Positions 1-64,000 of a DNA stretch of 64,000 nt are shown piece after piece. Made by a program: the position numbers and the translations under genes. How positions within the stretch are numbered: the first letter of the stretch is position 1; every line of letters starts with the position of its first letter. The stretch is from Puniceibacterium sp. IMCC21224 (lineage in GTDB: Bacteria; Pseudomonadota; Alphaproteobacteria; Rhodobacterales; Rhodobacteraceae), in contig NZ_LDPY01000001.1 in assembly GCF_001038505.1 (NCBI RefSeq), positions 2,728,001-2,792,000 on the forward strand, written 5' to 3'. Below the pieces are notes generated by a model that made no database searches, was not told where the DNA came from, and saw only the letters and a list, made by a program, of their open reading frames with translations.

Positions 1-1296
1 TACCTTGCCATCACCAATGGTGAAATCACCCGGCTGGACCGTCCCAAAAAATGCGGCAACCTCACCCGTCGCCGCCACCGTGCCGTCAGGAGAGCCATTG
101 CGCCCTGGTGCGACGCTTGTAGTAATCCGCCCTCGCCAGGGCAAAGGCGGCTGATTGTCCAACCCGGTGTAGGGATCTGCCAGACCATTGTCCGCCAGTT
201 GCTCCATCAGCACAAAGGGATAGACCATAACATCCTTCCCATGCTCTTTCATCCGCACGATCGCCTGAATCACCGAGGCATCAGCAGGTGTACCACCATA
301 AACTGGACGGTCATTTTCCTGCGCCACGACTTCTGCCTGATCGCGACGCACACCCGAAACAGCCCAAGGCATTTTTTTGCTGTCAAATTCGGCTTGCTCC
401 ACCTTTGGCCGTATCCGGCATTCGCCGCAGCGCAAGTCGTCACCGAACCAGCTAACAACCAGCGATACCGCACCGCAATTTGGCAGCTCGTCTTGCAACA
501 TAGTGAGTGAAGTATTGAAATCGGGTTCTTCCGAGGGCGTGCTGACGTTGCTCACGCCGAAAGAGTCGGTGCCATACTTCAGATAGATTGGCTTTGTCGC
601 CAGCGCATATTCGCCCGTCCCGGGGATCATCGCCACCCCGCGAATGGCCAACGGCACATCATCGGCACTTGTCAGGTCCGGGCGCGTCACCTCAAAATTG
701 AACGACGGAACACGATTGCCGAATTTCTGCAGCTGCAGATCCTCGATTACCACATATGCCGTGCCACGATAGGCAGGGACTAGACCAGCCCCCTCCACCG
801 CCGCAATCTTGGGATCGGGCAACTGGTCAGTAGTGCCCTTATAAACCCGCATGTTCAACTCACTGACCGGGATTTCGGCCCCGTCCGCCCAAACCCGGTT
901 GACCCCGCTGATCTCCCCTTCGCACAGCGCAAGCGCCAGATTGACCGAATAGCTATAGCTCTTGACCTGCGGCTGCTGCGGAAAGCCTTTGCCGCCACCG
1001 CCACTTTTCTTAACGTGCTCGGTGAATTCTGACGCCCAAATGACATGGGCGCCGACCCGCATCCGCCCATAAACCTGGGCGATGGGTGCACCCTCACCAG
1101 CGCCAGTCAACCGAAATCGGTCCACCCTGCCAGTCTCAACTGTTTCGGCTCCCTGCCCCATCAGGCGCTGGTCTATGGCTCGGCCCAGCGTGGCGCCGGC
1201 AAAGCGACCAATGGCAGCTGCTGACAACCCAAGAACAGAACCGCCAACAGATCCACCGATCGCTGCACCCGCCGCCGAAAGAAGTAAAGTCGCCAT
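1..1296 (-). CDS. GTA tail megatron / host-specificity protein (g15), 3' part cut off
   Basis: This is the N-terminal 432 codons of the largest GTA tail protein; the reading frame is open to base 1, so the gene continues outside the window. It starts at ATG 1296 (complement), 11 nt after g14 ends. The first 35 residues are small and Gly/Ala-rich, followed by VYGRMRVGAHVIWASEF and, near residues 370-410, a run with YPFVLMEQ and LPWRGRITTS. These fit the GTA TIM-barrel-like domain of this family. In the particle this protein forms the distal tail tip or baseplate and is thought to contact the recipient cell envelope. It is last in the g1-g15 transcription unit. The identification rests on position and motifs; the C-terminal receptor-binding part cannot be seen. 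Confidence 0.9.
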   Translation of the reverse strand, partial: MATLLLSAAGAAIGGSVGGSVLGLSAAAIGRFAGATLGRAIDQRLMGQGAETVETGRVDRFRLTGAGEGAPIAQVYGRMRVGAHVIWASEFTEHVKKSGGGGKGFPQQPQVKSYSYSVNLALALCEGEISGVNRVWADGAEIPVSELNMRVYKGTTDQLPDPKIAAVEGAGLVPAYRGTAYVVIEDLQLQKFGNRVPSFNFEVTRPDLTSADDVPLAIRGVAMIPGTGEYALATKPIYLKYGTDSFGVSNVSTPSEEPDFNTSLTMLQDELPNCGAVSLVVSWFGDDLRCGECRIRPKVEQAEFDSKKMPWAVSGVRRDQAEVVAQENDRPVYGGTPADASVIQAIVRMKEHGKDVMVYPFVLMEQLADNGLADPYTGLDNQPPLPWRGRITTSVAPGRNGSPDGTVAATGEVAAFFGTVQPGDFTIGDGKV

Positions 1297-1307
1297 CAGA
1301 TCGTCTC

Positions 1308-1739
1308 CTAAGGAAAAGCAAAACGGGCCGCGATGCGCCGTCGCCAGGGTGCCGTCAGGCCACTTTCGATTACGCCATGCCCGGAATAGGCATGCACAAA
1401 GGCTGCCAATTCACCGACCACAGATTGCAGTCCCAGATGCTTGGCCACCGCCCCGTTGCGCATTCTAAAGAGCAGAACATCGCCGTGGGATTCCTCTAAT
1501 AGCGACTTGGGCTCAAGATGTCGCAGGGCAGCTTGCCACAGACGCTCCTCGCCCTGCGGTTCGGACCAATCCATTGTGTAGGCCGGAATTGCCTCGGGCT
1601 CGGCGCCCAGAACTTCGCGCCAAACCCCGCGCAACAGACCTAGACAGTCACTGCCCGCCCCCCGAACTGACGCCTGATGCACATATGGCGTGCCGATCCA
1701 GCCGCGCGCGGCATCAACGATATGATGTGGCGCGCTCAC
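1308..1739 (-). CDS. GTA g14, NlpC/P60-family tail peptidase
   Basis: This 143-residue protein matches the NlpC/P60 cysteine peptidase carried by GTA and siphophage tails, which locally opens peptidoglycan during DNA delivery. The nucleophile sits in GSDCLG (Cys32), followed by a GDVLLF strand around residue 87. Candidate partner histidines are His101 (KHLGL) and His116 (VHAYSG). Its ATG overlaps the end of g13 by four bases, indicating translational coupling. Length is normal for the family, and no signal peptide is present, as expected for a structural tail component. Confidence 0.92.
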   Translation of the reverse strand: MSAPHHIVDAARGWIGTPYVHQASVRGAGSDCLGLLRGVWREVLGAEPEAIPAYTMDWSEPQGEERLWQAALRHLEPKSLLEESHGDVLLFRMRNGAVAKHLGLQSVVGELAAFVHAYSGHGVIESGLTAPWRRRIAARFAFP

Positions 1740-2626
1740 CGGCGGCTCCCCCCGCCCTGCGCCTTGGCTTGGGTTGGATGGACCATCAACCAGTCATCCT
1801 CAGGAATGTCTGGAAATCCTTGGAAGTTCATCAGATTGTTAAATTTCAACCGACAGGTTTCAAACCGCTTATCACAGCCCGATTCTATGCGAACCAGATC
1901 GCCCATTGCCAAATATTCGCGTATGGGTTCCCACAGGTCGATGCGTCGGGTCCCAGCCTCGAAGGTATCGCGCTTGATCGTCGCGCTCAGTCCTGCGGCC
2001 GCCCCCGAGAGCATTCGCACCCGACCTCGCTGGAACCAACCCGCCTCGAACCCGCTGAGTGGCTGCAAAGAAAAACGCAGAACCCTATTCTCAAACGCCG
2101 CGACCAAAGCTCCTTCAAACGCATATCCCGGTGTTTCGACGTCGAACCGGCATATTGCGTCTCCCAACACAGCGGTACATGGCTTCTGGTAAATACGTCC
2201 GACAGGTCGGTTCAATGCCTCGCTAAGGCCGCGCAACTCTGCCTGGAACGCGCCGCCTGCCCGACGGATTTCTCCGATTGTGCCACGAAACAGCACTTGT
2301 CGTTGCGACACATCCACCCAGTTCACCAACCAGGCCAGGACTTCTGCCCCGTCGAAACGGCCCGCGGCGATGTCCGCCTCCGATATCGCGGTATCGCTGA
2401 GCGCGCCCATCGCCTCGGTGTTGTCCACCGACAGTCCGGTACTTTGCTGCAAAGCCAAGGCCGTCAACCCAGTATCAGCCCGAAAACTGAGCCCTGCGAA
2501 AGACAGATCACGATCATGGTCAGTGAAGCCCATGCGCAACCCGTCGCTGCGTGTTATCGCCCATGCGCGCGCAACGGTGGTAAGACCCGTAGCCAGATGC
2601 GCCTCTAGTTCTGCTTGCAATGCCAT
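1736..2626 (-). CDS. GTA g13, tail hub protein (DUF2163)
   Basis: This 296-residue protein belongs to the DUF2163 / phage BR0599 group, the tail hub between the distal tail protein and the megatron. Four cysteines are conspicuous: Cys150 and Cys159 (CTAVLGDAIC) and Cys251 and Cys258 (CDKRFETC). Such a set fits the iron-sulfur cluster reported for GTA and phage-tail hub proteins; the cluster itself is inferred here. The C-terminal block NFQGFPDIPEDDW is typical of the family. The start overlaps the g12 stop as TGATG, and the end overlaps g14. Confidence 0.92.
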   Translation of the reverse strand: MALQAELEAHLATGLTTVARAWAITRSDGLRMGFTDHDRDLSFAGLSFRADTGLTALALQQSTGLSVDNTEAMGALSDTAISEADIAAGRFDGAEVLAWLVNWVDVSQRQVLFRGTIGEIRRAGGAFQAELRGLSEALNRPVGRIYQKPCTAVLGDAICRFDVETPGYAFEGALVAAFENRVLRFSLQPLSGFEAGWFQRGRVRMLSGAAAGLSATIKRDTFEAGTRRIDLWEPIREYLAMGDLVRIESGCDKRFETCRLKFNNLMNFQGFPDIPEDDWLMVHPTQAKAQGGGSRR

Positions 2627-3258
2627 CAGACCCGCACCTCGACCACAGGCACATTTGGCACTTCACCTGCTTGGAAACTGGCAACGCTGGTCTGAATTCG
2701 GTCGGTATCAAAGCGGACAGGAACATCATATTCATACCCGGCTGAGATTTCTGCATTCAACAACGGAGGCCGAACAAAAGTTACGATTCCAGTCGCCGGA
2801 TCAACAGTGTAATCTATTCCGTCCCGCTGCTCATCGTCCTGAATTCCGACGCGCACAGCCCCTTGCACCGGTTTGGTGATTGGCCGCGCGTAAGACGACG
2901 GACCTGAACGGTAGGTCTTGATCAACTGAAATTCCGTAGCTTTGCCATCACCCTGAGCGATGACCTGATCGTCATACCGAAGGGTTCCCGAGGGCAGACA
3001 GGACTTGTAGTCCGACCAGTCCTTCCAGCGAAAGCCATAGAGCTGACCGCGTCGCGCCTCGAAAAACGCCACCAGGCGCTCGATGTCGTCAAGCGATCGC
3101 AAGCCGATGCCCGCATCATAGCGTCTGCGCGATTCCGCCCAGGGCGTGTTACGTTCTTCAAAGCCGTTGGTCAGCGTCACGATCTCTGTGCGCCGCTCGG
3201 GCCCGCCGACCGAGCCAAAGCTCAGCCGCGATGGAAACTGTATGTCGTGAAAATTCAT
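2626..3258 (-). CDS. GTA g12, distal tail protein (DUF2460)
   Basis: This 210-residue DUF2460 protein forms the distal tail ring of the GTA particle. Diagnostic stretches are FPSRLSFGSVGGPERRTEIV near the N-terminus and FEARRGQLYGFRWKDWSDYK in the middle. The start at 3258 is preferred over the upstream GTG (3267) because AAGGAG lies 8 nt before this ATG. It overlaps g13 by one base (TGATG). Confidence 0.92.
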   Translation of the reverse strand: MNFHDIQFPSRLSFGSVGGPERRTEIVTLTNGFEERNTPWAESRRRYDAGIGLRSLDDIERLVAFFEARRGQLYGFRWKDWSDYKSCLPSGTLRYDDQVIAQGDGKATEFQLIKTYRSGPSSYARPITKPVQGAVRVGIQDDEQRDGIDYTVDPATGIVTFVRPPLLNAEISAGYEYDVPVRFDTDRIQTSVASFQAGEVPNVPVVEVRV

Positions 3259-3270
3259 CCGTCCCACTCC

Positions 3271-3924
3271 TTACCGGTTGCGCTGGCCGCGTCCCAGCGC
3301 GCGCGCCATCTGGGCGGCGATCTGGCTCTGGCTTCGCTGGAACCCCTGTACGTCCGGGGTCGTTATGTTCATCACCACGTTGACAGGCTGTGCGCCGCCA
3401 CCGGCCCGGACCCCCAGCTTGCCATCGGCGCCGCGCGCCAACGGCATGATCGCCTCGGGCCCGGCCTCTCCCATCAAGCCCGTGCCGCCGCGCATTGGAA
3501 ACGCCGTGGCCGAGGATACGATACCGCCGTTTGCAAATGGCATCACCCGCCCCTGAGAAAAGCCCGCGCCGTTTGCAAAGGGCGAAAACCCGCCCAAAAG
3601 CTGCCCGATCCCCGATGTGATCAGACTGCCTAGATGGTTGGTCACCGGCTGGACTGCAGCACGGTACGCAACCGTGATCATCAAATTGGCCACGGTCCGC
3701 AGCGCATCCGACAGCTTGGCCCCGTCCAGGACCACACCGTCGATGGCCTGCGCGAGACCGCGGCTCAGCGAGGCCTCGAATTTTGCCACCCCGCGCCCGG
3801 TGTCGGAAAAGGTCTGGTGGATGCGCATCATCTCGATGTTAAAGCCTGCAGCCATCCCCGCAGCCCCGGCAAGCGATGTTTCCAGCGCATCGACCTGCTC
3901 TTCCAGCGTCTCAAAGTCGGTCAT
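3271..3924 (-). CDS. GTA g11, tail tape-measure protein
   Basis: This 217-residue protein is the short tape measure of the GTA tail. It has a helical N-terminal half (TDFETLEEQVDALETSLAG, then KLSDALRTVANLM) and a Gly/Phe-rich middle (LLGGFSPFANG, MPFANGGIVSSA). The GLMGEAGPEAIMPLAR box is common in phage tape-measure proteins. The ATG at 3924 has an AGGAAGGA-like ribosome site and is chosen over an upstream in-frame start. It overlaps g10.1 by 14 nt. The short length agrees with the short GTA tail. Confidence 0.9.
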   Translation of the reverse strand: MTDFETLEEQVDALETSLAGAAGMAAGFNIEMMRIHQTFSDTGRGVAKFEASLSRGLAQAIDGVVLDGAKLSDALRTVANLMITVAYRAAVQPVTNHLGSLITSGIGQLLGGFSPFANGAGFSQGRVMPFANGGIVSSATAFPMRGGTGLMGEAGPEAIMPLARGADGKLGVRAGGGAQPVNVVMNITTPDVQGFQRSQSQIAAQMARALGRGQRNR

Positions 3925-4117
3925 TCTCAGATTCCTTCCTCTTGTCCGGAAACGCCGCAATCAGCGCGTCCAGCCGCGATCGGTCCATCGGCGGGACCCT
4001 CGCCGCATCACCCAGCATCAGCCGCAGTTCCGCAGGCGTCAGCGTCCAAAACTGGTCTGGCCGCAGAGCCAGCCCACTCAGGCCCGCGCGCATCAGGGCC
4101 GGCCAGTCGAACCTCAC
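3911..4117 (-). CDS. GTA g10.1, small tail-assembly protein (TIGR02216-like)
   Basis: This 68-residue protein has an N-terminal FDWPALMRAGLSGLALRPDQFW motif and a helix centred on TPAELRLMLGD, characteristic of the small conserved protein between g10 and the tape measure in GTA and related phages. The position matches the frameshifted tail-chaperone partner of siphophages; a chaperone role is inference. It overlaps g10 by four bases and g11 by 14. Confidence 0.85.
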   Translation of the reverse strand: MRFDWPALMRAGLSGLALRPDQFWTLTPAELRLMLGDAARVPPMDRSRLDALIAAFPDKRKESENDRL

Positions 4118-4437
4118 GCTTCCTCACCCGGAAGCATGAAGGCACGCGCCAGCAACTCGGCTGCGGCCTTTGCCGCCGCCATCGGACCCCCGGCAATCTC
4201 GGCCACCAGCAGGTCCGCGCTACGTCCCTGCCAGCCGCCGCCACGCAGGCCGGCCACAATCAGCGCCAGAACGTCACGCGTCGTGAAAGCGCCGCCTTCG
4301 AACCGTTCGACCAGCGCCATCAGCGATCCGCTGTCCAGCCCAGCTTCAAGTTCTGCCAGCGCCCCGAGAGTGAGGCGCATCACATGGCTTTGCCCGTCGA
4401 TGACCAGCGCCACCTCTCCGCGCCACGGATTGGCCAT
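4114..4437 (-). CDS. GTA g10 (GTA_gp10 family) tail-assembly protein
   Basis: This 107-residue protein is of the GTA_gp10 family: MANPWRGEV followed by LTLGALAELEAGL and a Gly-rich turn (GLRGGGWQG). It sits between the major tail protein and the tape measure, where tailed phages encode tail-assembly chaperones, and probably serves that role. The gap to g9 is 3 nt and it shares ATGA with g10.1. Confidence 0.9.
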   Translation of the reverse strand: MANPWRGEVALVIDGQSHVMRLTLGALAELEAGLDSGSLMALVERFEGGAFTTRDVLALIVAGLRGGGWQGRSADLLVAEIAGGPMAAAKAAAELLARAFMLPGEEA

Positions 4438-4440
4438 GGA

Positions 4441-4863
4441 TCAAACCTCAGGTACGGCGACAAAGGTCAGTTGCCCAGCCGAGGCCAGCGCCATTTCGTA
4501 GGTTGCCTCGCCATTGTGTGACCCGGCATATTCGATGCTGGTCAGTTGGAAAGCGCCCTCGACCGTGCCGAAATTCGGGATGATCACCTGGAAATCGGGC
4601 ATCTCTCCGTCGAAGAAAATCTGGCGAGCGCGTTCATCAGTGTCATCATCTTTGAACACCCCCGACCCCGAGATGGACGCAGACCTGACACCGGCACCCG
4701 CCAGCAATTCGCGCCAGCCGCCCTGGCTTTCCAGCGTGGTGACATCCACGGTTTCTGCGTTAAAGCTGACGCGCGTCGCGCGCAGGCCCGCAAACGTCTG
4801 GAACTGACCGTCACCGGTCAGATCAACCTTGATCAATAGATCCTTGCCATTCTGTGCACCCAT
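4441..4863 (-). CDS. GTA g9, major tail tube protein
   Basis: This 140-residue tail tube protein carries GKDLLIKVDLTGDGQF, ATRVSFNAETVDVTTLES, GGWRELLAGAGVRSASISGS and ARQIFFDGEMPDFQVIIP. This is the standard pattern of the GTA/TP901-1 major tail family. The ATG at 4863 has GGAG 8 nt upstream, better than the GTG three codons earlier. It assembles as stacked rings forming the tail tube. Confidence 0.93.
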   Translation of the reverse strand: MGAQNGKDLLIKVDLTGDGQFQTFAGLRATRVSFNAETVDVTTLESQGGWRELLAGAGVRSASISGSGVFKDDDTDERARQIFFDGEMPDFQVIIPNFGTVEGAFQLTSIEYAGSHNGEATYEMALASAGQLTFVAVPEV

Positions 4864-4886
4864 ATTCGTCACTCCGTTTTGATTGT

Positions 4887-5294
4887 TCAGTTGTCTTCGA
4901 CGCGGGCGCGAAACGTCATCTCGATCCGCCGCAATCCGCCACTTTCGCGCCGCGCCTGTGCGCGCAAAAACCGCAACCCGACCAGTCGGCCCCGCGCCAA
5001 CTCCAGCTCCGCTTCATTCAGCGCATCGCTGATCGCAACTGCGGTTTCTTTGGCCACCTGAAATCCGGATTGGCTGGTCACCACTGCGACCGTCAGATCG
5101 TGCCATGCGCCATTGCCTGTCGTGTCCGACGCATCACGTACCTTTTCCGCACCCAACGTCACATATAACGCCGGAAGCTGTCCCGATGGCAGCGCATCAT
5201 ACACGCGTCCTCCGACCAGGGCAGAAACACCGGGATCATCAACCAACGCCTGGTAGACAGCTGATTGCAACGCGGCGGCATTTGCATAACTCAT
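4887..5294 (-). CDS. GTA g8, tail terminator (DUF3168)
   Basis: This 135-residue DUF3168 protein is the tail-completion or terminator component between head adaptors and tail tube. The N-terminal ALQSAVYQALVDDPGVSALVG and central LPALYVTLGAEKVRDASD are typical. Its ATG overlaps the stop of g7 by four bases, and a 23-nt gap precedes g9. Confidence 0.9.
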   Translation of the reverse strand: MSYANAAALQSAVYQALVDDPGVSALVGGRVYDALPSGQLPALYVTLGAEKVRDASDTTGNGAWHDLTVAVVTSQSGFQVAKETAVAISDALNEAELELARGRLVGLRFLRAQARRESGGLRRIEMTFRARVEDN

Positions 5295-5629
5295 TGTACG
5301 ACCTCCTCTTCTGACAGACAGGTCAGGTAGCGGCCCGCGACATCGGTTTCAGTGACCGCCTGGATTTTGAAAACACGCGGTCCCAGCAACAGCCGTTGCC
5401 CCGGAACCGGGCGCCTGGATTGTCCGACCGGTGCGGCACGAATGGTGATGCGGTAGCTGGCCGTCGATAACGACCCCGCCTCACCATTGGTTTCCCGACC
5501 CGAGCGCGACCGAAGCTCACCCCAAATCGTGCCCAGCGCCGTCCAGACCGAAGTCTGCCCACCTGCTCCGTCCGAAGATGACATCGGCGCCTCAAGCACA
5601 AAGCTGCGGTTTAACCGGGGCGGCGTCAT
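5291..5629 (-). CDS. GTA g7, head-tail adaptor / stopper
   Basis: This 112-residue protein starts PRLNRSFVLEAP and has WTALGTIWGELRSRSGRE, the signature of phage head-tail joining (SPP1 gp16-like) proteins. The ATG at 5629 overlaps the g6 stop as ATGA, so it is preferred over a longer upstream frame. In the particle it would link the adaptor ring (g6) to the tail terminator (g8). Confidence 0.88.
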   Translation of the reverse strand: MTPPRLNRSFVLEAPMSSSDGAGGQTSVWTALGTIWGELRSRSGRETNGEAGSLSTASYRITIRAAPVGQSRRPVPGQRLLLGPRVFKIQAVTETDVAGRYLTCLSEEEVVQ

Positions 5630-6264
5630 AGCGAAAACCCAATGCGCAGCGGGCGATACCGCGCAATCAGACTGGTTACGCCGAACGGCATGCAACCCTG
5701 CCCCAAAGCCACATCATTGCGGTATTCGTCATAATGCGCCGCCAACATCAACACTGCTTGGGTCAGATCTCCCGGCAATTCATCAAACGTGTCGGCGACG
5801 CCAGAAGTGAACCGGATCGCCGCCAGCCCATCCGTGGGGATAGCCGGAAACGCGGCCGTCCGCGGCCGTAGCCGGGGCACATGCGTATCGACCTCAAGCC
5901 GATAGCGCATCGGATCCAGTACGTCAGCCAACCCGTATTCATTGACGACCGTCGCCTCTGACAGATCCACGTCAGGCAACAACGGCCGACACAGGCTCAC
6001 TTCTGTAACGGACATAACAGGCGCCACAGGCAAGGTCTGGCAGTCAGGCTTTTCCCAGGCATTCACCGTCAGAACAAAGGATCGTCTCAGCAACGCTTTG
6101 CCGGTCCGCGACTCAATCGCCGCCAGCGCCGCGCGCAGAAACGAAGTCAGCAAAAGATCCTGCTCGGTGTCCTCAGCAAAACCGCTGCCCAGCCGCAAAT
6201 GCCGTTTCAGCGCCTCAACAGGCAATGCCGCATCTGGCACAAATGTCTCTTCGACTAGCATCAT
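5626..6264 (-). CDS. GTA g6, head-tail connector
   Basis: This 212-residue connector is of the phage gp6-like / TIGR02215 type, with FVPDAALPVEALKRHLRLG, then AALAAIESRTGKALLRRSF and a C-terminal DLTQAVLMLAAHYDEYRND helix. The start (two consecutive ATGs, 6264/6261) has GGAG 7 nt upstream; the longer upstream frame lacks support. It binds below the portal. It is separated from g5 by an unusual 165-bp gap that contains an inverted repeat. Confidence 0.88.
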   Translation of the reverse strand: MMLVEETFVPDAALPVEALKRHLRLGSGFAEDTEQDLLLTSFLRAALAAIESRTGKALLRRSFVLTVNAWEKPDCQTLPVAPVMSVTEVSLCRPLLPDVDLSEATVVNEYGLADVLDPMRYRLEVDTHVPRLRPRTAAFPAIPTDGLAAIRFTSGVADTFDELPGDLTQAVLMLAAHYDEYRNDVALGQGCMPFGVTSLIARYRPLRIGFSL

Positions 6265-6309
6265 GTATCTTCTCCGCAAATCGTTCCCGATCCTCTCGGG
6301 GACAAAGAT

Positions 6310-6383
6310 GGGCGCGCACCACTCACGTTGCTCGGACGGAGGGGAGCAGCTGGACAACGCGAGCACTCGCAATGTGCGCGCCC
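6310..6383 (-). other. Inverted repeat in the g5-g6 intercistronic gap
   Basis: Ten-base arms GGGCGCGCAC (6310-6319) and GTGCGCGCCC (6374-6383) are separated by 54 nt in the only sizeable gap between capsid and connector genes. They would fold in the GTA transcript. A U-run is absent, so it is not a standard terminator. Processing or differential mRNA stability to favour capsid expression is possible but inferred. Confidence 0.45.
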
Positions 6384-6429
6384 CATGACGACCAACCAGA
6401 TGGCCCGCCGCCATGTCTCAGGCGCTGAT

Positions 6430-7611
6430 TCAGGCGGCTGCGAAACGCAACAGCTTGATCGCGGCGAAATCGCTCACATCGCCGCCAACCCGCTTAGTCG
6501 CATAGAACAGCACATGCGGCTTGGCGCTAAAGGGATCACGCAGCACACGCAGATCCGGGCGCTCCGCGATGGTGTACCCCGCGCCAAAGTCCCCAAATGC
6601 GATAGAGTCCGATCCCGGAGCGATGTCTGGCATATCCTCGGCGATCAGCACCGGATAACCCAGCAGACGCGCAGGCTCGCCGCTGGCGAAACCGTCCGAC
6701 CACAGGTGGCGACCATCTCCGTCCTTGAGCTTGCGAAGAACACCGGCAGTCTTGGAGTTCATCACAAAGCTGGCTCCGGCGCGGTACTGCGCACCCAGCG
6801 CATAGACCAGATCAATCACCGCATCGCCGTCGCCGATACCGCCATCCGTGCCAGTAGGCACATACCCAATGTTGCCCCAGGTCCAGACGTCATTGTCGAC
6901 AGAGGCATGGTTCAGAAAGCCGCGCGGCTTATCCACTCCGTCACCGCTGACAAACGCTGCAGCCTCGGCGCGGGCGAATTTGTCCGCGATGCGCCCGGCC
7001 AGCCAGCCCTCGATGTCAAAGGCGCTATCATCCAACAGACGCTGGCTCGCTTTTGGCAATGCGTTCAATTCGAACAGCGGGATCGAGATGCGTTCAATCT
7101 GCGGCGTCGCAGTCTCAGCCGTCGAAGATGCCTCGTCCGCCCAGCCCGCACCGGCATCGTTGCGGTCGATCAGCACGTCATAGGATGAGGCCTCTACATT
7201 GACGATGTTGGCGATCGCCCGGATCGAAGCAGTGGCGGCCAAAACCGATTTCACCGTCTCAGACGTCACCGGATCGACCAGGAAACCGCCGTCGCTGTTC
7301 ACTGCGGTCGACATCGCCTTGCCTTCGAATTCAACGCCACGCAGCCCATCGTCATCGCCGTTGCGCAAATAGGCGTTGAACGCTTTCTGATAAGGTGCCT
7401 CAATGTCGGCGGCGGTGGCCAGCGCGTGGCGCGCGGGCAGAACAGTCTTTCGATCCAGCATGGTCAGTCGCTCTTCCTGTTTGTGAAGCTTTTCGTAAAG
7501 ATCGGCCCGCAGGCCCTTGATATCCCCGACAAGTCCCGCAATCGCGGTCCCCACGCGGACGGCCGGAGACAGATCTTCTCCGGCCCGAGAATGGCTCTCG
7601 GCTGTATTCAT
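6430..7611 (-). CDS. GTA g5, HK97-fold major capsid protein
   Basis: This 393-residue protein is the GTA major capsid. The N-terminal ~100 residues are helical and charged (delta-like scaffold region removed by the g4 protease). The mature HK97 fold follows from KAMSTAVNSDGGFLVDPV. Family marks include WADEASSTAETATPQIERI, FVSGDGVDKPRGFLN (the site of the N/D-rich loop) and LLGYPVLIAEDMPDIAPG. It should be the most abundant product of the cluster. Confidence 0.95.
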   Translation of the reverse strand: MNTAESHSRAGEDLSPAVRVGTAIAGLVGDIKGLRADLYEKLHKQEERLTMLDRKTVLPARHALATAADIEAPYQKAFNAYLRNGDDDGLRGVEFEGKAMSTAVNSDGGFLVDPVTSETVKSVLAATASIRAIANIVNVEASSYDVLIDRNDAGAGWADEASSTAETATPQIERISIPLFELNALPKASQRLLDDSAFDIEGWLAGRIADKFARAEAAAFVSGDGVDKPRGFLNHASVDNDVWTWGNIGYVPTGTDGGIGDGDAVIDLVYALGAQYRAGASFVMNSKTAGVLRKLKDGDGRHLWSDGFASGEPARLLGYPVLIAEDMPDIAPGSDSIAFGDFGAGYTIAERPDLRVLRDPFSAKPHVLFYATKRVGGDVSDFAAIKLLRFAAA

Positions 7612-7645
7612 CCTAATTTTCCTTGTGTTGAGCGGCAGAGGCTCT

Positions 7646-8188
7646 TTAGACGCTGCTCATCTCGCGACGCGCACGCTCCAGCGTCTGCGCCAGTTCGCAC
7701 AGGGCGTTGGCATTCAGGCTATCCCCCTTAGCCGTCACCCGCGCACTGGGCAGCATCGGGAAAGTCACCAGTGACACCTCCCAAAGCTCCAGTTCCGTCA
7801 AGAGCCGCTGGCCCTTGTCATTCTTTGTCGCCTTCAGCGTACGATAACCGATCGACAGACCGTCAATCGCCCCCGCAGCGATCAGCGCCGCCGCTTCGCG
7901 GCCTTTGGCGACGCTGTCCAGAAGACGTCCCTTGACGTACAGCCCCCGGGCGTCCTCGCGCACCTCTTCCCAGATACCAATCGGTTGCGCCGGATCGTGC
8001 TGCCACAGCATCTTCACGCCGCGACGCTCTGTACCCAACCGTTTTAGCGATGCGGCGTAGGCCCCGGCAGCCACCACATCATTGCCTTGGTCGCAGGCAC
8101 CAAATAGCGAGGCATAGCCCTCAATTCCGGTGCCATCGACAACGGTCAGCTCCGCGTCAAAGCGACAGAACTTATGTTCCAGTTCCAT
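7646..8188 (-). CDS. GTA g4, prohead maturation protease
   Basis: This 180-residue HK97-type prohead serine protease (peptidase U35) cleaves the capsid N-terminal arm. It begins with FCRFDAELTV and GIEGYASLFGACDQGNDVVA. Catalytic candidates are His64 in WQHDP and Ser112 in GLSIGYR. The start at 8188 has AAAGGA six bases upstream; a longer frame to 8251 is unsupported. Confidence 0.92.
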   Translation of the reverse strand: MELEHKFCRFDAELTVVDGTGIEGYASLFGACDQGNDVVAAGAYAASLKRLGTERRGVKMLWQHDPAQPIGIWEEVREDARGLYVKGRLLDSVAKGREAAALIAAGAIDGLSIGYRTLKATKNDKGQRLLTELELWEVSLVTFPMLPSARVTAKGDSLNANALCELAQTLERARREMSSV

Positions 8189-8237
8189 TGGCAGTCCTTT
8201 CCCGTTTCCTAGTACCACCCCGAACCCGTTCCTGACC

Positions 8238-8465
8238 TCAGGGGGCCGCATTCAGCAACCCATTCAGCGCCTGCGCCAAGATTACTGCGACAACGCCATA
8301 AACGGTCAGCCACAACCGCCGCTCCAGCCGTTCGATCAGCAACTCGATCCGATCAAGCCGCGCCGCCAGATTGGCAAATTGCAACGACGACACACGCTCA
8401 TGTGCCTCCAGCCGTAGCCCCGGTGCGCAGTCAAAAGCTTCGAATCCCAGACGCGATTCAGCCAT
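8238..8465 (-). CDS. GTA g3.5, small membrane-anchor-like protein
   Basis: This 75-residue protein occupies the orfg3.5 slot between portal and protease. It has an amphipathic segment (RLDRIELLIERLERRLW), then one hydrophobic helix (LTVYGVVAVILAQALNGLL). The ATG lies inside the last codons of g3 (8-nt overlap) with GAGG upstream. Its function in the particle is not established; the single membrane-like helix is the only clear property. Confidence 0.8.
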   Translation of the reverse strand: MAESRLGFEAFDCAPGLRLEAHERVSSLQFANLAARLDRIELLIERLERRLWLTVYGVVAVILAQALNGLLNAAP

Positions 8466-9645
8466 TGACCACATCCTCAGCCAAAGGCGGCAAACCCAGC
8501 AACACTCGCTTTTCCGCCGCAGTCAGGAAATCGGCATTCGACACCCTGCTCCACTGTGCATCGCGTTCCGTCGCCAACGCCGGCACCTGATCCAGATCGG
8601 GCCGCAGTTCCAGCGTCTCACCCGTAAAACCAGACAGCCACACGCTCACGGCCGCTGACACCCGCGTTGCCAGCGGTAAAACCGTCAAACGGTAGAACGC
8701 CCGGTGCGCCTCCTGGTAATTGGCAAAGGTTGCCTCACCCGGGATGCCCAAAAGCATCGGCGGCACACCAAAGGCCACGGCGATCTCGCGCGCCGCCGCT
8801 TCCTTGGTTTTCTGAAACTCCATGTCGGCAGGTGAAAACCCCATAGGCTTCCAGTCCAGCCCACCCTCCAGCAACATCGGGCGACCCGCGTTGCGCGCGC
8901 CCTGATGATGCGCCTCCATTTCCGACACCAGCCGCTCGTACTGATCCCGGCTCATACCACCGTGACCGTCAGGGTTCTGGTACACAATCGCGCCCGATGG
9001 CCGCGCCGCATTGTCCAACAACCCCTTGGACCAGCGACTTGCCGCGTTGTGAACATCCAGCGCCGCCGCCGCAGCCTGCATCGGGCTGAGGCCATAGTGA
9101 TCGTCCAGCGGATGAAAGCTCTTGATGTGGCAGACCGCTGGATGCTCTCCGCGCACGTCAAACCGATGCTTGCGGGCTCCAACGCTGTACTCATACGCCA
9201 CCGGCCAACCATCATGTCCCGGCACCAGCCGCATCCGGTCACTACGCAACACATGCAGTTCCAGCGGCAGCCCCGTCTCACCAGTCACCGCTTCGACATA
9301 ACCATCACCCGACAGCAGCATCTGACCATAGAGCGCCTCAAACAGCTCGGCCCGGCCCTGACCAGGATTGGGCCTGCGCACCAGGCTCATCAACGGATGG
9401 CTCTCATAGCGCACAGCATGATCCTGCAACACCAACGGAAGCGCTGCCGCCGCCTCCGCAATCAGCTTAACCGCACGAAATCCCACCGGATTGCCCGCAA
9501 AGCCGCTACGGGTCAGCGATACCGTATCGCGCGGGCTCCAGGCGACGCGCCCTGCGGACTGATAGGCCACCACTGGTCCGGTCGCGCTGGCCTTGACTTC
9601 GGGCACCGGCTGCGCCGGGCTCTGCCGCAAGAATTGAAACACCAT
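8458..9645 (-). CDS. GTA g3, portal protein (HK97 family)
   Basis: This 395-residue portal protein forms the dodecameric DNA channel at one capsid vertex. The family blocks are NPVGFRAVKLIAEAAAALPL, HPLMSLVRRPNPGQGRAELFEAL, LLSGDGYVEAV and FGVPPMLLGIPGEATFANYQEA. The start has GAGGAGCGACAGTCG ahead of ATG. A 197-bp gap without recognisable genes separates it from the terminase. Confidence 0.94.
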   Translation of the reverse strand: MVFQFLRQSPAQPVPEVKASATGPVVAYQSAGRVAWSPRDTVSLTRSGFAGNPVGFRAVKLIAEAAAALPLVLQDHAVRYESHPLMSLVRRPNPGQGRAELFEALYGQMLLSGDGYVEAVTGETGLPLELHVLRSDRMRLVPGHDGWPVAYEYSVGARKHRFDVRGEHPAVCHIKSFHPLDDHYGLSPMQAAAAALDVHNAASRWSKGLLDNAARPSGAIVYQNPDGHGGMSRDQYERLVSEMEAHHQGARNAGRPMLLEGGLDWKPMGFSPADMEFQKTKEAAAREIAVAFGVPPMLLGIPGEATFANYQEAHRAFYRLTVLPLATRVSAAVSVWLSGFTGETLELRPDLDQVPALATERDAQWSRVSNADFLTAAEKRVLLGLPPLAEDVVNG

Positions 9646-9842
9646 CGACTGTCGCTCCTCGTTCTTCGGGTACAGGATGCCGTGCGCACCCCGGCAGGGC
9701 CCGTCACAGACCCCATCAGATCCCCTTGTCTCTCATTCCGAAACGGCCCCGGATCTGGCTGATCCTCTCGCTTGGCCGAAGTGACCAGAGCGTGTCCGGC
9801 CTTCGAAAACCAACCTACAGTCGGTTGATTAACAACGCTTAA

Positions 9843-11213
9843 CTATAGCGTACGCAGGCTCGGGCGACGCCACTTTGCCGCCGGGGTGATCATCAAATCT
9901 GTCAACGCCCAGACCAAGGCGTCCACCCGGTCAGGACTGCCCTTTCCATCGTAGCCCATCTGAGTCATCCGGCTCATTTGATCTTCCAGATCGGCCAGCC
10001 CGCCGACATGGCGCACACGGCCCTGCTCATAAAGTGCAGCAACCGGCTCGGCCCTTGAAACCTTCCCACGCGAGGCGTGTACCTTGGTCACGGGCACCAG
10101 CGCGTCCACCGAGCGCAGGACGGTCTCAACCATGTCGCCACCCTGGTTCACTTCCGCCACCAGCCGGTCGGCCCCCCAATGCTCCATCGCGCGCAGGGCA
10201 GCATTAGCCCAGCCCGTCGGGCTGCGACCCTGAACCGTCGCGTCATCCAGCACCACCGCATGCCACTCCTGCGGTGGCCCCTTGAGCACAGCACCAACAA
10301 CCACGATCCCGCAGGCATCTGACCCGACCTTGCCCGTTACAGGCGGATCCACAGCCACAATGATCCGGTCAAACTCTGGCAGATCCTGCACCCGCAACGC
10401 ATCCAGCATCTCACGGGTCCACAATGCGCCCTCTGTATCCTCAAGCAGCACACCGTCGAGTTCCTGTCGCCCCAACCGCGTGTCTTGATAGCGCGCCCGC
10501 ACCTCCTCCAGAAACGACTCTGCCAGATTCGCGCGGTTGGCTTCGGTTAGGGCATGCGTCACCCGCGTTGTCGGAACCTTCAGCAATGCCTTCAGCACCC
10601 CCACATTGCGCGGCGTGGTCGTCACACAAACCTGCGGACGCTCACCCAAACGCAAGCCGAATTGCAGCATATCCCATGTGTCCTGCCCCTTTTTCCACTT
10701 GGCCAGTTCATCGACCCAAGCCGCATCGAATTGCGGCCCGCGCAAGCTCTCGGGGTCATGCGCAGAAAACGCCATCGCCTCAGCCCCATTCGGCCAGACC
10801 AACGCCTTGCGAGTGGCATTCCAATTGGGGCGGCGGTCCGGGGGCGAACAGGCCAGAATGCCGCTCTCGCCGAACACCATGACCTCTCGCACCTGATCCA
10901 GTGTCTCCCCCACCAACGCCACGCGCTTGCACCGACCCTGGTCGAGAGGGCGTGCCCCCTCGACCATTGCGCGGACCCATTCCGACCCCGCGCGCGTTTT
11001 TCCGGCTCCACGGCCGCCCAGAATGGCCCAGGCGCGCCAGTCCCCTTCCGGAGGCAACTGATGTGGCATTGCCCAGAATTCAAAAAGATACGGCAGTGCC
11101 AGTATTTCACCCTGACTCAGATCCCTCAGGAATCCCTCCCTCACGGCAGCATCTGCGGAGGCGAGCCAGACGGCACCCGACCTCAGATCTTGCTCGTTCA
11201 AGGTCGAGCCCAT
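9843..11213 (-). CDS. GTA g2, terminase large subunit
   Basis: This protein of about 456 residues packages host DNA fragments headful by headful. The ATPase Walker A is GGRGAGKTR (about residues 66-74), with Walker B/lid in FDAAWVDELAKWKKG. The C-terminal RNase H-like nuclease has IIVAVDPPVTG...SDACG with a catalytic Asp, then VAEVNQGGDMV and PDRVDALVWALTDL. Start choice is uncertain: ATG 11213 is used, but an in-frame start at 11255 or a TTG at about 11201 cannot be excluded. Any of these overlaps the end of g1 by about 95-150 nt. It is the most conserved gene of the cluster. Confidence 0.93.
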   Translation of the reverse strand: MGSTLNEQDLRSGAVWLASADAAVREGFLRDLSQGEILALPYLFEFWAMPHQLPPEGDWRAWAILGGRGAGKTRAGSEWVRAMVEGARPLDQGRCKRVALVGETLDQVREVMVFGESGILACSPPDRRPNWNATRKALVWPNGAEAMAFSAHDPESLRGPQFDAAWVDELAKWKKGQDTWDMLQFGLRLGERPQVCVTTTPRNVGVLKALLKVPTTRVTHALTEANRANLAESFLEEVRARYQDTRLGRQELDGVLLEDTEGALWTREMLDALRVQDLPEFDRIIVAVDPPVTGKVGSDACGIVVVGAVLKGPPQEWHAVVLDDATVQGRSPTGWANAALRAMEHWGADRLVAEVNQGGDMVETVLRSVDALVPVTKVHASRGKVSRAEPVAALYEQGRVRHVGGLADLEDQMSRMTQMGYDGKGSPDRVDALVWALTDLMITPAAKWRRPSLRTL

Positions 11214-11463
11214 AGGAGTGGGCGACGCCGACCCGCGCGCGTTTGACGTTTTCAAGTTCAGCCTCCGTTTCGCGTGCTGCTTTCAACCAATATCGAATAT
11301 CTGCCAGCGTCTTGCCGGCCTCCCTTGCCTGTCCCACGTCACCGGCCTGCACCTCTTTTTCCAGGGCGCTCAGCTCTCTGCGGATATTGCGCAGCGTGGC
11401 AGCAATCGACTTGCGATCCTTTTCCAGCTTCGACATCCGCGTCTCAGGGTTGATCAAGGTCAT
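11107..11463 (-). CDS. GTA g1, small terminase subunit
   Basis: This 118-residue, highly charged, mostly helical protein (MSKLEKDRKSIAATLRNI..., KTLADIRYWLKAARETEAEL, LARLRRCCREGG) is in the first position of the cluster. It corresponds to the GTA small terminase, which bridges DNA and TerL. The start could be ATG 11463 or ATG 11436; neither has a strong ribosome site. It is preceded by the leader, terminator and promoter described separately. Confidence 0.85.
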   Translation of the reverse strand: MTLINPETRMSKLEKDRKSIAATLRNIRRELSALEKEVQAGDVGQAREAGKTLADIRYWLKAARETEAELENVKRARVGVAHSYGLDLERARSEVGCRLARLRRCCREGGIPEGSESG

Positions 11464-11469
11464 GTCTGC

Positions 11470-11565
11470 TCAATGCCTTTTTTCGTGGATCCCCGCCCCG
11501 ATAAGAGAGAACGAAAAACGGCCTCGGGAATGAACCCGAGGCCGTTTGCCGAACTCCTCCAGCAT
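11470..11565 (-). CDS. Possible 31-codon leader ORF upstream of GTA g1
   Basis: Reading minus from ATG 11565, the frame MLEEFGKRPRVHSRGRFSF... runs 31 codons and stops 7 nt before the g1 ATG. The ATG sits about 8 nt after the -10 box, so it would be leaderless or nearly so on the transcript. Codons 8-17 encode the terminator hairpin itself. There is no proof it is translated. It is recorded because a ribosome moving through it would melt the terminator and could control read-through into the GTA genes. Confidence 0.3.
   Translation of the reverse strand: MLEEFGKRPRVHSRGRFSFSLIGAGIHEKRH
11514..11547 (-). terminator. Strong intrinsic terminator in the GTA leader
   Basis: The ten-base stem CGGCCTCGGG / CCCGAGGCCG (11519-11528 and 11535-11544) has a six-base loop and a flanking A/T extension. 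On the minus strand it is followed directly by TTTTT. It ends any transcript from the promoter at 11573-11601 after about 50 nt, before g1. Confidence 0.8.
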
Positions 11566-11572
11566 GTCACAA

Positions 11573-11601
11573 TCTATACGTGCATCCGCTCGCTCTGTCA
11601 A
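11573..11601 (-). promoter_or_regulatory. Near-consensus sigma-70 promoter upstream of GTA g1
   Basis: On the minus strand TTGACA (11596-11601) and TATAGA (11573-11578) are separated by exactly 17 bp. The predicted start is near 11566. It points toward g1 but is followed at once by the terminator at 11514-11547, so the default product should be a short RNA of about 50 nt. Confidence 0.75.
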
Positions 11602-11722
11602 GGCAACGCAGCCCAGGAACCGCGCGCAAGGCTTTGAAAAATCTAATAGTTATGAACAAATCTATAATAATTGCGCACCGCGCCACCCGGTTAAAATCCC
11701 CCTGAGCCGTGCACCGCACAAG

Positions 11723-11747
11723 AAAAATGGCGCATCAAGCGCCATTT
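11723..11747 (-). terminator. Terminator of mltG
   Basis: The nine-base stem AAATGGCGC / GCGCCATTT with a five-base loop, followed by a T-run on the minus strand, lies 27 nt after the mltG stop. Confidence 0.8.
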
Positions 11748-11773
11748 CCTGTTTTGTAAACTTTCCCTTAGAT

Positions 11774-12928
11774 CTATTGGCTGGCGCGTTCCGCCTCAAT
11801 CTGACGCCAGCGCGCAACATTGTCATTGTGCTCAGCCAAAGTTGCGGCAAATGCATGCCCGCCCGATCCATCCGCAACAAAAAAGACAAAGTTCGTCTCC
11901 AACGGATTAAGCGCCGCCTCGATGCTGGCACGGCCGGGGTTGGCGATAGGCGTCGGCGGCAGCCCTGCAATCACATAGGTGTTGTAAGGTGTCGCTCCAC
12001 GCAGCTCGCTCTGACGCAGACCGCGGCCCAATACACCCTCTCCCTTGGTGATGCCGTAGATCACCGTTGGATCGGTCTGCAACCGCATCCCTTGGTTCAG
12101 CCGGTTGACAAACACGCTGGCCACCTGGCCGCGCTCTTCTGGGACACCGGTTTCCTTTTCGATGATCGACGCAAGAACCAAGGCCTCTTCTTTGCTGTCC
12201 AGCGGCAGACCAGGCGCACGGTTGACCCACGCCCGTTCCAGAATCACCTCTTGCGCCCGCGACATCCGGTCCAAAACCGACGCACGCGTGTCACCGGGGG
12301 TGATTTCGTAACTGTCTGGCGCCAAACTACCTTCGGGCGGCAGGTCCGCCACCTCCCCGTCGAGCACATCAATCTGGGCCAGTTCGGTGACCACCTGCCA
12401 ACTTGTCACCCCCTCGGCCAGCGCGACGCGATACCGCGTATCGGCCTTGGCTTTGACTGATGTGTATTCCACCGGGGCATCGTCTGCACCCGGATCGAAC
12501 TCGGCCACTTCGGAAAACCGTCCAGTCGACGGGTCCAGTTCCCGGACCTGCACGGTCGCCTGATTGATCCCCACGCGATAAACCACTTCGGTACCGCAAG
12601 TGCTGGCACCGCCACGCGTGACGATATCGACGATCTCGCCCATCGACGCGTTTTCGGGGACAAGATAACTGCCCGCTTTCAGTTCATCCGTCTTGTCAGT
12701 GTAATCCGCCCCCAGCCGGAACAGCACGCCACTGGTGACCGCGCCCTGAGTTACCAGATCGTCCGACACGCGCCGCATGTTTGACCCACGCGGAACCTGC
12801 ACGCAAATCGGCTGTGCCAGTGGCCCGTCGTCAGAATATTGCGACTGTCCCCACAGCAGCACACCGCCAAAGAGGAACACCGCCACAACAAGAAAGGTCA
12901 ACGCGTTAGACGCGACGCTGCGCCACAT
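11774..12928 (-). CDS. mltG: Endolytic peptidoglycan transglycosylase MltG (YceG-like)
   Basis: This 384-residue inner-membrane lytic transglycosylase releases nascent glycan strands. A single N-terminal transmembrane helix (residues 9-27, LTFLVVAVFLFGGVLLW) anchors the periplasmic LysM-like and YceG domains. The catalytic glutamate is in ASIIEKETG (Glu257), and the conserved LQTDPTVIYG and TPYNTY motifs follow. Its ATG comes immediately after the fabF stop, so the two are cotranscribed; fabF-mltG pairing is common in proteobacteria. A terminator follows. Confidence 0.95.
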   Translation of the reverse strand: MWRSVASNALTFLVVAVFLFGGVLLWGQSQYSDDGPLAQPICVQVPRGSNMRRVSDDLVTQGAVTSGVLFRLGADYTDKTDELKAGSYLVPENASMGEIVDIVTRGGASTCGTEVVYRVGINQATVQVRELDPSTGRFSEVAEFDPGADDAPVEYTSVKAKADTRYRVALAEGVTSWQVVTELAQIDVLDGEVADLPPEGSLAPDSYEITPGDTRASVLDRMSRAQEVILERAWVNRAPGLPLDSKEEALVLASIIEKETGVPEERGQVASVFVNRLNQGMRLQTDPTVIYGITKGEGVLGRGLRQSELRGATPYNTYVIAGLPPTPIANPGRASIEAALNPLETNFVFFVADGSGGHAFAATLAEHNDNVARWRQIEAERASQ

Positions 12929-14188
12929 TCAGTCAACCTTTCCGAACAGAACGCTGGCATTGGTGCCGCCAAACCCAAATGAATTCGACAGCGCGTACCG
13001 CACATTGCGCTCACGCTTGGCATTGGGCGCCAGATCGACCGCGCTTTCCACCTCAGGATTGTCGAGGTTGATTGTCGGCGGCGCCACCTGATCCCGTATC
13101 GCAAGGATCGAAAAGATCGCCTCAATCGCGCCCGCAGCCCCCAGCAGATGCCCGGTCGCGGATTTGGTCGACGACATTGTCACTTTGGACGCCGCATCCC
13201 CCAACAGCCGTTCTACCGCCGCCAGTTCGATGGTGTCCGCCATGGTCGAAGTGCCATGCGCGTTGATGTAATCCAGATCGCCCGGCTCAAGCCCAGCTTT
13301 CTTGATCGCCGCACGCATCGACCGTTCAGCACCGTCACCATCTGCAGCCGGCGCCGTGATATGATAGGCATCCCCTGACAGGCCGTAACCCAACACTTCG
13401 GCATAAATCCGCGCGCCGCGCGCTACAGCGTGCTCGTATTCCTCAAGCACGACGATACCCGCACCTTCGCCCATGACAAACCCGTCGCGGTCGCGATCAT
13501 AGGGGCGGCTCGCCTTCTTGGGATCGTCAGCGCATTTTGTACTTAGTGCCTTGCAAGCATTAAACCCGGCAATCCCGATTTCCGAGATCGACGCCTCGGC
13601 TCCGCCGGCAATCATGACGTCCGCGTCACCATCCTTGATCAGCCGGGCCGCATCGCCAATCGCATGCGCGCCAGTGGAACAGGCCGTCACAACCGAATGG
13701 TTCGGCCCCCTAAAGCCGTGGCGGATGCTCACCTGACCGGATATCAGGTTGATCAGCGCACCAGGGATAAAGAACGGGCTGACACGACGCGGTCCCTTTT
13801 CCTTGATCAGCACGGCAGTCTCGGCGATCGAGTTCAGTCCGCCAATACCCGATCCGATCATTACGCCGGTACGCAACTGTCCTTCGCGATCCTGAGGCTG
13901 CCAGCCAGCGTCACGCACGGCCTGCTCTGCCGCGGCGATGCCAAAGAGAATGAAATCGTCAACCTTGCGCCGGTCTTTCGGCGTCATCCAGTCATCGGGA
14001 TTAAAGCTGCCGTCCGTCCCGTCACCAAACGGCACTTCACAGGCATAGGTCGTGGCCAGACGACTGGCATCAAACCGTGTGATCGGTCCCGCCCCTGACT
14101 CTCCGGCCAGCAAACGGCTCCAGCTTTCTTCGACACCACAAGCCAGCGGTGTCACCAGCCCCAGCCCAGTCACTACTACGCGACGCAT
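12929..14188 (-). CDS. fabF: 3-oxoacyl-ACP synthase II (FabF)
   Basis: This 419-residue condensing enzyme elongates acyl-ACP with malonyl-ACP in fatty-acid synthesis in the cytoplasm. The Cys-His-His triad is complete: Cys170 in VTACSTGAH, His311 in INAHGTST and His347 in SATGHLLG, with Lys342 and the C-terminal FGFGGTNAS. Length is normal. acpP, often just upstream, is not present in the 120 bp before the next gene. Confidence 0.96.
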   Translation of the reverse strand: MRRVVVTGLGLVTPLACGVEESWSRLLAGESGAGPITRFDASRLATTYACEVPFGDGTDGSFNPDDWMTPKDRRKVDDFILFGIAAAEQAVRDAGWQPQDREGQLRTGVMIGSGIGGLNSIAETAVLIKEKGPRRVSPFFIPGALINLISGQVSIRHGFRGPNHSVVTACSTGAHAIGDAARLIKDGDADVMIAGGAEASISEIGIAGFNACKALSTKCADDPKKASRPYDRDRDGFVMGEGAGIVVLEEYEHAVARGARIYAEVLGYGLSGDAYHITAPAADGDGAERSMRAAIKKAGLEPGDLDYINAHGTSTMADTIELAAVERLLGDAASKVTMSSTKSATGHLLGAAGAIEAIFSILAIRDQVAPPTINLDNPEVESAVDLAPNAKRERNVRYALSNSFGFGGTNASVLFGKVD

Positions 14189-14311
14189 GGCACTGCCCTT
14201 CCCTCAATTTCTCTGCTTGCCGCTCTTACCCCGCCAGACCCATGAGGGGCAAGACCATGCGGCATCCCCTGCGCAAGCTTCCGCCCCACGCCGCCCGCTT
14301 TGGTAATCCGC

Positions 14312-15106
14312 TCAGCCGTATTCTGGCCCCAGATCGGCGCAGCTGCGCTCAACCCAATGCTCCTGCAGCCAGGCGCAGGGCTTGGATCGGCGGATCAAGC
14401 TGCCAGTATACCCTTCAATGGCCTCAGGCATCTTGGGATGGCCGTGAAAACACACCACCCGCGCGTCATCCGGCAGTTCGGGCGCGCGAAGATAATTTCG
14501 CGGGAACGGGTTGCAATCGTATTTAAAGCTCACGACCCAAGGTTCGGGGATGTAGACAAAGGCCTCACGATCCATCGCCTTGTGGCTGGTATAGCGCTGC
14601 TCGGACCCGCGTGCGGCCTCAACCTCTTCATAAGGATTGGCGGCAAGATCTTCATAGAGAAAACCGTGTTCAGCTGGATCAAAGCGAAACACCGATCCGT
14701 GACCAGTCGGGCGTCCCTTGCGTTTTTCGGTCCAATCGTGGCGCATCGCGACTTTCCCGGGCTCAAGCTCAAGCAACGGATCCAGAGATCCCGTGATCAC
14801 CACGTCCAGATCGAACCCCAGAAACGGTCCCTGCAAATCGGGCACCAGCCCTTTGCGGAACAATGAGACTTTGCGCATCGCCCCCTGCCGGTTGGCCACG
14901 GCAAGCGCGGCATTCATCGGCTCCTGGAATGGTTCGACCGGCAAAGGCAAAATGATCACATCGGGATGGATGCCCGCCGAATGCTCAGTCATGCAAAAGA
15001 ACCGTACCGGCATATTCAGATTGCGCCGCACCCCGGAATACAGCCGGTTGACGTATTCAGGGCCAAAGAGAGTACCCCATTTGATGCAGATGATATTTGC
15101 CACCAC
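14312..15106 (-). CDS. Glycosyltransferase-like protein with DxD motif
   Basis: This 264-residue protein resembles nucleotide-diphospho-sugar transferases (GT-A/GT8-like) found in Rhodobacterales. A DLD motif in FLGFDLDVVITG would bind the metal and sugar nucleotide, and the C-terminal part has VVCFHGHPKMPE. The start is GTG 15106 (GTG-GTG) with GGGAGAG six bases upstream. It has no membrane segment. Donor and acceptor are unknown. It is transcribed away from the DUF2934 gene. Confidence 0.6.
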   Translation of the reverse strand: MVANIICIKWGTLFGPEYVNRLYSGVRRNLNMPVRFFCMTEHSAGIHPDVIILPLPVEPFQEPMNAALAVANRQGAMRKVSLFRKGLVPDLQGPFLGFDLDVVITGSLDPLLELEPGKVAMRHDWTEKRKGRPTGHGSVFRFDPAEHGFLYEDLAANPYEEVEAARGSEQRYTSHKAMDREAFVYIPEPWVVSFKYDCNPFPRNYLRAPELPDDARVVCFHGHPKMPEAIEGYTGSLIRRSKPCAWLQEHWVERSCADLGPEYG

Positions 15107-15209
15107 GTCAATCTCTCCCTCGCGCTGCTGCTGCGTTTAGCTTGGAACGCGTCCTGTGGCCACCCCTGTGCCCGGTCGCGTTCTCCTAGATGACACCACC
15201 GCAAGACGT

Positions 15210-15238
15210 TTGTGCGACTGCAGCAAATCTGATAAGAT
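15210..15238 (+). promoter_or_regulatory. Promoter of the DUF2934 gene
   Basis: A TTGTGC (15210-15215) and TAAGAT (15233-15238) pair with 17-bp spacing points to the gene at 15312. The LacI-like palindrome begins at the last base of the -10 box, so binding there would block initiation. Confidence 0.45.
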
Positions 15239-15285
15239 GTTAGCGCTAACTAATTTTACTGAATGTTATTATTAGCAGAAGCTAA
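15239..15285. promoter_or_regulatory. Two LacI-family-like operator palindromes
   Basis: GTTAGCGCTAAC (15239-15250) is a perfect 12-bp palindrome. TTAGC-AGAA-GCTAA (15272-15285) is a related imperfect site 33 bp centre to centre further on. The half-site TGTTAGC is typical of LacI/GalR-type operators. No LacI-family gene lies in this window, so the regulator would act in trans. Confidence 0.5.
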
Positions 15286-15311
15286 CACCAAACCCGCCCA
15301 AGGAGGATCCC

Positions 15312-15593
15312 ATGGCGACACCAGACATCGACGACGCAAAAATTGCCGAGGCCGCATTTTACATCTGGCAGGATGAGGGACAACCCTCGGGCCGCGCCCA
15401 AGAGCATTGGGCCCAAGCCCAAGCAGCCTTGGTGAGTGCGAAAAAGCGGGCCAAGACCACAAAACCCCGCGCCAAATCCGCGACTCCTAAAAAACCACGT
15501 GCCGCCGCCAAGACGGACACCCCCGCCAAAGCGGCGACCAAGCCCGCTGCAAAATCCAAACCGACGCTGCGCGCCCGCAAAACCACCGAATAG
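15312..15593 (+). CDS. DUF2934 protein with basic Lys/Ala/Pro tail
   Basis: This 93-residue protein has an N-terminal DUF2934 module (IAEAAFYIWQDEGQPSGRAQEHW, about residues 10-32). A histone H1-like tail of repeated K, A, P and T residues follows from residue 44 to the end. AAGGAGG lies 5 nt before ATG, a very strong ribosome site. The basic tail suggests nucleic-acid binding or compaction, but function is unknown. It is controlled by the promoter and LacI-like sites upstream. Confidence 0.8.
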   Translation: MATPDIDDAKIAEAAFYIWQDEGQPSGRAQEHWAQAQAALVSAKKRAKTTKPRAKSATPKKPRAAAKTDTPAKAATKPAAKSKPTLRARKTTE

Positions 15594-15596
15594 TGC

Positions 15597-16760
15597 TCAG
15601 GCGGCGGGCATCCGCCGCTCGACAATTTCCGCCCACCAGCTGCATCCGGCCGGGATGGCCTCGTCGTTGAAATTATACTCTGGGTGATGCACCGCCGCCG
15701 TGTCGCCATTGCCGACAAGGATATATGCCCCCGGCCGCTCTTCGAGCATAAAGGCGAAATCCTCGCCTCCCATGACAAGCGGCGCATCATCACATTTTCC
15801 CGACACGGCTGTGGCCACATCAGCGGCAAATTGTGTCTGCTCTTCGTGATTGACCATAACGGGGTAATTGCGAACATAGTTAATATCTGCGCGCGCACCA
15901 AATGCTTCGGCCACAGAGGTGCAGATCGCTTTGATCCGCGTCTCGGCCAGATCGCGCATTTCGTTGCTCAGGGTACGTACCGTGCCCTTCAGATGGACCC
16001 GCTGAGGAATCACGTTGAACGCCTTTGACGAGGTTTCGAACGACGTGACCGACACCACAAGCTGGCTGATGGGATCAGCATTGCGGCTGGCAATCGACTG
16101 CATCGCGGTGACGACATGCGCGGCGGCAACGGTGCTGTCGACCGTCTCGTGCGGTTTGGCCGCATGACCACCCTTACCTTCAATCGTGATCTCAAACAGA
16201 TCCGTCGCAGCAAAGAACGCGCCCGGACGGATGGCAAACTGGCCCACGGGGACACCCGGCCAGTTGTGCATACCGTAGATTTCCTGGATGCCAAAGCGCT
16301 CCATCATGCCGTCGTTGCACATCTCGCGCCCGCCACCGCCACCCTCTTCGGCCGGCTGAAAGATCACCGCGACGGTGCCGTCGAAATTGCGCGTCTCAGC
16401 CAGATATTGCGCCGCACCCAGCAACATCGCTGTGTGACCGTCATGGCCACAGGCATGCATCGCACCTTCGTTCTGCGATGCATACGGCAATCCGGTCTGT
16501 TCGGTGATCGGCAGGGCGTCCATATCGGCGCGCAGCCCGACAACCTTGCCAGATGTCTGGCTTTTCCCTCGGATCACCCCCACCACACCGGTGCGCCCAA
16601 TGCCTTCGACCACTTCATCGCACCCAAAAGCCCGCAGCTTTTCTGCGACCAGAGCCGAGGTCCGATGCGTCTCAAACAACACCTCGGGATAGGTGTGAAT
16701 ATCGCGGCGCCACTCGGTGATTTGCGGGTGCAGTTCGGCAAGGCGGTTCTTGACCGGCAT
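15597..16760 (-). CDS. M20 family amidohydrolase (hippurate/N-acyl-amino-acid hydrolase type)
   Basis: This 387-residue metal-dependent M20D amidohydrolase hydrolyses N-acyl amino acids or related amides. Metal ligands are in MHACGHDGHTA and PAEEGGGGG; the dimerisation domain runs from about 180 to 290 (EGKGGHAAKPHETVD), with the late MGGEDFAFML metal motif. AGGAGATGTCCTT precedes ATG. The true substrate cannot be told. The next genes upstream (FAD oxidoreductase, ArgE-like) suggest amino-acid derivative metabolism. It converges on the DUF2934 gene with a 3-bp gap. Confidence 0.88.
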   Translation of the reverse strand: MPVKNRLAELHPQITEWRRDIHTYPEVLFETHRTSALVAEKLRAFGCDEVVEGIGRTGVVGVIRGKSQTSGKVVGLRADMDALPITEQTGLPYASQNEGAMHACGHDGHTAMLLGAAQYLAETRNFDGTVAVIFQPAEEGGGGGREMCNDGMMERFGIQEIYGMHNWPGVPVGQFAIRPGAFFAATDLFEITIEGKGGHAAKPHETVDSTVAAAHVVTAMQSIASRNADPISQLVVSVTSFETSSKAFNVIPQRVHLKGTVRTLSNEMRDLAETRIKAICTSVAEAFGARADINYVRNYPVMVNHEEQTQFAADVATAVSGKCDDAPLVMGGEDFAFMLEERPGAYILVGNGDTAAVHHPEYNFNDEAIPAGCSWWAEIVERRMPAA

Positions 16761-16907
16761 AAGGACATCTCCTGATCCTGTGATTGGGGCAATCTGCCCG
16801 AGAGGTCAGAAAGCTGCAAGCCGTCCCGACTTCAGATCCCGCCCCGTTCACACTGTTGGGATCTGACGACGCGAGCGCACGACACCCGCCGCACCGCGTT
16901 CCCGACC

Positions 16908-18254
16908 CTAAATGTTCGGCCCCGGAACCATCCGGCTACCATCACTGAACCGCGCCATCCGAAACCGCGTCAGATCGACGCCGGGGTCATTGCCACGAAT
17001 AAGGTCCGAAGCAATCCGACCAAAGGCGGGACCAATCCCGAACCCATGACCGCACATGCCGGTCACCACCGTCAGCCCCGGCAGGGCTGCCACACGATCC
17101 ACGACCGGCACTACATCGGGCATCACATCAATCATACCAGCCCAGAGCGTTCTTGGCCGAACCTCACCCGCATCGGGAAACGCCTTGGCAAAAGCCGCGC
17201 AGGCCGCCCGCGCCTTTTTGACATTGGGTGCCGGGTTCAGGACGCGCAGCCGCTCGAACGGTGTTTCAGAGTCGTCTGACCAACGGCGCGGAGTCCCCCA
17301 TGCGTCAGGGTATCCCCGCGGAGCGGCGACATGCAGGCGAACGTCAAAGCCACCTTGGCGCAACAGCGGCGCGTATTTCCCTAGCGCGCGAATCGAATCC
17401 GGCCCGACATAAAGTTCAGACAGCGTCGAAGGGGCCAGCGTGTACCCGCCATCAGCGCGCGGCCGGAACGCCATCCGATGATCGACCGCAGCCGTTCCCC
17501 CCACCTGCGGTAACGGACCGGTTTCCAGTGCCGTGGATCGAACAGAAAGCTGCGGAATATCCACCCCGTGTCGCCGCAGAAAAAGCGATGACCACGCCCC
17601 GCCTGCCAACAGGACCTCAGCAGTCCGTATCCGCCCCTTTTCGGTCAGGACACCGGTGACGCGCCCGGCATCAAGGTCAAGCCCGCGCACGGCGCAATGT
17701 TCGATCAGCGTCGCCCCTTTGGAACAGGCAAGCCGCGCCAGTTCCGGCACCGCGACCCAGGGTTCCGCCTTGAGATCCGTGGGCGTGTGCAACGCACCCG
17801 GCCAGTCGCCCTGCGCTCCCGACAGCACGTCACGCAAAGCATCGCGGCTCACCATACGACTGCTGACACCCAGCGGCGCCGCTTCGCGCAGCCAGTCTTC
17901 AAACCCCGCTAAATCGCGGGGCTTGCGCGCCAGATACGTGACCCCGATTTGACGTACGCCCAATCGGCCGTGACATTCGCCGTCCAGCGCCAGCCAAAGC
18001 CTCTGCGCCTCATGTGCGATCGGGATCTCTGCCAGATCACGCCCCTGCACTCGTATCCAGCCCCAGTTGCGCGAACTTTGCTCGGCCGCAACCCGACCCT
18101 TTTCCAGCACGACCACCGACACACCTGAACGCGCAAGGCAGAGCGCTGTCGAGATGCCAATAATTCCGCCGCCGATGATCACCACATCGACAGATGCAGG
18201 CAGCGCCGCATCATGTTCCGGCGGCGTCTGGATCGAAAACGGAAACCCGGTCAT
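16908..18254 (-). CDS. FAD-dependent amino-acid oxidoreductase (DAO family)
   Basis: This 448-residue DAO-fold flavoprotein carries the N-terminal dinucleotide motif VDVVIIGGGIIGISTALCLA (about residues 23-42) and EQSSRNWGWIRVQGRD. The C-terminal FAD-binding strand is GLTVVTGMCGHGFGIGPAFG. It most likely oxidises an amine or D-amino acid with electrons passed to the respiratory chain; the substrate is unresolved. Its ATG overlaps the argE-like stop by four bases, so the two form an operon. Confidence 0.85.
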   Translation of the reverse strand: MTGFPFSIQTPPEHDAALPASVDVVIIGGGIIGISTALCLARSGVSVVVLEKGRVAAEQSSRNWGWIRVQGRDLAEIPIAHEAQRLWLALDGECHGRLGVRQIGVTYLARKPRDLAGFEDWLREAAPLGVSSRMVSRDALRDVLSGAQGDWPGALHTPTDLKAEPWVAVPELARLACSKGATLIEHCAVRGLDLDAGRVTGVLTEKGRIRTAEVLLAGGAWSSLFLRRHGVDIPQLSVRSTALETGPLPQVGGTAAVDHRMAFRPRADGGYTLAPSTLSELYVGPDSIRALGKYAPLLRQGGFDVRLHVAAPRGYPDAWGTPRRWSDDSETPFERLRVLNPAPNVKKARAACAAFAKAFPDAGEVRPRTLWAGMIDVMPDVVPVVDRVAALPGLTVVTGMCGHGFGIGPAFGRIASDLIRGNDPGVDLTRFRMARFSDGSRMVPGPNI

Positions 18255-19414
18255 TTCGACAGCAGCACCAACAGATCGCGCATAAAGGCATGGCCCGCCT
18301 CGAACTGCGCCACGGTGATGTATTCGTCAGGCTGATGCGCCTGCGCGATGTCGCCCGGGCCGCAGACAACAGCGGAATATCCCGCGCGCTGGAACTGCCC
18401 GGCCTCGGTGCCATAGGACACCACATTCTGCGAATTATCGCCGGTCAGCCTGCGTACAATCGCCTCGGCCTCACCGTCGGTTTCTGGTACAAGTGCGGGA
18501 ACATCAAAGCGTTGTTCAACATCAATCCGTGCGTCGGGATGCACGGCCTGCATATCCGCCTCGACGGCGCGCAGCACCTCAAAATAGGCGTCGCGCCAAT
18601 CATCGAGCTTTTCACCTGGCACAGCACGGAAATCCATGCTGAACCGGCAATCTTTAGCAGTGATATTATGAGCCGTGCCGCCCTGAATCGTTCCCACATG
18701 GGCCGTGGTCCACGGCGGAACAAAGACTGCGGCCAGCGCGCTGGGGGTACGGGTCATGCTTTCGGCGTTGCGATCATTCGCCCAGTCGATCAGCTTGGCC
18801 GACCACATGATCGCGTTGACGCCGGTGTGCATGATCGAACTGTGAACCTCGAATCCCTGCACATGGGTCCAAAAACCCGCGCCGCCCTTATGGCCAGTGA
18901 CTGCCTTCATCATCGACGGCTCACCGACGATTACCGCGCTCGCCTTTGGCATCGGCTCCTGCATCGCCTCGATCATCGGCGGCGCACCGATGCAGCCCAC
19001 CTCTTCGTCATAGCTCAGCGCAAGCTGCAGCGGGCGGCGGATGTTGCCATAGCGCGCCTCGACGAGCGCCCAGATGGCAAGCGCATCAAACCCCTTCATG
19101 TCCGTCGTGCCGCGCCCATAGAGCCTGCCATCGCGTTCGGCGACGACAAAGGGGTCCGACGCCCAGGGCTGCCCATCGACCGGCACCACATCAGTGTGAC
19201 CCGACAGAACCACGCCACCAGCCTCATCCGGCCCGACATGCGCAAAAAGAGCCGCCTTTTCGCCCGTCTCGTCATAGTGCCGATGCGCGGTGATCCTGTG
19301 ACTGCCCAGATAATCCTCGACCCAGTCAATGAGCGGCAGGTTGCTGTCCCTGCTGACAGTCGGAAAGGCAACGAGACGGTCAAGCAGGTCGCGGGGGCTT
19401 AGGCGATGGGGCAT
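18251..19414 (-). CDS. argE: Acetylornithine deacetylase (ArgE, M20 family)
   Basis: This 387-residue protein is of the ArgE/DapE group. It hydrolyses N2-acetylornithine to ornithine and acetate, or a related acyl amino acid. Metal ligands appear in VVLSGHTDVVPVDGQPW, YDEEVGCIGA and GTEAGQFQRAGYSAVVCGPG, with the GRGTTDMKGF motif between. The lid domain is about residues 180-290. It is coupled to the downstream FAD oxidoreductase, which is unusual for a biosynthetic argE, so a catabolic role is possible. Confidence 0.85.
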   Translation of the reverse strand: MPHRLSPRDLLDRLVAFPTVSRDSNLPLIDWVEDYLGSHRITAHRHYDETGEKAALFAHVGPDEAGGVVLSGHTDVVPVDGQPWASDPFVVAERDGRLYGRGTTDMKGFDALAIWALVEARYGNIRRPLQLALSYDEEVGCIGAPPMIEAMQEPMPKASAVIVGEPSMMKAVTGHKGGAGFWTHVQGFEVHSSIMHTGVNAIMWSAKLIDWANDRNAESMTRTPSALAAVFVPPWTTAHVGTIQGGTAHNITAKDCRFSMDFRAVPGEKLDDWRDAYFEVLRAVEADMQAVHPDARIDVEQRFDVPALVPETDGEAEAIVRRLTGDNSQNVVSYGTEAGQFQRAGYSAVVCGPGDIAQAHQPDEYITVAQFEAGHAFMRDLLVLLSK

Positions 19415-19629
19415 CGGGTGTGGTCCTTTTCGGTCTTGGTCCTCGACCCGAGGTAGGGCGTCAGAGACAGCGCAGCAAGGTCAATCCCGCTGATCTGGCC
19501 AGAGGCGCCCGACATGCGCACGATTTTATATCGATGGGTGGGTAATACCCGTGCAATGAGTTTATCGGGCGCAACCAGATACAGCCGCCAATAAATATGT
19601 TCCGGACAAAGAAAACGACGACCGAACAT
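19399..19629 (-). CDS. Possible small basic protein between rpoH and argE
   Basis: An open frame of 76 codons begins MFGRRFLCPEHIYWRLYLVA and fills the 255-bp space after rpoH, overlapping argE by 16 nt. The aromatic N-terminal block looks protein-like, but codon use is mixed and the ribosome site is weak. No family is recognised. It may be spurious. Confidence 0.22.
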   Translation of the reverse strand: MFGRRFLCPEHIYWRLYLVAPDKLIARVLPTHRYKIVRMSGASGQISGIDLAALSLTPYLGSRTKTEKDHTRCPIA

Positions 19630-19669
19630 GCCGACCGCCGTTACAATTCGTTTCAGAAAGCCGAATAGC

Positions 19670-20566
19670 TCAAGCCGTGGCCAGCATGCCCTGCTCCTGC
19701 GCCAGATCGCGCATCCGCTTTTGCAGCTTCTCGAACGCCCGGACCTCGATCTGGCGGATCCGTTCACGGCTGACATCGTACTGGCCGCTCAGATCCTCAA
19801 GCGTCACCGTCTTGTCCGACAGACGCCGCTGGGTCAGGATATCTTTTTCGCGATCATTCAGCACGTCCATCGCCTCGGCCAGCAGGGCGCGGCGCGCCTC
19901 CAACTCATCGCGTTCGGCATAGTCTCCGGCCTGATCGGCATCCTCGTCCTCAAGCCAGTCCTGCCATTGCATCGTTCCCTCGCCCTCGGACCCGACGGTG
20001 GCGTTCAGCGACGCATCCCCGCCCGACAACCGCCGGTTCATCGAGATCACTTCGTCTTCGGTCACTCCCAGATCAGTGGCGATTTTATGCACATGCTCAG
20101 GCCGCAGATCACCGTCTTCCAGCGCGCCGATCTTGTTCTTTGCCTTGCGCAGGTTGAAAAACAGCTTTTTCTGCGCCGAAGTGGTGCCCATTTTAACAAG
20201 GCTCCATGACCGCAGGACATACTCCTGGATCGACGCGCGGATCCACCACATCGCATAGGTTGCCAGACGAAAGCCCCGCTCGGGATCAAAGCGTTTTACC
20301 GCCTGCATCAGGCCCACATTTGCCTCAGAGATGACTTCAGCCTGAGGCAAACCGTAGCCACGATAGCCCATCGCGATTTTAGCAGCCAGCCGCAGATGCG
20401 ACGTCACCATCTGGTGGGCGGCTTCGGTGTCCTGTTCTTCGACCCATCGTTTGGCCAGCATGTATTCCTGCTCCGGCTCCAACAGCGGGAACTTGCGAAT
20501 TTCCTGAAGATAACGGCTCAGACCGCCTTCTGGCGTCGGGGCCGGAAGATTACCATAATTGCTCAT
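19670..20566 (-). CDS. rpoH: RNA polymerase heat-shock sigma factor RpoH (sigma-32)
   Basis: This 298-residue alternative sigma factor directs heat- and oxidative-stress transcription. Region 2 spans about residues 50-120 (ANVGLMQAVKRFDPERGFRL and ATYAMWWIRASIQEYVLRS). The RpoH box is QKKLFFNLR (132-140). Region 4 has TLEDLSGQYDVSRERIRQIE. Rhodobacterales often carry two RpoH paralogs; only one is in this window. Confidence 0.96.
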   Translation of the reverse strand: MSNYGNLPAPTPEGGLSRYLQEIRKFPLLEPEQEYMLAKRWVEEQDTEAAHQMVTSHLRLAAKIAMGYRGYGLPQAEVISEANVGLMQAVKRFDPERGFRLATYAMWWIRASIQEYVLRSWSLVKMGTTSAQKKLFFNLRKAKNKIGALEDGDLRPEHVHKIATDLGVTEDEVISMNRRLSGGDASLNATVGSEGEGTMQWQDWLEDEDADQAGDYAERDELEARRALLAEAMDVLNDREKDILTQRRLSDKTVTLEDLSGQYDVSRERIRQIEVRAFEKLQKRMRDLAQEQGMLATA

Positions 20567-20751
20567 ATCCCTCTTCCCTTCATATTGTCGGGGTCACCCA
20601 TGTTTAGGTGCTTAACATCTATCTGGTGGCTCACCCGAGGGGATTCAAGCGCGGTAGCGCGCCTTTTGTTGATACGAAGTTAACGCAAACATCCGTCGAA
20701 GGTATCGTTATGTCAGTGCTTTCACGCGCATGTGCAGTGCGCGAGAGCGGA

Positions 20752-21777
20752 TCAGCCCCGAATTTGTGCAATCAACCCGGCCATATCCGTCGGCAAATCC
20801 GCCTGGAACGCCATCGTCTGGCCGCTCACCGGATGCACGAACCCCAATTCGGTTGCGTGCAGGGCCTGACGGTCAAACCCTGTCACCGCCTGCGCGGCCT
20901 CAGCCGATACCGCGCTCGCCGCAAGCTTGCGCCGTCCGCCATAGGTCGGATCCCCGACCAGCCCGTGCCCGATATGCGCCATATGCACTCGGATCTGATG
21001 CGTACGCCCGGTCTCAAGACGGCACTCCAGCAGCGCCAGCGTCGGTGGCGTCCCGAATGTCTCCAACAACCGCGCCCGCGTCACCGCATGCCGTCCGGTG
21101 CCAAAGAACACGGCCTGTTTCTGCCGGTCAGTCCGGTGACGCGCCAACTGAGTCGTGACACAGATCACATTGCCCGCCTCAGCCGACACACCGCGCAACC
21201 CGCGCAATCGTGGGTCGCCAGTGTTCGGCGCGCCGTAACAGATCGCCCGGTAGGACCGCACCGCAGTATGTTTTTCAAACTGGGTTGCAAGACCGTGATG
21301 CGCCCGATCCGATTTCGCCACCACCAGCAGGCCACTGGTGTCCTTGTCGATCCGGTGAACAATCCCGGGGCGTTTTTCGCCACCGACACCCGACAGAGCA
21401 CCGCCGAAATGATGCAGCAGCGCGTTGACCAGCGTGCCGCTGGGTGAACCGGGCGCCGGGTGCACCACCATGCCTGCCGGTTTGTTGATCACGATCAGAT
21501 CTTCATCTTCGTAGACAACCTCAAGCGGGATCGCTTCGGGGCCGATGTGGCTTTCTTCGGCTTCGGGCAGAGTGATTGCGATCACCTCGCCCTCGGCCAC
21601 TTTGATCTTGGGGTCGTCCAGCACCACGCCGTCGCGCGTCACGCAGCCCTCACCGATCAGCCGGGTCAGCCGCGTGCGCGACAGTGCCGCTGCCTCTGGC
21701 ACATCGCGGGCCAGGGCCTTATCAAGGCGCGGCGGCGGTGCCGCTCCGATTGTCACATGCAACAGGCTGGAGGCCAT
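20752..21777 (-). CDS. rluD: 23S rRNA pseudouridine synthase RluD
   Basis: This 341-residue RluA-family enzyme isomerises uridines in helix 69 of 23S rRNA. An N-terminal S4 domain (RLDKALARDVP...SRTRLTRLIGEGCV) is followed by the catalytic domain with HRIDKDTSGLLVVAKSD (catalytic Asp). RTHQIRVHMAHIGHGLVGDPTYGG closes the fold. The ATG at 21777 has CAGGAG 8 nt upstream. That start overlaps the divergent DUF6476 start within the tetranucleotide CATG. Confidence 0.94.
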   Translation of the reverse strand: MASSLLHVTIGAAPPPRLDKALARDVPEAAALSRTRLTRLIGEGCVTRDGVVLDDPKIKVAEGEVIAITLPEAEESHIGPEAIPLEVVYEDEDLIVINKPAGMVVHPAPGSPSGTLVNALLHHFGGALSGVGGEKRPGIVHRIDKDTSGLLVVAKSDRAHHGLATQFEKHTAVRSYRAICYGAPNTGDPRLRGLRGVSAEAGNVICVTTQLARHRTDRQKQAVFFGTGRHAVTRARLLETFGTPPTLALLECRLETGRTHQIRVHMAHIGHGLVGDPTYGGRRKLAASAVSAEAAQAVTGFDRQALHATELGFVHPVSGQTMAFQADLPTDMAGLIAQIRG

Positions 21778-22075
21778 GTCCGATACTCCTGAACCGCCCC
21801 TGCCCGAGCCGGCAAATCTGAAATTTCTGCGGCGGCTGGTCACTGTACTGACTGTCACCATGATCGCAGGGCTCATAATCGTGCTGGGCCTGCTTGTCAC
21901 GCGACTTGGTGCCCGTGGGCCAGCCCTGCCTGACACCATCACCCTGCCCGATGGGACCAGCGCAACCGCCTTTACTCAGGGCGACAACTGGTATGCGGTC
22001 GTGACCAAAGACAACCGCATCCTGATCTTCGATCGCCTCACCGGCGCGTTGCGCCAGACCGTCACTCTGGACTGA
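21776..22075 (+). CDS. DUF6476 family small membrane protein
   Basis: This 99-residue protein occurs next to rluD in Rhodobacterales. The acidic, Pro-rich N-terminus (SDTPEPPLPEPANLKFLRRL) precedes one transmembrane helix (about residues 22-46, TVLTVTMIAGLIIVLGLLV). A soluble tail follows with VVTKDNRILIFDRLTGALRQ. Its ATG shares two bases with the rluD ATG on the other strand. Function is unknown. Confidence 0.8.
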   Translation: MSDTPEPPLPEPANLKFLRRLVTVLTVTMIAGLIIVLGLLVTRLGARGPALPDTITLPDGTSATAFTQGDNWYAVVTKDNRILIFDRLTGALRQTVTLD

Positions 22076-22110
22076 CCTGCATACGCGCATAATCGGCCTT
22101 ATCAACGCAA

Positions 22111-22136
22111 AACGCCGCGCTTTGGCGCGGCGGTTT
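22111..22136. terminator. Bidirectional terminator between DUF6476 gene and tRNA-His
   Basis: The eight-base GC stem CGCCGCGC / GCGCGGCG with loop TTTG is flanked by A/T runs on both sides. TTTAT follows on plus and TTTTGCG on minus. It can end both convergent transcripts. Confidence 0.75.
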
Positions 22137-22154
22137 ATCCCGAACTAGGGAAAA

Positions 22155-22231
22155 TGGTACCAGCTCCTGGTCTCGAACCAGGGACCTCTTGATCCACAAT
22201 CAAGCGCTCTAACCAACTGAGCTAAGCCGGC
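22155..22231 (-). tRNA. tRNA-His (GTG)
   Basis: This 77-nt cloverleaf on the minus strand has encoded CCA. The anticodon loop TTGTGGA reads GTG, between arms CTTGA and TCAAG. The T arm is CCTGG-TTCGAAC-CAGG. The acceptor GCCGGCT pairs AGCTGGT with two G-U pairs, and the discriminator is A73. The base before G1 is T, so no genomic G-1 is encoded, as in the alphaproteobacterial exception to the tRNA-His rule. Confidence 0.95.
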
Positions 22232-22286
22232 ACGTTTGGGCGAAATAACGCCCCTTCCCAAGCATTGCAAGCCCGAATTCCCCGGT

Positions 22287-22766
22287 TTAAAGGTCAATTT
22301 CCCAGGCCTGTTCGACCAGATCGACGCCAAAGCTGTGAACCGGTCCCGAAGAGATCAGCCGCCACCCTGTCGCCGCATACAATGCGCAGGCCGCTCGGTG
22401 GCTCTCATGCGTCCAAAGTGCCATGCGCAAATAGCCCCGTGCGCGGGCATAGCCCATGCATTCCGCCAGAAGCCGCTTGCCCAACCCTTTGCCGCGCGCC
22501 TCGGGAACCAGCAGGAACAACCGCAGCTTGGCCGTCTGTTCGTCCTGACGTACGCAAAAGATGCTGCCCAGACGCTGACCATCGCACACTGCAATCCAGG
22601 CCCGCTCACAGGATGGATCCCGCTCGCGCCCATAGACCGCAAGGATCTCGGCCACCAATAGACCAAAGCTATCGTCGAATCCTTCGGCCTGCGCGTATTG
22701 CACGCCGTGCTGCTGCACCAGCCAATCGACGTCGCCCGTTTCCAGATCTCGCAAAACAATGTCCAT
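22287..22766 (-). CDS. GNAT family N-acetyltransferase
   Basis: This 159-residue GNAT enzyme transfers an acetyl group from acetyl-CoA. The acetyl-CoA pyrophosphate loop is in LLVPEARGKGLGKRLLAECM (Q/RxxGxG/A form). A later WTHESHRAACALYAATGWRL helix-turn is typical of MarR-linked or small-molecule GNATs. The substrate is unknown. It is followed by tRNA-His on the same strand. Confidence 0.85.
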   Translation of the reverse strand: MDIVLRDLETGDVDWLVQQHGVQYAQAEGFDDSFGLLVAEILAVYGRERDPSCERAWIAVCDGQRLGSIFCVRQDEQTAKLRLFLLVPEARGKGLGKRLLAECMGYARARGYLRMALWTHESHRAACALYAATGWRLISSGPVHSFGVDLVEQAWEIDL

Positions 22767-22890
22767 CCGCGTATCAGATCAGAGCCGCGCTTGCATTTCA
22801 ACGGCCCCGGTCGTACATCCTTGCCTCGCCATAAACTTTGTCAGGTCTCAGCCCACGTTGGCCGACCACGCATCACCCGGAGACGCCACC

Positions 22891-23085
22891 ATGGGCATCA
22901 ACACCGAACGTGACATCGAAGCAAATCTCCAGATTGGCCCGACCGACGCGGGCATGGTCCGTCTTTTTGTGATAGCGGGCTCGATCGAGATCCCGATGGA
23001 TTTCCTGCCCGAAGAGGCCGACGATATCGCAGAAGAAATCCGCGCCGCCGCCGCCGCCGCGCGCAAGGTTAAGCCGCGCCGCTGA
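22891..23085 (+). CDS. DUF6324 family small protein
   Basis: This 64-residue protein (GINTERDIEANLQIGPTDAG, then FVIAGSIEIPMDFLPEEADD and an Ala-rich basic end) is conserved in Rhodobacterales. The ATG at 22891 has GGAG eight bases before it. Cytoplasmic, function unknown. It is the last recognisable core gene before the mobile-element region. Confidence 0.75.
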   Translation: MGINTERDIEANLQIGPTDAGMVRLFVIAGSIEIPMDFLPEEADDIAEEIRAAAAAARKVKPRR

Positions 23086-23409
23086 TCACATCTTGGCGGG
23101 GGCCTCCTGCGTGTTGGCTTTGGCTCAATTTCCTGCGGCACCTGTTCAATCCGACCCCACGTAAACTCTCCAAGATCCCTCCCGCACCGCAGCAAGCGCG
23201 CAAAGCCTGATCAGAAAGGCGCTCGCGCCCTTCTCAAGTGCTGGATTTCTGCGCTCGCGAACGGATATCTTTCAACGGAGGCGGAGGGAAGGTGACATTC
23301 GCTACGGTCTGAATCAAGGCCTGCTGTGCCGAACTACACAGAGCCGCAAACCTGTCCTCAACAGCAGGACCACTCCACAATATGTTAAGCCGCCACAATA
23401 TATGGCTTA
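23086..23409. other. Intergenic region between DUF6324 gene and IS debris
   Basis: These 324 bp contain no convincing gene. A short imperfect hairpin (AGAAAGGCGC / GCGCCcTTCT, about 23213-23234) could end the DUF6324 transcript, though no T-run follows. The distal part turns A/T-richer toward the TA dinucleotide (23408-23409) where the IS end begins. No copy of the tRNA-Ser 3' end was found here. Confidence 0.5.
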
Positions 23410-23873
23410 GGCTCAGGACCCATTGATATTCGCTTCGCTGCGTGATTCACGGCTCAAAAAGTGAGCGGTGAACATGTCTGATCTAATCTGGTTATCCGAC
23501 GCGCAGATGGCGCGTCTTGGCCCCTACTTTCCCAAATCCCACGGCAAGCCACGTGTCGATGACAAGCGCGTTCTTAGCGGGATTATCTTCATCAATCGCA
23601 ACGGCTTACGGTGGCGTGACGCGCCGAAGGAATACGGCCCACACAAAACGCTCTACAATCGGTGGAAACGCTGGAGTGACAAGGGTATCTTTGCCCAGAT
23701 GATGGCCGGTCTGGCTGCTGATCACGGCGAACAGACGACGGTCATGATCGACGCCACTTACCTCAAAGCTCATCGAACGGCGTCCAGCCTGGGCGTCAAA
23801 AAGGGGGGCGTGGTCGCCTGATTGGTCGAACCAAGGGTGGCATGAACACGAAACTGCACGCCATCTGCGACAG
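23410..23873 (+). mobile_element. Left part of an IS5-family (IS427-like) insertion sequence, truncated
   Basis: The element begins after TA with GGCTCAGGACCCAT, the same terminal sequence as the fuller copy at 25749-26659. It is identical to that copy except for one noticed synonymous base, until it breaks at 23873 within codons for HAICD and joins IS3-type sequence. The right half and right inverted repeat are missing. Confidence 0.88.
23474..23873 (+). pseudogene. Truncated IS427-type transposase
   Basis: Frame A (SDLIWLSDAQMARLGPYFPK..., GLRWRDAPKEYGPHKTLYNR, VMIDATYLKAHRTASSLG) ends at a stop just after 23820. A slippery run of five A and six G at 23798-23808 would shift ribosomes by -1 into the RGRLIGRTKGGMNTKLHAICD frame, as in this IS group. 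The protein is cut there, so DDE residues beyond the first Asp are absent and the copy is inactive. ATG 23474 is preferred to GTG 23468. Confidence 0.88.
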
Positions 23874-23994
23874 GGGCCGAAAGCGTTGGTCGCTCGACTT
23901 CGTGTCTGACAGCCTGTCGTGCGGTCGACGTTTCCGCATATTGAACGTCATCGATGACTTCAGTCGGGAATGTCTGGCTGCTGTTGGCGACACC
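23874..23994 (+). pseudogene. IS3-family transposase (OrfB) fragment
   Basis: About 40 codons (RKRWSLDFVSDSLSCGRRFR, then ILNVIDDFSRECLAAVGDTS) correspond to the first catalytic-Asp region of IS3/IS407-type OrfB. Both ends are broken: on the left by the IS427-type fragment, on the right by the phage protease fragment. Confidence 0.75.
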
Positions 23995-24264
23995 TCATTC
24001 TTGGGCGAACGTGCCGTCGCGAACCCGGTCAACGATGGGGGACACGTCCTGCGCGGTCGAAAAGGTCAGGTCCGCAACAATTGCCCCGTCTTCCAGGCGG
24101 AAGGTCCGGGCACGGCCAATGGTGGCGGTTGCGCGGTGCCGGTCGTGACTGTCCAGAAGCGGCACGTCCAGCCCGTCGAGGTTTAGCGACGCCGGGTCCA
24201 GAATTTCGAGATATGCGCCGCGCGTATCGCGCCGCTGGATGGGTGTTCCCGCGCCGCCGATGTC
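23995..24264 (-). pseudogene. Phage prohead protease-like fragment
   Basis: A minus-strand open frame encodes GTPIQRRDTRGAYLEILDPA, LNLDGLDVPLLDSHDRHRAT and TFRLEDGAIVADLTFSTAQD, ending VDRVRDGTFAQE-stop. The spacing of Glu/Asp-rich strand, LLDSH and the following IGRARTF strand resembles the N-terminal half of caudoviral or Mu-like prohead proteases. The C-terminal Ser region is missing. It is a relic of a prophage unrelated to the GTA. Family assignment is by pattern only. Confidence 0.55.
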
Positions 24265-24555
24265 TCAGACGCCCAGTGACCAAAGGACTGAGAACCGCCA
24301 CCAAACCGGCGCTGCGAGGGCGTTGCCGCTTCGTAACTGCTTACGACTTTTGGTTCGGCGGAATGCCGTTTGAAGTGATCGAGGAATCTCATTTGAGTGA
24401 CCTTGTACCTATGGCCATCATCCGTAATGAATGGAAAAATTAATTCAAACAACTACTTAGCCACATTAAGTGTGAAACCCTCAACGCTCACGCCTTTCGG
24501 TGCTGAACTTTGAGTTGGGCGGCATCGATCCAGAGGAACCATCCGGGCAGATTCA
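24265..24555. other. Uninterpreted spacer in the island
   Basis: These 291 bp hold no recognisable gene. Around 24360-24440 the composition is more A/T-rich than the flanks, and a short plus-strand frame encodes MPFEVIEESHLSDLVPMAII, which I do not recognise. It is probably fragmentary mobile DNA. Confidence 0.4.
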
Positions 24556-24651
24556 AGCTGCCGTCGCGACACACGACTGGGGTGGTGGCCAGCTTGCTGC
24601 GGATCGCCGGTCTGGACTGGGCCGCACCGGATTACACGAACCTGTGCCGAC

Positions 24652-24689
24652 CACTGTCCGGTAGTGCATGTTTGCATGCATGAGAGGAG
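24652..24689 (+). repeat. Small structured repeat, copy D (38 nt)
   Basis: The left block is CACTGTCCGGTAG, the centre is hairpin TGCATG-TTTG-CATGCA (perfect six-base stem), and the right block is TGAGAGGAG. Relative to the other copies, two C-to-T changes in the left block keep G-U pairing, and one change occurs in the right block. It interrupts the IS5-group transposase remnant, in the opposite orientation to copy C relative to the gene. Confidence 0.75.
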
Positions 24690-24752
24690 ACCGAAGACAC
24701 TCGCCGTCCAGATCCCGAAGCGGCGCGCCGCTGGTCCGTTGAGCCTGCTGAT

Positions 24753-24793
24753 CCCCTCTCGGGCATTGCCGCGCAACACCCTGCCGGGCAGCG
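24753..24793 (-). repeat. Small structured repeat, copy C (41 nt)
   Basis: Read on the minus strand: CGCTGCCCGGCAG, hairpin GGTGTTGC-GCG-GCAATGCC (eight pairs including two wobble), then CGAGAGGGG. It splits the codons between LLI and DNTGIK in the IS5-group transposase remnant, with a net insertion of about 40 nt. Confidence 0.82.
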
Positions 24794-24995
24794 GACAACA
24801 CCGGTATCAAGTCTCTGGGCGATGGCGCCTTCTCAAAGTTCGCAAGCCAAATGAGTCCTGCGTCCTTGCCGGGCGATGGATACGCTGCCTCACGGCCTTG
24901 GGGGGAACGCATCGCCGCGACAGACCCCGACCGTCAGGCTGGCGAAATCCATATTCGCATCGCCTGAGACCAACCGGGAAAGCGGACGCCATACC

Positions 24996-25658
24996 TCACG
25001 CTTGCGATGCGCAACAACGCTCCGCAGTTGATTTGCGGCGCGCCAGACCAAAACCGCCAAGCGCAAAGATCAACATCAGCCCGGTTGCAGGCAGCGGAAC
25101 CGGGGCAAGAAATGAAGCTTTGACGTTATCGAACGCTGCATAGTTTCCGACGCGGCCAAAGACCACCCGATCAAAGCCTTCGATGTCAGACCAGCCATAG
25201 ATCGACGGCGCGTTAATGGCGCCTGTGTTCCCGGCTGTCACGAGGTTTCCGCCAAGATAGGTCGACCAAGTGTATGTGTGGTTGCCGGCAGCGTAACCTG
25301 ACCCAAGGGTCAATTCCAAGCCGTTGAATACGTTCCCGTCCGTTGCGGAAATCGTGTAATCGCCGGTTGAGTAAATATAGTTGCCAGTAAAGGGCGTTGC
25401 GCCACTATAAAAACCGGAGTGGCTGTGGCAACCGGCATAGCCGCAATAGTTGCCGGTATTCAGAAACTCCATTCCACCTTCGGTGTATGACGAGTTTGAC
25501 ACCGCAAGCGCGCTTTCAAAGCCCGCAAACGCATCTACTGTTGTGACGGCAGAGCCATCTCCGATTGTGAAAACCGTTGCAGCGCTCGCTGAGCTGGCCA
25601 AAAAGACCGCTGCGATTGCTGTGAAGATCCTTTTGTGGACTGTGGTCATCGCTACCAT
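24996..25658 (-). CDS. VPLPA-CTERM sorting-domain exported protein
   Basis: This protein of about 220 residues has an N-terminal signal peptide (HKRIFTAIAAVFLASSASAA) and a Gly/Thr/Asn/Tyr-rich beta body. The C-terminal sorting signal is VPLPATGLMLIFALGGFGLA followed by RRK, the alphaproteobacterial form of PEP-CTERM processed by an exosortase. No exosortase gene is in this window. Normally these end soon after RRK; here about 11 extra residues (STAERCC...) follow, perhaps because the 3' end was altered by the adjoining IS debris. AGGAAGGATACC precedes ATG 25658. Confidence 0.82.
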   Translation of the reverse strand: MVAMTTVHKRIFTAIAAVFLASSASAATVFTIGDGSAVTTVDAFAGFESALAVSNSSYTEGGMEFLNTGNYCGYAGCHSHSGFYSGATPFTGNYIYSTGDYTISATDGNVFNGLELTLGSGYAAGNHTYTWSTYLGGNLVTAGNTGAINAPSIYGWSDIEGFDRVVFGRVGNYAAFDNVKASFLAPVPLPATGLMLIFALGGFGLARRKSTAERCCASQA

Positions 25659-25878
25659 TTTGGTATCCTTCCTCTTTAGTGTGGGACACACCAACTTAAT
25701 ATCGGTCGATAAAGGCGCGTAAATTGTGACAGCTTTAAGGCTTCTCTAGGGTCAGGACTCATAGCCAGTAGATGACGAGTGCAGCGAGGGCGATTGCGGA
25801 GAGGAAGACTTTGGGGCAGCGGTCATAGCGGGTTGTGACACGCCGCCAGTCCTTGAGCCTGCCGAACATGATCTCGAT

Positions 25879-25920
25879 CACTGCCCGGCAGTGCATTGCG
25901 CAGCAATGTCACGAGAGGGG
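25879..25920 (+). repeat. Small structured repeat, copy A (42 nt)
   Basis: The left block is CACTGCCCGGCAG, the centre is hairpin CATTGC-GCA-GCAATG inside a 20-nt spacer, and the right block is CGAGAGGGG. It lies between codons for RRN(R) and IEIMFG of the IS427-type transposase, net insertion about 41 nt. Confidence 0.85.
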
Positions 25921-26118
25921 CGGTTGCGGCGTTTGTAGCGCCGCTTGTCGTATCGGATTGCAGTCTTGCGTTGCTTACGACCCGGGATGCAGGCGCGTAT
26001 CCCTTTGTCTTTCAACGCTTCTCTGAACCAATCAGCGTCATAGCCGCGATCCCCAAGAAGCCAGTCGACATCTGGCAGGCTGCTCAGCAGTGCTCGGGCA
26101 CCGATGTAGTCGCTGTAC

Positions 26119-26156
26119 CACTGCCCGGCAGGTGATGCTTGCATCGCCGAGAGGGG
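26119..26156 (+). repeat. Small structured repeat, copy B (38 nt)
   Basis: The left block CACTGCCCGGCAG and right block CGAGAGGGG are identical to copy A. The central hairpin is different, GTGATGC-TT-GCATCGC (seven pairs with one wobble). It splits the IS427-type transposase between VTAG and SDYIGAR. Confidence 0.85.
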
Positions 26157-26665
26157 TGACCGGCGGTCACGAACAGATTGAGCGGACGTCCATAGCTGTC
26201 GCAGATGGCGTGCAGTTTCGTGTTCATGCCACCCTTGGTTCGACCAATCAGGCGACCACGCCCCCCTTTTTGACGCCCAGGCTGGACGCCGTTCGATGAG
26301 CTTTGAGGTAAGTGGCGTCGATCATGACCGTCGTCTGTTCGCCGTGATCAGCAGCCAGACCGGCCATCATCTGGGCAAAAATACCCTTGTCACTCCAGCG
26401 TTTCCACCGATTGTAGAGCGTTTTGTGTGGGCCGTATTCCTTCGGCGCGTCACGCCACCGTAAGCCGTTGCGATTGATGAAGATAATCCCGCTAAGAACG
26501 CGCTTGTCATCGACACGTGGCTTGCCGTGGGATTTGGGAAAGTAGGGGCCAAGACGCGCCATCTGCGCGTCGGATAACCAGATTAGATCAGACATGTTCA
26601 CCGCTCACTTTTTGAGCCGTGAATCACGCAGCGAAGCGAATATCAATGGGTCCTGAGCCTAAGTT

Positions 26666-27007
26666 TTAGATGTCACGCTGTCTCTCGTCATACCTGTCGA
26701 ACTTGTCTGTCCGGATTTCCAATTTTGTCTTAAGTCCGTAATCTTCTCGCCAAAGTTCGGCGATGTATTTTCTAATGGTCCCCTTGGAAAGCCCTACAAG
26801 TGGCCGAATCTTAAACATTGCTTCCTGTGCACTGGCGAGCTGCATCATCGGTGTGTCTTTCTCCAATTCGACTTGCGAAGCTATTTGCCCCCCGTATGCA
26901 TGAACGAGCTTGGCCGCCTCAGAATCATTCCGAACCAAACCAATGTCGGCAGGATAAATCCGGTGCAAAAGAAGCGAACGCAAAGATAAATAAACTGATG
27001 CGTGCAA
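26666..27007 (-). CDS. Hypothetical island protein
   Basis: A frame of 113 codons starts at TTG 27007, just 3 nt after the integrase stop, and ends 6 bp before the IS end. The N-terminal start is uncertain. The C-terminal half (LVGLSKGTIRKYIAELWRED, then TKLEIRTDKFDRYDERQRD) is charged and could contain a helix-turn-helix-like segment, but no family is recognised. Codon use is less GC-rich than neighbours, as expected for acquired DNA. It may be a truncated cargo gene. Confidence 0.4.
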   Translation of the reverse strand: MHASVYLSLRSLLLHRIYPADIGLVRNDSEAAKLVHAYGGQIASQVELEKDTPMMQLASAQEAMFKIRPLVGLSKGTIRKYIAELWREDYGLKTKLEIRTDKFDRYDERQRDI

Positions 27008-27010
27008 GAT

Positions 27011-28197
27011 TTATCTCTTTTTTCCGGCTGCATAAAAACTCCAATGCGACATCAATTCCCGCCGCCGCTCCAACAAATCCGACCGCGCGTAAGCCCGCTC
27101 CACATCAGAACCGACTTGATGCGCCAGCGTCGCCTCTGCCACCTCGCGCGGTGCGCCCGCTTCTTCCCCGGCCCAATCACGGAAGGTGCTGCGGAAGCCA
27201 TGCACGGTGTATTGCCCGCGCTCCATCCGCCGCATGAGCATCAGAATCGACATATTGGATAGAGGCCGGTGCCGCTTTTGCCCCTCAAACACAAATTCCG
27301 ACGCCATCGCCTTCATCGGCTCCAGCACCCGCAATAATTCATCCGTAAGAGGAACCCGATGCTGGACCCCGCCCTTCATCCGCGCCGCCGGTATCGTCCA
27401 GAGCCGCGCGTCCAGATCCACCTCATTCCATGTCATGCCCAGCACCTCGGACGTGCGACAGGCGGACAAAACCGTGAATTGCAGCGCCTTTGCCGCCGTG
27501 GCGCTGCGTCCCTCCAGTTCGGCATAGAAGGCCGGAATATCGCGCCAAGGCATCGCGTCGTGATGCGTCACCTTGACCTTCACCTTGGGCAGAACCCCGG
27601 CCTCTTTGACCGCCGTTACCGGGTTTTCGCCATCCCGAAACCCGCGCGACCGACCCACGTCCAGCACCGTCTTGATACGCTGCGCCAGCCGCCGCGCGGT
27701 TTCATGCTTGTCTGCCCAGATGGGTGACAGGCACATCAGCACCTCAGGTTGCCCGATGCTATCAACCGGCATCCGGCCAATCTTGGGAAAGGCATAGTCG
27801 CGCAACGTGTTCAGCCATTGCGCGCCATGCTTGGCGTTTTTCCAAGTGGGCATCCGGTCAATGTGAACCTGCTGTGCCAGTTCCGAGAATGTGGGGATCT
27901 GGCGCTCTGCATTGAAACGCGGGTCAGGCCGGTCAGGCCGGTCTTTGCCATGCGCCGATATTCCAGCGCCCGCTCGCGCGCCGCGTTGAGTGTAACCACA
28001 TCGGCACCGCCCAAACCAAAGTCGGTGCGTAGCGGCGCGCCCTTGGCGTTTTTCTGGCCCTTGACCGTGACACGGACAATCCAGCGCCGCGCGCCGGACG
28101 GGTCCACCACCAAATACAGACCGGCCCCGTCGCCGTGACGGCCCGCGCCCAGGTTCTCCACCAATTTCTTGGTCAGCTTGCCGCCAAGTGCCGCCAT
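27011..28197 (-). pseudogene. Tyrosine-type integrase (P4-like), frameshifted
   Basis: The N-terminal DUF4102 arm-binding region (KLVENLGAGRHGDGAGLYLV, then RRWIVRVTVKGQK) is in one frame from ATG 28197. The core and catalytic domains are in another frame from about 27920 onward (PRFNAERQIPTFSELAQQVH...). Catalytic residues are present: Arg in SACRTSEVLG, HGFRSTFRDW, and Tyr in ERAYARSDLL. The break is at a 9-bp tandem duplication with a one-base loss around 27921-27944. Start to tRNA-Ser 3' end is 150 bp, the normal position for a tRNA-targeting island integrase. Confidence 0.85.
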
Positions 28198-28347
28198 CCC
28201 GCATACCACCTTCCGTACCACGCAAGGAAAGCATACTGGCAAAATTCAAACAAAGCCAACAAAACCGAACAACCAACAATTCTTGAAGGGATTCAAGGCA
28301 TTTAGGTAGGTCTAAGCTGGAATGTTAAATTGGGTAAAAACCACCAT

Positions 28348-28437
28348 TGGCGGAAGCGGTGGGATTCGAACCCACGGACGAGTCTCCCCGTCGCTGGTTT
28401 TCAAGACCAGTTCCTTAAACCACTCGGACACGCTTCC
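28348..28437 (-). tRNA. tRNA-Ser (TGA), island attachment site
   Basis: This 90-nt class II tRNA on the minus strand has CCA encoded. The acceptor GGAAGCG pairs CGCTTCC. The anticodon loop CTTGAAA reads TGA between CTGGT and ACCAG. A long variable arm is present, and the T arm is TGGG-TTCGAAT-CCCA. Its 3' end faces the integrase, so it is the likely attB. I saw no second copy of its 3' end inside the window. Confidence 0.95.
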
Positions 28438-28836
28438 ACTACGCTCGGGGGACATTGCAGGCCATCCTGACTTATGACAACGGATGTCTCCGGCGCCTCA
28501 AGTCATGGACATATCGCCACCCCGAAACAACACTCTCTCAATCGACCCTGGCGCTGCAATATGCAGAGCCGCTGCAATAGCCACCAGATTTCCGGTGCCA
28601 CCGGTGACGCCCAACCGCAAAGTCCAGACGGCATATCCCCCCACGAGCGATTCTGAAAGCACCCAGCGCGGAAATTTTTCCCAGCCCGCGCTGCGGGCTT
28701 TTCATGGGCGCGTCAAGCAGCTAAGCTCTGCGCAAATTCGATGGTGCGCAGCACCGCAGGCAAGAGCATTATAGGCTGGACCAACCGGCAAAAGACACGC
28801 ATCGCAATTGCGCAAGGCAGGCTGAGGGGCATTGGC
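28438..28836. other. Intergenic region after tRNA-Ser
   Basis: These 399 bp contain no convincing gene. The main structure is the hairpin at 28683-28703. Short frames here have poor coding character. The last 100 bp should hold the promoter of the SPOR lipoprotein gene. Confidence 0.5.
28683..28703 (+). terminator. Candidate intrinsic terminator
   Basis: The seven-base stem AGCCCGC / GCGGGCT with loop GCT is followed by TTTTC on plus. No plus-strand gene precedes it, so it may end an unrecognised small RNA or act as an insulator. Confidence 0.5.
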
Positions 28837-29793
28837 ATGGAAAAAGAGATCTGGGCACGACGCAGAACTGCGGCGGGACGCAGCGCTGTCCTTTTGGCGA
28901 TGGCTCTCGGCCTTGCCGCGTGCGAAGACGGGCAGATGCCGGGGTTCCTGAAGGCGCAGGACGGCGGTACGGCAGGATCAACGGCATCGGGTAAATCCAG
29001 CAAGCAAATGGTCGAACGTGACATTGAGGCCCCCGATGTGTTTCAGGCCACCGAGGCCGGGCTCTGGGATGGTCGCCCATCGCTTGGCGGGGTCTGGGTG
29101 GCGCATCCGGATGTGACGGAACCCGAGCGGGTGATCGTGCGCAACGAGCAGAATGGCAAGTTTGTGATTGGTGCGCTGTTCCGTCGTGAACGCGAAACAC
29201 CGGGACCAAGGTTGCAGGTGTCCTCGGACGCGGCTGCGGCGCTAGGGATGCTGGCCGGTGCGCCCACCAATATCAATGTCGTCGCCCTGCGCCGCGAGGA
29301 AGTGGCCGAAGAGGCCCCGCCGCAAACCGACATACCGCCAGTGTCTGACGGGACGGCTTCGGCTGTGGGTGGCCTCGACGCGCCTTCCGCCATCTCTGAG
29401 GGAACACTCGAACCGGTAACAGCCGCTGCGGCGGCTGCCATTGACAGGGCACCTGCAACCCCTCCTCTTGCCCCATCGGCCGCAGCAGCAGCGCCGAAAC
29501 CAGCCGCCCCCGTTGCTGCCAAGCCAGTTCCAGCGCAATCAGCGACAACCAAGTCAAACCTCTCCAAACCTTTTATCCAGATCGGGATTTTCAGCGTCGA
29601 AGGAAATGCCAACAACACGGCCACCGCGATGCGTCAGGCCGGAATGGTGCCCACGGTGAAGAAGCAAAGCTCAAGCGGCACGGCGTTCTGGCGTGTGCTT
29701 GTCGGTCCGGCGCAAAACAGCGGCGAGTTGGACACGCTGCTGAAAAAGATCAAGGCGAGCGGCTTTACCGACGCGTATGCAGTCAGCAACTGA
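28837..29793 (+). CDS. SPOR-domain lipoprotein
   Basis: This 318-residue protein has a lipobox (LAAC, in AVLLAMALGLAACEDG), a variable Ala/Pro-rich linker (about residues 150-225) and a C-terminal SPOR domain (KPFIQIGIFSVEGNANNTA to FTDAYAVSN) that binds denuded glycan at division sites. ATG 28837 is chosen because GAGGGG lies 7 nt upstream and the signal peptide then starts correctly. It sits upstream of the DD-carboxypeptidase, matching the conserved Rhodobacterales order. Confidence 0.88.
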   Translation: MEKEIWARRRTAAGRSAVLLAMALGLAACEDGQMPGFLKAQDGGTAGSTASGKSSKQMVERDIEAPDVFQATEAGLWDGRPSLGGVWVAHPDVTEPERVIVRNEQNGKFVIGALFRRERETPGPRLQVSSDAAAALGMLAGAPTNINVVALRREEVAEEAPPQTDIPPVSDGTASAVGGLDAPSAISEGTLEPVTAAAAAAIDRAPATPPLAPSAAAAAPKPAAPVAAKPVPAQSATTKSNLSKPFIQIGIFSVEGNANNTATAMRQAGMVPTVKKQSSSGTAFWRVLVGPAQNSGELDTLLKKIKASGFTDAYAVSN

Positions 29794-29940
29794 CGGCAGA
29801 CCCCCGCCGGTGCACCACCGCTTCACTTGCAAATCCCGCGCGCATAGGGCGAAATAACGTCCAAAGCCGCAGGGCAGAACCAACGCAGCGCCGGGCGCCC
29901 GCATTGCGACACGTCTGATCGCCACCCAAGGAGCCAGAGC

Positions 29941-31110
29941 ATGAATGTGACTTTCCGCAGAACCACCGCCCTGCTGACAGCCCTGGTGCTGCTGGCCGGT
30001 TCTGCACAGGCATTTGACACCCGCGCCAAGGCGGCATTTGTGCTGGACCAGTCCACCGGCACGGTGCTTTTGGCCAAGAACGCCGATGAGGCGCTGCCGC
30101 CTGCGTCAATGTCCAAGCTGATGACGCTGTATATGGCGTTTGAGGCTGTGCGCGACGGGCGTCTCAAGCTGGATGAGAAACTGCCAGTGTCGAGCCATGC
30201 AATGTCTTATGGCGGCTCGACCATGTTCCTCGACACCACCGACCGGGTTGCCGTCAATGACCTGTTGCAGGGGATTGTCGTGCTGTCGGGCAACGACGCC
30301 TGCGCTGTGATCGCCGAGGCCCTCAGCCCCGATGGCACCGAAGCTGGCTTTGCCAAACTGATGACGCGCCGCGCGCAGCAACTTGGCATGACCAATTCGG
30401 TGTTTCATAATTCCAACGGCTGGCCGGCCGATGGGCATGTGATGTCGATGCGCGACCTCACGCTGCTTGCCAGTCTGCTCATCAAAGATTTTCCCGACTT
30501 CTATCCGATGTTTGCCGAACAGAAATTCGCCTTTGACGGACGGGCGCCGCAGAACGTCAACAACCGCAACCCGCTGCTGGGTCTGGGCATCGGTGCGGAT
30601 GGGCTCAAGACCGGGCACACGTCTGAGGCGGGCTATGGCCTTGTTGGATCTGCCAAACAGGGTGACCGGCGGGTGATCTTTTCGCTGACCGGGTTGGACA
30701 GCACCCGCGCCCGTGCCGAGGAATCCGAGGCAATCGTCAATTGGGCCTTCCGTCAGTTTGCCGAAACCAAGATGACCGCTGCAGGGCAGGCGATCGCCGA
30801 GGCTGATGTCTGGATGGGTGCCAGCCCCACTGTGCCGCTGGTGACCCAAGAGGATGTGACCCTGCTTATGCCCGTTCTGCCCGGATCGCAGGTGGAGGCC
30901 GAAGTGGTCTATACAGGCCCTCTCAAGGCCCCCATCACAAAGGGACAAAAACTGGCCGAACTGATCATCCGCCCAGAGGGTTTGCCGGAACATAGGGTGC
31001 CGCTGGTGGCACAAAGCGCAGTCGCGCGCGGTGGCTTTCTCAACCGGATGATGACGGTGAGCAACGTATTGATTGGCCGGCTGAGCGAAAGCCCCGAGGG
31101 GACGATGTGA
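29941..31110 (+). CDS. dacA: D-alanyl-D-alanine carboxypeptidase (class C/A low-MW PBP)
   Basis: This 389-residue periplasmic S11 peptidase trims pentapeptide stems. The signal peptide covers residues 1-24 (ends GSAQA). The active-site motifs are SMSK (Ser56, Lys59), SGN (116-118) and KTG (223-225). The C-terminal PBP5-like beta domain is from about 285 on. AAGGAG lies 7 nt before ATG. The stop overlaps the tmk GTG start. Confidence 0.93.
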   Translation: MNVTFRRTTALLTALVLLAGSAQAFDTRAKAAFVLDQSTGTVLLAKNADEALPPASMSKLMTLYMAFEAVRDGRLKLDEKLPVSSHAMSYGGSTMFLDTTDRVAVNDLLQGIVVLSGNDACAVIAEALSPDGTEAGFAKLMTRRAQQLGMTNSVFHNSNGWPADGHVMSMRDLTLLASLLIKDFPDFYPMFAEQKFAFDGRAPQNVNNRNPLLGLGIGADGLKTGHTSEAGYGLVGSAKQGDRRVIFSLTGLDSTRARAEESEAIVNWAFRQFAETKMTAAGQAIAEADVWMGASPTVPLVTQEDVTLLMPVLPGSQVEAEVVYTGPLKAPITKGQKLAELIIRPEGLPEHRVPLVAQSAVARGGFLNRMMTVSNVLIGRLSESPEGTM

Positions 31111-31760
31111 CCACAAACGGCGCAGCGCCGCACGGGCTTTTCATCAGTTTCGAAGGCATCGACGGCTCCGGTAAATCGACACAGGCGCGGCGACTGGCCC
31201 GGACCTTGCGCGCGCAGGGCCGCGATGTGGTTCTGACCCGCGAACCCGGCGGCAGCACCGGCGCCGAAGAGATCCGCGCGCTTGTGTTACAGGGTGATCC
31301 CGATCGCTGGTCGGCGGAAACCGAACTTTTGCTGTTTACCGCCGCGCGCCGCGATCATCTTGAACGCACGATCCGCCCCGCCCTCGCGGCAGGTCAGATC
31401 GTACTGTGCGACCGCTTTGCCGACAGCACCCGGATGTATCAGGGCCTGTCGCGTGGGAACCTGCGCACTGCCGTCGATGTGCTGCACGATCTGATGATCG
31501 GGCAAGAGCCCGAGCTGACCTTGCTGATCGACATGGACCCCGGCGCAGCACTGGCCCGCGCCAAGGCCCGCGCAACAATTGAGGAACGGTTCGAAGATTT
31601 CGGCCAACCGCTGCAAGACGCGATGCGCGCAGGATTTCTGGCGCTGGCTAAGGAGTTTCCCAACCGTATCCGCGTGATTGACGGCACCCGGGGCGAAGAT
31701 GACGTTGCCGCAGATATCCTTGCCGCTGTCGTACCGCGTCTGACGAACCTGCAGCCATGA
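31107..31760 (+). CDS. tmk: Thymidylate kinase
   Basis: This 217-residue dTMP kinase converts dTMP to dTDP. The P-loop is EGIDGSGKST (residues 16-25), followed by LTREPGGSTGAEEIR and the DRFADSTRMYQG motif. It begins with GTG overlapping the dacA stop (GTGA), with GAGGGG five bases before it. It overlaps holB by four bases, a conserved tmk-holB pair. Confidence 0.95.
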   Translation: MTTNGAAPHGLFISFEGIDGSGKSTQARRLARTLRAQGRDVVLTREPGGSTGAEEIRALVLQGDPDRWSAETELLLFTAARRDHLERTIRPALAAGQIVLCDRFADSTRMYQGLSRGNLRTAVDVLHDLMIGQEPELTLLIDMDPGAALARAKARATIEERFEDFGQPLQDAMRAGFLALAKEFPNRIRVIDGTRGEDDVAADILAAVVPRLTNLQP

Positions 31761-32893
31761 AGGACGATCCCACCCTGCCCGAAGCCGACCGCGTCGAAGG
31801 TGCGCCGCACCCGCGCGAGACGCCGCATATGATCGGGCAGCAGGCGGCTGAGCGCGCCTTTCTGGAGGCCTACGGCGCGGAGCGACTGCATCACGGCTGG
31901 CTATTGACTGGCCCACAGGGGTTGGGCAAGGCAACGCTGGCCTGGCGCATCGCGCGGTTCCTGCTGGCGACGCCGCCCGCCGGGGATGACGGAATGTTTG
32001 GCGCCCCCCCCCCGCCCGCCACGCTCGACATTGCGGCAGATCATCCGGTGATGCGGCGCACGCAGGCGCTGTCCGAACCCGGTCTCTTTCTGCTGCGCCG
32101 GGTTTGGGATGCTGACAAAAAGCGGCTCAAGACCCAGCTTACCGTCGAAGAGGTGCGCAAGCTGCGTAATTTCTTTTCCCTCTCCGCAACCGATGGCGGA
32201 CGCCGTGTGGTGATCGTGGATTCGGCGGACGAGATGAATCCATCCGCCGCCAACGCCATCCTCAAACTACTCGAAGAGCCGCCCGCCCGCACCACGCTGC
32301 TGCTGATCAGCCATCAGCCCTCGCGGCTATTGCCGACGATACGGTCACGCTGCCGCGAGCTGCGGCTGGCTCCGCTGATGCCAGCCGACATGGCAGCCGC
32401 ACTTGCCGCCACCGGGGCCGAAGTCGCCCCGCATCAAACCGAGGCGCTGGCCGCCTTGTCGGCGGGGTCGGTCGGCGCGGCGATCCGGTTGCTCAACCTC
32501 GACGGGCTCAAACTATACGCAGAGCTTGTGGCGCTGCTGGGCACTCTGCCCGACCTCGACCGCCCGCGCGCGATTGCGCTGGCCGAAACCGCCGCCGCCC
32601 GCGGTCGCGAGGACCGGCTCGACTTGCTGTTCGTCTTGCTGGACCTCGCGCTGGCACGTCTGGCCCGCACCGGCGTCACCGGCGCAGCCCCGCTCCCCGA
32701 GGCCGCACAGGGCGAAGCCGCCATCCTGACCCGGCTGTCACGCTCTCTCGATGCCGGACGCGCCTGGGCGACTCTGGCACAGACGGCAGGCGACCGCGCC
32801 CGCCATGGCCGCGCAGTGAACATTGATCCTGCTGCCCTCGTTCTCGACTCACTTCTGCATCTGCGCGACACTGCAGCCACATTCGCGCGGTGA
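31757..32893 (+). CDS. holB: DNA polymerase III subunit delta'
   Basis: This 378-residue clamp-loader subunit has the degenerate P-loop GPQGLGKAT (52-60), DSADEMNPSAANAILKLLEE (box VI) and the SRC-containing RSRCRELRL. Codons 83-86 region includes a run of ten C (32004-32013) encoding prolines, a possible slippage site. C-terminal collar domain from about 230. Essential gene; frame is intact in this sequence. Confidence 0.93.
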   Translation: MKDDPTLPEADRVEGAPHPRETPHMIGQQAAERAFLEAYGAERLHHGWLLTGPQGLGKATLAWRIARFLLATPPAGDDGMFGAPPPPATLDIAADHPVMRRTQALSEPGLFLLRRVWDADKKRLKTQLTVEEVRKLRNFFSLSATDGGRRVVIVDSADEMNPSAANAILKLLEEPPARTTLLLISHQPSRLLPTIRSRCRELRLAPLMPADMAAALAATGAEVAPHQTEALAALSAGSVGAAIRLLNLDGLKLYAELVALLGTLPDLDRPRAIALAETAAARGREDRLDLLFVLLDLALARLARTGVTGAAPLPEAAQGEAAILTRLSRSLDAGRAWATLAQTAGDRARHGRAVNIDPAALVLDSLLHLRDTAATFAR

Positions 32894-33029
32894 CCGCTGG
32901 CCAGCGCCCACGCGCCACGCAAGATCGGACTGATTGCCCCACAACCCGGTCCTGCCGGGCCTCACCGCCTTGACCCTCTGGCCCACATCCTAGATACCGA
33001 CGCCATCAGGCCCGGGAAAGACATACGGC

Positions 33030-33833
33030 ATGACCGAACCACATATCACAGACAGCCACTGCCACCTCGACTTTCCGGATTTCGACGGCGAACTTGCCGC
33101 CGTTCTGGAGCGCGCCAGCGCCGCAGGGGTGCACCGAATGGTCACGATCTGCACGCGGATGCGCAGCGAACCAAAGGTGCGCGCACTGGCCGAGGCGCAT
33201 GAACAGGTGTTCTACGCCGCAGGCATCCACCCGATGAGCGCCGCCGAAGAGCCGCTGGTCAGCGTCGATCAGCTCGTGGCGCTGTCGCAACACCCCAAAT
33301 TTGTCGGATTGGGTGAGACCGGACTCGATTATCACTACACCGCCGACAGCGCCGAGGTGCAGAAACAAAGTCTGCGCATTCACATCGCGGCGGCGCAGGA
33401 AACCGGCCTGCCGCTGATTATCCACGCGCGCGCCGCCGATGACGACATGGCCCGCATCCTGACTGAAACCTACCGTGCGCGCCCCTACTCTTGTGTGATG
33501 CACTGCTTCTCGTCCAGCCCAGAGCTCGCCCGTGTCGCGCTCGACCTTGGCTTTTACCTGTCGATGTCCGGCATCGCCGCGTTTCCCAAAAGTCAGGCGC
33601 TGCGCGACATCTTTGCGGCCGCTCCGCTTGACCGTATCCTTGTGGAAACCGATAGCCCCTACCTCGCTCCGCCACCGCATCGCGGCAAGCGGAACGAACC
33701 GGCCTATACCGCACACACCGCCCGCGTCGCGGCCACGGTATTTGACCTCGACTACGCCGATTTCGCCGCGCAGGCCGAACAGAATTTCGAACGCCTGTTT
33801 GCCAAGGTCACCGCTTATCAGGCCGCCGCATGA
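33030..33833 (+). CDS. tatD: TatD family metal-dependent hydrolase
   Basis: This 267-residue TIM-barrel nuclease/hydrolase has metal ligands His10 and His12 (DSHCHLDF), Glu in LGETGLDYHY, His in IIHARA, His in VMHCFSSS, and Asp in ETDSPYLAPPPHRGK. TatD proteins are Mg-dependent 3'-5' DNA exonucleases or deoxyribonucleases; the exact role here is inferred. It overlaps the MBL gene by four bases. Confidence 0.92.
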   Translation: MTEPHITDSHCHLDFPDFDGELAAVLERASAAGVHRMVTICTRMRSEPKVRALAEAHEQVFYAAGIHPMSAAEEPLVSVDQLVALSQHPKFVGLGETGLDYHYTADSAEVQKQSLRIHIAAAQETGLPLIIHARAADDDMARILTETYRARPYSCVMHCFSSSPELARVALDLGFYLSMSGIAAFPKSQALRDIFAAAPLDRILVETDSPYLAPPPHRGKRNEPAYTAHTARVAATVFDLDYADFAAQAEQNFERLFAKVTAYQAAA

Positions 33834-34645
33834 CGTCTGAACTGCGTTTCACCATCCTTGGGTGCGGCTCGTCCGGCGGCGTGCCGCGGCTGGGCGGACA
33901 CTGGGGCGACTGCGACCCCGCAAACCCGCGCAACATCCGCCGACGTTGCTCGCTATTGGTTGAGCGTGAAACACCCGATGGCGTCACCCGCGTGCTAATC
34001 GACACCTCGCCGGACCTGCGCTCTCAGCTGCTGGATGCGGGAATCGGATTGTTGGACGGCGTCGCCTATACCCATGCCCATGCTGACCACGTCCACGGCA
34101 TCGACGATTTGCGGATGATCGTGTTCAATAAACGCCAGCGTCTGGCGGTCTGGGCCGACACAGTAACACAACAAAGCCTGTATGACCGCTTTGCCTATGC
34201 CTTTATCCAACCCCAAGGCAGCCAATATCCCGCGATCCTCGATATGCATACCATCAACGGGAACTTCACCATCTCCGGTGCTGGCGGCGATATCACGCTT
34301 ACCCCGTTCGAGGTCAATCACGGCGGCATCGACGCGCTGGGGTTCCGCATTGGCGGGCTGGCCTACCTGCCCGACGTCCTGCAGATCCCTGACGCAGTCT
34401 GGCCGGTGCTGGACGACCTCGATTGCTGGATCGTCGACTCGCTGCGCCGCACCCCACATCCGAGCCACTCCCATCTGGCACAAACGCTGGGCTGGATCGA
34501 TCGTATGGCGCCCAAACGCGCAGTGCTGACCAACATGCATATCGACCTCGACTACGCGACGGTCGAGTCCGAGACCCCCGCCCACATCACCCCTGCATAC
34601 GACGGCATGGTGATCCGTTACCCGCTGGACGACGCGCACGCCTGA
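33830..34645 (+). CDS. MBL-fold metallo-hydrolase (PhnP-like)
   Basis: This 271-residue metallo-beta-lactamase-fold protein resembles PhnP phosphodiesterases. The N-terminal GCGSSGGVPRLGGHWG, the metal motif THAHADH (82-84-86-87 His/His/Asp/His), FEVNHGGIDALG, and a late LTNMHIDLDY with two more ligands. A Cys-containing CDPANPRNIRRRC region may bind a structural zinc as in PhnP. It is coupled to tatD, as in other Rhodobacterales. The substrate is not known. Confidence 0.88.
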   Translation: MTSELRFTILGCGSSGGVPRLGGHWGDCDPANPRNIRRRCSLLVERETPDGVTRVLIDTSPDLRSQLLDAGIGLLDGVAYTHAHADHVHGIDDLRMIVFNKRQRLAVWADTVTQQSLYDRFAYAFIQPQGSQYPAILDMHTINGNFTISGAGGDITLTPFEVNHGGIDALGFRIGGLAYLPDVLQIPDAVWPVLDDLDCWIVDSLRRTPHPSHSHLAQTLGWIDRMAPKRAVLTNMHIDLDYATVESETPAHITPAYDGMVIRYPLDDAHA

Positions 34646-34730
34646 CTGCCAGACGCCGTTTCTTCTCTTTTTAAATACGCAAATCCTGCCGTGCCAAAAG
34701 CGCCGCGCCGCCATTCCAGAAACCGATCGC

Positions 34731-35666
34731 ATGCAAGCCCTTCTTGACGTCATCCTCCCCGTCTTTTTAGTCATCGGCTTTGGCTATGTCGCCGCATGGC
34801 GTGCCCTCTTTTCCGAAAGCGGCGTCGACGGGCTGATGCAATTCACCCAGAATTTTGCCATCCCCTGCCTGCTGTTTCGCGCGATCTGGACCCTGGATCT
34901 TGGGCAGCATTTCAACCCGCTGCTTCTGGTCAGCTTTTATGCCGGTTCAATCACCGGCTTTACACTGGGGTTGCTGGGTGCGCGCTATCTGTTTCACCGC
35001 GACTGGGAGGATTCTGTCGCCGTCGGGTTCTGCTGCCTGTTTGCCAATTCGCTGATGCTGGGCCTTGCCATTACCGAACGCGCCTTTGGCAGTGACGCGC
35101 TGACCGCCAATTACGCCATCATCGCCCTGCATTCGCCGATCTGCTATGGCATCGGTATCACGGCGATGGAAATCGCACGCGCCCATGCCCGCAACACCAG
35201 CGCGGGCAGTCTGCCGCTCACCGTGCTCAAGGCGATGTTCCGCAACGCGCTGGTGATCGGGATTTCCATCGGCGCCGCGTTCAATATTTTGAATTTGGGT
35301 TTGCCGGCCCCCGTCACCGAAGCGATTGATATGATCGTGCGCACAGCCCTTCCGGTGGCGCTGTTCGGCATGGGCGGCGTGCTCTATCGATATCGCCCAG
35401 AGGGGGATTTCCGCGTCATCGCCTTTGTCTGCGCCATCTCACTGATGCTGCATCCCGCAATCACCTGGACGCTGGGAAGCGCGTTCAACCTGCCGACGGA
35501 TGCCTTCCGCTCGGCGGTGTTGACGGCTGCAATGGCGCCGGGAATCAATGCCTATGTCTTTGCCAACATGTACGGACGGGCGCGCCGCGTTGCAGCCTCG
35601 TCGGTGCTGTTCGCCACGGGGCTTTCGCTGGGCACCGTCTGGGTCTGGCTGGCGCTGCTACCCTGA
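34731..35666 (+). CDS. AEC family transporter
   Basis: This 311-residue membrane protein of the auxin efflux carrier (AEC) family has about ten helices in two five-helix halves. Marks include FTQNFAIPCLLFRAIW, the NSLMLGLAI half-helix and the C-terminal NAYVFANMYGRA. Substrates in bacteria are mostly organic acids or amino acids; unresolved here. The last codons and stop lie in the left arm of a 24-bp perfect inverted repeat. Confidence 0.88.
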   Translation: MQALLDVILPVFLVIGFGYVAAWRALFSESGVDGLMQFTQNFAIPCLLFRAIWTLDLGQHFNPLLLVSFYAGSITGFTLGLLGARYLFHRDWEDSVAVGFCCLFANSLMLGLAITERAFGSDALTANYAIIALHSPICYGIGITAMEIARAHARNTSAGSLPLTVLKAMFRNALVIGISIGAAFNILNLGLPAPVTEAIDMIVRTALPVALFGMGGVLYRYRPEGDFRVIAFVCAISLMLHPAITWTLGSAFNLPTDAFRSAVLTAAMAPGINAYVFANMYGRARRVAASSVLFATGLSLGTVWVWLALLP

Positions 35667-35710
35667 CGCTGCGGAAAGATACAATGCCGCAGCGTCAGGG
35701 TAGCAGCGCC
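35651..35710. repeat. Perfect 24-bp inverted repeat spanning the AEC gene stop
   Basis: The left arm 35651-35674 (starts GGCGCTGCTACCC) and the right arm 35687-35710 (ends GGGTAGCAGCGCC) match without a mismatch across a 12-nt loop. The left arm encodes the final residues ALLP and the stop codon. No T-run follows, so it is not a canonical terminator. Confidence 0.9.
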
Positions 35711-35765
35711 CCGCTGACCAGCGCAGTCTATGCCCTTATTATCACACGAGAGAGACGGAATACTG

Positions 35766-36389
35766 ATGGTCAAGCCGATTTCGGATATCCGCCGCCCGGC
35801 CATTGTTCAGGCCGCGATCAAGACCATCGGCAAACACGGACTGCCCCTGCCCTCTTACGACCTGATCGCCGAAGAGGCCGACATGTCACGCCAGTTGATC
35901 CGGCACTATTTCCCCGATCCCGAAACATTGATGGTCTCGGTCTGTGACGGGTTGGCTGCCGCCTATAAAGAGGCACTGATGAAAGGAATTCTGGCTGCCG
36001 ACAAAACCGAGCGGCTGCCGATGTTCCTGGATTTCTACTTTGACTTCCTCGCCGGCAAAGATCTGGCCAAACCTGCCGACGACGCAACCTATGATGCCAT
36101 GATGTCTCTTGCTGCCGGATCGGCCAAAATCCGCAAGAACCTGCATGATCAATATGCTCTGCTGCAATTCACCATCGCGCACGAGGTGCAGATCAGCAAC
36201 CCGACGCTCAGCCAGTCAGCCTGCCGCGAAATCGGTTATTTGTTTGTGGCGATCATGTATGGCCACTGGAAAATGGTAGCGAGCCTTGGGTTCTCAGCTG
36301 AACACAACCGCGTGTCGCGTGCGGCCATCGACCGGCTGATCGCCTCGTATGTCGCCCATTACGACGACCCGGACGATCAGGATCCCTGA
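35766..36389 (+). CDS. TetR/AcrR family transcriptional regulator
   Basis: This 207-residue regulator has the N-terminal TetR helix-turn-helix (about residues 8-52: RPAIVQAAIKTIGKHGLPLP, then YDLIAEEADMSRQLIRHYF). The ligand domain has YDAMMSLAAGSAKIRKNLHD, resembling BetI-type regulators. ATG 35766 is taken over 35730 because the HTH then begins at the usual distance. The target is probably local; the AEC transporter upstream is the nearest candidate. Confidence 0.85.
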   Translation: MVKPISDIRRPAIVQAAIKTIGKHGLPLPSYDLIAEEADMSRQLIRHYFPDPETLMVSVCDGLAAAYKEALMKGILAADKTERLPMFLDFYFDFLAGKDLAKPADDATYDAMMSLAAGSAKIRKNLHDQYALLQFTIAHEVQISNPTLSQSACREIGYLFVAIMYGHWKMVASLGFSAEHNRVSRAAIDRLIASYVAHYDDPDDQDP

Positions 36390-36434
36390 GGCACCACAGA
36401 TGGCGGCAGCCGCATTGTCGCGCTATCGTCGGGA

Positions 36435-37127
36435 TCACTCCGGATCGGGCTCAAAATACGTGGCGCTGTTGATCCGGATCGTTTTGATTGTATCGTCGAG
36501 CCGCCTAAGATGCCGCATCCCTGCATCGACCGCCGCCTGCTGATCACCAAGCTTCACCGCGTTTGCGATGCTCTCGTGATCCTCGATCAACAGCTGCATC
36601 CAATCACCCTTTGACAACTCCAGTGTGCAAAGTCGATCCACCTTTTCCTTCTCGGTCTTGATAACGTCATAGGCAAAGCTGACCTTACCTACGTCACACA
36701 GGGTACGGTGAAAATCATAGTCCAGTCGCGCAAAGGCCGGACGATTTCCGCGCGCAATCGCCGCTTTTTGCAGGGCAAGGCAGGCGTCCAGCGCAGCCCT
36801 GCCCGCGTCGTCACATTCCACCGCAGCCCGGCGCAGCGCGGCCGTTTCGACGGCAGCACGGACAAAGCGCGATTTTTCGATCGCGGCTGCCGAGAACTTT
36901 CTGACCTCTGTCGCCCTTTTGGGGCGAATCGTGATCAGGTCCATATGTTCCAGTTGATTAAAGGCATCCCGCGCCGGTTGGCGCGACACTCCGAATCGGC
37001 TGGCAATTTCGGTTTCCGAAATGCGTGTGCCCGGTAGCAGCCGCATCGACGTAATCTCATCATAGAGATATTCCACAATCCGCTCGACGCTGCTGCGTCG
37101 GTCCTTGCCTCGGGTCGCCTGTGGCAT
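36435..37127 (-). CDS. GntR family regulator (FCD/FadR subfamily)
   Basis: This 230-residue regulator has the N-terminal winged helix (LYDEITSMRLLPGTRISETE, then FGVSRQPARDAFNQLEHMDL) and a C-terminal FCD effector domain. Its metal/ligand residues include Asp/His in RLDYDFHRTLCDVG, His in EDHESIANAV and His in AGMRHLRRLDD. AAAGGGG lies 6 nt before ATG. It converges on the TetR gene with 45 bp between. The effector is unknown, probably a carboxylic acid. Confidence 0.88.
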   Translation of the reverse strand: MPQATRGKDRRSSVERIVEYLYDEITSMRLLPGTRISETEIASRFGVSRQPARDAFNQLEHMDLITIRPKRATEVRKFSAAAIEKSRFVRAAVETAALRRAAVECDDAGRAALDACLALQKAAIARGNRPAFARLDYDFHRTLCDVGKVSFAYDVIKTEKEKVDRLCTLELSKGDWMQLLIEDHESIANAVKLGDQQAAVDAGMRHLRRLDDTIKTIRINSATYFEPDPE

Positions 37128-37561
37128 CGGATTCCCCTTTCAGGTGCTTCTGCATACAAACATATACCGAAAAAACCAGCGCCGCCATGCAGCCCACGAA
37201 AACCGCACCCTGCCGGAAAACATCGCCTGTTTGCCATCGCCTGCAACACCGTGCAGCCACCTGTATCAGGTGCCTTCCCAGCCCTGTCGGCGCAGAAACC
37301 TGCGACCAAGTTTAGCGATTTCCTGACCTCGTGGCACCCGGTTTACAACGTATCAACTGATATGCTAGTATGGTTGTTATGCGTGCGTGACAGTGGCTGA
37401 GAACGGCAAATCAGTCCTGCCGGGGCCAGTCCTTGTCCACACGGCCTCAGACACCACCAGATGTAAGAGGCTCGCCAGCACGCGCGACCCACATCCGGTG
37501 CCATCGAAACTCCGGCGACGTGTCGGCGATCACATTCTGACCTGCCCGGATCAACGCCGGG
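37128..37561. other. Intergenic region upstream of the GntR gene
   Basis: These 434 bp have no supported gene. An A/T-rich island at 37340-37380 contains a plus-strand promoter-like pair, TTTACA (37342-37347) and TAGTAT (37366-37371), 18 bp apart. The only frame after it runs antisense to the secreted protein gene, so a noncoding transcript or a chance match is as likely. Confidence 0.4.
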
Positions 37562-38035
37562 TCAGGGTATCAGGATGGCATCGCGCACGTAACTCTGGCT
37601 CTGTGTTTCAAGATCGTCATAGACAATTTCGACCCGCACCCGCGCGACCGAGCCAAGGTCAAAGCCGAGGTACGTCACACCATCCTCAGGCAACAGGGCA
37701 TTGGGCGCGGCGCTATCCTCGTGACAGGGTGGCAGCGGCCAGTCCGTCATCGGACCATCGTTGACGCCGTAACGCAGCCCGACAAGCCCGCAGCGCCAGG
37801 CAAACAGATGTGTGACATATAGCAAATCCTGCCCGTCATATTCCCGCACCACCACCCAGCTTCCGCTGGTCGCCATCAGGATCGGACGGACCTCGGTCGC
37901 GGTGGTGAAACGCCCGGTCGGCGTTTGCGGTTCAGCCACCGGCATGGGGTCAACAACTGCGGTCCGCGCCCCCTCGCCCGGTGCAGCACCTCCACCCAAC
38001 ACACCCGCTATAACAATCAAAATAAACGTCAGCAT
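37562..38035 (-). CDS. Conserved hypothetical exported protein
   Basis: This 157-residue protein has a hydrophobic N-terminus (LTFILIVIAGVLGGGAAPGE) that looks like a signal peptide or anchor. The body contains SWVVVREYDGQDLLYVTHLF and two cysteines (WRCGLVG, LPPCHED) that could form a disulfide. ATG 38035 has AAAGG 7 nt upstream. No family recognised. Confidence 0.6.
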   Translation of the reverse strand: MLTFILIVIAGVLGGGAAPGEGARTAVVDPMPVAEPQTPTGRFTTATEVRPILMATSGSWVVVREYDGQDLLYVTHLFAWRCGLVGLRYGVNDGPMTDWPLPPCHEDSAAPNALLPEDGVTYLGFDLGSVARVRVEIVYDDLETQSQSYVRDAILIP

Positions 38036-38162
38036 CTCAATACCTTTCCAATACCACGCCTCTCCCCTGACGCCTCGCGAAATAGCGAAGCCGACTGTTG
38101 GCAGGATACCCACGCGCCTGTACTGCTGACACAGCCAGACGAGAAGACAGGCCCCCACAGCC

Positions 38163-39167
38163 ATGCCACAAGACCCGGTCCCGCAGCAAACTGTCAATAT
38201 CCTGATTGTCGGTCAGGCCGGACGGCTGCAATACGAGGCGCTGCTGTTTGCCGCCTCGCTGCGGCACAGCACCACCGGCACCCGGTTTCGCCTGTTTCTG
38301 GCCGAACCGCAGCCCGGTCCGCTCTGGCCCGATGATCCGCGCATCACGGACAGCGTTGTCCGGGATCTGCTGTGCGACCTTGGCGCCACCTTTCTGCCCT
38401 TCACATCCCATCACTTCGGCCAGAGTTATCCTTATGGCAACAAAATCGAGGCGCTGTTTGCCCTGCCCGCCGGCGAACCGTTTGTGTTTTTTGACACTGA
38501 CACGCTGATCACCGGTGATCTGGACACCGTACCGTTTGATTTCGACCGCCCCGCCGCGTCGCTGCGCCGCGAGGGCACCTGGCCGCAGATCGAACTCTAT
38601 GGCCCCGGCTATGGCGCAATCTGGAAATCGCTCTACGACCGCTTTGGGCTTGATTTTGCCAGCTCGCTGGATCTGAGCCAGCCCGATGAATACTGGCAGC
38701 GTTATCTCTATTTCAACGCCGGGTTTTTCTACTACCGCTGCCCGCATGCGTTTGGCCGCCTGTTTCGTGACTACGCGCTGTCGATCCGCGACGATCCCCC
38801 GCCCGAGTTGCTGTGTCAGAGCCTTGATCCATGGCTCGATCAGATCGTCCTGCCGCTGGTGATCCACGCCTTGGGTGGTGGGCGGGAGGCGTTGACATCG
38901 GGATGGCTCGACGGTTCGGTATCCTGCCATTACCGGCTGCTGCCGTTGCTGTATGCGCGCGAGGATGATCAGGTGGTCGACGTGCTGGAATCCGTGACGG
39001 CGCCGCACCGGATCAAGACGGTCCTGGAACGCTATGAGCCATTCAATCGGATGATTTATCAGGGCCGCGGCGCACAGGTGCGCGCGCTGTTTGACCGCAC
39101 GAATCTGCCCCGTCGCGAACAGGCGATCCGCAACCAGATCAAACGCGAAGGCTACTGGTTGCGCTGA
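38163..39167 (+). CDS. Glycosyltransferase-like DxD protein
   Basis: This 334-residue protein begins VNILIVGQAGRLQYEALLFA and carries FVFFDTDTLITGDLD, where the DTD fits the metal-binding motif of GT-A enzymes. It is followed by a FNAGFFYYRCPHAFGRLF core and a long C-terminal helical part. It resembles the DxD gene at 14312 only in this general layout. No membrane helix; donor unknown. It stands alone between a divergent gene and the sulfhydrylase. Confidence 0.55.
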   Translation: MPQDPVPQQTVNILIVGQAGRLQYEALLFAASLRHSTTGTRFRLFLAEPQPGPLWPDDPRITDSVVRDLLCDLGATFLPFTSHHFGQSYPYGNKIEALFALPAGEPFVFFDTDTLITGDLDTVPFDFDRPAASLRREGTWPQIELYGPGYGAIWKSLYDRFGLDFASSLDLSQPDEYWQRYLYFNAGFFYYRCPHAFGRLFRDYALSIRDDPPPELLCQSLDPWLDQIVLPLVIHALGGGREALTSGWLDGSVSCHYRLLPLLYAREDDQVVDVLESVTAPHRIKTVLERYEPFNRMIYQGRGAQVRALFDRTNLPRREQAIRNQIKREGYWLR

Positions 39168-39262
39168 CTCACAGCCCCGGCATTCCGTCGCGGCACAGCC
39201 ACATTGCCCCGTCGCAGCCGATGTCCTAGACCTAGGCAAACATATCGAGGGAGGAACTCCAG

Positions 39263-40555
39263 ATGACTGATGGCCCCAACTACGGCTTTGACACTTTGCA
39301 GGTTCACGCAGGCGCGCGACCCGACCCGGCCACCGGCGCGCGGCAAACACCGATCTACCAGACCACCGCCTATGTGTTCCGCGATGCCGAACACGCTGCC
39401 GCACTCTTTAACCTCCAAGAGGTGGGCTATATTTACTCCCGCCTGACCAACCCCACCGTGGCTGTTCTGCAGGAACGAGTTGCAACGCTTGAGGGCGGTG
39501 TGGGTGCGATCTGCTGCTCTTCGGGGCATGCGGCGCAGATCATGGCGCTGTTCCCGCTGATGAGCCCGGGTAAAAACGTCGTGGTCTCGACCCGCCTTTA
39601 TGGTGGGTCAATCACCCAGTTCAGTCAGACCATCAAGCGCTTTGGCTGGTCCGCCACCTTCGTCGATTTCGACGACACGGCAGCGGTCGAGGCGGCGATT
39701 GACGACGACACCCGCGCGGTGTTCTGCGAATCCATTGCCAATCCGGGCGGCTATATCACCGACCTCGATGCCATTTCGGCGATTTCCGACCGGGCGGGTA
39801 TCCCGCTGATCGTCGACAACACCTCGGCCACGCCCTATCTGTGCCGCCCGTTCGAACATGGGGCCACGCTGGTCGTCCATTCGCTGACCAAGTACCTCAC
39901 CGGCAATGGCACCGTGACCGGCGGCTGCGTCGTTGATTCGGGCAAATTCGACTGGACCGCCAGTGACAAGTTTCCATCGCTCTCCGCCCCCGAACCCGCG
40001 TATCACGGCCTCAAGTTTGCTGAGACGTTCGGCCCACTCGCCTTTACCTTTCACGGCATTGCCATTGGTCTGCGCGACCTTGGCATGACCCTGAATCCGC
40101 AGGCGGCGCATTACACATTGATGGGGATCGAAACCCTGTCCCTGCGCATGCAGCGCCATGTCGAGAATGCGACCCGGATTGCCACCTGGCTCGAGACTCA
40201 TCCGGCTGTTGACGCGGTGACCTATGCCGGCCTGCCGTCTTCGCCTTACAACGACCGGGTTGCGCGGATCTGCCCCAAAGGCGCTGGCGGGTTGTTCACC
40301 ATTGCTCTCAAAGGTGGATACGAATCCTGCATCAAGCTGGTCGATTCGCTCGAAATCTTTAGCCACGTGGCCAACCTTGGCGACACCCGGTCGCTGGTGA
40401 TCCACTCAGCATCGACCACCCACCGGCAGTTGTCACCCGAACAACAGGTCGCGGCGGGTGCGGCACCCAATGTGGTGCGAATCTCGATCGGGATCGAGGA
40501 CGCCGACGATCTGATCGCCGATCTGGATCAGGCCCTGACCAAGGCGAACAGCTGA
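39263..40555 (+). CDS. O-acetylhomoserine aminocarboxypropyltransferase (sulfhydrylase), PLP-dependent
   Basis: This 430-residue Cys/Met-metabolism PLP enzyme makes homocysteine from O-acetylhomoserine and sulfide. The PLP lysine is Lys210 in VVHSLTKYLTG, Asp185 in LIVDNTSATP binds the pyridine nitrogen, and YSRLTNPT and GVGAICCSSGHAA are family blocks. Length and the early QVHAGARPDP fit MetY rather than MetB. A GGGAGGAACTCCAG ribosome region precedes ATG. Confidence 0.92.
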   Translation: MTDGPNYGFDTLQVHAGARPDPATGARQTPIYQTTAYVFRDAEHAAALFNLQEVGYIYSRLTNPTVAVLQERVATLEGGVGAICCSSGHAAQIMALFPLMSPGKNVVVSTRLYGGSITQFSQTIKRFGWSATFVDFDDTAAVEAAIDDDTRAVFCESIANPGGYITDLDAISAISDRAGIPLIVDNTSATPYLCRPFEHGATLVVHSLTKYLTGNGTVTGGCVVDSGKFDWTASDKFPSLSAPEPAYHGLKFAETFGPLAFTFHGIAIGLRDLGMTLNPQAAHYTLMGIETLSLRMQRHVENATRIATWLETHPAVDAVTYAGLPSSPYNDRVARICPKGAGGLFTIALKGGYESCIKLVDSLEIFSHVANLGDTRSLVIHSASTTHRQLSPEQQVAAGAAPNVVRISIGIEDADDLIADLDQALTKANS

Positions 40556-40565
40556 TAAAACCAAA

Positions 40566-40591
40566 CCGACGCGTCGCATGCGGCGCGTCGG
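40566..40591 (-). terminator. Terminator of the SIMPL gene, possibly bidirectional
   Basis: The eight-base stem CCGACGCG / CGCGTCGG with an inner CGCATGCG palindrome is followed on the minus strand by TTTGGTTTTATC. On plus no T-run follows, so it mainly serves the minus gene. Confidence 0.6.
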
Positions 40592-40699
40592 TCAGGCCGT
40601 CTGTGTGGTCTGTTTGAGCGTCGCTTGAGCCCGCTCGCACAGAACACCGGCGGGCCTACACGCGTCAGGCCGGACAGGTGGCAGAACCCGTTTTCTGGG

Positions 40700-41395
40700 C
40701 TATTCCCCGATCGAAAACACCATACTCACCGAAGCAGATATCCCGGTCTCACCCTGCGCCACAGGGACATCGGCGGCACGCATCGACATCATCATTTCCG
40801 GGCGCGGCACTGCGGTGCCGCCTTCGCTGATTGACAGCACCGGACCCAACGTCAGACCCGCCGCATCAGCATAGATCCCGGCGCGGGCCATCGCATCTTT
40901 GACCGCTTTGGCCCGTGCCTGTGCCAGCAGCGGGCCCGGATCCTGCAAGCCAAAATTCAGCCCGTTCAGCGTGTTGGCGCCATCGCTTAGCACCGCGCCT
41001 AGTATTTCCCCCAGTTTCGGCAGGTCGCGCACCCGTACCATCACCTGATTGGACGCAGAAAACCCAGTGATCTCGGGGGCGTCCTGCGACGTGGCACGGT
41101 TATTCCAAACCGGGTTCAGGGACAGATCCATCGTCTGCACGTCGCCGCCAGTGATCTCGAATCCCTCAAGCCGCCCGAGGATTTTCTGCGTCGCCCCCGA
41201 GGTCATGTCCATCGCCGCCGCTGCCGTGTCGGCCTGCGCACTCACCCCTAGGGTGATCGTCGCCATATCGGGTGCGGCGGAAACCTGTCCTTCGCCGCTC
41301 ACCTGGATCCGGGGGGTGGCAGCGTCCTGCGCGGCCAGCGGCGCAGCGAACAACAGAAAAAGCGGTAAAACCGGGGCAATTGACAGACGGCGCAT
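40700..41395 (-). CDS. SIMPL domain periplasmic protein (DUF541)
   Basis: This 231-residue exported protein has a signal peptide (residues 1-22, ending PLAAQ), then the SIMPL fold: RIQVSGEGQVSAAPDMATIT, ITGFSASNQVMVRVRD and ARAKAVKDAMARAGIYADAA. SIMPL proteins form rings in the periplasm or associate with membranes; the role is uncertain. Confidence 0.9.
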   Translation of the reverse strand: MRRLSIAPVLPLFLLFAAPLAAQDAATPRIQVSGEGQVSAAPDMATITLGVSAQADTAAAAMDMTSGATQKILGRLEGFEITGGDVQTMDLSLNPVWNNRATSQDAPEITGFSASNQVMVRVRDLPKLGEILGAVLSDGANTLNGLNFGLQDPGPLLAQARAKAVKDAMARAGIYADAAGLTLGPVLSISEGGTAVPRPEMMMSMRAADVPVAQGETGISASVSMVFSIGE

Positions 41396-41539
41396 GACGG
41401 ATCCCTTTTATGTATCCAACCTAGCCCCAGTTTTGCGCCGCTTCCAACGCCCCTGCAACCGGTCTTTGCTTCCCCTCGGCAAACTCCTGCTGTACATTCT
41501 TTTGAGAAGCAGCAGGAGACTCCCATCCAGCCCGGATGA

Positions 41540-44425
41540 ATGCTAAACCCCTTGCCCATGAACCCGAATTTTGCCCTCTCCCTTTCCTTTGACGGCATCA
41601 CGCTGCTACAGCGGCATGGTGGTGGCTGGGCCGTGGTGGACGAGGTTGCGCTTGACACGCAGGATCTCTCGGTGGCGCTGGCTGATCTGCGCGCTCAGGC
41701 CGACGATCGCGACCCGAATGCCCGCGGTGCTGTCAGGCTGGTGATCCCCAACGAACAGATCCGATATCTTGAACTGCCGCATGCCGGACCTGCGGGCCCC
41801 GCACGGACCGCCGCGATTGAGGCCGCTCTCGATGGCGCGACGCCCTATCCGGTGTCCGATCTGGTCTATGACTGGACCGACCATGGCGGGCGTCTGAGGG
41901 TCGCGGCAGTTGCGCGCGAGACGCTGGAAGAAGCCGAAAGCTTTGCCCGCGGGCATTCCTTTGTCCCCGCCAGCTTTGTCGCCATTGCCCAAAACGGTGC
42001 CTTTCAGGGCGAGGTGTTTTTTGGTGCAGCGCAAAGTTGGACAGGCGCGCCGCCGACGCGCGATGCCCGCGCCATCCGCATCGCTGCCTTGCCAGCGGTG
42101 TCAAAGCCCGACGTGCCGGTCGCCCCACCTTCGCCCGCATCGCAGCCCGCCAAAGCGACATCTGAGCAACCAGCCCCTCGGCCAGAGCCGGATGTGATTC
42201 CCACGCCTGCCCCAGTCCCCAAGACCGAACCAGAGGCTCCACAAGCCCTGCCTGAATCGCACGCAGAACCGGCGGCGGACACCCCACATCCAGACCAGTC
42301 TGAGCCTGAGCCTGAGCAAGTATCAAAAGACGTCGCACAGGTGCCAGACGACAGCCCATCGACGGACCCAGAACCGCGTTCTGCCACCCAGACGCCGCGT
42401 GAACCGTCCGCCCGCCCACGCAGCAATTTTGCTTTGGAACTGGCGGTCAAACGGGCCAATCGCGACGCTCGTGTGGCGCTTGGCCCCGGCGCTGCCGATC
42501 CAGATACGCCGCCGCCCCCAGCCGCAATGCCAATTCCCGCTGCACAGCCACCACTTCAAGTGCCACAACCCGATGCGGCCCCCGAATCGCCCGAGCCCAG
42601 CCTGATGGCGCAGCGGGACAGGGTCGCGCGGTCGCCGGCATTTGCCAGCATTCGCGCCACGCGCGACGCACCTGCCCCCCCCGCTATCAAAACCCCAAAG
42701 ATTGATTCCGGCGCGGAGACCGCTGTGGCGACTCCGGCCTTGCGATTCACGCCGCGCCCCGAAGGACACGAGGTTTCGGACGAAGCCACCCGCGCGCCAA
42801 TTGCCAGCTTTGACCGTCCCTCGGTCGAGGCTACCGACATGGCCGACGATCCGCCGCCCCCCGCTAAAGCACCACAGGCGCGCGGTTTCGGTTTCTTCAG
42901 CCGCCGAACTGCGCCGGTCGTCGCGCCAGAGGCAAACCAAGCCGATGACGATTCGACCTCTGACGCCGCAATGGCTCTTGCGCGATTGGCCAAACTGCGC
43001 AGCGGCCCGGCCCCGAAACCCCTGCCAACGTCAAAACCTGGCAAGGGACTGAAACAGGCTGAAAAGGCCGCCGCCGCTGCGACAACCGTCGATGATGCCG
43101 AACGCGAGCGTATGACGATCTTTGGCGCGCGCCAGTCGCAGGCCCGCGTCGGCGGCAAGCCGCGCTTCCTTGGCCTGCTGCTGACCGCTGTGCTGCTGCT
43201 GTTTCTGGCCGGCGTCGCCGCTTGGGCTTCGGTCTTTCTGGACGATGGGCTTGCCCGGTTCTTTCGCCCGAACGAAGTCCCCACCATTGATGTGGCCAAC
43301 TTGCCGCTTGGCACCACCGACAGCGATCCCGAGCTTGCCCCCGAACCCGACCTTATGCCTGAGGACCTCGCGACCCTCACCCCCGATACTGCGTCAATAG
43401 CGGCGTCACCAATTGAGGAACCGCTGGTCGCACTGCCTGAGGCGCCAGAGCGCGCGCGCGTCATGAGTCCAGAAGAGGCCGCCGCCACCTATGCCGCAAC
43501 CGGCATCTGGCAACGCGCCCCGCTACCACCCCAAGAGCCGCTGCAAACCGGCCTCGACAACCTGTATGTCGCGTCGATTGACACTGCCGTGCAGCAATTC
43601 GACGCCGTGGCTCTGCCCGGTGCGCCGTCGCTGGGGACCGATCCAGGGTTTGTCTCGCTCGCCCCCCCCGCGCCTGCTGGCGTGACCTTTGACCTTGATC
43701 CGCGCGGTCTGGTGCGTGCCACAACCGAAGGGGCCATGAACCCCGACGGCATCCTGATCTTTGCCGGGTTGCCGCCTGTGACGCCACCACTGCGTTCGGG
43801 TCAGGCGAACATCGCACAACCCGAGACGCCCGCGGCCTCGGCCGAACGCGGCCGCATCCAGGCCCTGCGACCAAAGACGCGCCCCGGTAATCTGATCGAA
43901 CTGAACGAACGTGCAACGTTGGGGGGGCGCTCTCTGGCCGAACTTGCGGCCTTGCGGCCCAAACTCCGGCCTGAAGTGACCAAGCAAGAGGAAGAGGCCG
44001 ACATCGGCGCAACCAACCTTGCTATCGCGGCCTCGGTCAAACCGATCCCGCGCCCGCGCGATATCGAACGCATCGTTGAGGAGGCACGGCGCGCCCCAAC
44101 TCCGACTGTCCAAAGCCCGGATCCGCAATCCGTGCAAGTGGCCGCTATCGCACCGCGGACCGTTGCACCGTCAATCCCCTCAACCGCATCGGTCGCAAAA
44201 CAAGCGACGGTGCGCAACGCGATCAGCCTGCGCAAGCTGAACCTGATTGGCGTCTATGGCAAACCGTCCAGTCGCCGCGCCCTTGTCCGGCTGTCAAACG
44301 GGCGCTACCAAAAGGTAAAGGTCGGTGACCGCATCGACGGTGGCCGTGTCGCCGCGATCGGTGACGACGACCTGCGCTATACCAAAAGCGGTCGCAACGT
44401 GATCCTGACAATGCCGCAAGGGTAA
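41540..44425 (+). CDS. Large PilM/PilP-like membrane protein of Rhodobacterales
   Basis: This 961-residue protein is built of: an N-terminal actin-like/PilM-type part (about 1-170: LSFDGITLLQRHGGGWAVVD, QIRYLELPH, RVAAVARETLEEA); a very long Pro/Ala/Glu-rich disordered stretch (about 180-530); one transmembrane helix (about 541-566, LGLLLTAVLLLFLAGVAAWA); and a periplasmic region. The C-terminal module (894-961: NLIGVYGKPSSRRALVRLSN, KVKVGDRIDGGRVAAIGDDD) resembles GspC/PilP homology regions. Related proteins are often mislabelled as translation initiation factors. The start is unclear (ATG 41540 or 41558). Role in envelope machinery is inferred. Confidence 0.65.
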   Translation: MLNPLPMNPNFALSLSFDGITLLQRHGGGWAVVDEVALDTQDLSVALADLRAQADDRDPNARGAVRLVIPNEQIRYLELPHAGPAGPARTAAIEAALDGATPYPVSDLVYDWTDHGGRLRVAAVARETLEEAESFARGHSFVPASFVAIAQNGAFQGEVFFGAAQSWTGAPPTRDARAIRIAALPAVSKPDVPVAPPSPASQPAKATSEQPAPRPEPDVIPTPAPVPKTEPEAPQALPESHAEPAADTPHPDQSEPEPEQVSKDVAQVPDDSPSTDPEPRSATQTPREPSARPRSNFALELAVKRANRDARVALGPGAADPDTPPPPAAMPIPAAQPPLQVPQPDAAPESPEPSLMAQRDRVARSPAFASIRATRDAPAPPAIKTPKIDSGAETAVATPALRFTPRPEGHEVSDEATRAPIASFDRPSVEATDMADDPPPPAKAPQARGFGFFSRRTAPVVAPEANQADDDSTSDAAMALARLAKLRSGPAPKPLPTSKPGKGLKQAEKAAAAATTVDDAERERMTIFGARQSQARVGGKPRFLGLLLTAVLLLFLAGVAAWASVFLDDGLARFFRPNEVPTIDVANLPLGTTDSDPELAPEPDLMPEDLATLTPDTASIAASPIEEPLVALPEAPERARVMSPEEAAATYAATGIWQRAPLPPQEPLQTGLDNLYVASIDTAVQQFDAVALPGAPSLGTDPGFVSLAPPAPAGVTFDLDPRGLVRATTEGAMNPDGILIFAGLPPVTPPLRSGQANIAQPETPAASAERGRIQALRPKTRPGNLIELNERATLGGRSLAELAALRPKLRPEVTKQEEEADIGATNLAIAASVKPIPRPRDIERIVEEARRAPTPTVQSPDPQSVQVAAIAPRTVAPSIPSTASVAKQATVRNAISLRKLNLIGVYGKPSSRRALVRLSNGRYQKVKVGDRIDGGRVAAIGDDDLRYTKSGRNVILTMPQG

Positions 44426-44674
44426 ACTTGCCCGCTGTTCATTCTTGACCACCTGAGCGGCAAACACCGCCATTTCGTAAGCAGCGTCAAGGGTACCGGT
44501 CGGCCGCGACGACGCATCCCGCGCCGGTGCCGCAGGCTGTTCCAGATCAACGGCCCCGCGATTTGCCTTTCGCAGCCAGGTGCCGGGAAATTCAACAAAA
44601 ACGAGCCTAATCCGGTTGTATTGACCCTGCGCAACCCCGCATCATACCGACAACTAAGCCGAGGGTAATACATC

Positions 44675-46549
44675 ATGGAATCGTTTCTGTATCAGGCAGC
44701 GATCTATCTGGCTGCAGCGGTCATCGCTGTGCCTTTGTCGGTCCGGCTCGGGCTGGGGTCAGTGCTGGGATATCTGTTGGCCGGCATTGCCATCGGACCG
44801 GCCCTGGGCCTAGTTGCGGCCAGCAACGATCTGCAACACTTCGCCGAATTCGGCGTCGTCATGATGCTGTTCATCATCGGGCTTGAGCTTGAACCCCGCG
44901 CGCTGTGGGGCATGCGACACCGCCTGATCGGGATGGGCGGATTGCAGATTGTTCTGACAACGGCGGCCGTGAGCGGGTCTGCCATGGTCCTCGGACTTGA
45001 TCTGAGCACTTCATTGGCGGTGGGTTTGATTTTTGCGCTCTCTTCGACCGCCATTGTGCTGCAAACGCTGAACGAAAAGGGACTGATGCAAACCAGTGGT
45101 GGTCGGTCGGCATTTTCGGTGCTGCTGACGCAAGATATCGCAGTGATCCCAATGTTGATCCTGCTGCCACTTCTGGCCGGAGTGGCCGAGCCATTGCTAA
45201 ATCCCGATGGATCGATTCAGCGCGCCCCCGTAGCCGCCGATGCCCATCACGGCGCCATGTCGCTGGTCGAAGGGTTGCCAGGGTGGGGCGTCACGCTTGT
45301 CACGCTCGGCGCGGTGGCGCTGATCATTTTGGGCGGATCTTATGGCGCGCGTCCGTTGTTCCGCTTTATCCACGCCGCGCGCCTGCCCGAGATGTTCACC
45401 GCCGTCGCCCTGCTGATCGTCGTCGGCATCGCCTTTCTGATGCTGATGGTGGGTCTGTCGCCCGCGCTTGGCACGTTCCTTGCCGGTGTGGTTCTGGCCA
45501 ACAGCGAATTCCGCCATCAGCTTGAATCCGATATCGAACCCTTCAAAGGCCTGCTGTTGGGGTTGTTTTTCATCACCGTCGGCGCCGGCATCAACTTTGG
45601 CACATTCCTGGCCGCGCCCTTTACCCTGCTGGGTCTCGCGCTTGGGGTCATGCTGATCAAGGGACTAGTGCTCTTTGGCCTTGCCTGGCTATTCAAACTG
45701 CGCGGACGCAACAAATGGCTGTTTACCCTTAGTCTGGCTCAGGCGGGCGAATTCGGCTTTGTCCTCATTGCGTTTTCGATCCAGCAGAATGTTGTGGCCT
45801 CTGTTTTGGGCGAACGGCTGCTGCTGGTGGTGGCCCTGTCAATGATGATCACACCGCTGTTGTTCATCGCCTATGACTGGCTGTCGCGTCGCCTGGAGGA
45901 TGTGACCGAATTGCAGCCCGATGACGAAATTGACGACGAAGGGCCAGTGATCATCGCCGGTGTCGGGCGCTTTGGTCAGGTCGTCAATAGGTTGGTGCAA
46001 AGTTCGGGCTTTAAGACGGTGGTGATCGACCACGATCTAAAAACAATCCAGTTGATGCGCCGCTTTGGATTCAAGGGCTTTTTTGGCGACCCGACACGGC
46101 CAGAATTGCTGCAGGCGGCGGGTATTGAACACGCAAAGGTGCTGGTGGTCGCGCTGGACAACCCGGCCTCGACCACCAAACTGGTCGCCTTTGCCCGCCA
46201 GATGCGCGAGGATCTGCATATTGTGGCGCGGGCCCGCGACCGCACCCATGTCTATGCGCTGTATCAGGCCGGCGCCAACGACATCGTACGCGAGATGTTC
46301 GACAGTTCCCTGCGGGCCGGGCGCTATGTGCTCGAAAACGTCGGACTATCCGAATACGAGGCCGCCACCGCCGAAGAAACGTTCTTTCACCACGACCGCA
46401 AAACGCTGCGCGATCTAGCCGGGCTATGGGATCCCAACATTCCGCCGGCAGAAAACACCGCCTATATCGAACGCGCCAAAGAGTTGGAGAAAGAGCTGGA
46501 AACCGCCCTCCTGTCGACGCTGGAGGCGAAACCGACAAAGGCCGCCTGA
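44675..46549 (+). CDS. CPA2 monovalent cation:proton antiporter with RCK domain (KefB/C type)
   Basis: This 624-residue inner-membrane antiporter has about 12-13 helices (residues 1-395) beginning YQAAIYLAAAVIAVPLSVRL. LSSTAIVLQTLNEKG and TLSLAQAGEFGFVLIAFSIQ are core motifs. A cytoplasmic TrkA-N/RCK domain (about 425-545, PVIIAGVGRFGQVVNRLV) binds a nucleotide. It exchanges K+ for H+, protecting against electrophiles or alkaline stress. The 249-bp region before it has no gene. Confidence 0.92.
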   Translation: MESFLYQAAIYLAAAVIAVPLSVRLGLGSVLGYLLAGIAIGPALGLVAASNDLQHFAEFGVVMMLFIIGLELEPRALWGMRHRLIGMGGLQIVLTTAAVSGSAMVLGLDLSTSLAVGLIFALSSTAIVLQTLNEKGLMQTSGGRSAFSVLLTQDIAVIPMLILLPLLAGVAEPLLNPDGSIQRAPVAADAHHGAMSLVEGLPGWGVTLVTLGAVALIILGGSYGARPLFRFIHAARLPEMFTAVALLIVVGIAFLMLMVGLSPALGTFLAGVVLANSEFRHQLESDIEPFKGLLLGLFFITVGAGINFGTFLAAPFTLLGLALGVMLIKGLVLFGLAWLFKLRGRNKWLFTLSLAQAGEFGFVLIAFSIQQNVVASVLGERLLLVVALSMMITPLLFIAYDWLSRRLEDVTELQPDDEIDDEGPVIIAGVGRFGQVVNRLVQSSGFKTVVIDHDLKTIQLMRRFGFKGFFGDPTRPELLQAAGIEHAKVLVVALDNPASTTKLVAFARQMREDLHIVARARDRTHVYALYQAGANDIVREMFDSSLRAGRYVLENVGLSEYEAATAEETFFHHDRKTLRDLAGLWDPNIPPAENTAYIERAKELEKELETALLSTLEAKPTKAA

Positions 46550-46579
46550 ACACATAGCCTGTCTTCCGCCCAAGACATA

Positions 46580-46612
46580 GAAAAACCGCGCCCGGGTTAT
46601 GGGGGCGCGGTT
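46580..46612 (-). terminator. Terminator of carD
   Basis: The ten-base GC stem AACCGCGCCC / GGGCGCGGTT with a nine-base loop is followed on minus by TTTTTC. It lies 33 nt after the carD stop. Confidence 0.85.
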
Positions 46613-46644
46613 ACTGAGGTCACCGGAAAGGTGCGCATTTTAGA

Positions 46645-47154
46645 TCAGGCAGCGCGACCGACCAGAACCTCGTCTACTTGCTTGGCCGCAGCCAATTCGT
46701 CGCCACCAGAGACGGCAGCCACTTCGCGGGTCAGACGTTCCAAGGCGGCTTCGTACAGCTGACGCTCGGAATAGCTCTGCTCGCGCTGATCGTCCGCGCG
46801 GTGCAGGTCGCGCACCACTTCGGCAATTGCGATCAAATCGCCCGAGTTGATCTTTTGCTCATATTCCTGCGCCCGGCGCGACCACATGGCCCGCTTGACC
46901 TTGGCCTTACCCCTGAGGGTCTTCATTGCCTGGCTGACCACATCCGGTGAGCTAAGCGACCGCATACCGATTTCCGTTGCCTTGTGCGTCGGAACCCGCA
47001 GCGTCATCTTGTCTTTCTCAAAGGAAATCACGAACAGCTCCATCGAGATGCCAGCGATCTCTTGCTCCTCGATCGACACGATCTGACCCACGCCATGAGC
47101 GGGGTAGACGACGAATTCGTTGGGGCGGAAGTCGGATTTTTTGGTCTTTGTCAT
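46645..47154 (-). CDS. carD: CarD/CdnL family RNA polymerase-binding regulator
   Basis: This 169-residue protein binds RNA polymerase beta and stabilises the open complex at promoters such as rRNA. The N-terminal RID (FRPNEFVVYPAHGVGQIVSI) and the C-terminal helical DNA-binding domain (LSSPDVVSQAMKTLRGKAKV, WSRRAQEYEQKI) are complete. ATG 47154 has AAGGAT upstream and is preferred over 47187. It follows fdxA on the same strand. Confidence 0.93.
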   Translation of the reverse strand: MTKTKKSDFRPNEFVVYPAHGVGQIVSIEEQEIAGISMELFVISFEKDKMTLRVPTHKATEIGMRSLSSPDVVSQAMKTLRGKAKVKRAMWSRRAQEYEQKINSGDLIAIAEVVRDLHRADDQREQSYSERQLYEAALERLTREVAAVSGGDELAAAKQVDEVLVGRAA

Positions 47155-47330
47155 TCGTGTATCCTTGCTGCGAAACACACAGCACACGCAGAAATTCAGC
47201 CGACACGAAAAAAGCCCGGAAACTGACTGTCTCCGTTCATCTCAGTGTGACGTTCTGGTTTATGCCCCCGGCGGCGACGCAACCGGCAATATGCGCGTGC
47301 ATGTCATCATTTGTAACACCATCATAACAT

Positions 47331-47357
47331 AAAAACGGGCCCCTTCCTAGGGGTCCG
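47331..47357 (-). terminator. Terminator of fdxA
   Basis: A GC-rich hairpin around CCCCT-AGGA-AGGGG is followed on minus by GTTTTTA. It separates fdxA from carD. Confidence 0.7.
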
Positions 47358-47438
47358 CCAAAACACCGGAATATTGCCGCAAATCAAATGGTTGATGCAG
47401 CTTTTCGAACGACCACGTTTGATCGGCGCGAATCGCGT

Positions 47439-47777
47439 TCAGCCGCCCTCACCCGGTGTTTCCGAAAAATACTTCTCGAGTTTGCCGACCTCGCCATCGC
47501 GTTCATCGGCCTCGGGCAACGGATCTTTCTTGGTGATGATGACCGGCCACAATTCAGAGTACTTGCGGTTGAATTCCACCCACTTTTCGGCTTCCGGCTC
47601 GGTGTCGGGCCGGATCGCATCTGCGGGGCATTCCGGCTCGCAGACACCACAGTCGATGCATTCATCCGGGTGAATCACCAGCATGTTCTCGCCTTCGTAA
47701 AAGCAGTCCACCGGGCACACTTCGACGCAATCGGTGAATTTGCAGGCAATGCAGGCATCGTTGACGATATAGGTCAT
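47439..47777 (-). CDS. fdxA: 7Fe-8S ferredoxin FdxA
   Basis: This 112-residue ferredoxin carries one 3Fe-4S and one 4Fe-4S cluster. Cys9, 17 and 50 fit the 3Fe cluster, and Cys21, 40, 43 and 46 the 4Fe cluster ([12 protein letters not shown]). Extra Cys12 and Cys25 are also present. The C-terminal tail after residue 60 is typical of the FdxA/Azotobacter FdI type. It carries low-potential electrons in the cytoplasm; partner unknown. Confidence 0.95.
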
Positions 47778-48612
47778 GGGCGTTTGTTCCGTCGATCGTT
47801 TGCAAGCTTAGCTAAAACACAGCGCCGGATCATTCAAGCGCCTCCCCCATGCTTTGACCCATCTTGCGACGATGACGTGTCAGCTGGTCCCGCCTGTCAG
47901 CGCGTAAACAATCTGCCGCTAAAATCATCCCCATCGATGCGAATTGCCAAAATATGGCTCGAAACCGGGCTTTGGCCGTCAGGCAGTGGCACCGCAGGAC
48001 CGCATCCGCCCGCTCATCCAGGCTCTGCACGCTTCAAATATTTGCCGGGGATTCCATCGTCCGCGCTGACACCGCGCAATGTCGATCAACGCGTTGGCAG
48101 CGAGTCGCCTTTGGTGGCTGAAGGCGTCGACACCGACTGGCGCTTCGGCTGCACATGCTGGTATCGCCGCCCTCGCCCGATTCCTTAGTGGCGGGGCCGT
48201 CACCCCGACCCGTATAAATCGCGGAATCTTGGTATCCGGTCCAACCGAATCGAAGGAACACGGCCAGCGCAGTCATGACGATCATGACGAAAAAGAGCAC
48301 GGCCATCACCGACCTTTCGAACCGCATCTCGGGCCTGCCCGTTTCAATGTCGCGGTCTGGCTGAGCGATATTGTCATGCCCTGCAGGATCAGCTCGATCT
48401 GAATGTGGCCGTGATCGCTCCGCCTGGCGCGGACCTGCCCGTCGGTCCCGTGCATTGTGCCGCCGAGATCACCAACATCGCGGCGCGGAAATGGCTTGAC
48501 GGCCCTTTGTAAGGGCTACGCGTAGGCTGCGAAAACCGGATTGCGCCCACTGGCTTGGTTGACACCGCCACTTGTGTCGGCCTTTGTGTCGACGATCACA
48601 AAGGGCCGTAGC
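47778..48612. other. 835-bp region with few genes, possibly degraded
   Basis: Apart from the candidate ORF at 48034-48327, no gene is supported. At 48382-48505 a plus-strand frame reads LDLNVAVIAPPGADLPVGPV then HCAAEITNIAARKWLDGPL-stop. It looks like the end of a protein but lacks a start. The region upstream of 48613 should hold the glycerate kinase promoter. Confidence 0.4.
48034..48327 (-). CDS. Possible small membrane protein
   Basis: This 97-codon frame begins RFERSVMAVLFFVMIVMTAL, AVFLRFGWTGYQDS, a clear single transmembrane segment with GC-rich third positions. The second half (SMCSRSASRCRRLQPP...) looks non-protein-like, so the frame may be a truncated or frameshifted gene. No family recognised. 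Confidence 0.28.
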   Translation of the reverse strand: MRFERSVMAVLFFVMIVMTALAVFLRFGWTGYQDSAIYTGRGDGPATKESGEGGDTSMCSRSASRCRRLQPPKATRCQRVDRHCAVSARTMESPANI

Positions 48613-49866
48613 ATGACCACATCAGACACCTCCCGCACGCTCGCTCGTACGCTGTTCGACGCCGCTGTCGGTGCGGCAAACCCAGAGCTGGCCTTGCGGC
48701 GACAGATCGCGCAGGCCGCGATGCCCCATGGTACCGGACGCACAGTCCTGATCGCCGTAGGCAAAGCGGCACCAGCCATGCTGGCCGAAGCAATGACCCA
48801 TGTGCGTGGCCCACTTGAGGCGCTGGCTGTCACGCATCACGAAAATACCCGCGACGTGCCCGACGCCCGCGTGATGCGCGCGGGACACCCGGTGCCTGAT
48901 CAGGCAGGATTTGCGGCGGGCCGTGCAGTCATCGACCTGCTCGACAGTTGCACTGCCGACGATCAGGTGATCGCGCTGATCTCGGGCGGTGGATCGGCGC
49001 TGTTGCCCGCCCCGGTCGCCGGGCTCACGCTGCAGGACAAGGCGGCGGTCAATCAGGTGCTGCTGTCTGGCGGGCTTGATATCGTCAAGATGAACATGGT
49101 GCGGCAGCAATTGTCCGAACTCAAAGGCGGCGGTTTCTTGCGCCATGCCGAACCTGCGCCGGTGACCGCTTATATCCTGTCAGACGTGATCGGCGACGAC
49201 CTGCGCGCCATCGCCTCTGGCCCCACGGTCAGCCCGATTGGCACCGCTTCTGACGCCGTGGCCCTGCTCAAGGAGCATGGTTTGTGGGATGCTTTGCCCG
49301 TCGCCGCCCGCGCCCATCTCGACAGGAATGTGACGCCGCCTGCGACGCCACAGGCGGACAATGTCCTGATCGGATCGAACCGGCAATCGCTGGCCGCCAT
49401 GCAAGCAGCAGCTGACTCCGCAGGCTGGCAGGCCCGGATTGTCAGCGATGCCCTTGTCGGTGACGTCGGAGACGCCGCGCGCGAGGTGCTGGCCGCGCTG
49501 AAACCCGTCGACACCCCGACAGTTCTGCTCTTCGGCGGAGAGACCACCGTGCGGATCACCGGCACCGGGCGCGGCGGGCGCAATCAGGAGATGGCGTTGC
49601 GTGTGGCCATGGAAGCACCTGCCGCGCCCAGCAACTGGACCTTTCTTTCCGGTGGCACCGACGGGCGCGACGGGCCGACCGATGCGGCGGGCGGGATCGT
49701 CGATGCGGGTACCAAGGTGCGAATGGCAGCAGCAGGCGCTGATGCTGACGCCCTGCTGGCGAACAATGACAGCTTTGCCGCGCTTGAGGCGGCGGGCGAT
49801 CTGCTGCTGACCGAAGCGACCGGCACCAATGTGGCCGATGTTCAGGCCTTGCTGATCTGGCCCTGA
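48613..49866 (+). CDS. Glycerate 2-kinase (MOFRL / DUF4147 family)
   Basis: This 417-residue enzyme phosphorylates D-glycerate. The N-terminal DUF4147 domain has VGKAAPAML, RAGHPVPDQAG, ALISGGGSALLPAP and MNMVRQQLSELKGGGFLR. The C-terminal MOFRL domain has LLFGGETTVRITGTGRGGRN then LSGGTDGRDGPTDAAGG. ATG 48613 has AAAGG 8 nt upstream and matches the family start. The gene overlaps pxpA tail to tail by 25 bp. Confidence 0.92.
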   Translation: MTTSDTSRTLARTLFDAAVGAANPELALRRQIAQAAMPHGTGRTVLIAVGKAAPAMLAEAMTHVRGPLEALAVTHHENTRDVPDARVMRAGHPVPDQAGFAAGRAVIDLLDSCTADDQVIALISGGGSALLPAPVAGLTLQDKAAVNQVLLSGGLDIVKMNMVRQQLSELKGGGFLRHAEPAPVTAYILSDVIGDDLRAIASGPTVSPIGTASDAVALLKEHGLWDALPVAARAHLDRNVTPPATPQADNVLIGSNRQSLAAMQAAADSAGWQARIVSDALVGDVGDAAREVLAALKPVDTPTVLLFGGETTVRITGTGRGGRNQEMALRVAMEAPAAPSNWTFLSGGTDGRDGPTDAAGGIVDAGTKVRMAAAGADADALLANNDSFAALEAAGDLLLTEATGTNVADVQALLIWP

Positions 49867-50630
49867 CGCCCCTCAAAGGTTTTCAGCTTGACGCCTGCCG
49901 TCTCCAGCGCCGCGCGCACCGACCGCGCAATCTCCAGCGCCGTTTTACCATCGCCATGCAGGCAGATCGTGTCCACCGCTGCTTCGATCCGCTTGCCGCT
50001 TTCGGTCAGGATCGCGCCAGCCTGAACCATCGACACCATGCGTTGACCTGCCAGTTCGGGGTCGTGGATCACGGCACCCGGCAGCGACCGATCCACCAGT
50101 GTCGCATCGTCGTTATAGGCCCGGTCGGCAAAGATCTCTCCGGCCCAGCGGCACCCCAGATCCTCAACCGCCTCTTGCTGTGCGGTGGCCGACAGCACCA
50201 TAACGATGATGTCGGGATCAACGTCCAGCGCGCCCTGATAACACGCCCGCGCCATCGCCATATCCGCCGAGGCCATGTTGGCCATCATGCCATGCAGCTT
50301 CAGATGCCGCACCTTTCCGCCCGACGCCCGCGCCATCGCCTGCGCCGCACCCAGTTGGTAGCGCACGAGGTTGCGCAGGCTGTCATGGCTTAGCGTCATC
50401 GCCCGACGACCAAAGCCCTGGAGATCGGGAAAGCCGGGATGCGCGCCGATGCCGGTGCCATTGGCCACCGCGTCGCGCATCGTTTGCGCCATCACATCCC
50501 AGTCACCGGCGTGCAACCCGCAAGCGATGTTGGCCGAGGTGATGACCCGCAGCAGTTCAGCATCCTGTCCCATGACCCAGGGGCCAAAGCTCTCTCCCAT
50601 ATCGGCGTTCAGATCAACGGCTCTGGTCAT
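49842..50630 (-). CDS. pxpA: 5-oxoprolinase subunit A (PxpA, LamB/YcsF)
   Basis: This 262-residue subunit belongs to the ATP-dependent 5-oxoprolinase PxpABC, which converts 5-oxoproline (pyroglutamate) to glutamate. Family blocks are VDLNADMGESFGPW, ITSANIACGLHAGDW, GIGAHPGFPDLQGFGRR, HLKLHGMMANMA and ICLHGDGKTA. ATG 50630 has GAAAGG 8 nt upstream. It is the last gene of the TRAP-BASS-pxpBCA unit. Confidence 0.93.
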   Translation of the reverse strand: MTRAVDLNADMGESFGPWVMGQDAELLRVITSANIACGLHAGDWDVMAQTMRDAVANGTGIGAHPGFPDLQGFGRRAMTLSHDSLRNLVRYQLGAAQAMARASGGKVRHLKLHGMMANMASADMAMARACYQGALDVDPDIIVMVLSATAQQEAVEDLGCRWAGEIFADRAYNDDATLVDRSLPGAVIHDPELAGQRMVSMVQAGAILTESGKRIEAAVDTICLHGDGKTALEIARSVRAALETAGVKLKTFEGRQGQISKA

Positions 50631-50646
50631 GTGCTTGGCCTTTCTT

Positions 50647-51657
50647 TCAAAGATCATCACCAGCGGTCACACCGCTGATCAATTGGTAGGACAACAGGTC
50701 GGAAATGTCGTGCGGATCCCGCACCAGCGGCTGCAGGCTGCGCGGCAGGTCTTTGCAATGCTTGCGGAATTTTGCCTCGGCCTCGACCGCTTCGGCCAGT
50801 GGGACAAACCGAAACCCCAGCTTTGCCCCCGGCGGAGCCTGCGCCACACGCGGCAGGTCAGCGGGCAAAACGGTGGCGATGCGGGGGTAGCCGCCAGTTG
50901 TCTGGCATTCCGACAGCAGCACAAAGGGCGTGCCGTCGCCGGTCACCTGAATATCACCCGGCACGATGATTTCTGACACGACGTTCAAACCACCCTCGAC
51001 ATGAAAACCCGGCCCGTCGCTGGGCATCCGCACACCCATCCGATTGGCACGGGTGTCGCGGGTGAAGGTGGTCGTGGTGAATCGCTTCAGATCATCTGCG
51101 GGAAAGAACCCTGTTTGCAGGCTCTCGACCACGCGCAGGGTGCCACCGCGAAACCGGTCATCGCGCGGCAGCAGCATCCCGGCCCGTGACCCCTTGTCCA
51201 CGCCCAGCGGCAGACGCTGGCCCGCCTCGATCACGCGGCCCAATCCGGCGGTCAGATGGGTAGCGCGCGCGCCCATCGCAGGTTCGGTCCCTATGCCGCC
51301 GCCAAGATGCAGATAACCATAAGCGCCCGAAGTCACCGGCCCGATGTCCAGAACAGCCCCCGCAGGCAGCAGATGACTGGCGTTCCACACCAGCGGCGCA
51401 CCGTCCAGCGTGGCACGCATTTCGCCCCCGGTCAGGGCAAAGCGGGTGTCCTGCGTGACCTCGAACCGGCCGCCCATGCCGGGCATTTCCAGCACGGCAA
51501 GGTCATCCGATTGCCCCAAAAGGGCCGCCCCTTCGGCCAGCGCCAGACGGTCGGTGGCACCGCCGCGTGACAAACCAAAGGCAAGGAAGCCGGGCCGACC
51601 GCCATCCTGAATGGTAACGCCGGGACCTGCGCGATGAACGATCAGAACGCGCCTCAT
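50647..51657 (-). CDS. pxpC: 5-oxoprolinase subunit C (PxpC, biotin-dependent carboxyltransferase family)
   Basis: This 336-residue subunit is of the KipA/carboxyltransferase AHS2 family. It begins RRVLIVHRAGPGVTIQDGGR-PGFLAFGLSRGG and ends with NVVSEIIVPGDIQVTGDGTP then LLSECQTTGGYPRIATV. ATG 51657 has GGAGG 7 nt upstream and overlaps the pxpB stop by four bases. With PxpB it forms the complex that activates 5-oxoproline. Confidence 0.93.
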   Translation of the reverse strand: MRRVLIVHRAGPGVTIQDGGRPGFLAFGLSRGGATDRLALAEGAALLGQSDDLAVLEMPGMGGRFEVTQDTRFALTGGEMRATLDGAPLVWNASHLLPAGAVLDIGPVTSGAYGYLHLGGGIGTEPAMGARATHLTAGLGRVIEAGQRLPLGVDKGSRAGMLLPRDDRFRGGTLRVVESLQTGFFPADDLKRFTTTTFTRDTRANRMGVRMPSDGPGFHVEGGLNVVSEIIVPGDIQVTGDGTPFVLLSECQTTGGYPRIATVLPADLPRVAQAPPGAKLGFRFVPLAEAVEAEAKFRKHCKDLPRSLQPLVRDPHDISDLLSYQLISGVTAGDDL

Positions 51658-52403
51658 GGGATCGCCTCCCATTCTGCGCCACCGTTCGGGTCCTGCTCCA
51701 TATTCGCCAGCTGATCGCCAGCAGTAGGAACAAATTGCACCTCATCGCCGGGGCGCAGGACAAAGGGCGTGTCGCTGTCGGGGCGAAACAGCCGAAACGC
51801 GGTCTGCCCGATATGGCGCCATCCGGTCGGTGTCGTCACCGAGAACAGCACCAGTTGACGGATCGCCACGACCAGTGCTGCCATCGGCACGGTCGGTGTC
51901 AGCGCATTCTGGCGTGGGATGTTCCACGCCTCGGGCAATTCGCCCAGATAGGGCTGACCGGGGGCGAATCCGATGGTTGTGACCCGCACCCGTGTGCCCG
52001 AGATAGAGGCAACCGCCTCGTCCCGCGTCATCCCGGCGAGGGCTGCCGCCTCGTCCAGTTGCGGAGCGAGGTCGGTGCCATAGACTGTGGGAATGCGGAA
52101 ATACCGCCGACCTTCGGGCAGAGCAGCCTCGGTCCAGTTGGTGCCTTGAAGGAAACCAGTCAGGCGTTGTGTCAGCGTGGCGTGGCTCAGATGCAGCGGA
52201 TCGAACCGCAGAAAGGTCGAGACCAGCGACGTCGAGGTTTCCTCGACTCCGTCCCAGCCCTCGCCCTCAATCGCGGCGCGCAAGGCAAGGGCTGCACGGT
52301 TGGCAGGCTCGCTCAGCCGGTCGCCAAAGCTGACCAGCATACCGTCGATGCCAACGGTTCGGATGCAGGGGAATTGCGTGGGTTCAGACTCTGGCAGTGT
52401 CAT
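51654..52403 (-). CDS. pxpB: 5-oxoprolinase subunit B (PxpB, KipI/AHS1)
   Basis: This 249-residue AHS1-family subunit has IDGMLVSFGDRLSEPANRAA, RYFRIPTVYGTDLAPQLDEA and the cyclophilin-like FAPGQPYLGELPE and TTPTGWRHIGQTAFRLF. It overlaps pxpC and, at its start, the BASS-like gene by 20 nt. Confidence 0.93.
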   Translation of the reverse strand: MTLPESEPTQFPCIRTVGIDGMLVSFGDRLSEPANRAALALRAAIEGEGWDGVEETSTSLVSTFLRFDPLHLSHATLTQRLTGFLQGTNWTEAALPEGRRYFRIPTVYGTDLAPQLDEAAALAGMTRDEAVASISGTRVRVTTIGFAPGQPYLGELPEAWNIPRQNALTPTVPMAALVVAIRQLVLFSVTTPTGWRHIGQTAFRLFRPDSDTPFVLRPGDEVQFVPTAGDQLANMEQDPNGGAEWEAIP

Positions 52404-53313
52404 GGAGCTTCTTTAGCAAAATAGGGGTCAGATACATCGGCACTTGGTAGCATCCGATAAAGATCAGCAGCGGGGCGGTCACGTCGGGCGGCAATGCAAT
52501 TAGAAACAGCGCTATGTTGCGGTTGCCCGCGATGATCGACACGGGCACGGTCCAGCTGCGCAGGCCCGGCAGGCGGCGCAGCACAACAAAACCCGCGATC
52601 TGAAGGCCAAAGTTCACCGCCACAACCGCCGCCATCCACCATGCCAGCCGCTGTGGGTCGCTGCGCGCGAGTGGTCCAATGGCTGACATCAACCCCACAA
52701 CGATCACGGCCAATGCAAGGGCGTTTGCGCCGTCCAGCGCCCGGCTTTGCGCATCGCTCGGATGGGGCAGCAGCCAGCGCCGCGCGGCAAAGCCCAGCGC
52801 GACTGCGGCTAGTGTGACGACGATCAGCCGCAGCGCTGCCTGCACCGCCGCCTCGATCCCGCCAAGCTGCGGCAGCAACCACAGCACCGGAAGCGCGGTC
52901 AACGGAAACAACGCTGTTCCCAGTACCAGCAGCCGCATTGCGGGTGCCGGATCGTGCCCCGTCATGATGGCAAAATTCGGCGATCCCGTCACCGACGGCG
53001 CCGCCAGCATCAGCACCACCGCCGTCGCCAGCGGCCACGCCAGCAGGTCCAGAGCAGCCAAAATCCCCAGCGCCAACAGCGGCAGCGCGACCTGCAACAC
53101 AAGGACAAAGCCCAGACTGACCCGCGCCTGCCCCAGCCCGCCCAAAGCCGCGCGCGCGCCGACCCGCAACGCGGTCATGAACAACAGTAACGCTACCAGA
53201 TGCGGCAGCCACGGCCGCATCGCCGCTGCCAGCTCCGGCAACGCCAGCCCGGCCAGCAACCCAAGCACCAGACAGGCTCGGGCGTGACGCGCAAGGAAAT
53301 GCAGGAATGACAC
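52384..53313 (-). CDS. BASS-like sodium/organic anion symporter
   Basis: This 309-residue membrane protein has nine or ten helices, resembling the bile acid:sodium symporter (BASS) fold. Candidate crossing motif is APSVTGSPNFAIMTGHDP, with the late IIAGNRNIALFLIALPPDVT. Its position between TRAP and pxpBCA suggests it moves a related carboxylate or amino-acid derivative. It is a second, different transporter in one operon. Confidence 0.75.
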   Translation of the reverse strand: MSFLHFLARHARACLVLGLLAGLALPELAAAMRPWLPHLVALLLFMTALRVGARAALGGLGQARVSLGFVLVLQVALPLLALGILAALDLLAWPLATAVVLMLAAPSVTGSPNFAIMTGHDPAPAMRLLVLGTALFPLTALPVLWLLPQLGGIEAAVQAALRLIVVTLAAVALGFAARRWLLPHPSDAQSRALDGANALALAVIVVGLMSAIGPLARSDPQRLAWWMAAVVAVNFGLQIAGFVVLRRLPGLRSWTVPVSIIAGNRNIALFLIALPPDVTAPLLIFIGCYQVPMYLTPILLKKLHDTARV

Positions 53314-53316
53314 AGG

Positions 53317-54624
53317 TCATCGCGCCTCGCGGATGGTATCAGGCAGCCAGAGTGCCAGATCCGGCAGCCAGATCAGCACAAAGACCATCACCACCATGAT
53401 CAGAAACATCGGCAATGCCGCGCGGGTGATATAGCCCATCTCGTGATCTGTCATGCCCTGCAACACAAACAGGTTGAACCCGATGGGTGGCGTGATCTGC
53501 GCCATCTCGACTACCACGACGACAAAAATCCCGAACCAGATCAGGTCAATCCCCGCGCCGCGCACCATCGGTTCGACGACTGCCATGGTCAGTACCACGG
53601 ACGAAATCCCATCAAGGAACATGCCCAGCACGATGTAAAAAACCAGCAGCGCCATCAACAGCTGGAACCGCGACAGCTCCGTCGCCGAGATCATGTCGGC
53701 CAGCGCACGCGGCAGCCCGGTAAAACCCATCGACAATTTCAGGAACGCCGCGCCCGCGAGGATCAGCGCGATCATCGCGCTGGTGCGCATGGCGCCCATG
53801 AGGCTGGCGTTGAACGTCTCCCACGTCAGCGATCCCTGCCCTGCGGCGAGCACCAGCCCGCCCAGCACGCCGAACGCTGCCGCCTCGGTCGCGGTGGCAT
53901 AGCCCAGATACATCGACCCGATCACCACAGTGATCAGGCAGATCACCGGCAGCAGGAATCGCGAATTGCGCAGCTTTTCGGCAAAACTCATGCCGGTTTC
54001 CTGCACCGGTGCCCAATCCTTGGCGACATAAGAATAGATCGCAACATAGCCCATGAACATCACCGCCAGCACCAGCCCCGGCACAACACCGGCAAAGAAC
54101 AGCTGCGTGATCGATTCATTGACCGTAACGCCATAGACAATCAGCGCGAGGCTGGGTGGGATCATCAAACCCAAGGTCGCCGCCCCGGCCAGTGTGCCGA
54201 TGATCAGTTGTTCGGGGTACTTGCGCGCCCGCAATTCCGGGATCGACATCTTGCCCACGGTGGACAAAGTCGCAGCCGACGACCCCGATACAGCCGCAAA
54301 GACTGTGCAGCCAACGATATTGGTATGGACCAGCCCCCCCGGCAGACGGGCGAGCCAAGGCGAAAGACCCTTGAACATATCCTCGGAAAGCCTTGTTCGA
54401 AAAAGGATTTCCCCCATCCAGATGAACAGCGGAAGTGCCGTCAGCGTCCAACTTGAGGACGTCGCCCAGATCGTCGTGACCATAACGTCGCCGACCGGGC
54501 GCGAGGTAAACAGCTCCATCCCGACCCAGGCAACTCCCATCAGGGCGAGCCCGACCCAGACTCCGGTGCCCAGCAACAGGAACAAAACAAACAGGAACAG
54601 CGCGATGGCATATAGTTCGGTCAT
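53317..54624 (-). CDS. TRAP transporter large permease (DctM)
   Basis: This 435-residue membrane protein has about 12-13 helices. DctM marks are SSSWTLTALPLFIWMGEILF, GSSAATLSTVGKMSIPELRA, ATLGLMIPPSLALIVYGVTV and ITPPIGFNLFVLQGM. It is the proton/sodium-coupled transport subunit. Its ATG comes one base after the small permease stop. Confidence 0.95.
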   Translation of the reverse strand: MTELYAIALFLFVLFLLLGTGVWVGLALMGVAWVGMELFTSRPVGDVMVTTIWATSSSWTLTALPLFIWMGEILFRTRLSEDMFKGLSPWLARLPGGLVHTNIVGCTVFAAVSGSSAATLSTVGKMSIPELRARKYPEQLIIGTLAGAATLGLMIPPSLALIVYGVTVNESITQLFFAGVVPGLVLAVMFMGYVAIYSYVAKDWAPVQETGMSFAEKLRNSRFLLPVICLITVVIGSMYLGYATATEAAAFGVLGGLVLAAGQGSLTWETFNASLMGAMRTSAMIALILAGAAFLKLSMGFTGLPRALADMISATELSRFQLLMALLVFYIVLGMFLDGISSVVLTMAVVEPMVRGAGIDLIWFGIFVVVVVEMAQITPPIGFNLFVLQGMTDHEMGYITRAALPMFLIMVVMVFVLIWLPDLALWLPDTIREAR

Positions 54625-54625
54625 G

Positions 54626-55159
54626 TCACTCTCCCATGCTCTGATCGACCAGATCGCGGGTAATACGGTGATCGCCGGTGAACACCACCTGTATCAAATG
54701 ATCGGTCAGGGCGATGGCCAGAACCCCGCCCCCCAGCACCATCACCGACTGCGGCATCCACAACGGCGTGGCGTCCTGCGACTGCGACACCTCGTGGAAT
54801 TTCCACGACCAATAGGCGAACCAATAGGCGTAATAGGTGAAATACCACGCGATGGCCGCGCCAAGCGCAAAGCACCAGATTTCAAGGAACCAGCGAATAC
54901 GCGGGGTCACGGCACCCAGCAGGATCGACACGCGAATATGTGCGCCCCGGTTCAGAGCGTTGGCAAAGGCCAGAAACGACGCTGCGGCCATGGCATACCC
55001 CGCATAAGCCGCGCCCCCCGGAAACACCAATCCCGTCCAGCGCGCCAGCATCTGCGCAACGATCAGCACAAGGATCGCGACAAGGCAGACTGCGGCCAGC
55101 ACACCGGACGCAAGATAAAGCGCATCAAGCCCGCGCCGCAGGGTTCGCAAGAAATTCAT
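54626..55159 (-). CDS. TRAP transporter small permease (DctQ)
   Basis: This 177-residue four-helix protein partners DctM. It begins NFLRTLRRGLDALYLASGVL, then VFPGGAAYAGYAMAAASFLA-FANALNRGAHIRV, the family core. ATG 55159 is preferred; the upstream GTG 55210 would add 17 hydrophilic residues. Confidence 0.9.
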   Translation of the reverse strand: MNFLRTLRRGLDALYLASGVLAAVCLVAILVLIVAQMLARWTGLVFPGGAAYAGYAMAAASFLAFANALNRGAHIRVSILLGAVTPRIRWFLEIWCFALGAAIAWYFTYYAYWFAYWSWKFHEVSQSQDATPLWMPQSVMVLGGGVLAIALTDHLIQVVFTGDHRITRDLVDQSMGE

Positions 55160-55221
55160 GTCAGCATCCCCATAGGGCGGCCCCCAATCGGGGGCCACCT
55201 GTTCAGTCACTTATGTGGTGC

Positions 55222-56196
55222 TTATTCGGCCTTGTAGGCGTCGATGATCGCCTTGCCCGCATCGCCGGCCTGCTCCAGCCATTCGGCCGTCATCGTGTCA
55301 CCCACGGCGCGTAGACCCGACATCAGCTCTTCGCTGGCCGGTTGCACGGTCATGCCACCTGCGCGCAGCCCGTCATAGGTGAAGTTGGTGTATTCCTTGG
55401 CACGGTAGAGGCCCGCATACTCGGCCAGTTCGGCGCAGCCGGTGATCACTGCCTTGGACGCGTCCGACGTGCCGTTCCATGTGTCCGAGTTGACCATGAT
55501 ATAGTTGCGCGGCAGCCATGCATCGACCTGATAGAAATGCGTCAGGCTTTCCCAGACCTTCTGGTCATAGCCCGTCGCCCCCGATGAAATCATCGACTCT
55601 GCAACACCGGTGGCAAACGCCTGGCTTAGCTCTGCCGCTTCTATGGTGACAGGTGCCATGCCGGTCAGTTCGGCCAGACGCGCGGTGGCGTTGTTGTAGG
55701 ACCGGAATTTGACGCCTTTCATATCCTCGACCGAGTTTACTTCTTTCTTGAAGTACAGACCCTGCGGTGGCCACGGCACAGAATAAAGCAGGGTCAGGTT
55801 TTGCTCGGACAGGACTTTTTCGATCTCGGGCTTGGCAGCGTCCCAAAGCTTGGCGTGATCGTCAAAGCTGGGCGACAGGAAGGGGATGGAGTCGAACCCA
55901 AAGACTGCATTCTCATTGGCATGGCCAGACAGCAGACGTTCACCGATCGGCACCTGGCCGGTCTGGATCGCACGCTTGATGTCGGCACCAGCGAATAGAG
56001 ATCCGCCGGGATGGGTCACGATCTCGACCTCGCCCATGGTGCCGGTGGTCACGCATTTTGCGAACTCAGCGCCCGTGGCAGAGTGAAAGTTGCTGGCGGA
56101 ATAAGCCATCGGCATATCCCAGGTCTCGGCCATTGCAGGTGCGGTCAGGGCGGTGGCGCAGGCCAGACCCGTCAGCGTGTTCATAAGTAGTTTCAT
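55222..56196 (-). CDS. TRAP substrate-binding protein (DctP)
   Basis: This 324-residue periplasmic protein has a signal peptide (residues 1-23, ending APAMAE). The DctP core has GGSLFAGADIKRAIQTGQVP, YFKKEVNSVEDMKGVKFRSY and ELSQAFATGVAESMISSG. The Arg of KFRSYNNA likely binds the ligand carboxylate. A 30-bp gap separates it from the FAD enzyme upstream. The ligand is not known; context suggests 5-oxoproline or a cyclic amino acid. Confidence 0.93.
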   Translation of the reverse strand: MKLLMNTLTGLACATALTAPAMAETWDMPMAYSASNFHSATGAEFAKCVTTGTMGEVEIVTHPGGSLFAGADIKRAIQTGQVPIGERLLSGHANENAVFGFDSIPFLSPSFDDHAKLWDAAKPEIEKVLSEQNLTLLYSVPWPPQGLYFKKEVNSVEDMKGVKFRSYNNATARLAELTGMAPVTIEAAELSQAFATGVAESMISSGATGYDQKVWESLTHFYQVDAWLPRNYIMVNSDTWNGTSDASKAVITGCAELAEYAGLYRAKEYTNFTYDGLRAGGMTVQPASEELMSGLRAVGDTMTAEWLEQAGDAGKAIIDAYKAE

Positions 56197-56226
56197 ATTG
56201 TTATCTCCCGTGTTGAAAGTCGTACA

Positions 56227-57483
56227 TTAAGAAAACCGCCCCGGTTGATACGGGGTCAGATCGGTGTTGGACGGTTCACCCGTCATCAGACCAGCCAACA
56301 GCCGCCCTGTCTTTGGCCCCGCAGTCAGGCCAATGTGGTGATGCCCGAAGGCGGTGTAGATGCCGGTGCTGCGCACCTCTCCGATGCAGGGCAGACTGTC
56401 AGCAGTGGCGGGGCGGTGACCCATCCATTCAACTTCGCGACCGTGGGTCAAGCCCGGAAAGGTTTGCCGCATCTTTCGCCGCAACAGCGCAAAGGGGGTC
56501 CGCGACGGCGGCACATCCAATCCGCCGAACTCAATAATCCCGGCGCAGCGCAGGCCCGCATCCATTGGCGTGGCGACAAATTTTCCGGCGTTGACCATCA
56601 CCGACACGCTGGGTCCGTGATCTGCACCCTCAAAGACGATGTGATAGCCCCGCTCGGTCTCAAGCGGAACATTGATCCCCAGTTTCTGCATGAGCGGGCC
56701 GGACCAGATCCCGCCGGCGATGACCGCACGGTCGCAGGCAATCGGCCCGTCAGCCGTCAGAACCGCTGAGATGCGATCGCCGTCCAACTGCACATCGTGC
56801 ACATCTGTCGTTCGGATGCGCCCCCCCATGGCGACAAAATCCGCCGCAAGCGCTGCGACATACCCCCCCGGATCGCGCACATGCCCATGGTCCGACAGCA
56901 CCGCAAGGCAGCCCACATCAGGCCCGAAATTCGGCTCATACTCCCGCACTGCACCGCCTTCGATGAGTTGCGGTTCAAACCCTGCCTCGGCGCGCAAGCC
57001 CCAGGAATACGCCTCGGCATCAAAATCCGCACGATCCCCATAGGCATATACGTACTCACCCGGCACGACATAGCGGCGCGCGGCCAGCCCATCCGTCAGA
57101 GACATATGTTGCGCCGCACTGTCGCCAACAATGGGGGTCAGACCCAGCGCAATGCGCCGTGTATCAGCATCATTCGCATGGCTGAGGTATTTCAACAGCC
57201 ATGGCATCAGGCGCGGCAGATAGCCCCATTTCAGGAACAGAGGCTGGTCGCGGTCGAGCAGCATTCCCGGTGCCTTGCGCAACAGCCCCGGCCCGGTCAC
57301 TGGCACCATGGCGCAGGCTGCCAGCACGCCGCCGTTGCCATAGGATGTGCCCTGCCCCGGCGCTGTTCGGTCAATCAAGGTCACAAAGGCACCAAACCGG
57401 CGCAGCCAGATCGCCGTTGAGACGCCGACAATGCCGGCGCCGATCACGACCACATGTTCTGCGTCCCTTGGCAGAGTGCTCAC
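56227..57483 (-). CDS. FAD-dependent D-amino acid dehydrogenase-like (DadA)
   Basis: This 418-residue DAO-family flavoprotein has VVVIGAGIVGVSTAIWLRRF (about residues 11-30), TAPGQGTSYGNGGVLA and the late WMGHRPATADSLPCIGEV and HHHIGLTAGPKTGRLLAGLM, as in DadA. It oxidises D-amino acids or D-proline-like imino acids to keto/imino acids. It is first in the operon ending with PxpA and starts opposite the MarR gene. Confidence 0.9.
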   Translation of the reverse strand: MSTLPRDAEHVVVIGAGIVGVSTAIWLRRFGAFVTLIDRTAPGQGTSYGNGGVLAACAMVPVTGPGLLRKAPGMLLDRDQPLFLKWGYLPRLMPWLLKYLSHANDADTRRIALGLTPIVGDSAAQHMSLTDGLAARRYVVPGEYVYAYGDRADFDAEAYSWGLRAEAGFEPQLIEGGAVREYEPNFGPDVGCLAVLSDHGHVRDPGGYVAALAADFVAMGGRIRTTDVHDVQLDGDRISAVLTADGPIACDRAVIAGGIWSGPLMQKLGINVPLETERGYHIVFEGADHGPSVSVMVNAGKFVATPMDAGLRCAGIIEFGGLDVPPSRTPFALLRRKMRQTFPGLTHGREVEWMGHRPATADSLPCIGEVRSTGIYTAFGHHHIGLTAGPKTGRLLAGLMTGEPSNTDLTPYQPGRFS

Positions 57484-57548
57484 CTTACCCGGCCTCCTAT
57501 GGCGGCTGATTCCTTTGGCTCATTCTGGCCCATCGCCGCAACACGTCA

Positions 57549-57568
57549 ACAATTTGTTGACAAATTGT
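57549..57568. promoter_or_regulatory. MarR-type operator palindrome
   Basis: ACAATTTGT-TG-ACAAATTGT is a perfect nine-base inverted repeat with a two-base spacer. It is centred between the divergent starts at 57483 and 57592, and is the obvious binding site for the MarR-type regulator encoded at 57592. Confidence 0.8.
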
Positions 57569-57591
57569 CAGCGTCCTTCAATCTGGCGCCT

Positions 57592-58107
57592 ATGAAACAG
57601 CATGATCTTGGGCCCGTGGTCTCGTCTGCGCATCTGGCGAATGGTGCCTTTCCCGAAATCTCGGAATTCGAATTCGGGCTGACGCTGGCGCATAACGCGT
57701 TTCAGCGCTGGGTGGTGCGGGCGATGGCGACCGCAGGCCACCCCGGTCTGACCGCGACCGAGGTGCTGGTGCTGCATTCGGTCTATCATCGCGGTCGGCC
57801 GAAACGTCTGGCCGATCTGTGTCTGGTACTGAATATCGAAGACACCCATGTGGTGAACTACGCGATCAAAAAGCTCGCCCGGGCGGGATTGGTGCAAGAA
57901 GGGCGCAACGGCAAGGAAAAGACCGTGGCCGTGACCGACGAAGGCGCCGCGGCCTGCGACCGCTACCGCGAAATTCGCGAGGCGCTGTTGCTACGTGCCA
58001 TGGGTGAGCTGGGATTTGAGCCGGAACAGATCAGCCGGTTGTCAACGTTGCTGCGGCTGATGTCCGGGCAATACGATCAGGCTGCGCGGGCCGCGACGAC
58101 CTATTAG
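57592..58107 (+). CDS. MarR-type winged-helix regulator
   Basis: This 171-residue protein has a winged-helix domain (about residues 35-120: NAFQRWVVRAMATAGHPGLT-ATEVLVLHSVYHRG, LADLCLVLNIEDTHVVNYAI-KKLARAGLV) and a C-terminal helical dimer part. It resembles the COG5631 MarR-like group. ATG 57592 is 24 bp from the palindrome. It probably controls itself and the divergent dehydrogenase-TRAP-pxp genes. Confidence 0.86.
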   Translation: MKQHDLGPVVSSAHLANGAFPEISEFEFGLTLAHNAFQRWVVRAMATAGHPGLTATEVLVLHSVYHRGRPKRLADLCLVLNIEDTHVVNYAIKKLARAGLVQEGRNGKEKTVAVTDEGAAACDRYREIREALLLRAMGELGFEPEQISRLSTLLRLMSGQYDQAARAATTY

Positions 58108-58117
58108 ACAACGCAGC

Positions 58118-58309
58118 CTAGTGCGGCTTGTCGCGTCCCTCATCAAGGTTCAGAACAGCATCCAGCGCCTCTTCGATATCGTCCGGGTCCTGCGAGGGGA
58201 GCGCATAACTGCCGCTTAGCCATTTCGACAGATCCACATCGGCACAGCGTTTTGAACAGAAGGGGCGATACGCCGTTACGGTCGGCTTGTCGCAGATTGG
58301 GCAGCTCAC
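58118..58309 (-). CDS. yacG: DNA gyrase inhibitor YacG
   Basis: This 63-residue zinc protein has Cys3, Cys6, Cys18 and Cys22 (CPIC...FCSKRC), followed by DLSKWLSGSYALP and an acidic tail. YacG binds GyrB and blocks DNA binding. It overlaps the RNase gene by four bases, a conserved pair. Confidence 0.94.
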   Translation of the reverse strand: MSCPICDKPTVTAYRPFCSKRCADVDLSKWLSGSYALPSQDPDDIEEALDAVLNLDEGRDKPH

Positions 58310-59322
58310 TTCAGAACCTCGGACAGCGGGATACGGTCACGCTTGCGTTGCAGCTCAAGATTGCCCATCGGCGTCCATCCGACAAGGGTTGTCTCAACCT
58401 GATCCGCCTTGATCGCGGCGCGCAATGCGGTCTCGATCTGACGGCGGTCCTTTTTCGGGGTCGGAGCGAGGTCGATGGTGATCTGCCCCCCCAGCCCGCG
58501 CAGACGCAGCTGGCGCGGCAGTTCGCGCACCGCCCCCATGTTCGCCTTGAGCCCGGCAGCAGGCGACGTGTCGCCACCGGTATTCACATCCACCGCGATC
58601 AATGCGCGGGTTGGCTCGATATACATCGACCCTTCGCCCAGCGGCACATGCGCCCCGCGCAGCGCCTCGATCGCGTCCAGGACACCGCCATGTTCAAAAC
58701 AACCGGACTCGGTGATGACTTCGGCCGGATCAGTCCAGTCACGCCATGCCAGTGCATGCGGGCCGTCGCCTTCGACCAGGGTTTCGGCCTCACCCGACGC
58801 ATCCGCCATCACCTGCGCGGCCAGGGTCGCCATGGCACCGATGTCTTCAGCTATCTCATCCGGGTCGGCCCCGGCACAGGATGACCGCAGGATCAGACCG
58901 GCCTCACCAGTCATCACCTCATGCGCGATCTCCAGCAACGACACGCGCACCTCTTCATCACGGATGCTGCGCGAAATGTTGATGCCAGGCGCTTCGGGGG
59001 TAACGATGGCGTAGCGGCTTTTGAACAACACGCGGTTGGTCACGGGGATTGCCTTGCCCGATTCGGCATAGCCGGTGACCTGCACCAGCAGCGGCTGACC
59101 GGGTGACAACCCCTTGATCTGGCGCAGATAGCAGGGACCATCGGGGCTGTTGAGGAACATGCCCCCCTGCCCTTTCATCGGGCGCATCGCTATCGCGCGA
59201 TACAGCGTACCGGGACGCGGCAGATCGGTGTCGACCAGCAGATCCTGAAGCCGACCGTCCACCATCAGCGCGGCAGCCTCGACCCCGTTCAAATGATCAA
59301 GAGCAATGGTGCGACCCTTCAT
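58306..59322 (-). CDS. Short ribonuclease E/G family protein
   Basis: This 338-residue endoribonuclease has the catalytic Asp pair in [14 protein letters not shown] and [17 protein letters not shown]. It lacks an N-terminal S1 domain and the zinc-link/C-terminal scaffold of RNase E, so it is shorter than RNase G (about 490). This short type is typical of Rhodobacterales. Upstream, maf overlaps by four bases. Confidence 0.88.
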
Positions 59323-59897
59323 GGTCTTTCCTTCCAGAGCGGATAGCCCGCCGCCCGCAGCAGATGCGCAGTTTCAGCCAGCGGCAGACCGACAACAGCA
59401 GTAAAGCTGCCCGAGATCCACGGAATCAGGGCGCCCGCAGGCCCCTGAATACCATATCCGCCGGCCTTGCCCTGCCAATCATTGGTGGCAAGATAGGCGT
59501 TCAATTCTTCGTCCGACAGCGGCTTCATCTTGACAGCCGTCACTACATCGCGCTGCCAGAGCCGTTCACCGCACCGCACCGCCACCGCCGTTATCACCCG
59601 GTGACGGCGCCCCGAGAGCGCCAAAAGAAACTGTGATGCCTCGCCCGCGTCGCGCGGTTTGCCCAGAATGCGGCGACCCAGCGCCACCGTGGTATCAGCT
59701 GACAGGACGATATCATCCTTGTCCGCCACCACGGCGCGGGTTTTTTCAGCCGCTATGCGGATGCAATAGGGGCGCGGCAGTTCGCCCTTGTGCGGATCTT
59801 CGTCGATGTCGGGCGGGCGAATATCATCCGCCACCACACCAAGCTGCGCAAGCAGCTCCCGCCTGCGCGGGCTGCCGGATCCAAGGATCAGTTTCAT
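59319..59897 (-). CDS. maf: Maf-like nucleotide pyrophosphatase
   Basis: This 192-residue Maf protein hydrolyses non-canonical or selected NTPs. It starts [18 protein letters not shown], has [20 protein letters not shown] (catalytic Asp) and [19 protein letters not shown]. It is coupled to the RNase gene by ATGA. Confidence 0.94.
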
Positions 59898-59960
59898 GCC
59901 ATAGTCCCGCGCACCAGGCGGGCCAGACGACCCGATGAGGCGCGCAACAGCATGAAACGC

Positions 59961-60179
59961 TTACTTAAAGCGGTAATTGATCCGACCCTTGGTCAGATCG
60001 TAGGGGGTCATTTCGACCTGTACTTTGTCGCCTGCGAGGACACGGATGCGGTTCTTGCGCATCTTTCCTGCCGTATGTGCGATGATCTCATGGCCGTTTT
60101 CAAGCTCGACCCGGAACGTCGCATTCGGCAGGAGTTCCTTGACGACACCGGGAAATTCGAGCGTATCTTCCTTGGCCAT
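59961..60179 (-). CDS. infA: Translation initiation factor IF-1
   Basis: This 72-residue S1/OB-fold protein ([52 protein letters not shown]) is canonical IF-1. ATG 60179 with AGGAGA upstream is the right start. A 63-bp gap follows before maf. Confidence 0.97.
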
Positions 60180-60263
60180 GGTCTCTCCTGAGTTGCCGAC
60201 TCTGCTTAAGATGCAGAATGCAGCCCTAGATGGGCGCAATGTCAGCAATTTTCAAGGGCAAAA

Positions 60264-61148
60264 TCAGCGTATATCCACAACAGGCGCAGCGGCATCACGC
60301 CCGGACTGATCATCCCAGTGCAGCCGGTTCAACACAACGCCATCGGCGCGCACCTGCGCGATGTGGGCCGGGTCGACATTGGCATAGGTCCATCCAGATT
60401 GATTCAGCACCCCCTCGGCCAGCACACCTGTCGCCGGGAAGCCCACATCGGGCGGGCCAAAGATGCCGCCCATGCCGGTGTTGGTGTCCACCGCTTCGGA
60501 CCACGCCGCAGGGCCAACGGTCGACGACATGACCGTCACACATTGCTGTTCCAGCGCCCGCGCCATCGACCCGATGCGCACCCGCCAGTAGCCGGTCAGC
60601 GCCTCGGTGCAGGACGGTACGAGGATCAGGTCAGCCTGCATAAGCGCCCGTGCCAAAAGGGGATATTCGCTGTCATAACAGATCAGAATACCGATCCGGC
60701 CCAACGTCGTGTCGAACAGAGATAGCGGCCCACCGGCCACGACGCCCCAGACCTCGCGTTCAAACCGTGTCATGATCTGCTTGTCCTGCTGCGCCCTTTG
60801 GCCCGTTGGCGTAAAGAACCGGGCGCGGTTAACCGGGCGCGGACCAATGGCCGGGTCAAACACCGGAGCCGACGCCGCCAGGATATGCACGCCGTAGGTC
60901 TGTGCCAGCGCAGCATGGAGCGCATCGGCATCAACCACGCGATCAGACACCGCATGCAGCGATGCTTCGAGGTTCGCGGCCACGTCCAAACCGGCGAGTG
61001 TTGCCAGCTCCATCGCGCCATATTCAGGAAACACCAGCAGGTCCGCGCCCTGCCCCGCGGCTTTGGCGACCCAGGATTCGATCTTTTGCGCGTAAGCGGC
61101 CCAATCGGGCAGGATATCCATCGGGTATGCAGCAGTGGCGATTTTCAT
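60264..61148 (-). CDS. Carbon-nitrogen hydrolase (nitrilase superfamily)
   Basis: This 294-residue amidase/nitrilase-fold enzyme has the Glu-Lys-Cys triad: Glu42 (VFPEYGAME), Lys123 (DKQIMTRFE), Cys157 (LICYDSEYPLLA). The substrate is unknown; related proteins act on amides. It starts ATG 61148, 35 bp after the GNAT gene on the same strand. Confidence 0.9.
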   Translation of the reverse strand: MKIATAAYPMDILPDWAAYAQKIESWVAKAAGQGADLLVFPEYGAMELATLAGLDVAANLEASLHAVSDRVVDADALHAALAQTYGVHILAASAPVFDPAIGPRPVNRARFFTPTGQRAQQDKQIMTRFEREVWGVVAGGPLSLFDTTLGRIGILICYDSEYPLLARALMQADLILVPSCTEALTGYWRVRIGSMARALEQQCVTVMSSTVGPAAWSEAVDTNTGMGGIFGPPDVGFPATGVLAEGVLNQSGWTYANVDPAHIAQVRADGVVLNRLHWDDQSGRDAAAPVVDIR

Positions 61149-61183
61149 TGTGTTTTCCGTAAGGTTTGATGCGCACCATGACG

Positions 61184-61771
61184 TTAATCGCCGAGAGAAC
61201 GAATCCAGAACTGCAAGGGTTTGGCGGTTTCTTCCGCCTCGCCGAGATCTTTCCAGTGGAACTGTGCGACCGCACCGGACAGCGGCGCATAGCCACGTTT
61301 ACGCCAGAATGCATCCAGCGGCTGATACCCCTTGGGCTGCATTGGATGGTCCGCCGGGCGCATCACACTACAAAACGCCACCTGTTCGCGGCCCAATGCC
61401 TTGGCATGCGCCTCACGCAGATCAAAGAACCGGTGGCCAATGCCCCGTCCGCGGTAGTCGGGGAGCAGCACCGATTCGGCACAATAGAACACATCCCCCA
61501 GCGCAAGGCCGCTGCCATCAAAAGCCGCGCCAAAATCACTGGCGTGATCCTCTAATGGCGCGCCGGTCGAGGCGCCGACCAGACGCTCGCCATCAAAGGC
61601 CCCCACAACAACCGACCGAACCGCGTCGCGGTAGGTCTGCAAATAGCCACGTTCATAGTCCAGATCACCATCGTATAGGTATGGCCACACCCGGAACACC
61701 GCGATACGCAGCCGCGCCACATCGTCCAGCGCCGCGACCAGTGCCGCACCGGTCAGCACCTCGACCCGCAT
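61184..61771 (-). CDS. GNAT family N-acetyltransferase
   Basis: This 195-residue GNAT has FYCAESVLLPDYRGRGIGHR with the acetyl-CoA loop, then CSVMRPADHPMQPKGYQPLD. The start at 61771 overlaps the SnoaL-like stop as TGATG. The substrate is unknown. Confidence 0.86.
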   Translation of the reverse strand: MRVEVLTGAALVAALDDVARLRIAVFRVWPYLYDGDLDYERGYLQTYRDAVRSVVVGAFDGERLVGASTGAPLEDHASDFGAAFDGSGLALGDVFYCAESVLLPDYRGRGIGHRFFDLREAHAKALGREQVAFCSVMRPADHPMQPKGYQPLDAFWRKRGYAPLSGAVAQFHWKDLGEAEETAKPLQFWIRSLGD

Positions 61772-62166
61772 CACGAGACCTGCCTGATCCAATCAGCGAG
61801 GTTGTAATACGTCACCACGCGGATGATCTTGCCGCCGTCGAGCGAAAAGAACGACCCAGCCGGCAGCCGATAGGTTTGGCCCCGCGCCTCTGGCAGCCCG
61901 GAATCGGTCTCAAGATAGGTGCCGTTGACCATGAATTCTGCCGCGCCGCGCGCGCCATCCTCGGCCTCGAACAACACCATTTCGGTCAGTTTCTCGTCAT
62001 AGCAGCGATCCATGTGGTCGCAGAATTCGCTGAATGCGGCGCGGCCCATGCGCACCTGCCCTTCGTTAACGTAATGCGCCACATCATCTGCCAGACAATC
62101 CAGCATACCTGCGCGATCCTTGCGGTTGAAGGCGTCGAAATAGCGTTCCAATACGGCCTTGGACAT
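61771..62166 (-). CDS. SnoaL-like / ketosteroid isomerase-related protein
   Basis: This 131-residue NTF2-fold protein begins AVLERYFDAFNRKDRAGMLD-CLADDVAHYVNEG and ends GGKIIRVVTYYNLADWIRQ, typical of the nuclear transport factor 2-like family. It is coupled to the downstream GNAT. Small-molecule substrate unknown. Confidence 0.82.
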   Translation of the reverse strand: MSKAVLERYFDAFNRKDRAGMLDCLADDVAHYVNEGQVRMGRAAFSEFCDHMDRCYDEKLTEMVLFEAEDGARGAAEFMVNGTYLETDSGLPEARGQTYRLPAGSFFSLDGGKIIRVVTYYNLADWIRQVS

Positions 62167-62170
62167 CGGT

Positions 62171-62617
62171 TCAGGTCCCCCACTTTCCCTTGAGTTGTTC
62201 GTAAAGTTGATCGCGCGTCTGGCGATAAGCGTTCAGCTTGGATTCGCGGGTCTCGCCCAGCCCGGTGGGGTCCATGATCGGCCAATATTCCACGCTGAGA
62301 TGGAAAAACCGCGTGAGCTCCAACGCCTGACGTTGCGATGCCGGGGACAGCGCCACCACAAGGTCAAAGCCCGACAGCGCCTCACCGTATTGTTCAAGAT
62401 CCTCGAAACTGCGGGCGCGATGACGCGACAACTCAACACCGATTTCATTGCAGACGGAAATGGCGAACCCGTCGATATCCAGATCGTTGAGCACCCCAAC
62501 CGATTGCACGTAAGCGTCCTGACCATAGAGCTGTTTCATGATCCCCTCGGCCATCGGCGAGCGGACCGCGTTGTGATCGCAGCAAAACAGCACCGATTGC
62601 GGCAGAGGATGCGGCAC
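62171..62617 (-). CDS. Low-molecular-weight protein tyrosine phosphatase-like
   Basis: This 148-residue protein has the CX5R loop VLFCCDHNAVRSPMAEG (Cys13-Arg19) and a later YWPIMDPTG with the general-acid Asp. It is of the LMW-PTP / arsenate reductase superfamily. It begins with GTG 62617, three bases after UPF0262 ends. Its link with hisD and UPF0262 is conserved in Rhodobacterales. Confidence 0.88.
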   Translation of the reverse strand: MPHPLPQSVLFCCDHNAVRSPMAEGIMKQLYGQDAYVQSVGVLNDLDIDGFAISVCNEIGVELSRHRARSFEDLEQYGEALSGFDLVVALSPASQRQALELTRFFHLSVEYWPIMDPTGLGETRESKLNAYRQTRDQLYEQLKGKWGT

Positions 62618-62620
62618 CCG

Positions 62621-63100
62621 TCAGCCCCCGAAATGCAGAACGCATACCAGGGTGAACAGCCGCCGCGCCGTGTCAGCGTCAATCTCGGCCTTGCCCTCAA
62701 GACGTTCTTCCAAGATGCGAGCGCCCTCATTGTGGATGCCGCGCCGCGCCATATCGATGGTTTCAATCTGACTGGGCGGCAGCGTTTTGACCGCGTCAAA
62801 ATAGCTTTTGCAGATCTGAAAGTAATCCTTGACCACTTGTCGGAACGGCGACAAAGATAGGTGAAATTCTGCCGCCTTTTCATGCGCTTCGGTGCTAACG
62901 TCGAACACCAGACGTTTCTCGCGGATCGACAGGCCGACACGGTAGGGACCGTCAGGCACCACGCGATCATCGCGCGCCGGCAGGGTGAACGAATTCTCTT
63001 CCATCAGGTCGAACATCGCCACGCGGCGTTCCTGTTCGATCTCGGGTGTGGGCGGCGGCAGGTTGGCGTCGTCCAGTTCGATATGCGCTATGCGGCTCAT
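62621..63100 (-). CDS. UPF0262 family protein
   Basis: This 159-residue protein (SRIAHIELDDANLPPPTPEI, then EQERRVAMFDLMEENSF and SLSPFRQVVKDYFQICKSYF) matches the alphaproteobacterial UPF0262 family, usually near hisD. ATG 63100 is the family start; the upstream frame is not coding. Function unknown. Confidence 0.92.
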   Translation of the reverse strand: MSRIAHIELDDANLPPPTPEIEQERRVAMFDLMEENSFTLPARDDRVVPDGPYRVGLSIREKRLVFDVSTEAHEKAAEFHLSLSPFRQVVKDYFQICKSYFDAVKTLPPSQIETIDMARRGIHNEGARILEERLEGKAEIDADTARRLFTLVCVLHFGG

Positions 63101-63230
63101 GGCTGAATCCTTGGGGTCTGTCCCTGCGTAGCGCGGAACCGGGCCTGCCGCAATTGCGCCAATGGGCCGGATCACGCAGAAAACCACTGATGCGTGACAA
63201 ACGGGCCAAGTCGCGGCCCGCAGCATCGCA

Positions 63231-64000
63231 TCAGTCGTTCAGCCGGTTCAACCGTGCGGTCACGCTTAGCCCGTGCGCCTCAAGACTTTCCGAGGTGGCC
63301 AGACGTTCGGCTGCGGGGCCAATCTCCCGCAGGGCCCGAGGCGTCATGCGGGCCAAAGTCGTGCGTTTGACAAAATCCAACACTGACAGTCCGCTAGAAA
63401 ACCGTGCCGAGCGGGCGGTGGGCAGCACGTGGTTCGGGCCACCGACGTAATCGCCAATCGCCTCGGGGGTCCATTGGCCCAGAAAGATTGCGCCGGCGTG
63501 GGTGATTTGTGCACTCAGGGCATCGGGGTCCGCGACACACAATTCCAGATGCTCGGGCGCAATTCTATCCGACAGTGCCGCGGCCTGCACCAGATCACGC
63601 ACCACGATCACAGCGCCGAAATCGCGCCAGCTGGCCCCGGCGATGGCGCGGCGCTCCAGCGTTTGCAGACGCTGTTCCACCGCCTGCGTCACATCCCGGC
63701 CAAATTGTGCATCGGTGGTGATCAGGATCGACTGCGCGCTTTCGTCATGTTCGGCCTGGCTCAGCAGATCGAGTGCGATCCAATCGGGATCGTTGTCCGC
63801 ATCGGCGATCACCAGAATTTCGGATGGACCCGCAATCATGTCGATCCCGACCTTGCCGAACACCCGCCGTTTCGCGGCAGCCACAAAGGCGTTGCCGGGT
63901 CCGGTGATCTTGTCCACCGACGCAATGGTCTCGGTGCCATAGGCCAACGCGGCAATCGCCTGCGCCCCGCCGATGCGATAGATTTCATCCACCCCGGCAA
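63231..64000 (-). CDS. hisD: Histidinol dehydrogenase, N-terminal part outside window
   Basis: The C-terminal 256 codons of HisD, which oxidises L-histidinol to histidine in two NAD-dependent steps. Visible blocks: EIYRIGGAQAIAALAYGTET, ITGPGNAFVAAAKRRVFGKV, DMIAGPSEILVIAD, SQAEHDESAQSILITTD and GPNHVLPTARSARFSSGLSV. The frame is open to 64000; the GTG at 63992 is internal and not a real start. Confidence 0.96.
   Translation of the reverse strand, partial: AGVDEIYRIGGAQAIAALAYGTETIASVDKITGPGNAFVAAAKRRVFGKVGIDMIAGPSEILVIADADNDPDWIALDLLSQAEHDESAQSILITTDAQFGRDVTQAVEQRLQTLERRAIAGASWRDFGAVIVVRDLVQAAALSDRIAPEHLELCVADPDALSAQITHAGAIFLGQWTPEAIGDYVGGPNHVLPTARSARFSSGLSVLDFVKRTTLARMTPRALREIGPAAERLATSESLEAHGLSVTARLNRLND

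Follow-up and report, generated by a model that had tools for sequence, protein, structure and literature searches.

The window analyzed here, a stretch of 64,000 nucleotides from Puniceibacterium sp. IMCC21224, carries four copies of a short repeat, all of them inside IS5-type transposase genes, the host of copy 1 being recognized by eye (Table 1). The initial annotation had reported four such repeats, with no mention of their host genes, and all four were found within a few bases of where it had put them. Copies 1 and 2 share a transposase remnant; a related context of the same site cluster (L106) holds an ORF that matches DDE_Tnp_1_5. Copy 1 is antisense to the surrounding remnant, as judged by eye, and it counts as a weak member, recognized by eye, because of its low score. 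Copy 2 occupies a recurrent codon site, between LLx and DSTG, at which 15 contexts form one cluster. Copy 3 lies between the codons CGC and ATC of the transposase gene that also holds copy 4. The reading frame of that IS shifts at the inserts, and G000:C1 holds a second, partial copy of it near 90.5-90.8 kb, likewise bearing both inserts. The exact inverted duplicate listed in Table 1 is not an empty site, because it duplicates only the IS part beside the inserts. An Rfam search over the window returned only two tRNAs at gathering and, near the copies, nothing beyond a mir-350 match below threshold (E 0.71). Single arms of the repeat, with one mismatch allowed, occurred in the window near chance level. 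Incidentally, the region 27011-28437 holds a long minus-strand ORF, by eye a phage-type integrase, beside a tRNA-Ser gene (28348-28437), which suggests that the IS cluster of the window sits in an island anchored at a tRNA gene.

Table 1. Features of the window related to the repeat. Strands of the copies are given in element orientation, CCCTCTC first; the covariance model rests on sequences of relatives, with that of copy 3 itself among them.
Feature	Positions	Strand	Evidence
Copy 1, degenerate 37-nt element	24652..24688	-	9.4 bits, E 0.1 in 3 kb, filters off
Copy 2, 40-nt element	24754..24793	+	45.2 bits; sense in IS5-type transposase remnant
Copy 3, 41-nt element, perfect bulged hairpin	25879..25919	-	68.5 bits; empty homologues
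Copy 4, 37-nt element, same IS5 transposase gene as copy 3	26119..26155	-	35.1 bits; empty homologues
IS5-type (DDE_Tnp_1_5-like) transposase remnant with copies 1 and 2	24500..24900, approximate	+	ORFs; site cluster shared with L106
IS5-family element with copies 3 and 4	25749..26659, limits by eye from ends	-	sequence; plasmid relatives annotated IS5 family transposase
First transposase ORF of the IS at 25749..26659, 117 aa	26248..26601	-	ORF list
Second transposase ORF piece, 88 aa, between copies 4 and 3	25878..26144	-	
Exact 468-bp inverted duplicate of window 26196-26663	23406..23873	+	sequence comparison

The unit has the layout 5'-CCCTCTCG-hairpin-CTGCCGGGCAGYG-3', with a fixed arm on either side, and is mostly 37-43 bp long. 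From 257 sequence records we extracted 245 contexts and 180 distinct units, the commonest length being 41 (84 distinct sequences), followed by 37, 40, 43, 39, and 38. Hairpin shape was mostly preserved while its sequence varied. The stem consisted either of 3 bp and 6-8 bp separated by a bulge and capped by a triloop, or of 7-8 bp capped by a tetraloop. The 41 class took the first form with one unpaired base (mostly A) and 6 bp before the triloop, and in the 37 and 39 classes a tetraloop typically closed a stem of 7 or 8 bp. Pairing was poor in a minority of units. The first stem pair was G-C in 82 of the 83 41-mers. In the 41-mer alignment, the hairpin was flanked by CCCTCTC and CTGCCGGGCAG, with no GTAG, the search pattern itself having demanded these arms. 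Their invariant look is partly due to that demand, and degenerate copies exist.

Conserved flanks with compensating stem changes had been claimed from the four window copies, and the wider set strongly supported this. Across the 9-bp hairpin of 83 distinct 41-mers, 95.0% of pair cells were standard as against 70.6% after shuffling, and both sides had changed in 142 cells as against 37.9 (sd 4.5), levels that 0 of 500 shuffles reached in either case. The covariation score was 0.559 for the 41-mers and 0.146 for shuffles. Five covariation measures were used, and the two coarser ones were weaker: eight pairs showed double changes as against 6.8 (reached by 69/500 shuffles), and there were 22 further pair types as against 17.6 (2/500). 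When the 3' side was shifted by 1 to 3 columns, pairing fell to 49.4% or below. The claim that every copy keeps its hairpin held for copy 3, which is perfect, but less well for copy 2, whose stem has two mismatched pairs. In DNA folding, four strands taken alone exceeded shuffles in stability only to a modest degree (z -1.3 to -2.3).

Two side observations concern the architecture. At ~895-930 of one context (L125) we noticed two left arms fused in inverted arrangement, CCCTCTCG..CGAGAGGG, which looks like the outcome of recombination between two units at the hairpin. There is also a short class of 34 nt with a GGCGGC/GCCGCC stem (L039, L133, L183, L194, and L220), in contexts that look intergenic by eye, several of them of the form ..CTC|GG...

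That the repeat is no chance repeat, as the initial annotation had argued, was borne out by its distribution. In the 5.56-Mb genome of Puniceibacterium sp. IMCC21224, the strict pattern matched 7 places, three of them in the window, and the reversed pattern 0; the covariance model gave 26 matches at E up to 0.05. Strict copies occurred in 47/295 genomes of the host family (own genome included), with 0 for the reversed control in all of them, so that the repeat is dispersed. In a class-wide sample, 3/289 genomes matched; as four of the 289 belonged to the own family, this left 1/285 outside it. A scan of named genomes yielded at least 120 stretches; among the matches listed, titles were nearly all Rhodobacterales or unplaced alphaproteobacterial bins, the exceptions being a Labrenzia, a Rhodospirillales bin, and two contigs titled Enemella. 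The latter (L241 and L246, titled Enemella evansiae) may bear a wrong title. Three further records among the matches listed, from Kitasatospora, Gastranaerophilales, and Synechococcaceae (L202, L206, and L224), had no hairpin. They were excluded from the target count and, with L039, from the scan of unassigned ORFs, and still stand within the 245 contexts. L022 was dropped from host-site analyses, and L046, which looks like chance, was in early sets only and is outside the 245. As for plasmids, 103 records were similar to one 42-base query, led by the genera Pseudosulfitobacter, Sulfitobacter, Phaeobacter, and Leisingera; Dinoroseobacter shibae DFL 12 and Ruegeria pomeroyi DSS-3 were also represented. 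Eight viral contigs matched, and an annotated phage collection gave only two matches, both partial and weak.

Host genes were mostly transposases. With seeds of six IS families, 168/245 contexts were assigned to transposase genes (IS5 72, IS3 64, IS481 14, IS21 12, IS1182 3, IS630 3). The junction itself lay in transposase sequence in 142/245 contexts, with same-locus seeds and near-identical matches left out; an earlier count of 144/245 had included seeds some of which came from these very contexts. The background was 34/1000 random positions at transposase sequence; it was drawn solely from the own genome (400 kb), and the contexts came from many genomes. Other contexts involved IS66, IS91, and further transposase families, and ordinary gene families were also met nearby. 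In the own genome, all 26 model matches lay at most 500 bp from transposase-gene sequence: a seed match was found within 500 bases for 17/26, at the junction for 13, and the other nine fell in two IS91 genes, six copies of one IS1182-like element, and one IS66 gene. The IS1182-like IS carries the unit in all 7 of its own-genome copies that cover the site, four of which share an internal gap in the match. This indicates that the IS spread with the unit aboard, helped in trans or by some other route, and that part of the copy number of the unit stems from IS amplification.

Could such a distribution arise from random insertion, with transposases merely being the places where it is tolerated and IS amplification doing the rest? 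Most other genes would be broken by the unit, and some inserts have indeed been copied along with their IS. Yet, by eye, single dead IS copies hold several elements, up to about five units with degenerate ones included, and after collapsing the contexts to 153 site clusters, 98 were still IS-assigned. Nor does the CGA content set the hosts apart, at 21.4 per kb in host flanks versus 21.7 in the window. We regard this explanation as a rather doubtful one, although of some weight. A bolder idea is that Rhodobacterales, or an element serving them, have a counterpart of repeat-directed silencing and steer hairpin insertions into IS transposase and phage genes, breaking them repeatedly. Its signature would be hot spots shared between hairpin classes, some five units per dead IS copy, and a strong excess over random positions. 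We hold it to be improbable.

Empty sites revealed how the unit is inserted. When the joined flanks were compared with homologous empty DNA, insertion proved clean, near C^GAY, and left the target unduplicated. L098, which is occupied, and L214, which is empty, agreed at 92.5% over 200 bases with no gap, and L236 and L170, both from Puniceibacterium antarcticum, at 97.7% over 128 bases, a longer comparison of this pair showing a further length difference beside the site. An own-genome copy identical to copy 4 (L001) agreed with L165 at 92.5% over 199 bases with one gap. A duplicated target was absent from all the empty-site pairs read. In some empty sites, the base at -1 differed or one base had been gained or lost, so the exactness of the junction is high but not perfect. 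Among 135 site representatives, position -1 of the target was C in 112, +1 was G in 105, +2 was A in 81, +3 was T or C in 105, and +4 was G in 78. Read on the opposite strand, a sequence of about CRTC comes before the element.

The unit itself moves, as is indicated by one identical 41-mer present at 11 different host sites. One 37-mer was present at 7, and the sites, judged by 12 flanking bases on each side, were mostly in different genomes. Within a single genome (G250), an identical 41-mer occupied two different sites (L067/L069 and L068). Conversely, different hairpin classes shared one host site, for example the LLx-DSTG site of IS5-type transposases described above, so the target is likely to include hot spots. 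Close strains gave no case of transposition at a single genomic locus. Replication-strand bias was examined on 24 chromosomal copies only. A search for a kilobase-sized autonomous version, in which left and right arms were listed separately in 7 genomes and looked over for pairs, gave no convincing arm pair. As a side remark, comparison of L076 with L049 showed a deletion in an IS5-type gene that resembles, by eye, recombination between two elements in one IS.

We then considered what the unit does to its host gene. Cases were testable when both sides were framed and the length was not a multiple of three. Cutting the unit out restored the transposase frame in 36/67 such cases, where chance would give ~22. 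With the unit left in place, the frame was kept in 12/67, below the one third expected. As these counts show, most insertions break the host gene. Neither version fitted 23 of the 72 contexts that could be framed, which we attribute to decay of dead genes. Scoring the flanks by codon usage for the host frame gave a weak result in 110/112.

These counts bear on the possibility of a coding spacer kept through in-frame reading, as with the palindromic elements of Rickettsia. Read-through does exist: it was found in a 417-aa ORF of an own-genome IS91 Y2 transposase, in an IS3 transposase that is annotated as a gene in Sulfitobacter pontiacus W028 although it contains a copy, a somewhat degenerate one, and in two of three viral contigs (L249, L253, and L255) whose copies differ in hairpin but occupy one and the same position in a cytosine-5 methylase gene. 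But the low proportion of kept frames speaks against it, as does the antisense position of nearly half of the assigned site clusters, and we consider a coding spacer very unlikely.

An insert acting at the RNA level, either a translational bypass element (byp) or a mini-intron that keeps the host IS active, would agree with fixed ends around a variable hairpin inside coding sequence, with the tendency of the frame to be restored by cutting out, and with the own-genome IS whose 7 copies all bear the insert. Orientation, however, was random with respect to the host gene: the 153 site clusters comprised 52 sense, 46 antisense, and 55 without assignment, while per context 100 were sense and 68 antisense. 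This disfavors both intron and bypass. Besides, by eye, the codons at the junctions of copies 2 and 3 mismatch as take-off and landing codons, and among 60 of the 103 plasmid matches, 53 overlapped no listed gene and 2 lacked annotation (PLSDB omits pseudogenes). The chance that an RNA-level insert is the right answer is thus, in our judgment, slight in the extreme. Translational bypass had been the reading first favored, as the early copies were mostly sense and between codons; it was given up once antisense copies proved about equally common. The codon phase of those early copies may well be a by-product of the C^GAY target. Accordingly, where the initial annotation had left the choice between a structured mobile element and an RNA-level one, the mobile alternative was strongly supported and the other disfavored.

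REP-type repeats had been proposed as the nearest analogy, together with a look for a RAYT in the genome. The analogy holds for size and shape only, and the presence of a hairpin with a bulge likewise resembles REPs, but most contexts were assigned to transposase genes, and the right arm is not a REP tag. A REP-like element could be moved by a RAYT or by an IS200/IS605 Y1 transposase that recognizes a bulged single-strand hairpin. Y1-type enzymes use a short target on the 5' side, and the sequence of about CRTC before the element on its other strand is compatible with this. In addition, TnpA-REP recognizes bulged or perfect REP hairpins, according to the portion of PMC8266576 available to us.

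Enzyme co-occurrence was analyzed in 13 genomes with at least 2 strict copies and 12 with none, hand-chosen from the 295 family genomes. Y1_Tnp (PF01797), the RAYT type, gave no match in the own genome or in 11/13 element-rich genomes; it occurred in 2/13 versus 0/12, that is, 2/25. The two Y1 loci, the only ones checked for linkage, had no element copy in the stretches examined. The absence of Y1, along with a stem sequence that is nearly free, disfavors the REP/RAYT explanation, which we rate as quite improbable. The other families were reverse transcriptase (PF00078), in 7/13 element-rich versus 3/12 element-free genomes, Y2, in 6/13 versus 1/12, and IS110, in 10/13 versus 4/12; the IS110 co-occurrence may only follow IS richness. 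None of the four families was present in all carriers among the 25 genomes, and four of the 13 element-rich genomes lacked Y1, RT, and Y2 together. Copies can be relics, so the absence of an enzyme today is no proof that it was never used.

Taken together, clean ends, the lack of duplication, random orientation, and identical units at many sites are best accounted for by a mobile DNA unit, and we think it probable that the repeats are mobile DNA elements of very small size that form one non-autonomous family. A trans-acting enzyme would recognize the sequence of the arms and the shape of the hairpin, probably in single-stranded DNA; stems kept by shape between fixed arms suggest such handling of a folded single strand. 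The unit would be inserted into mobile DNA, usually breaking a transposase frame, and hitch-hiking on IS copies would then multiply it further. If this is right, a very small mobile DNA unit exists, of ~40 bases, in which two short arms enclose a hairpin whose sequence is almost free and whose main niche is other mobile elements, and it offers a clean, countable system for studying how structure-defined DNA hairpins get inserted. The 180 natural variants constitute a ready set for finding the enzyme, and the element may partly explain the broken state of some roseobacter IS genes.

We recognized no publication describing the element in a partial literature search, with subscription journals mostly outside it, and the family is seemingly undescribed; PMC5082802, as far as its accessible part goes, concerns other repeats. 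Among known systems, MITEs are likewise non-autonomous, tiny, and dispersed, but the ends of our unit are not mutual inverted repeats and no target duplication accompanies it. The byps of Magnusiomyces mitochondria and of T4 gene 60 are short gene inserts with fixed ends and a hairpin, which act in the sense strand. The unit is like them in its fixed ends and hairpin and differs in occurring on both strands. GTAG REPs also keep an often bulged hairpin by compensatory change; here there is no GTAG tag beside the hairpin, and Y1 is missing from 11 of the 13 element-rich genomes chosen. GTAG and CGTC REPs alike are short palindromic repeats with conserved tags in the accessible text of PMC3733652. 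The same text describes CGTC REPs as predominating in Alphaproteobacteria, sometimes intragenic and without a linked transposase, with a stem of 8-9 bp almost always starting A-T, a loop of 4-5, a short CCA-like tail, and a CGTC/TGTC/CCTC tag. Measured against that description, our unit has a G-C stem base, a loop of mostly 3-4, the tail CTGCCGGGCAGYG, and transposase genes as its main hosts. Rickettsia palindromic elements, too, are palindromic mobile inserts inside coding genes of Alphaproteobacteria; in the available part of PMC10969869 they measure ~150 bp and often lie in frame in unrelated metabolic genes, whereas the present units measure 37-45 bp, usually break the frame, lie mostly in mobile DNA, and occur in both orientations. 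Since the repeat lacks at least one tested defining feature of each of these nearest kinds, we file it as a new family within the small palindromic mobile elements, one with unusual hosts and not a REP.
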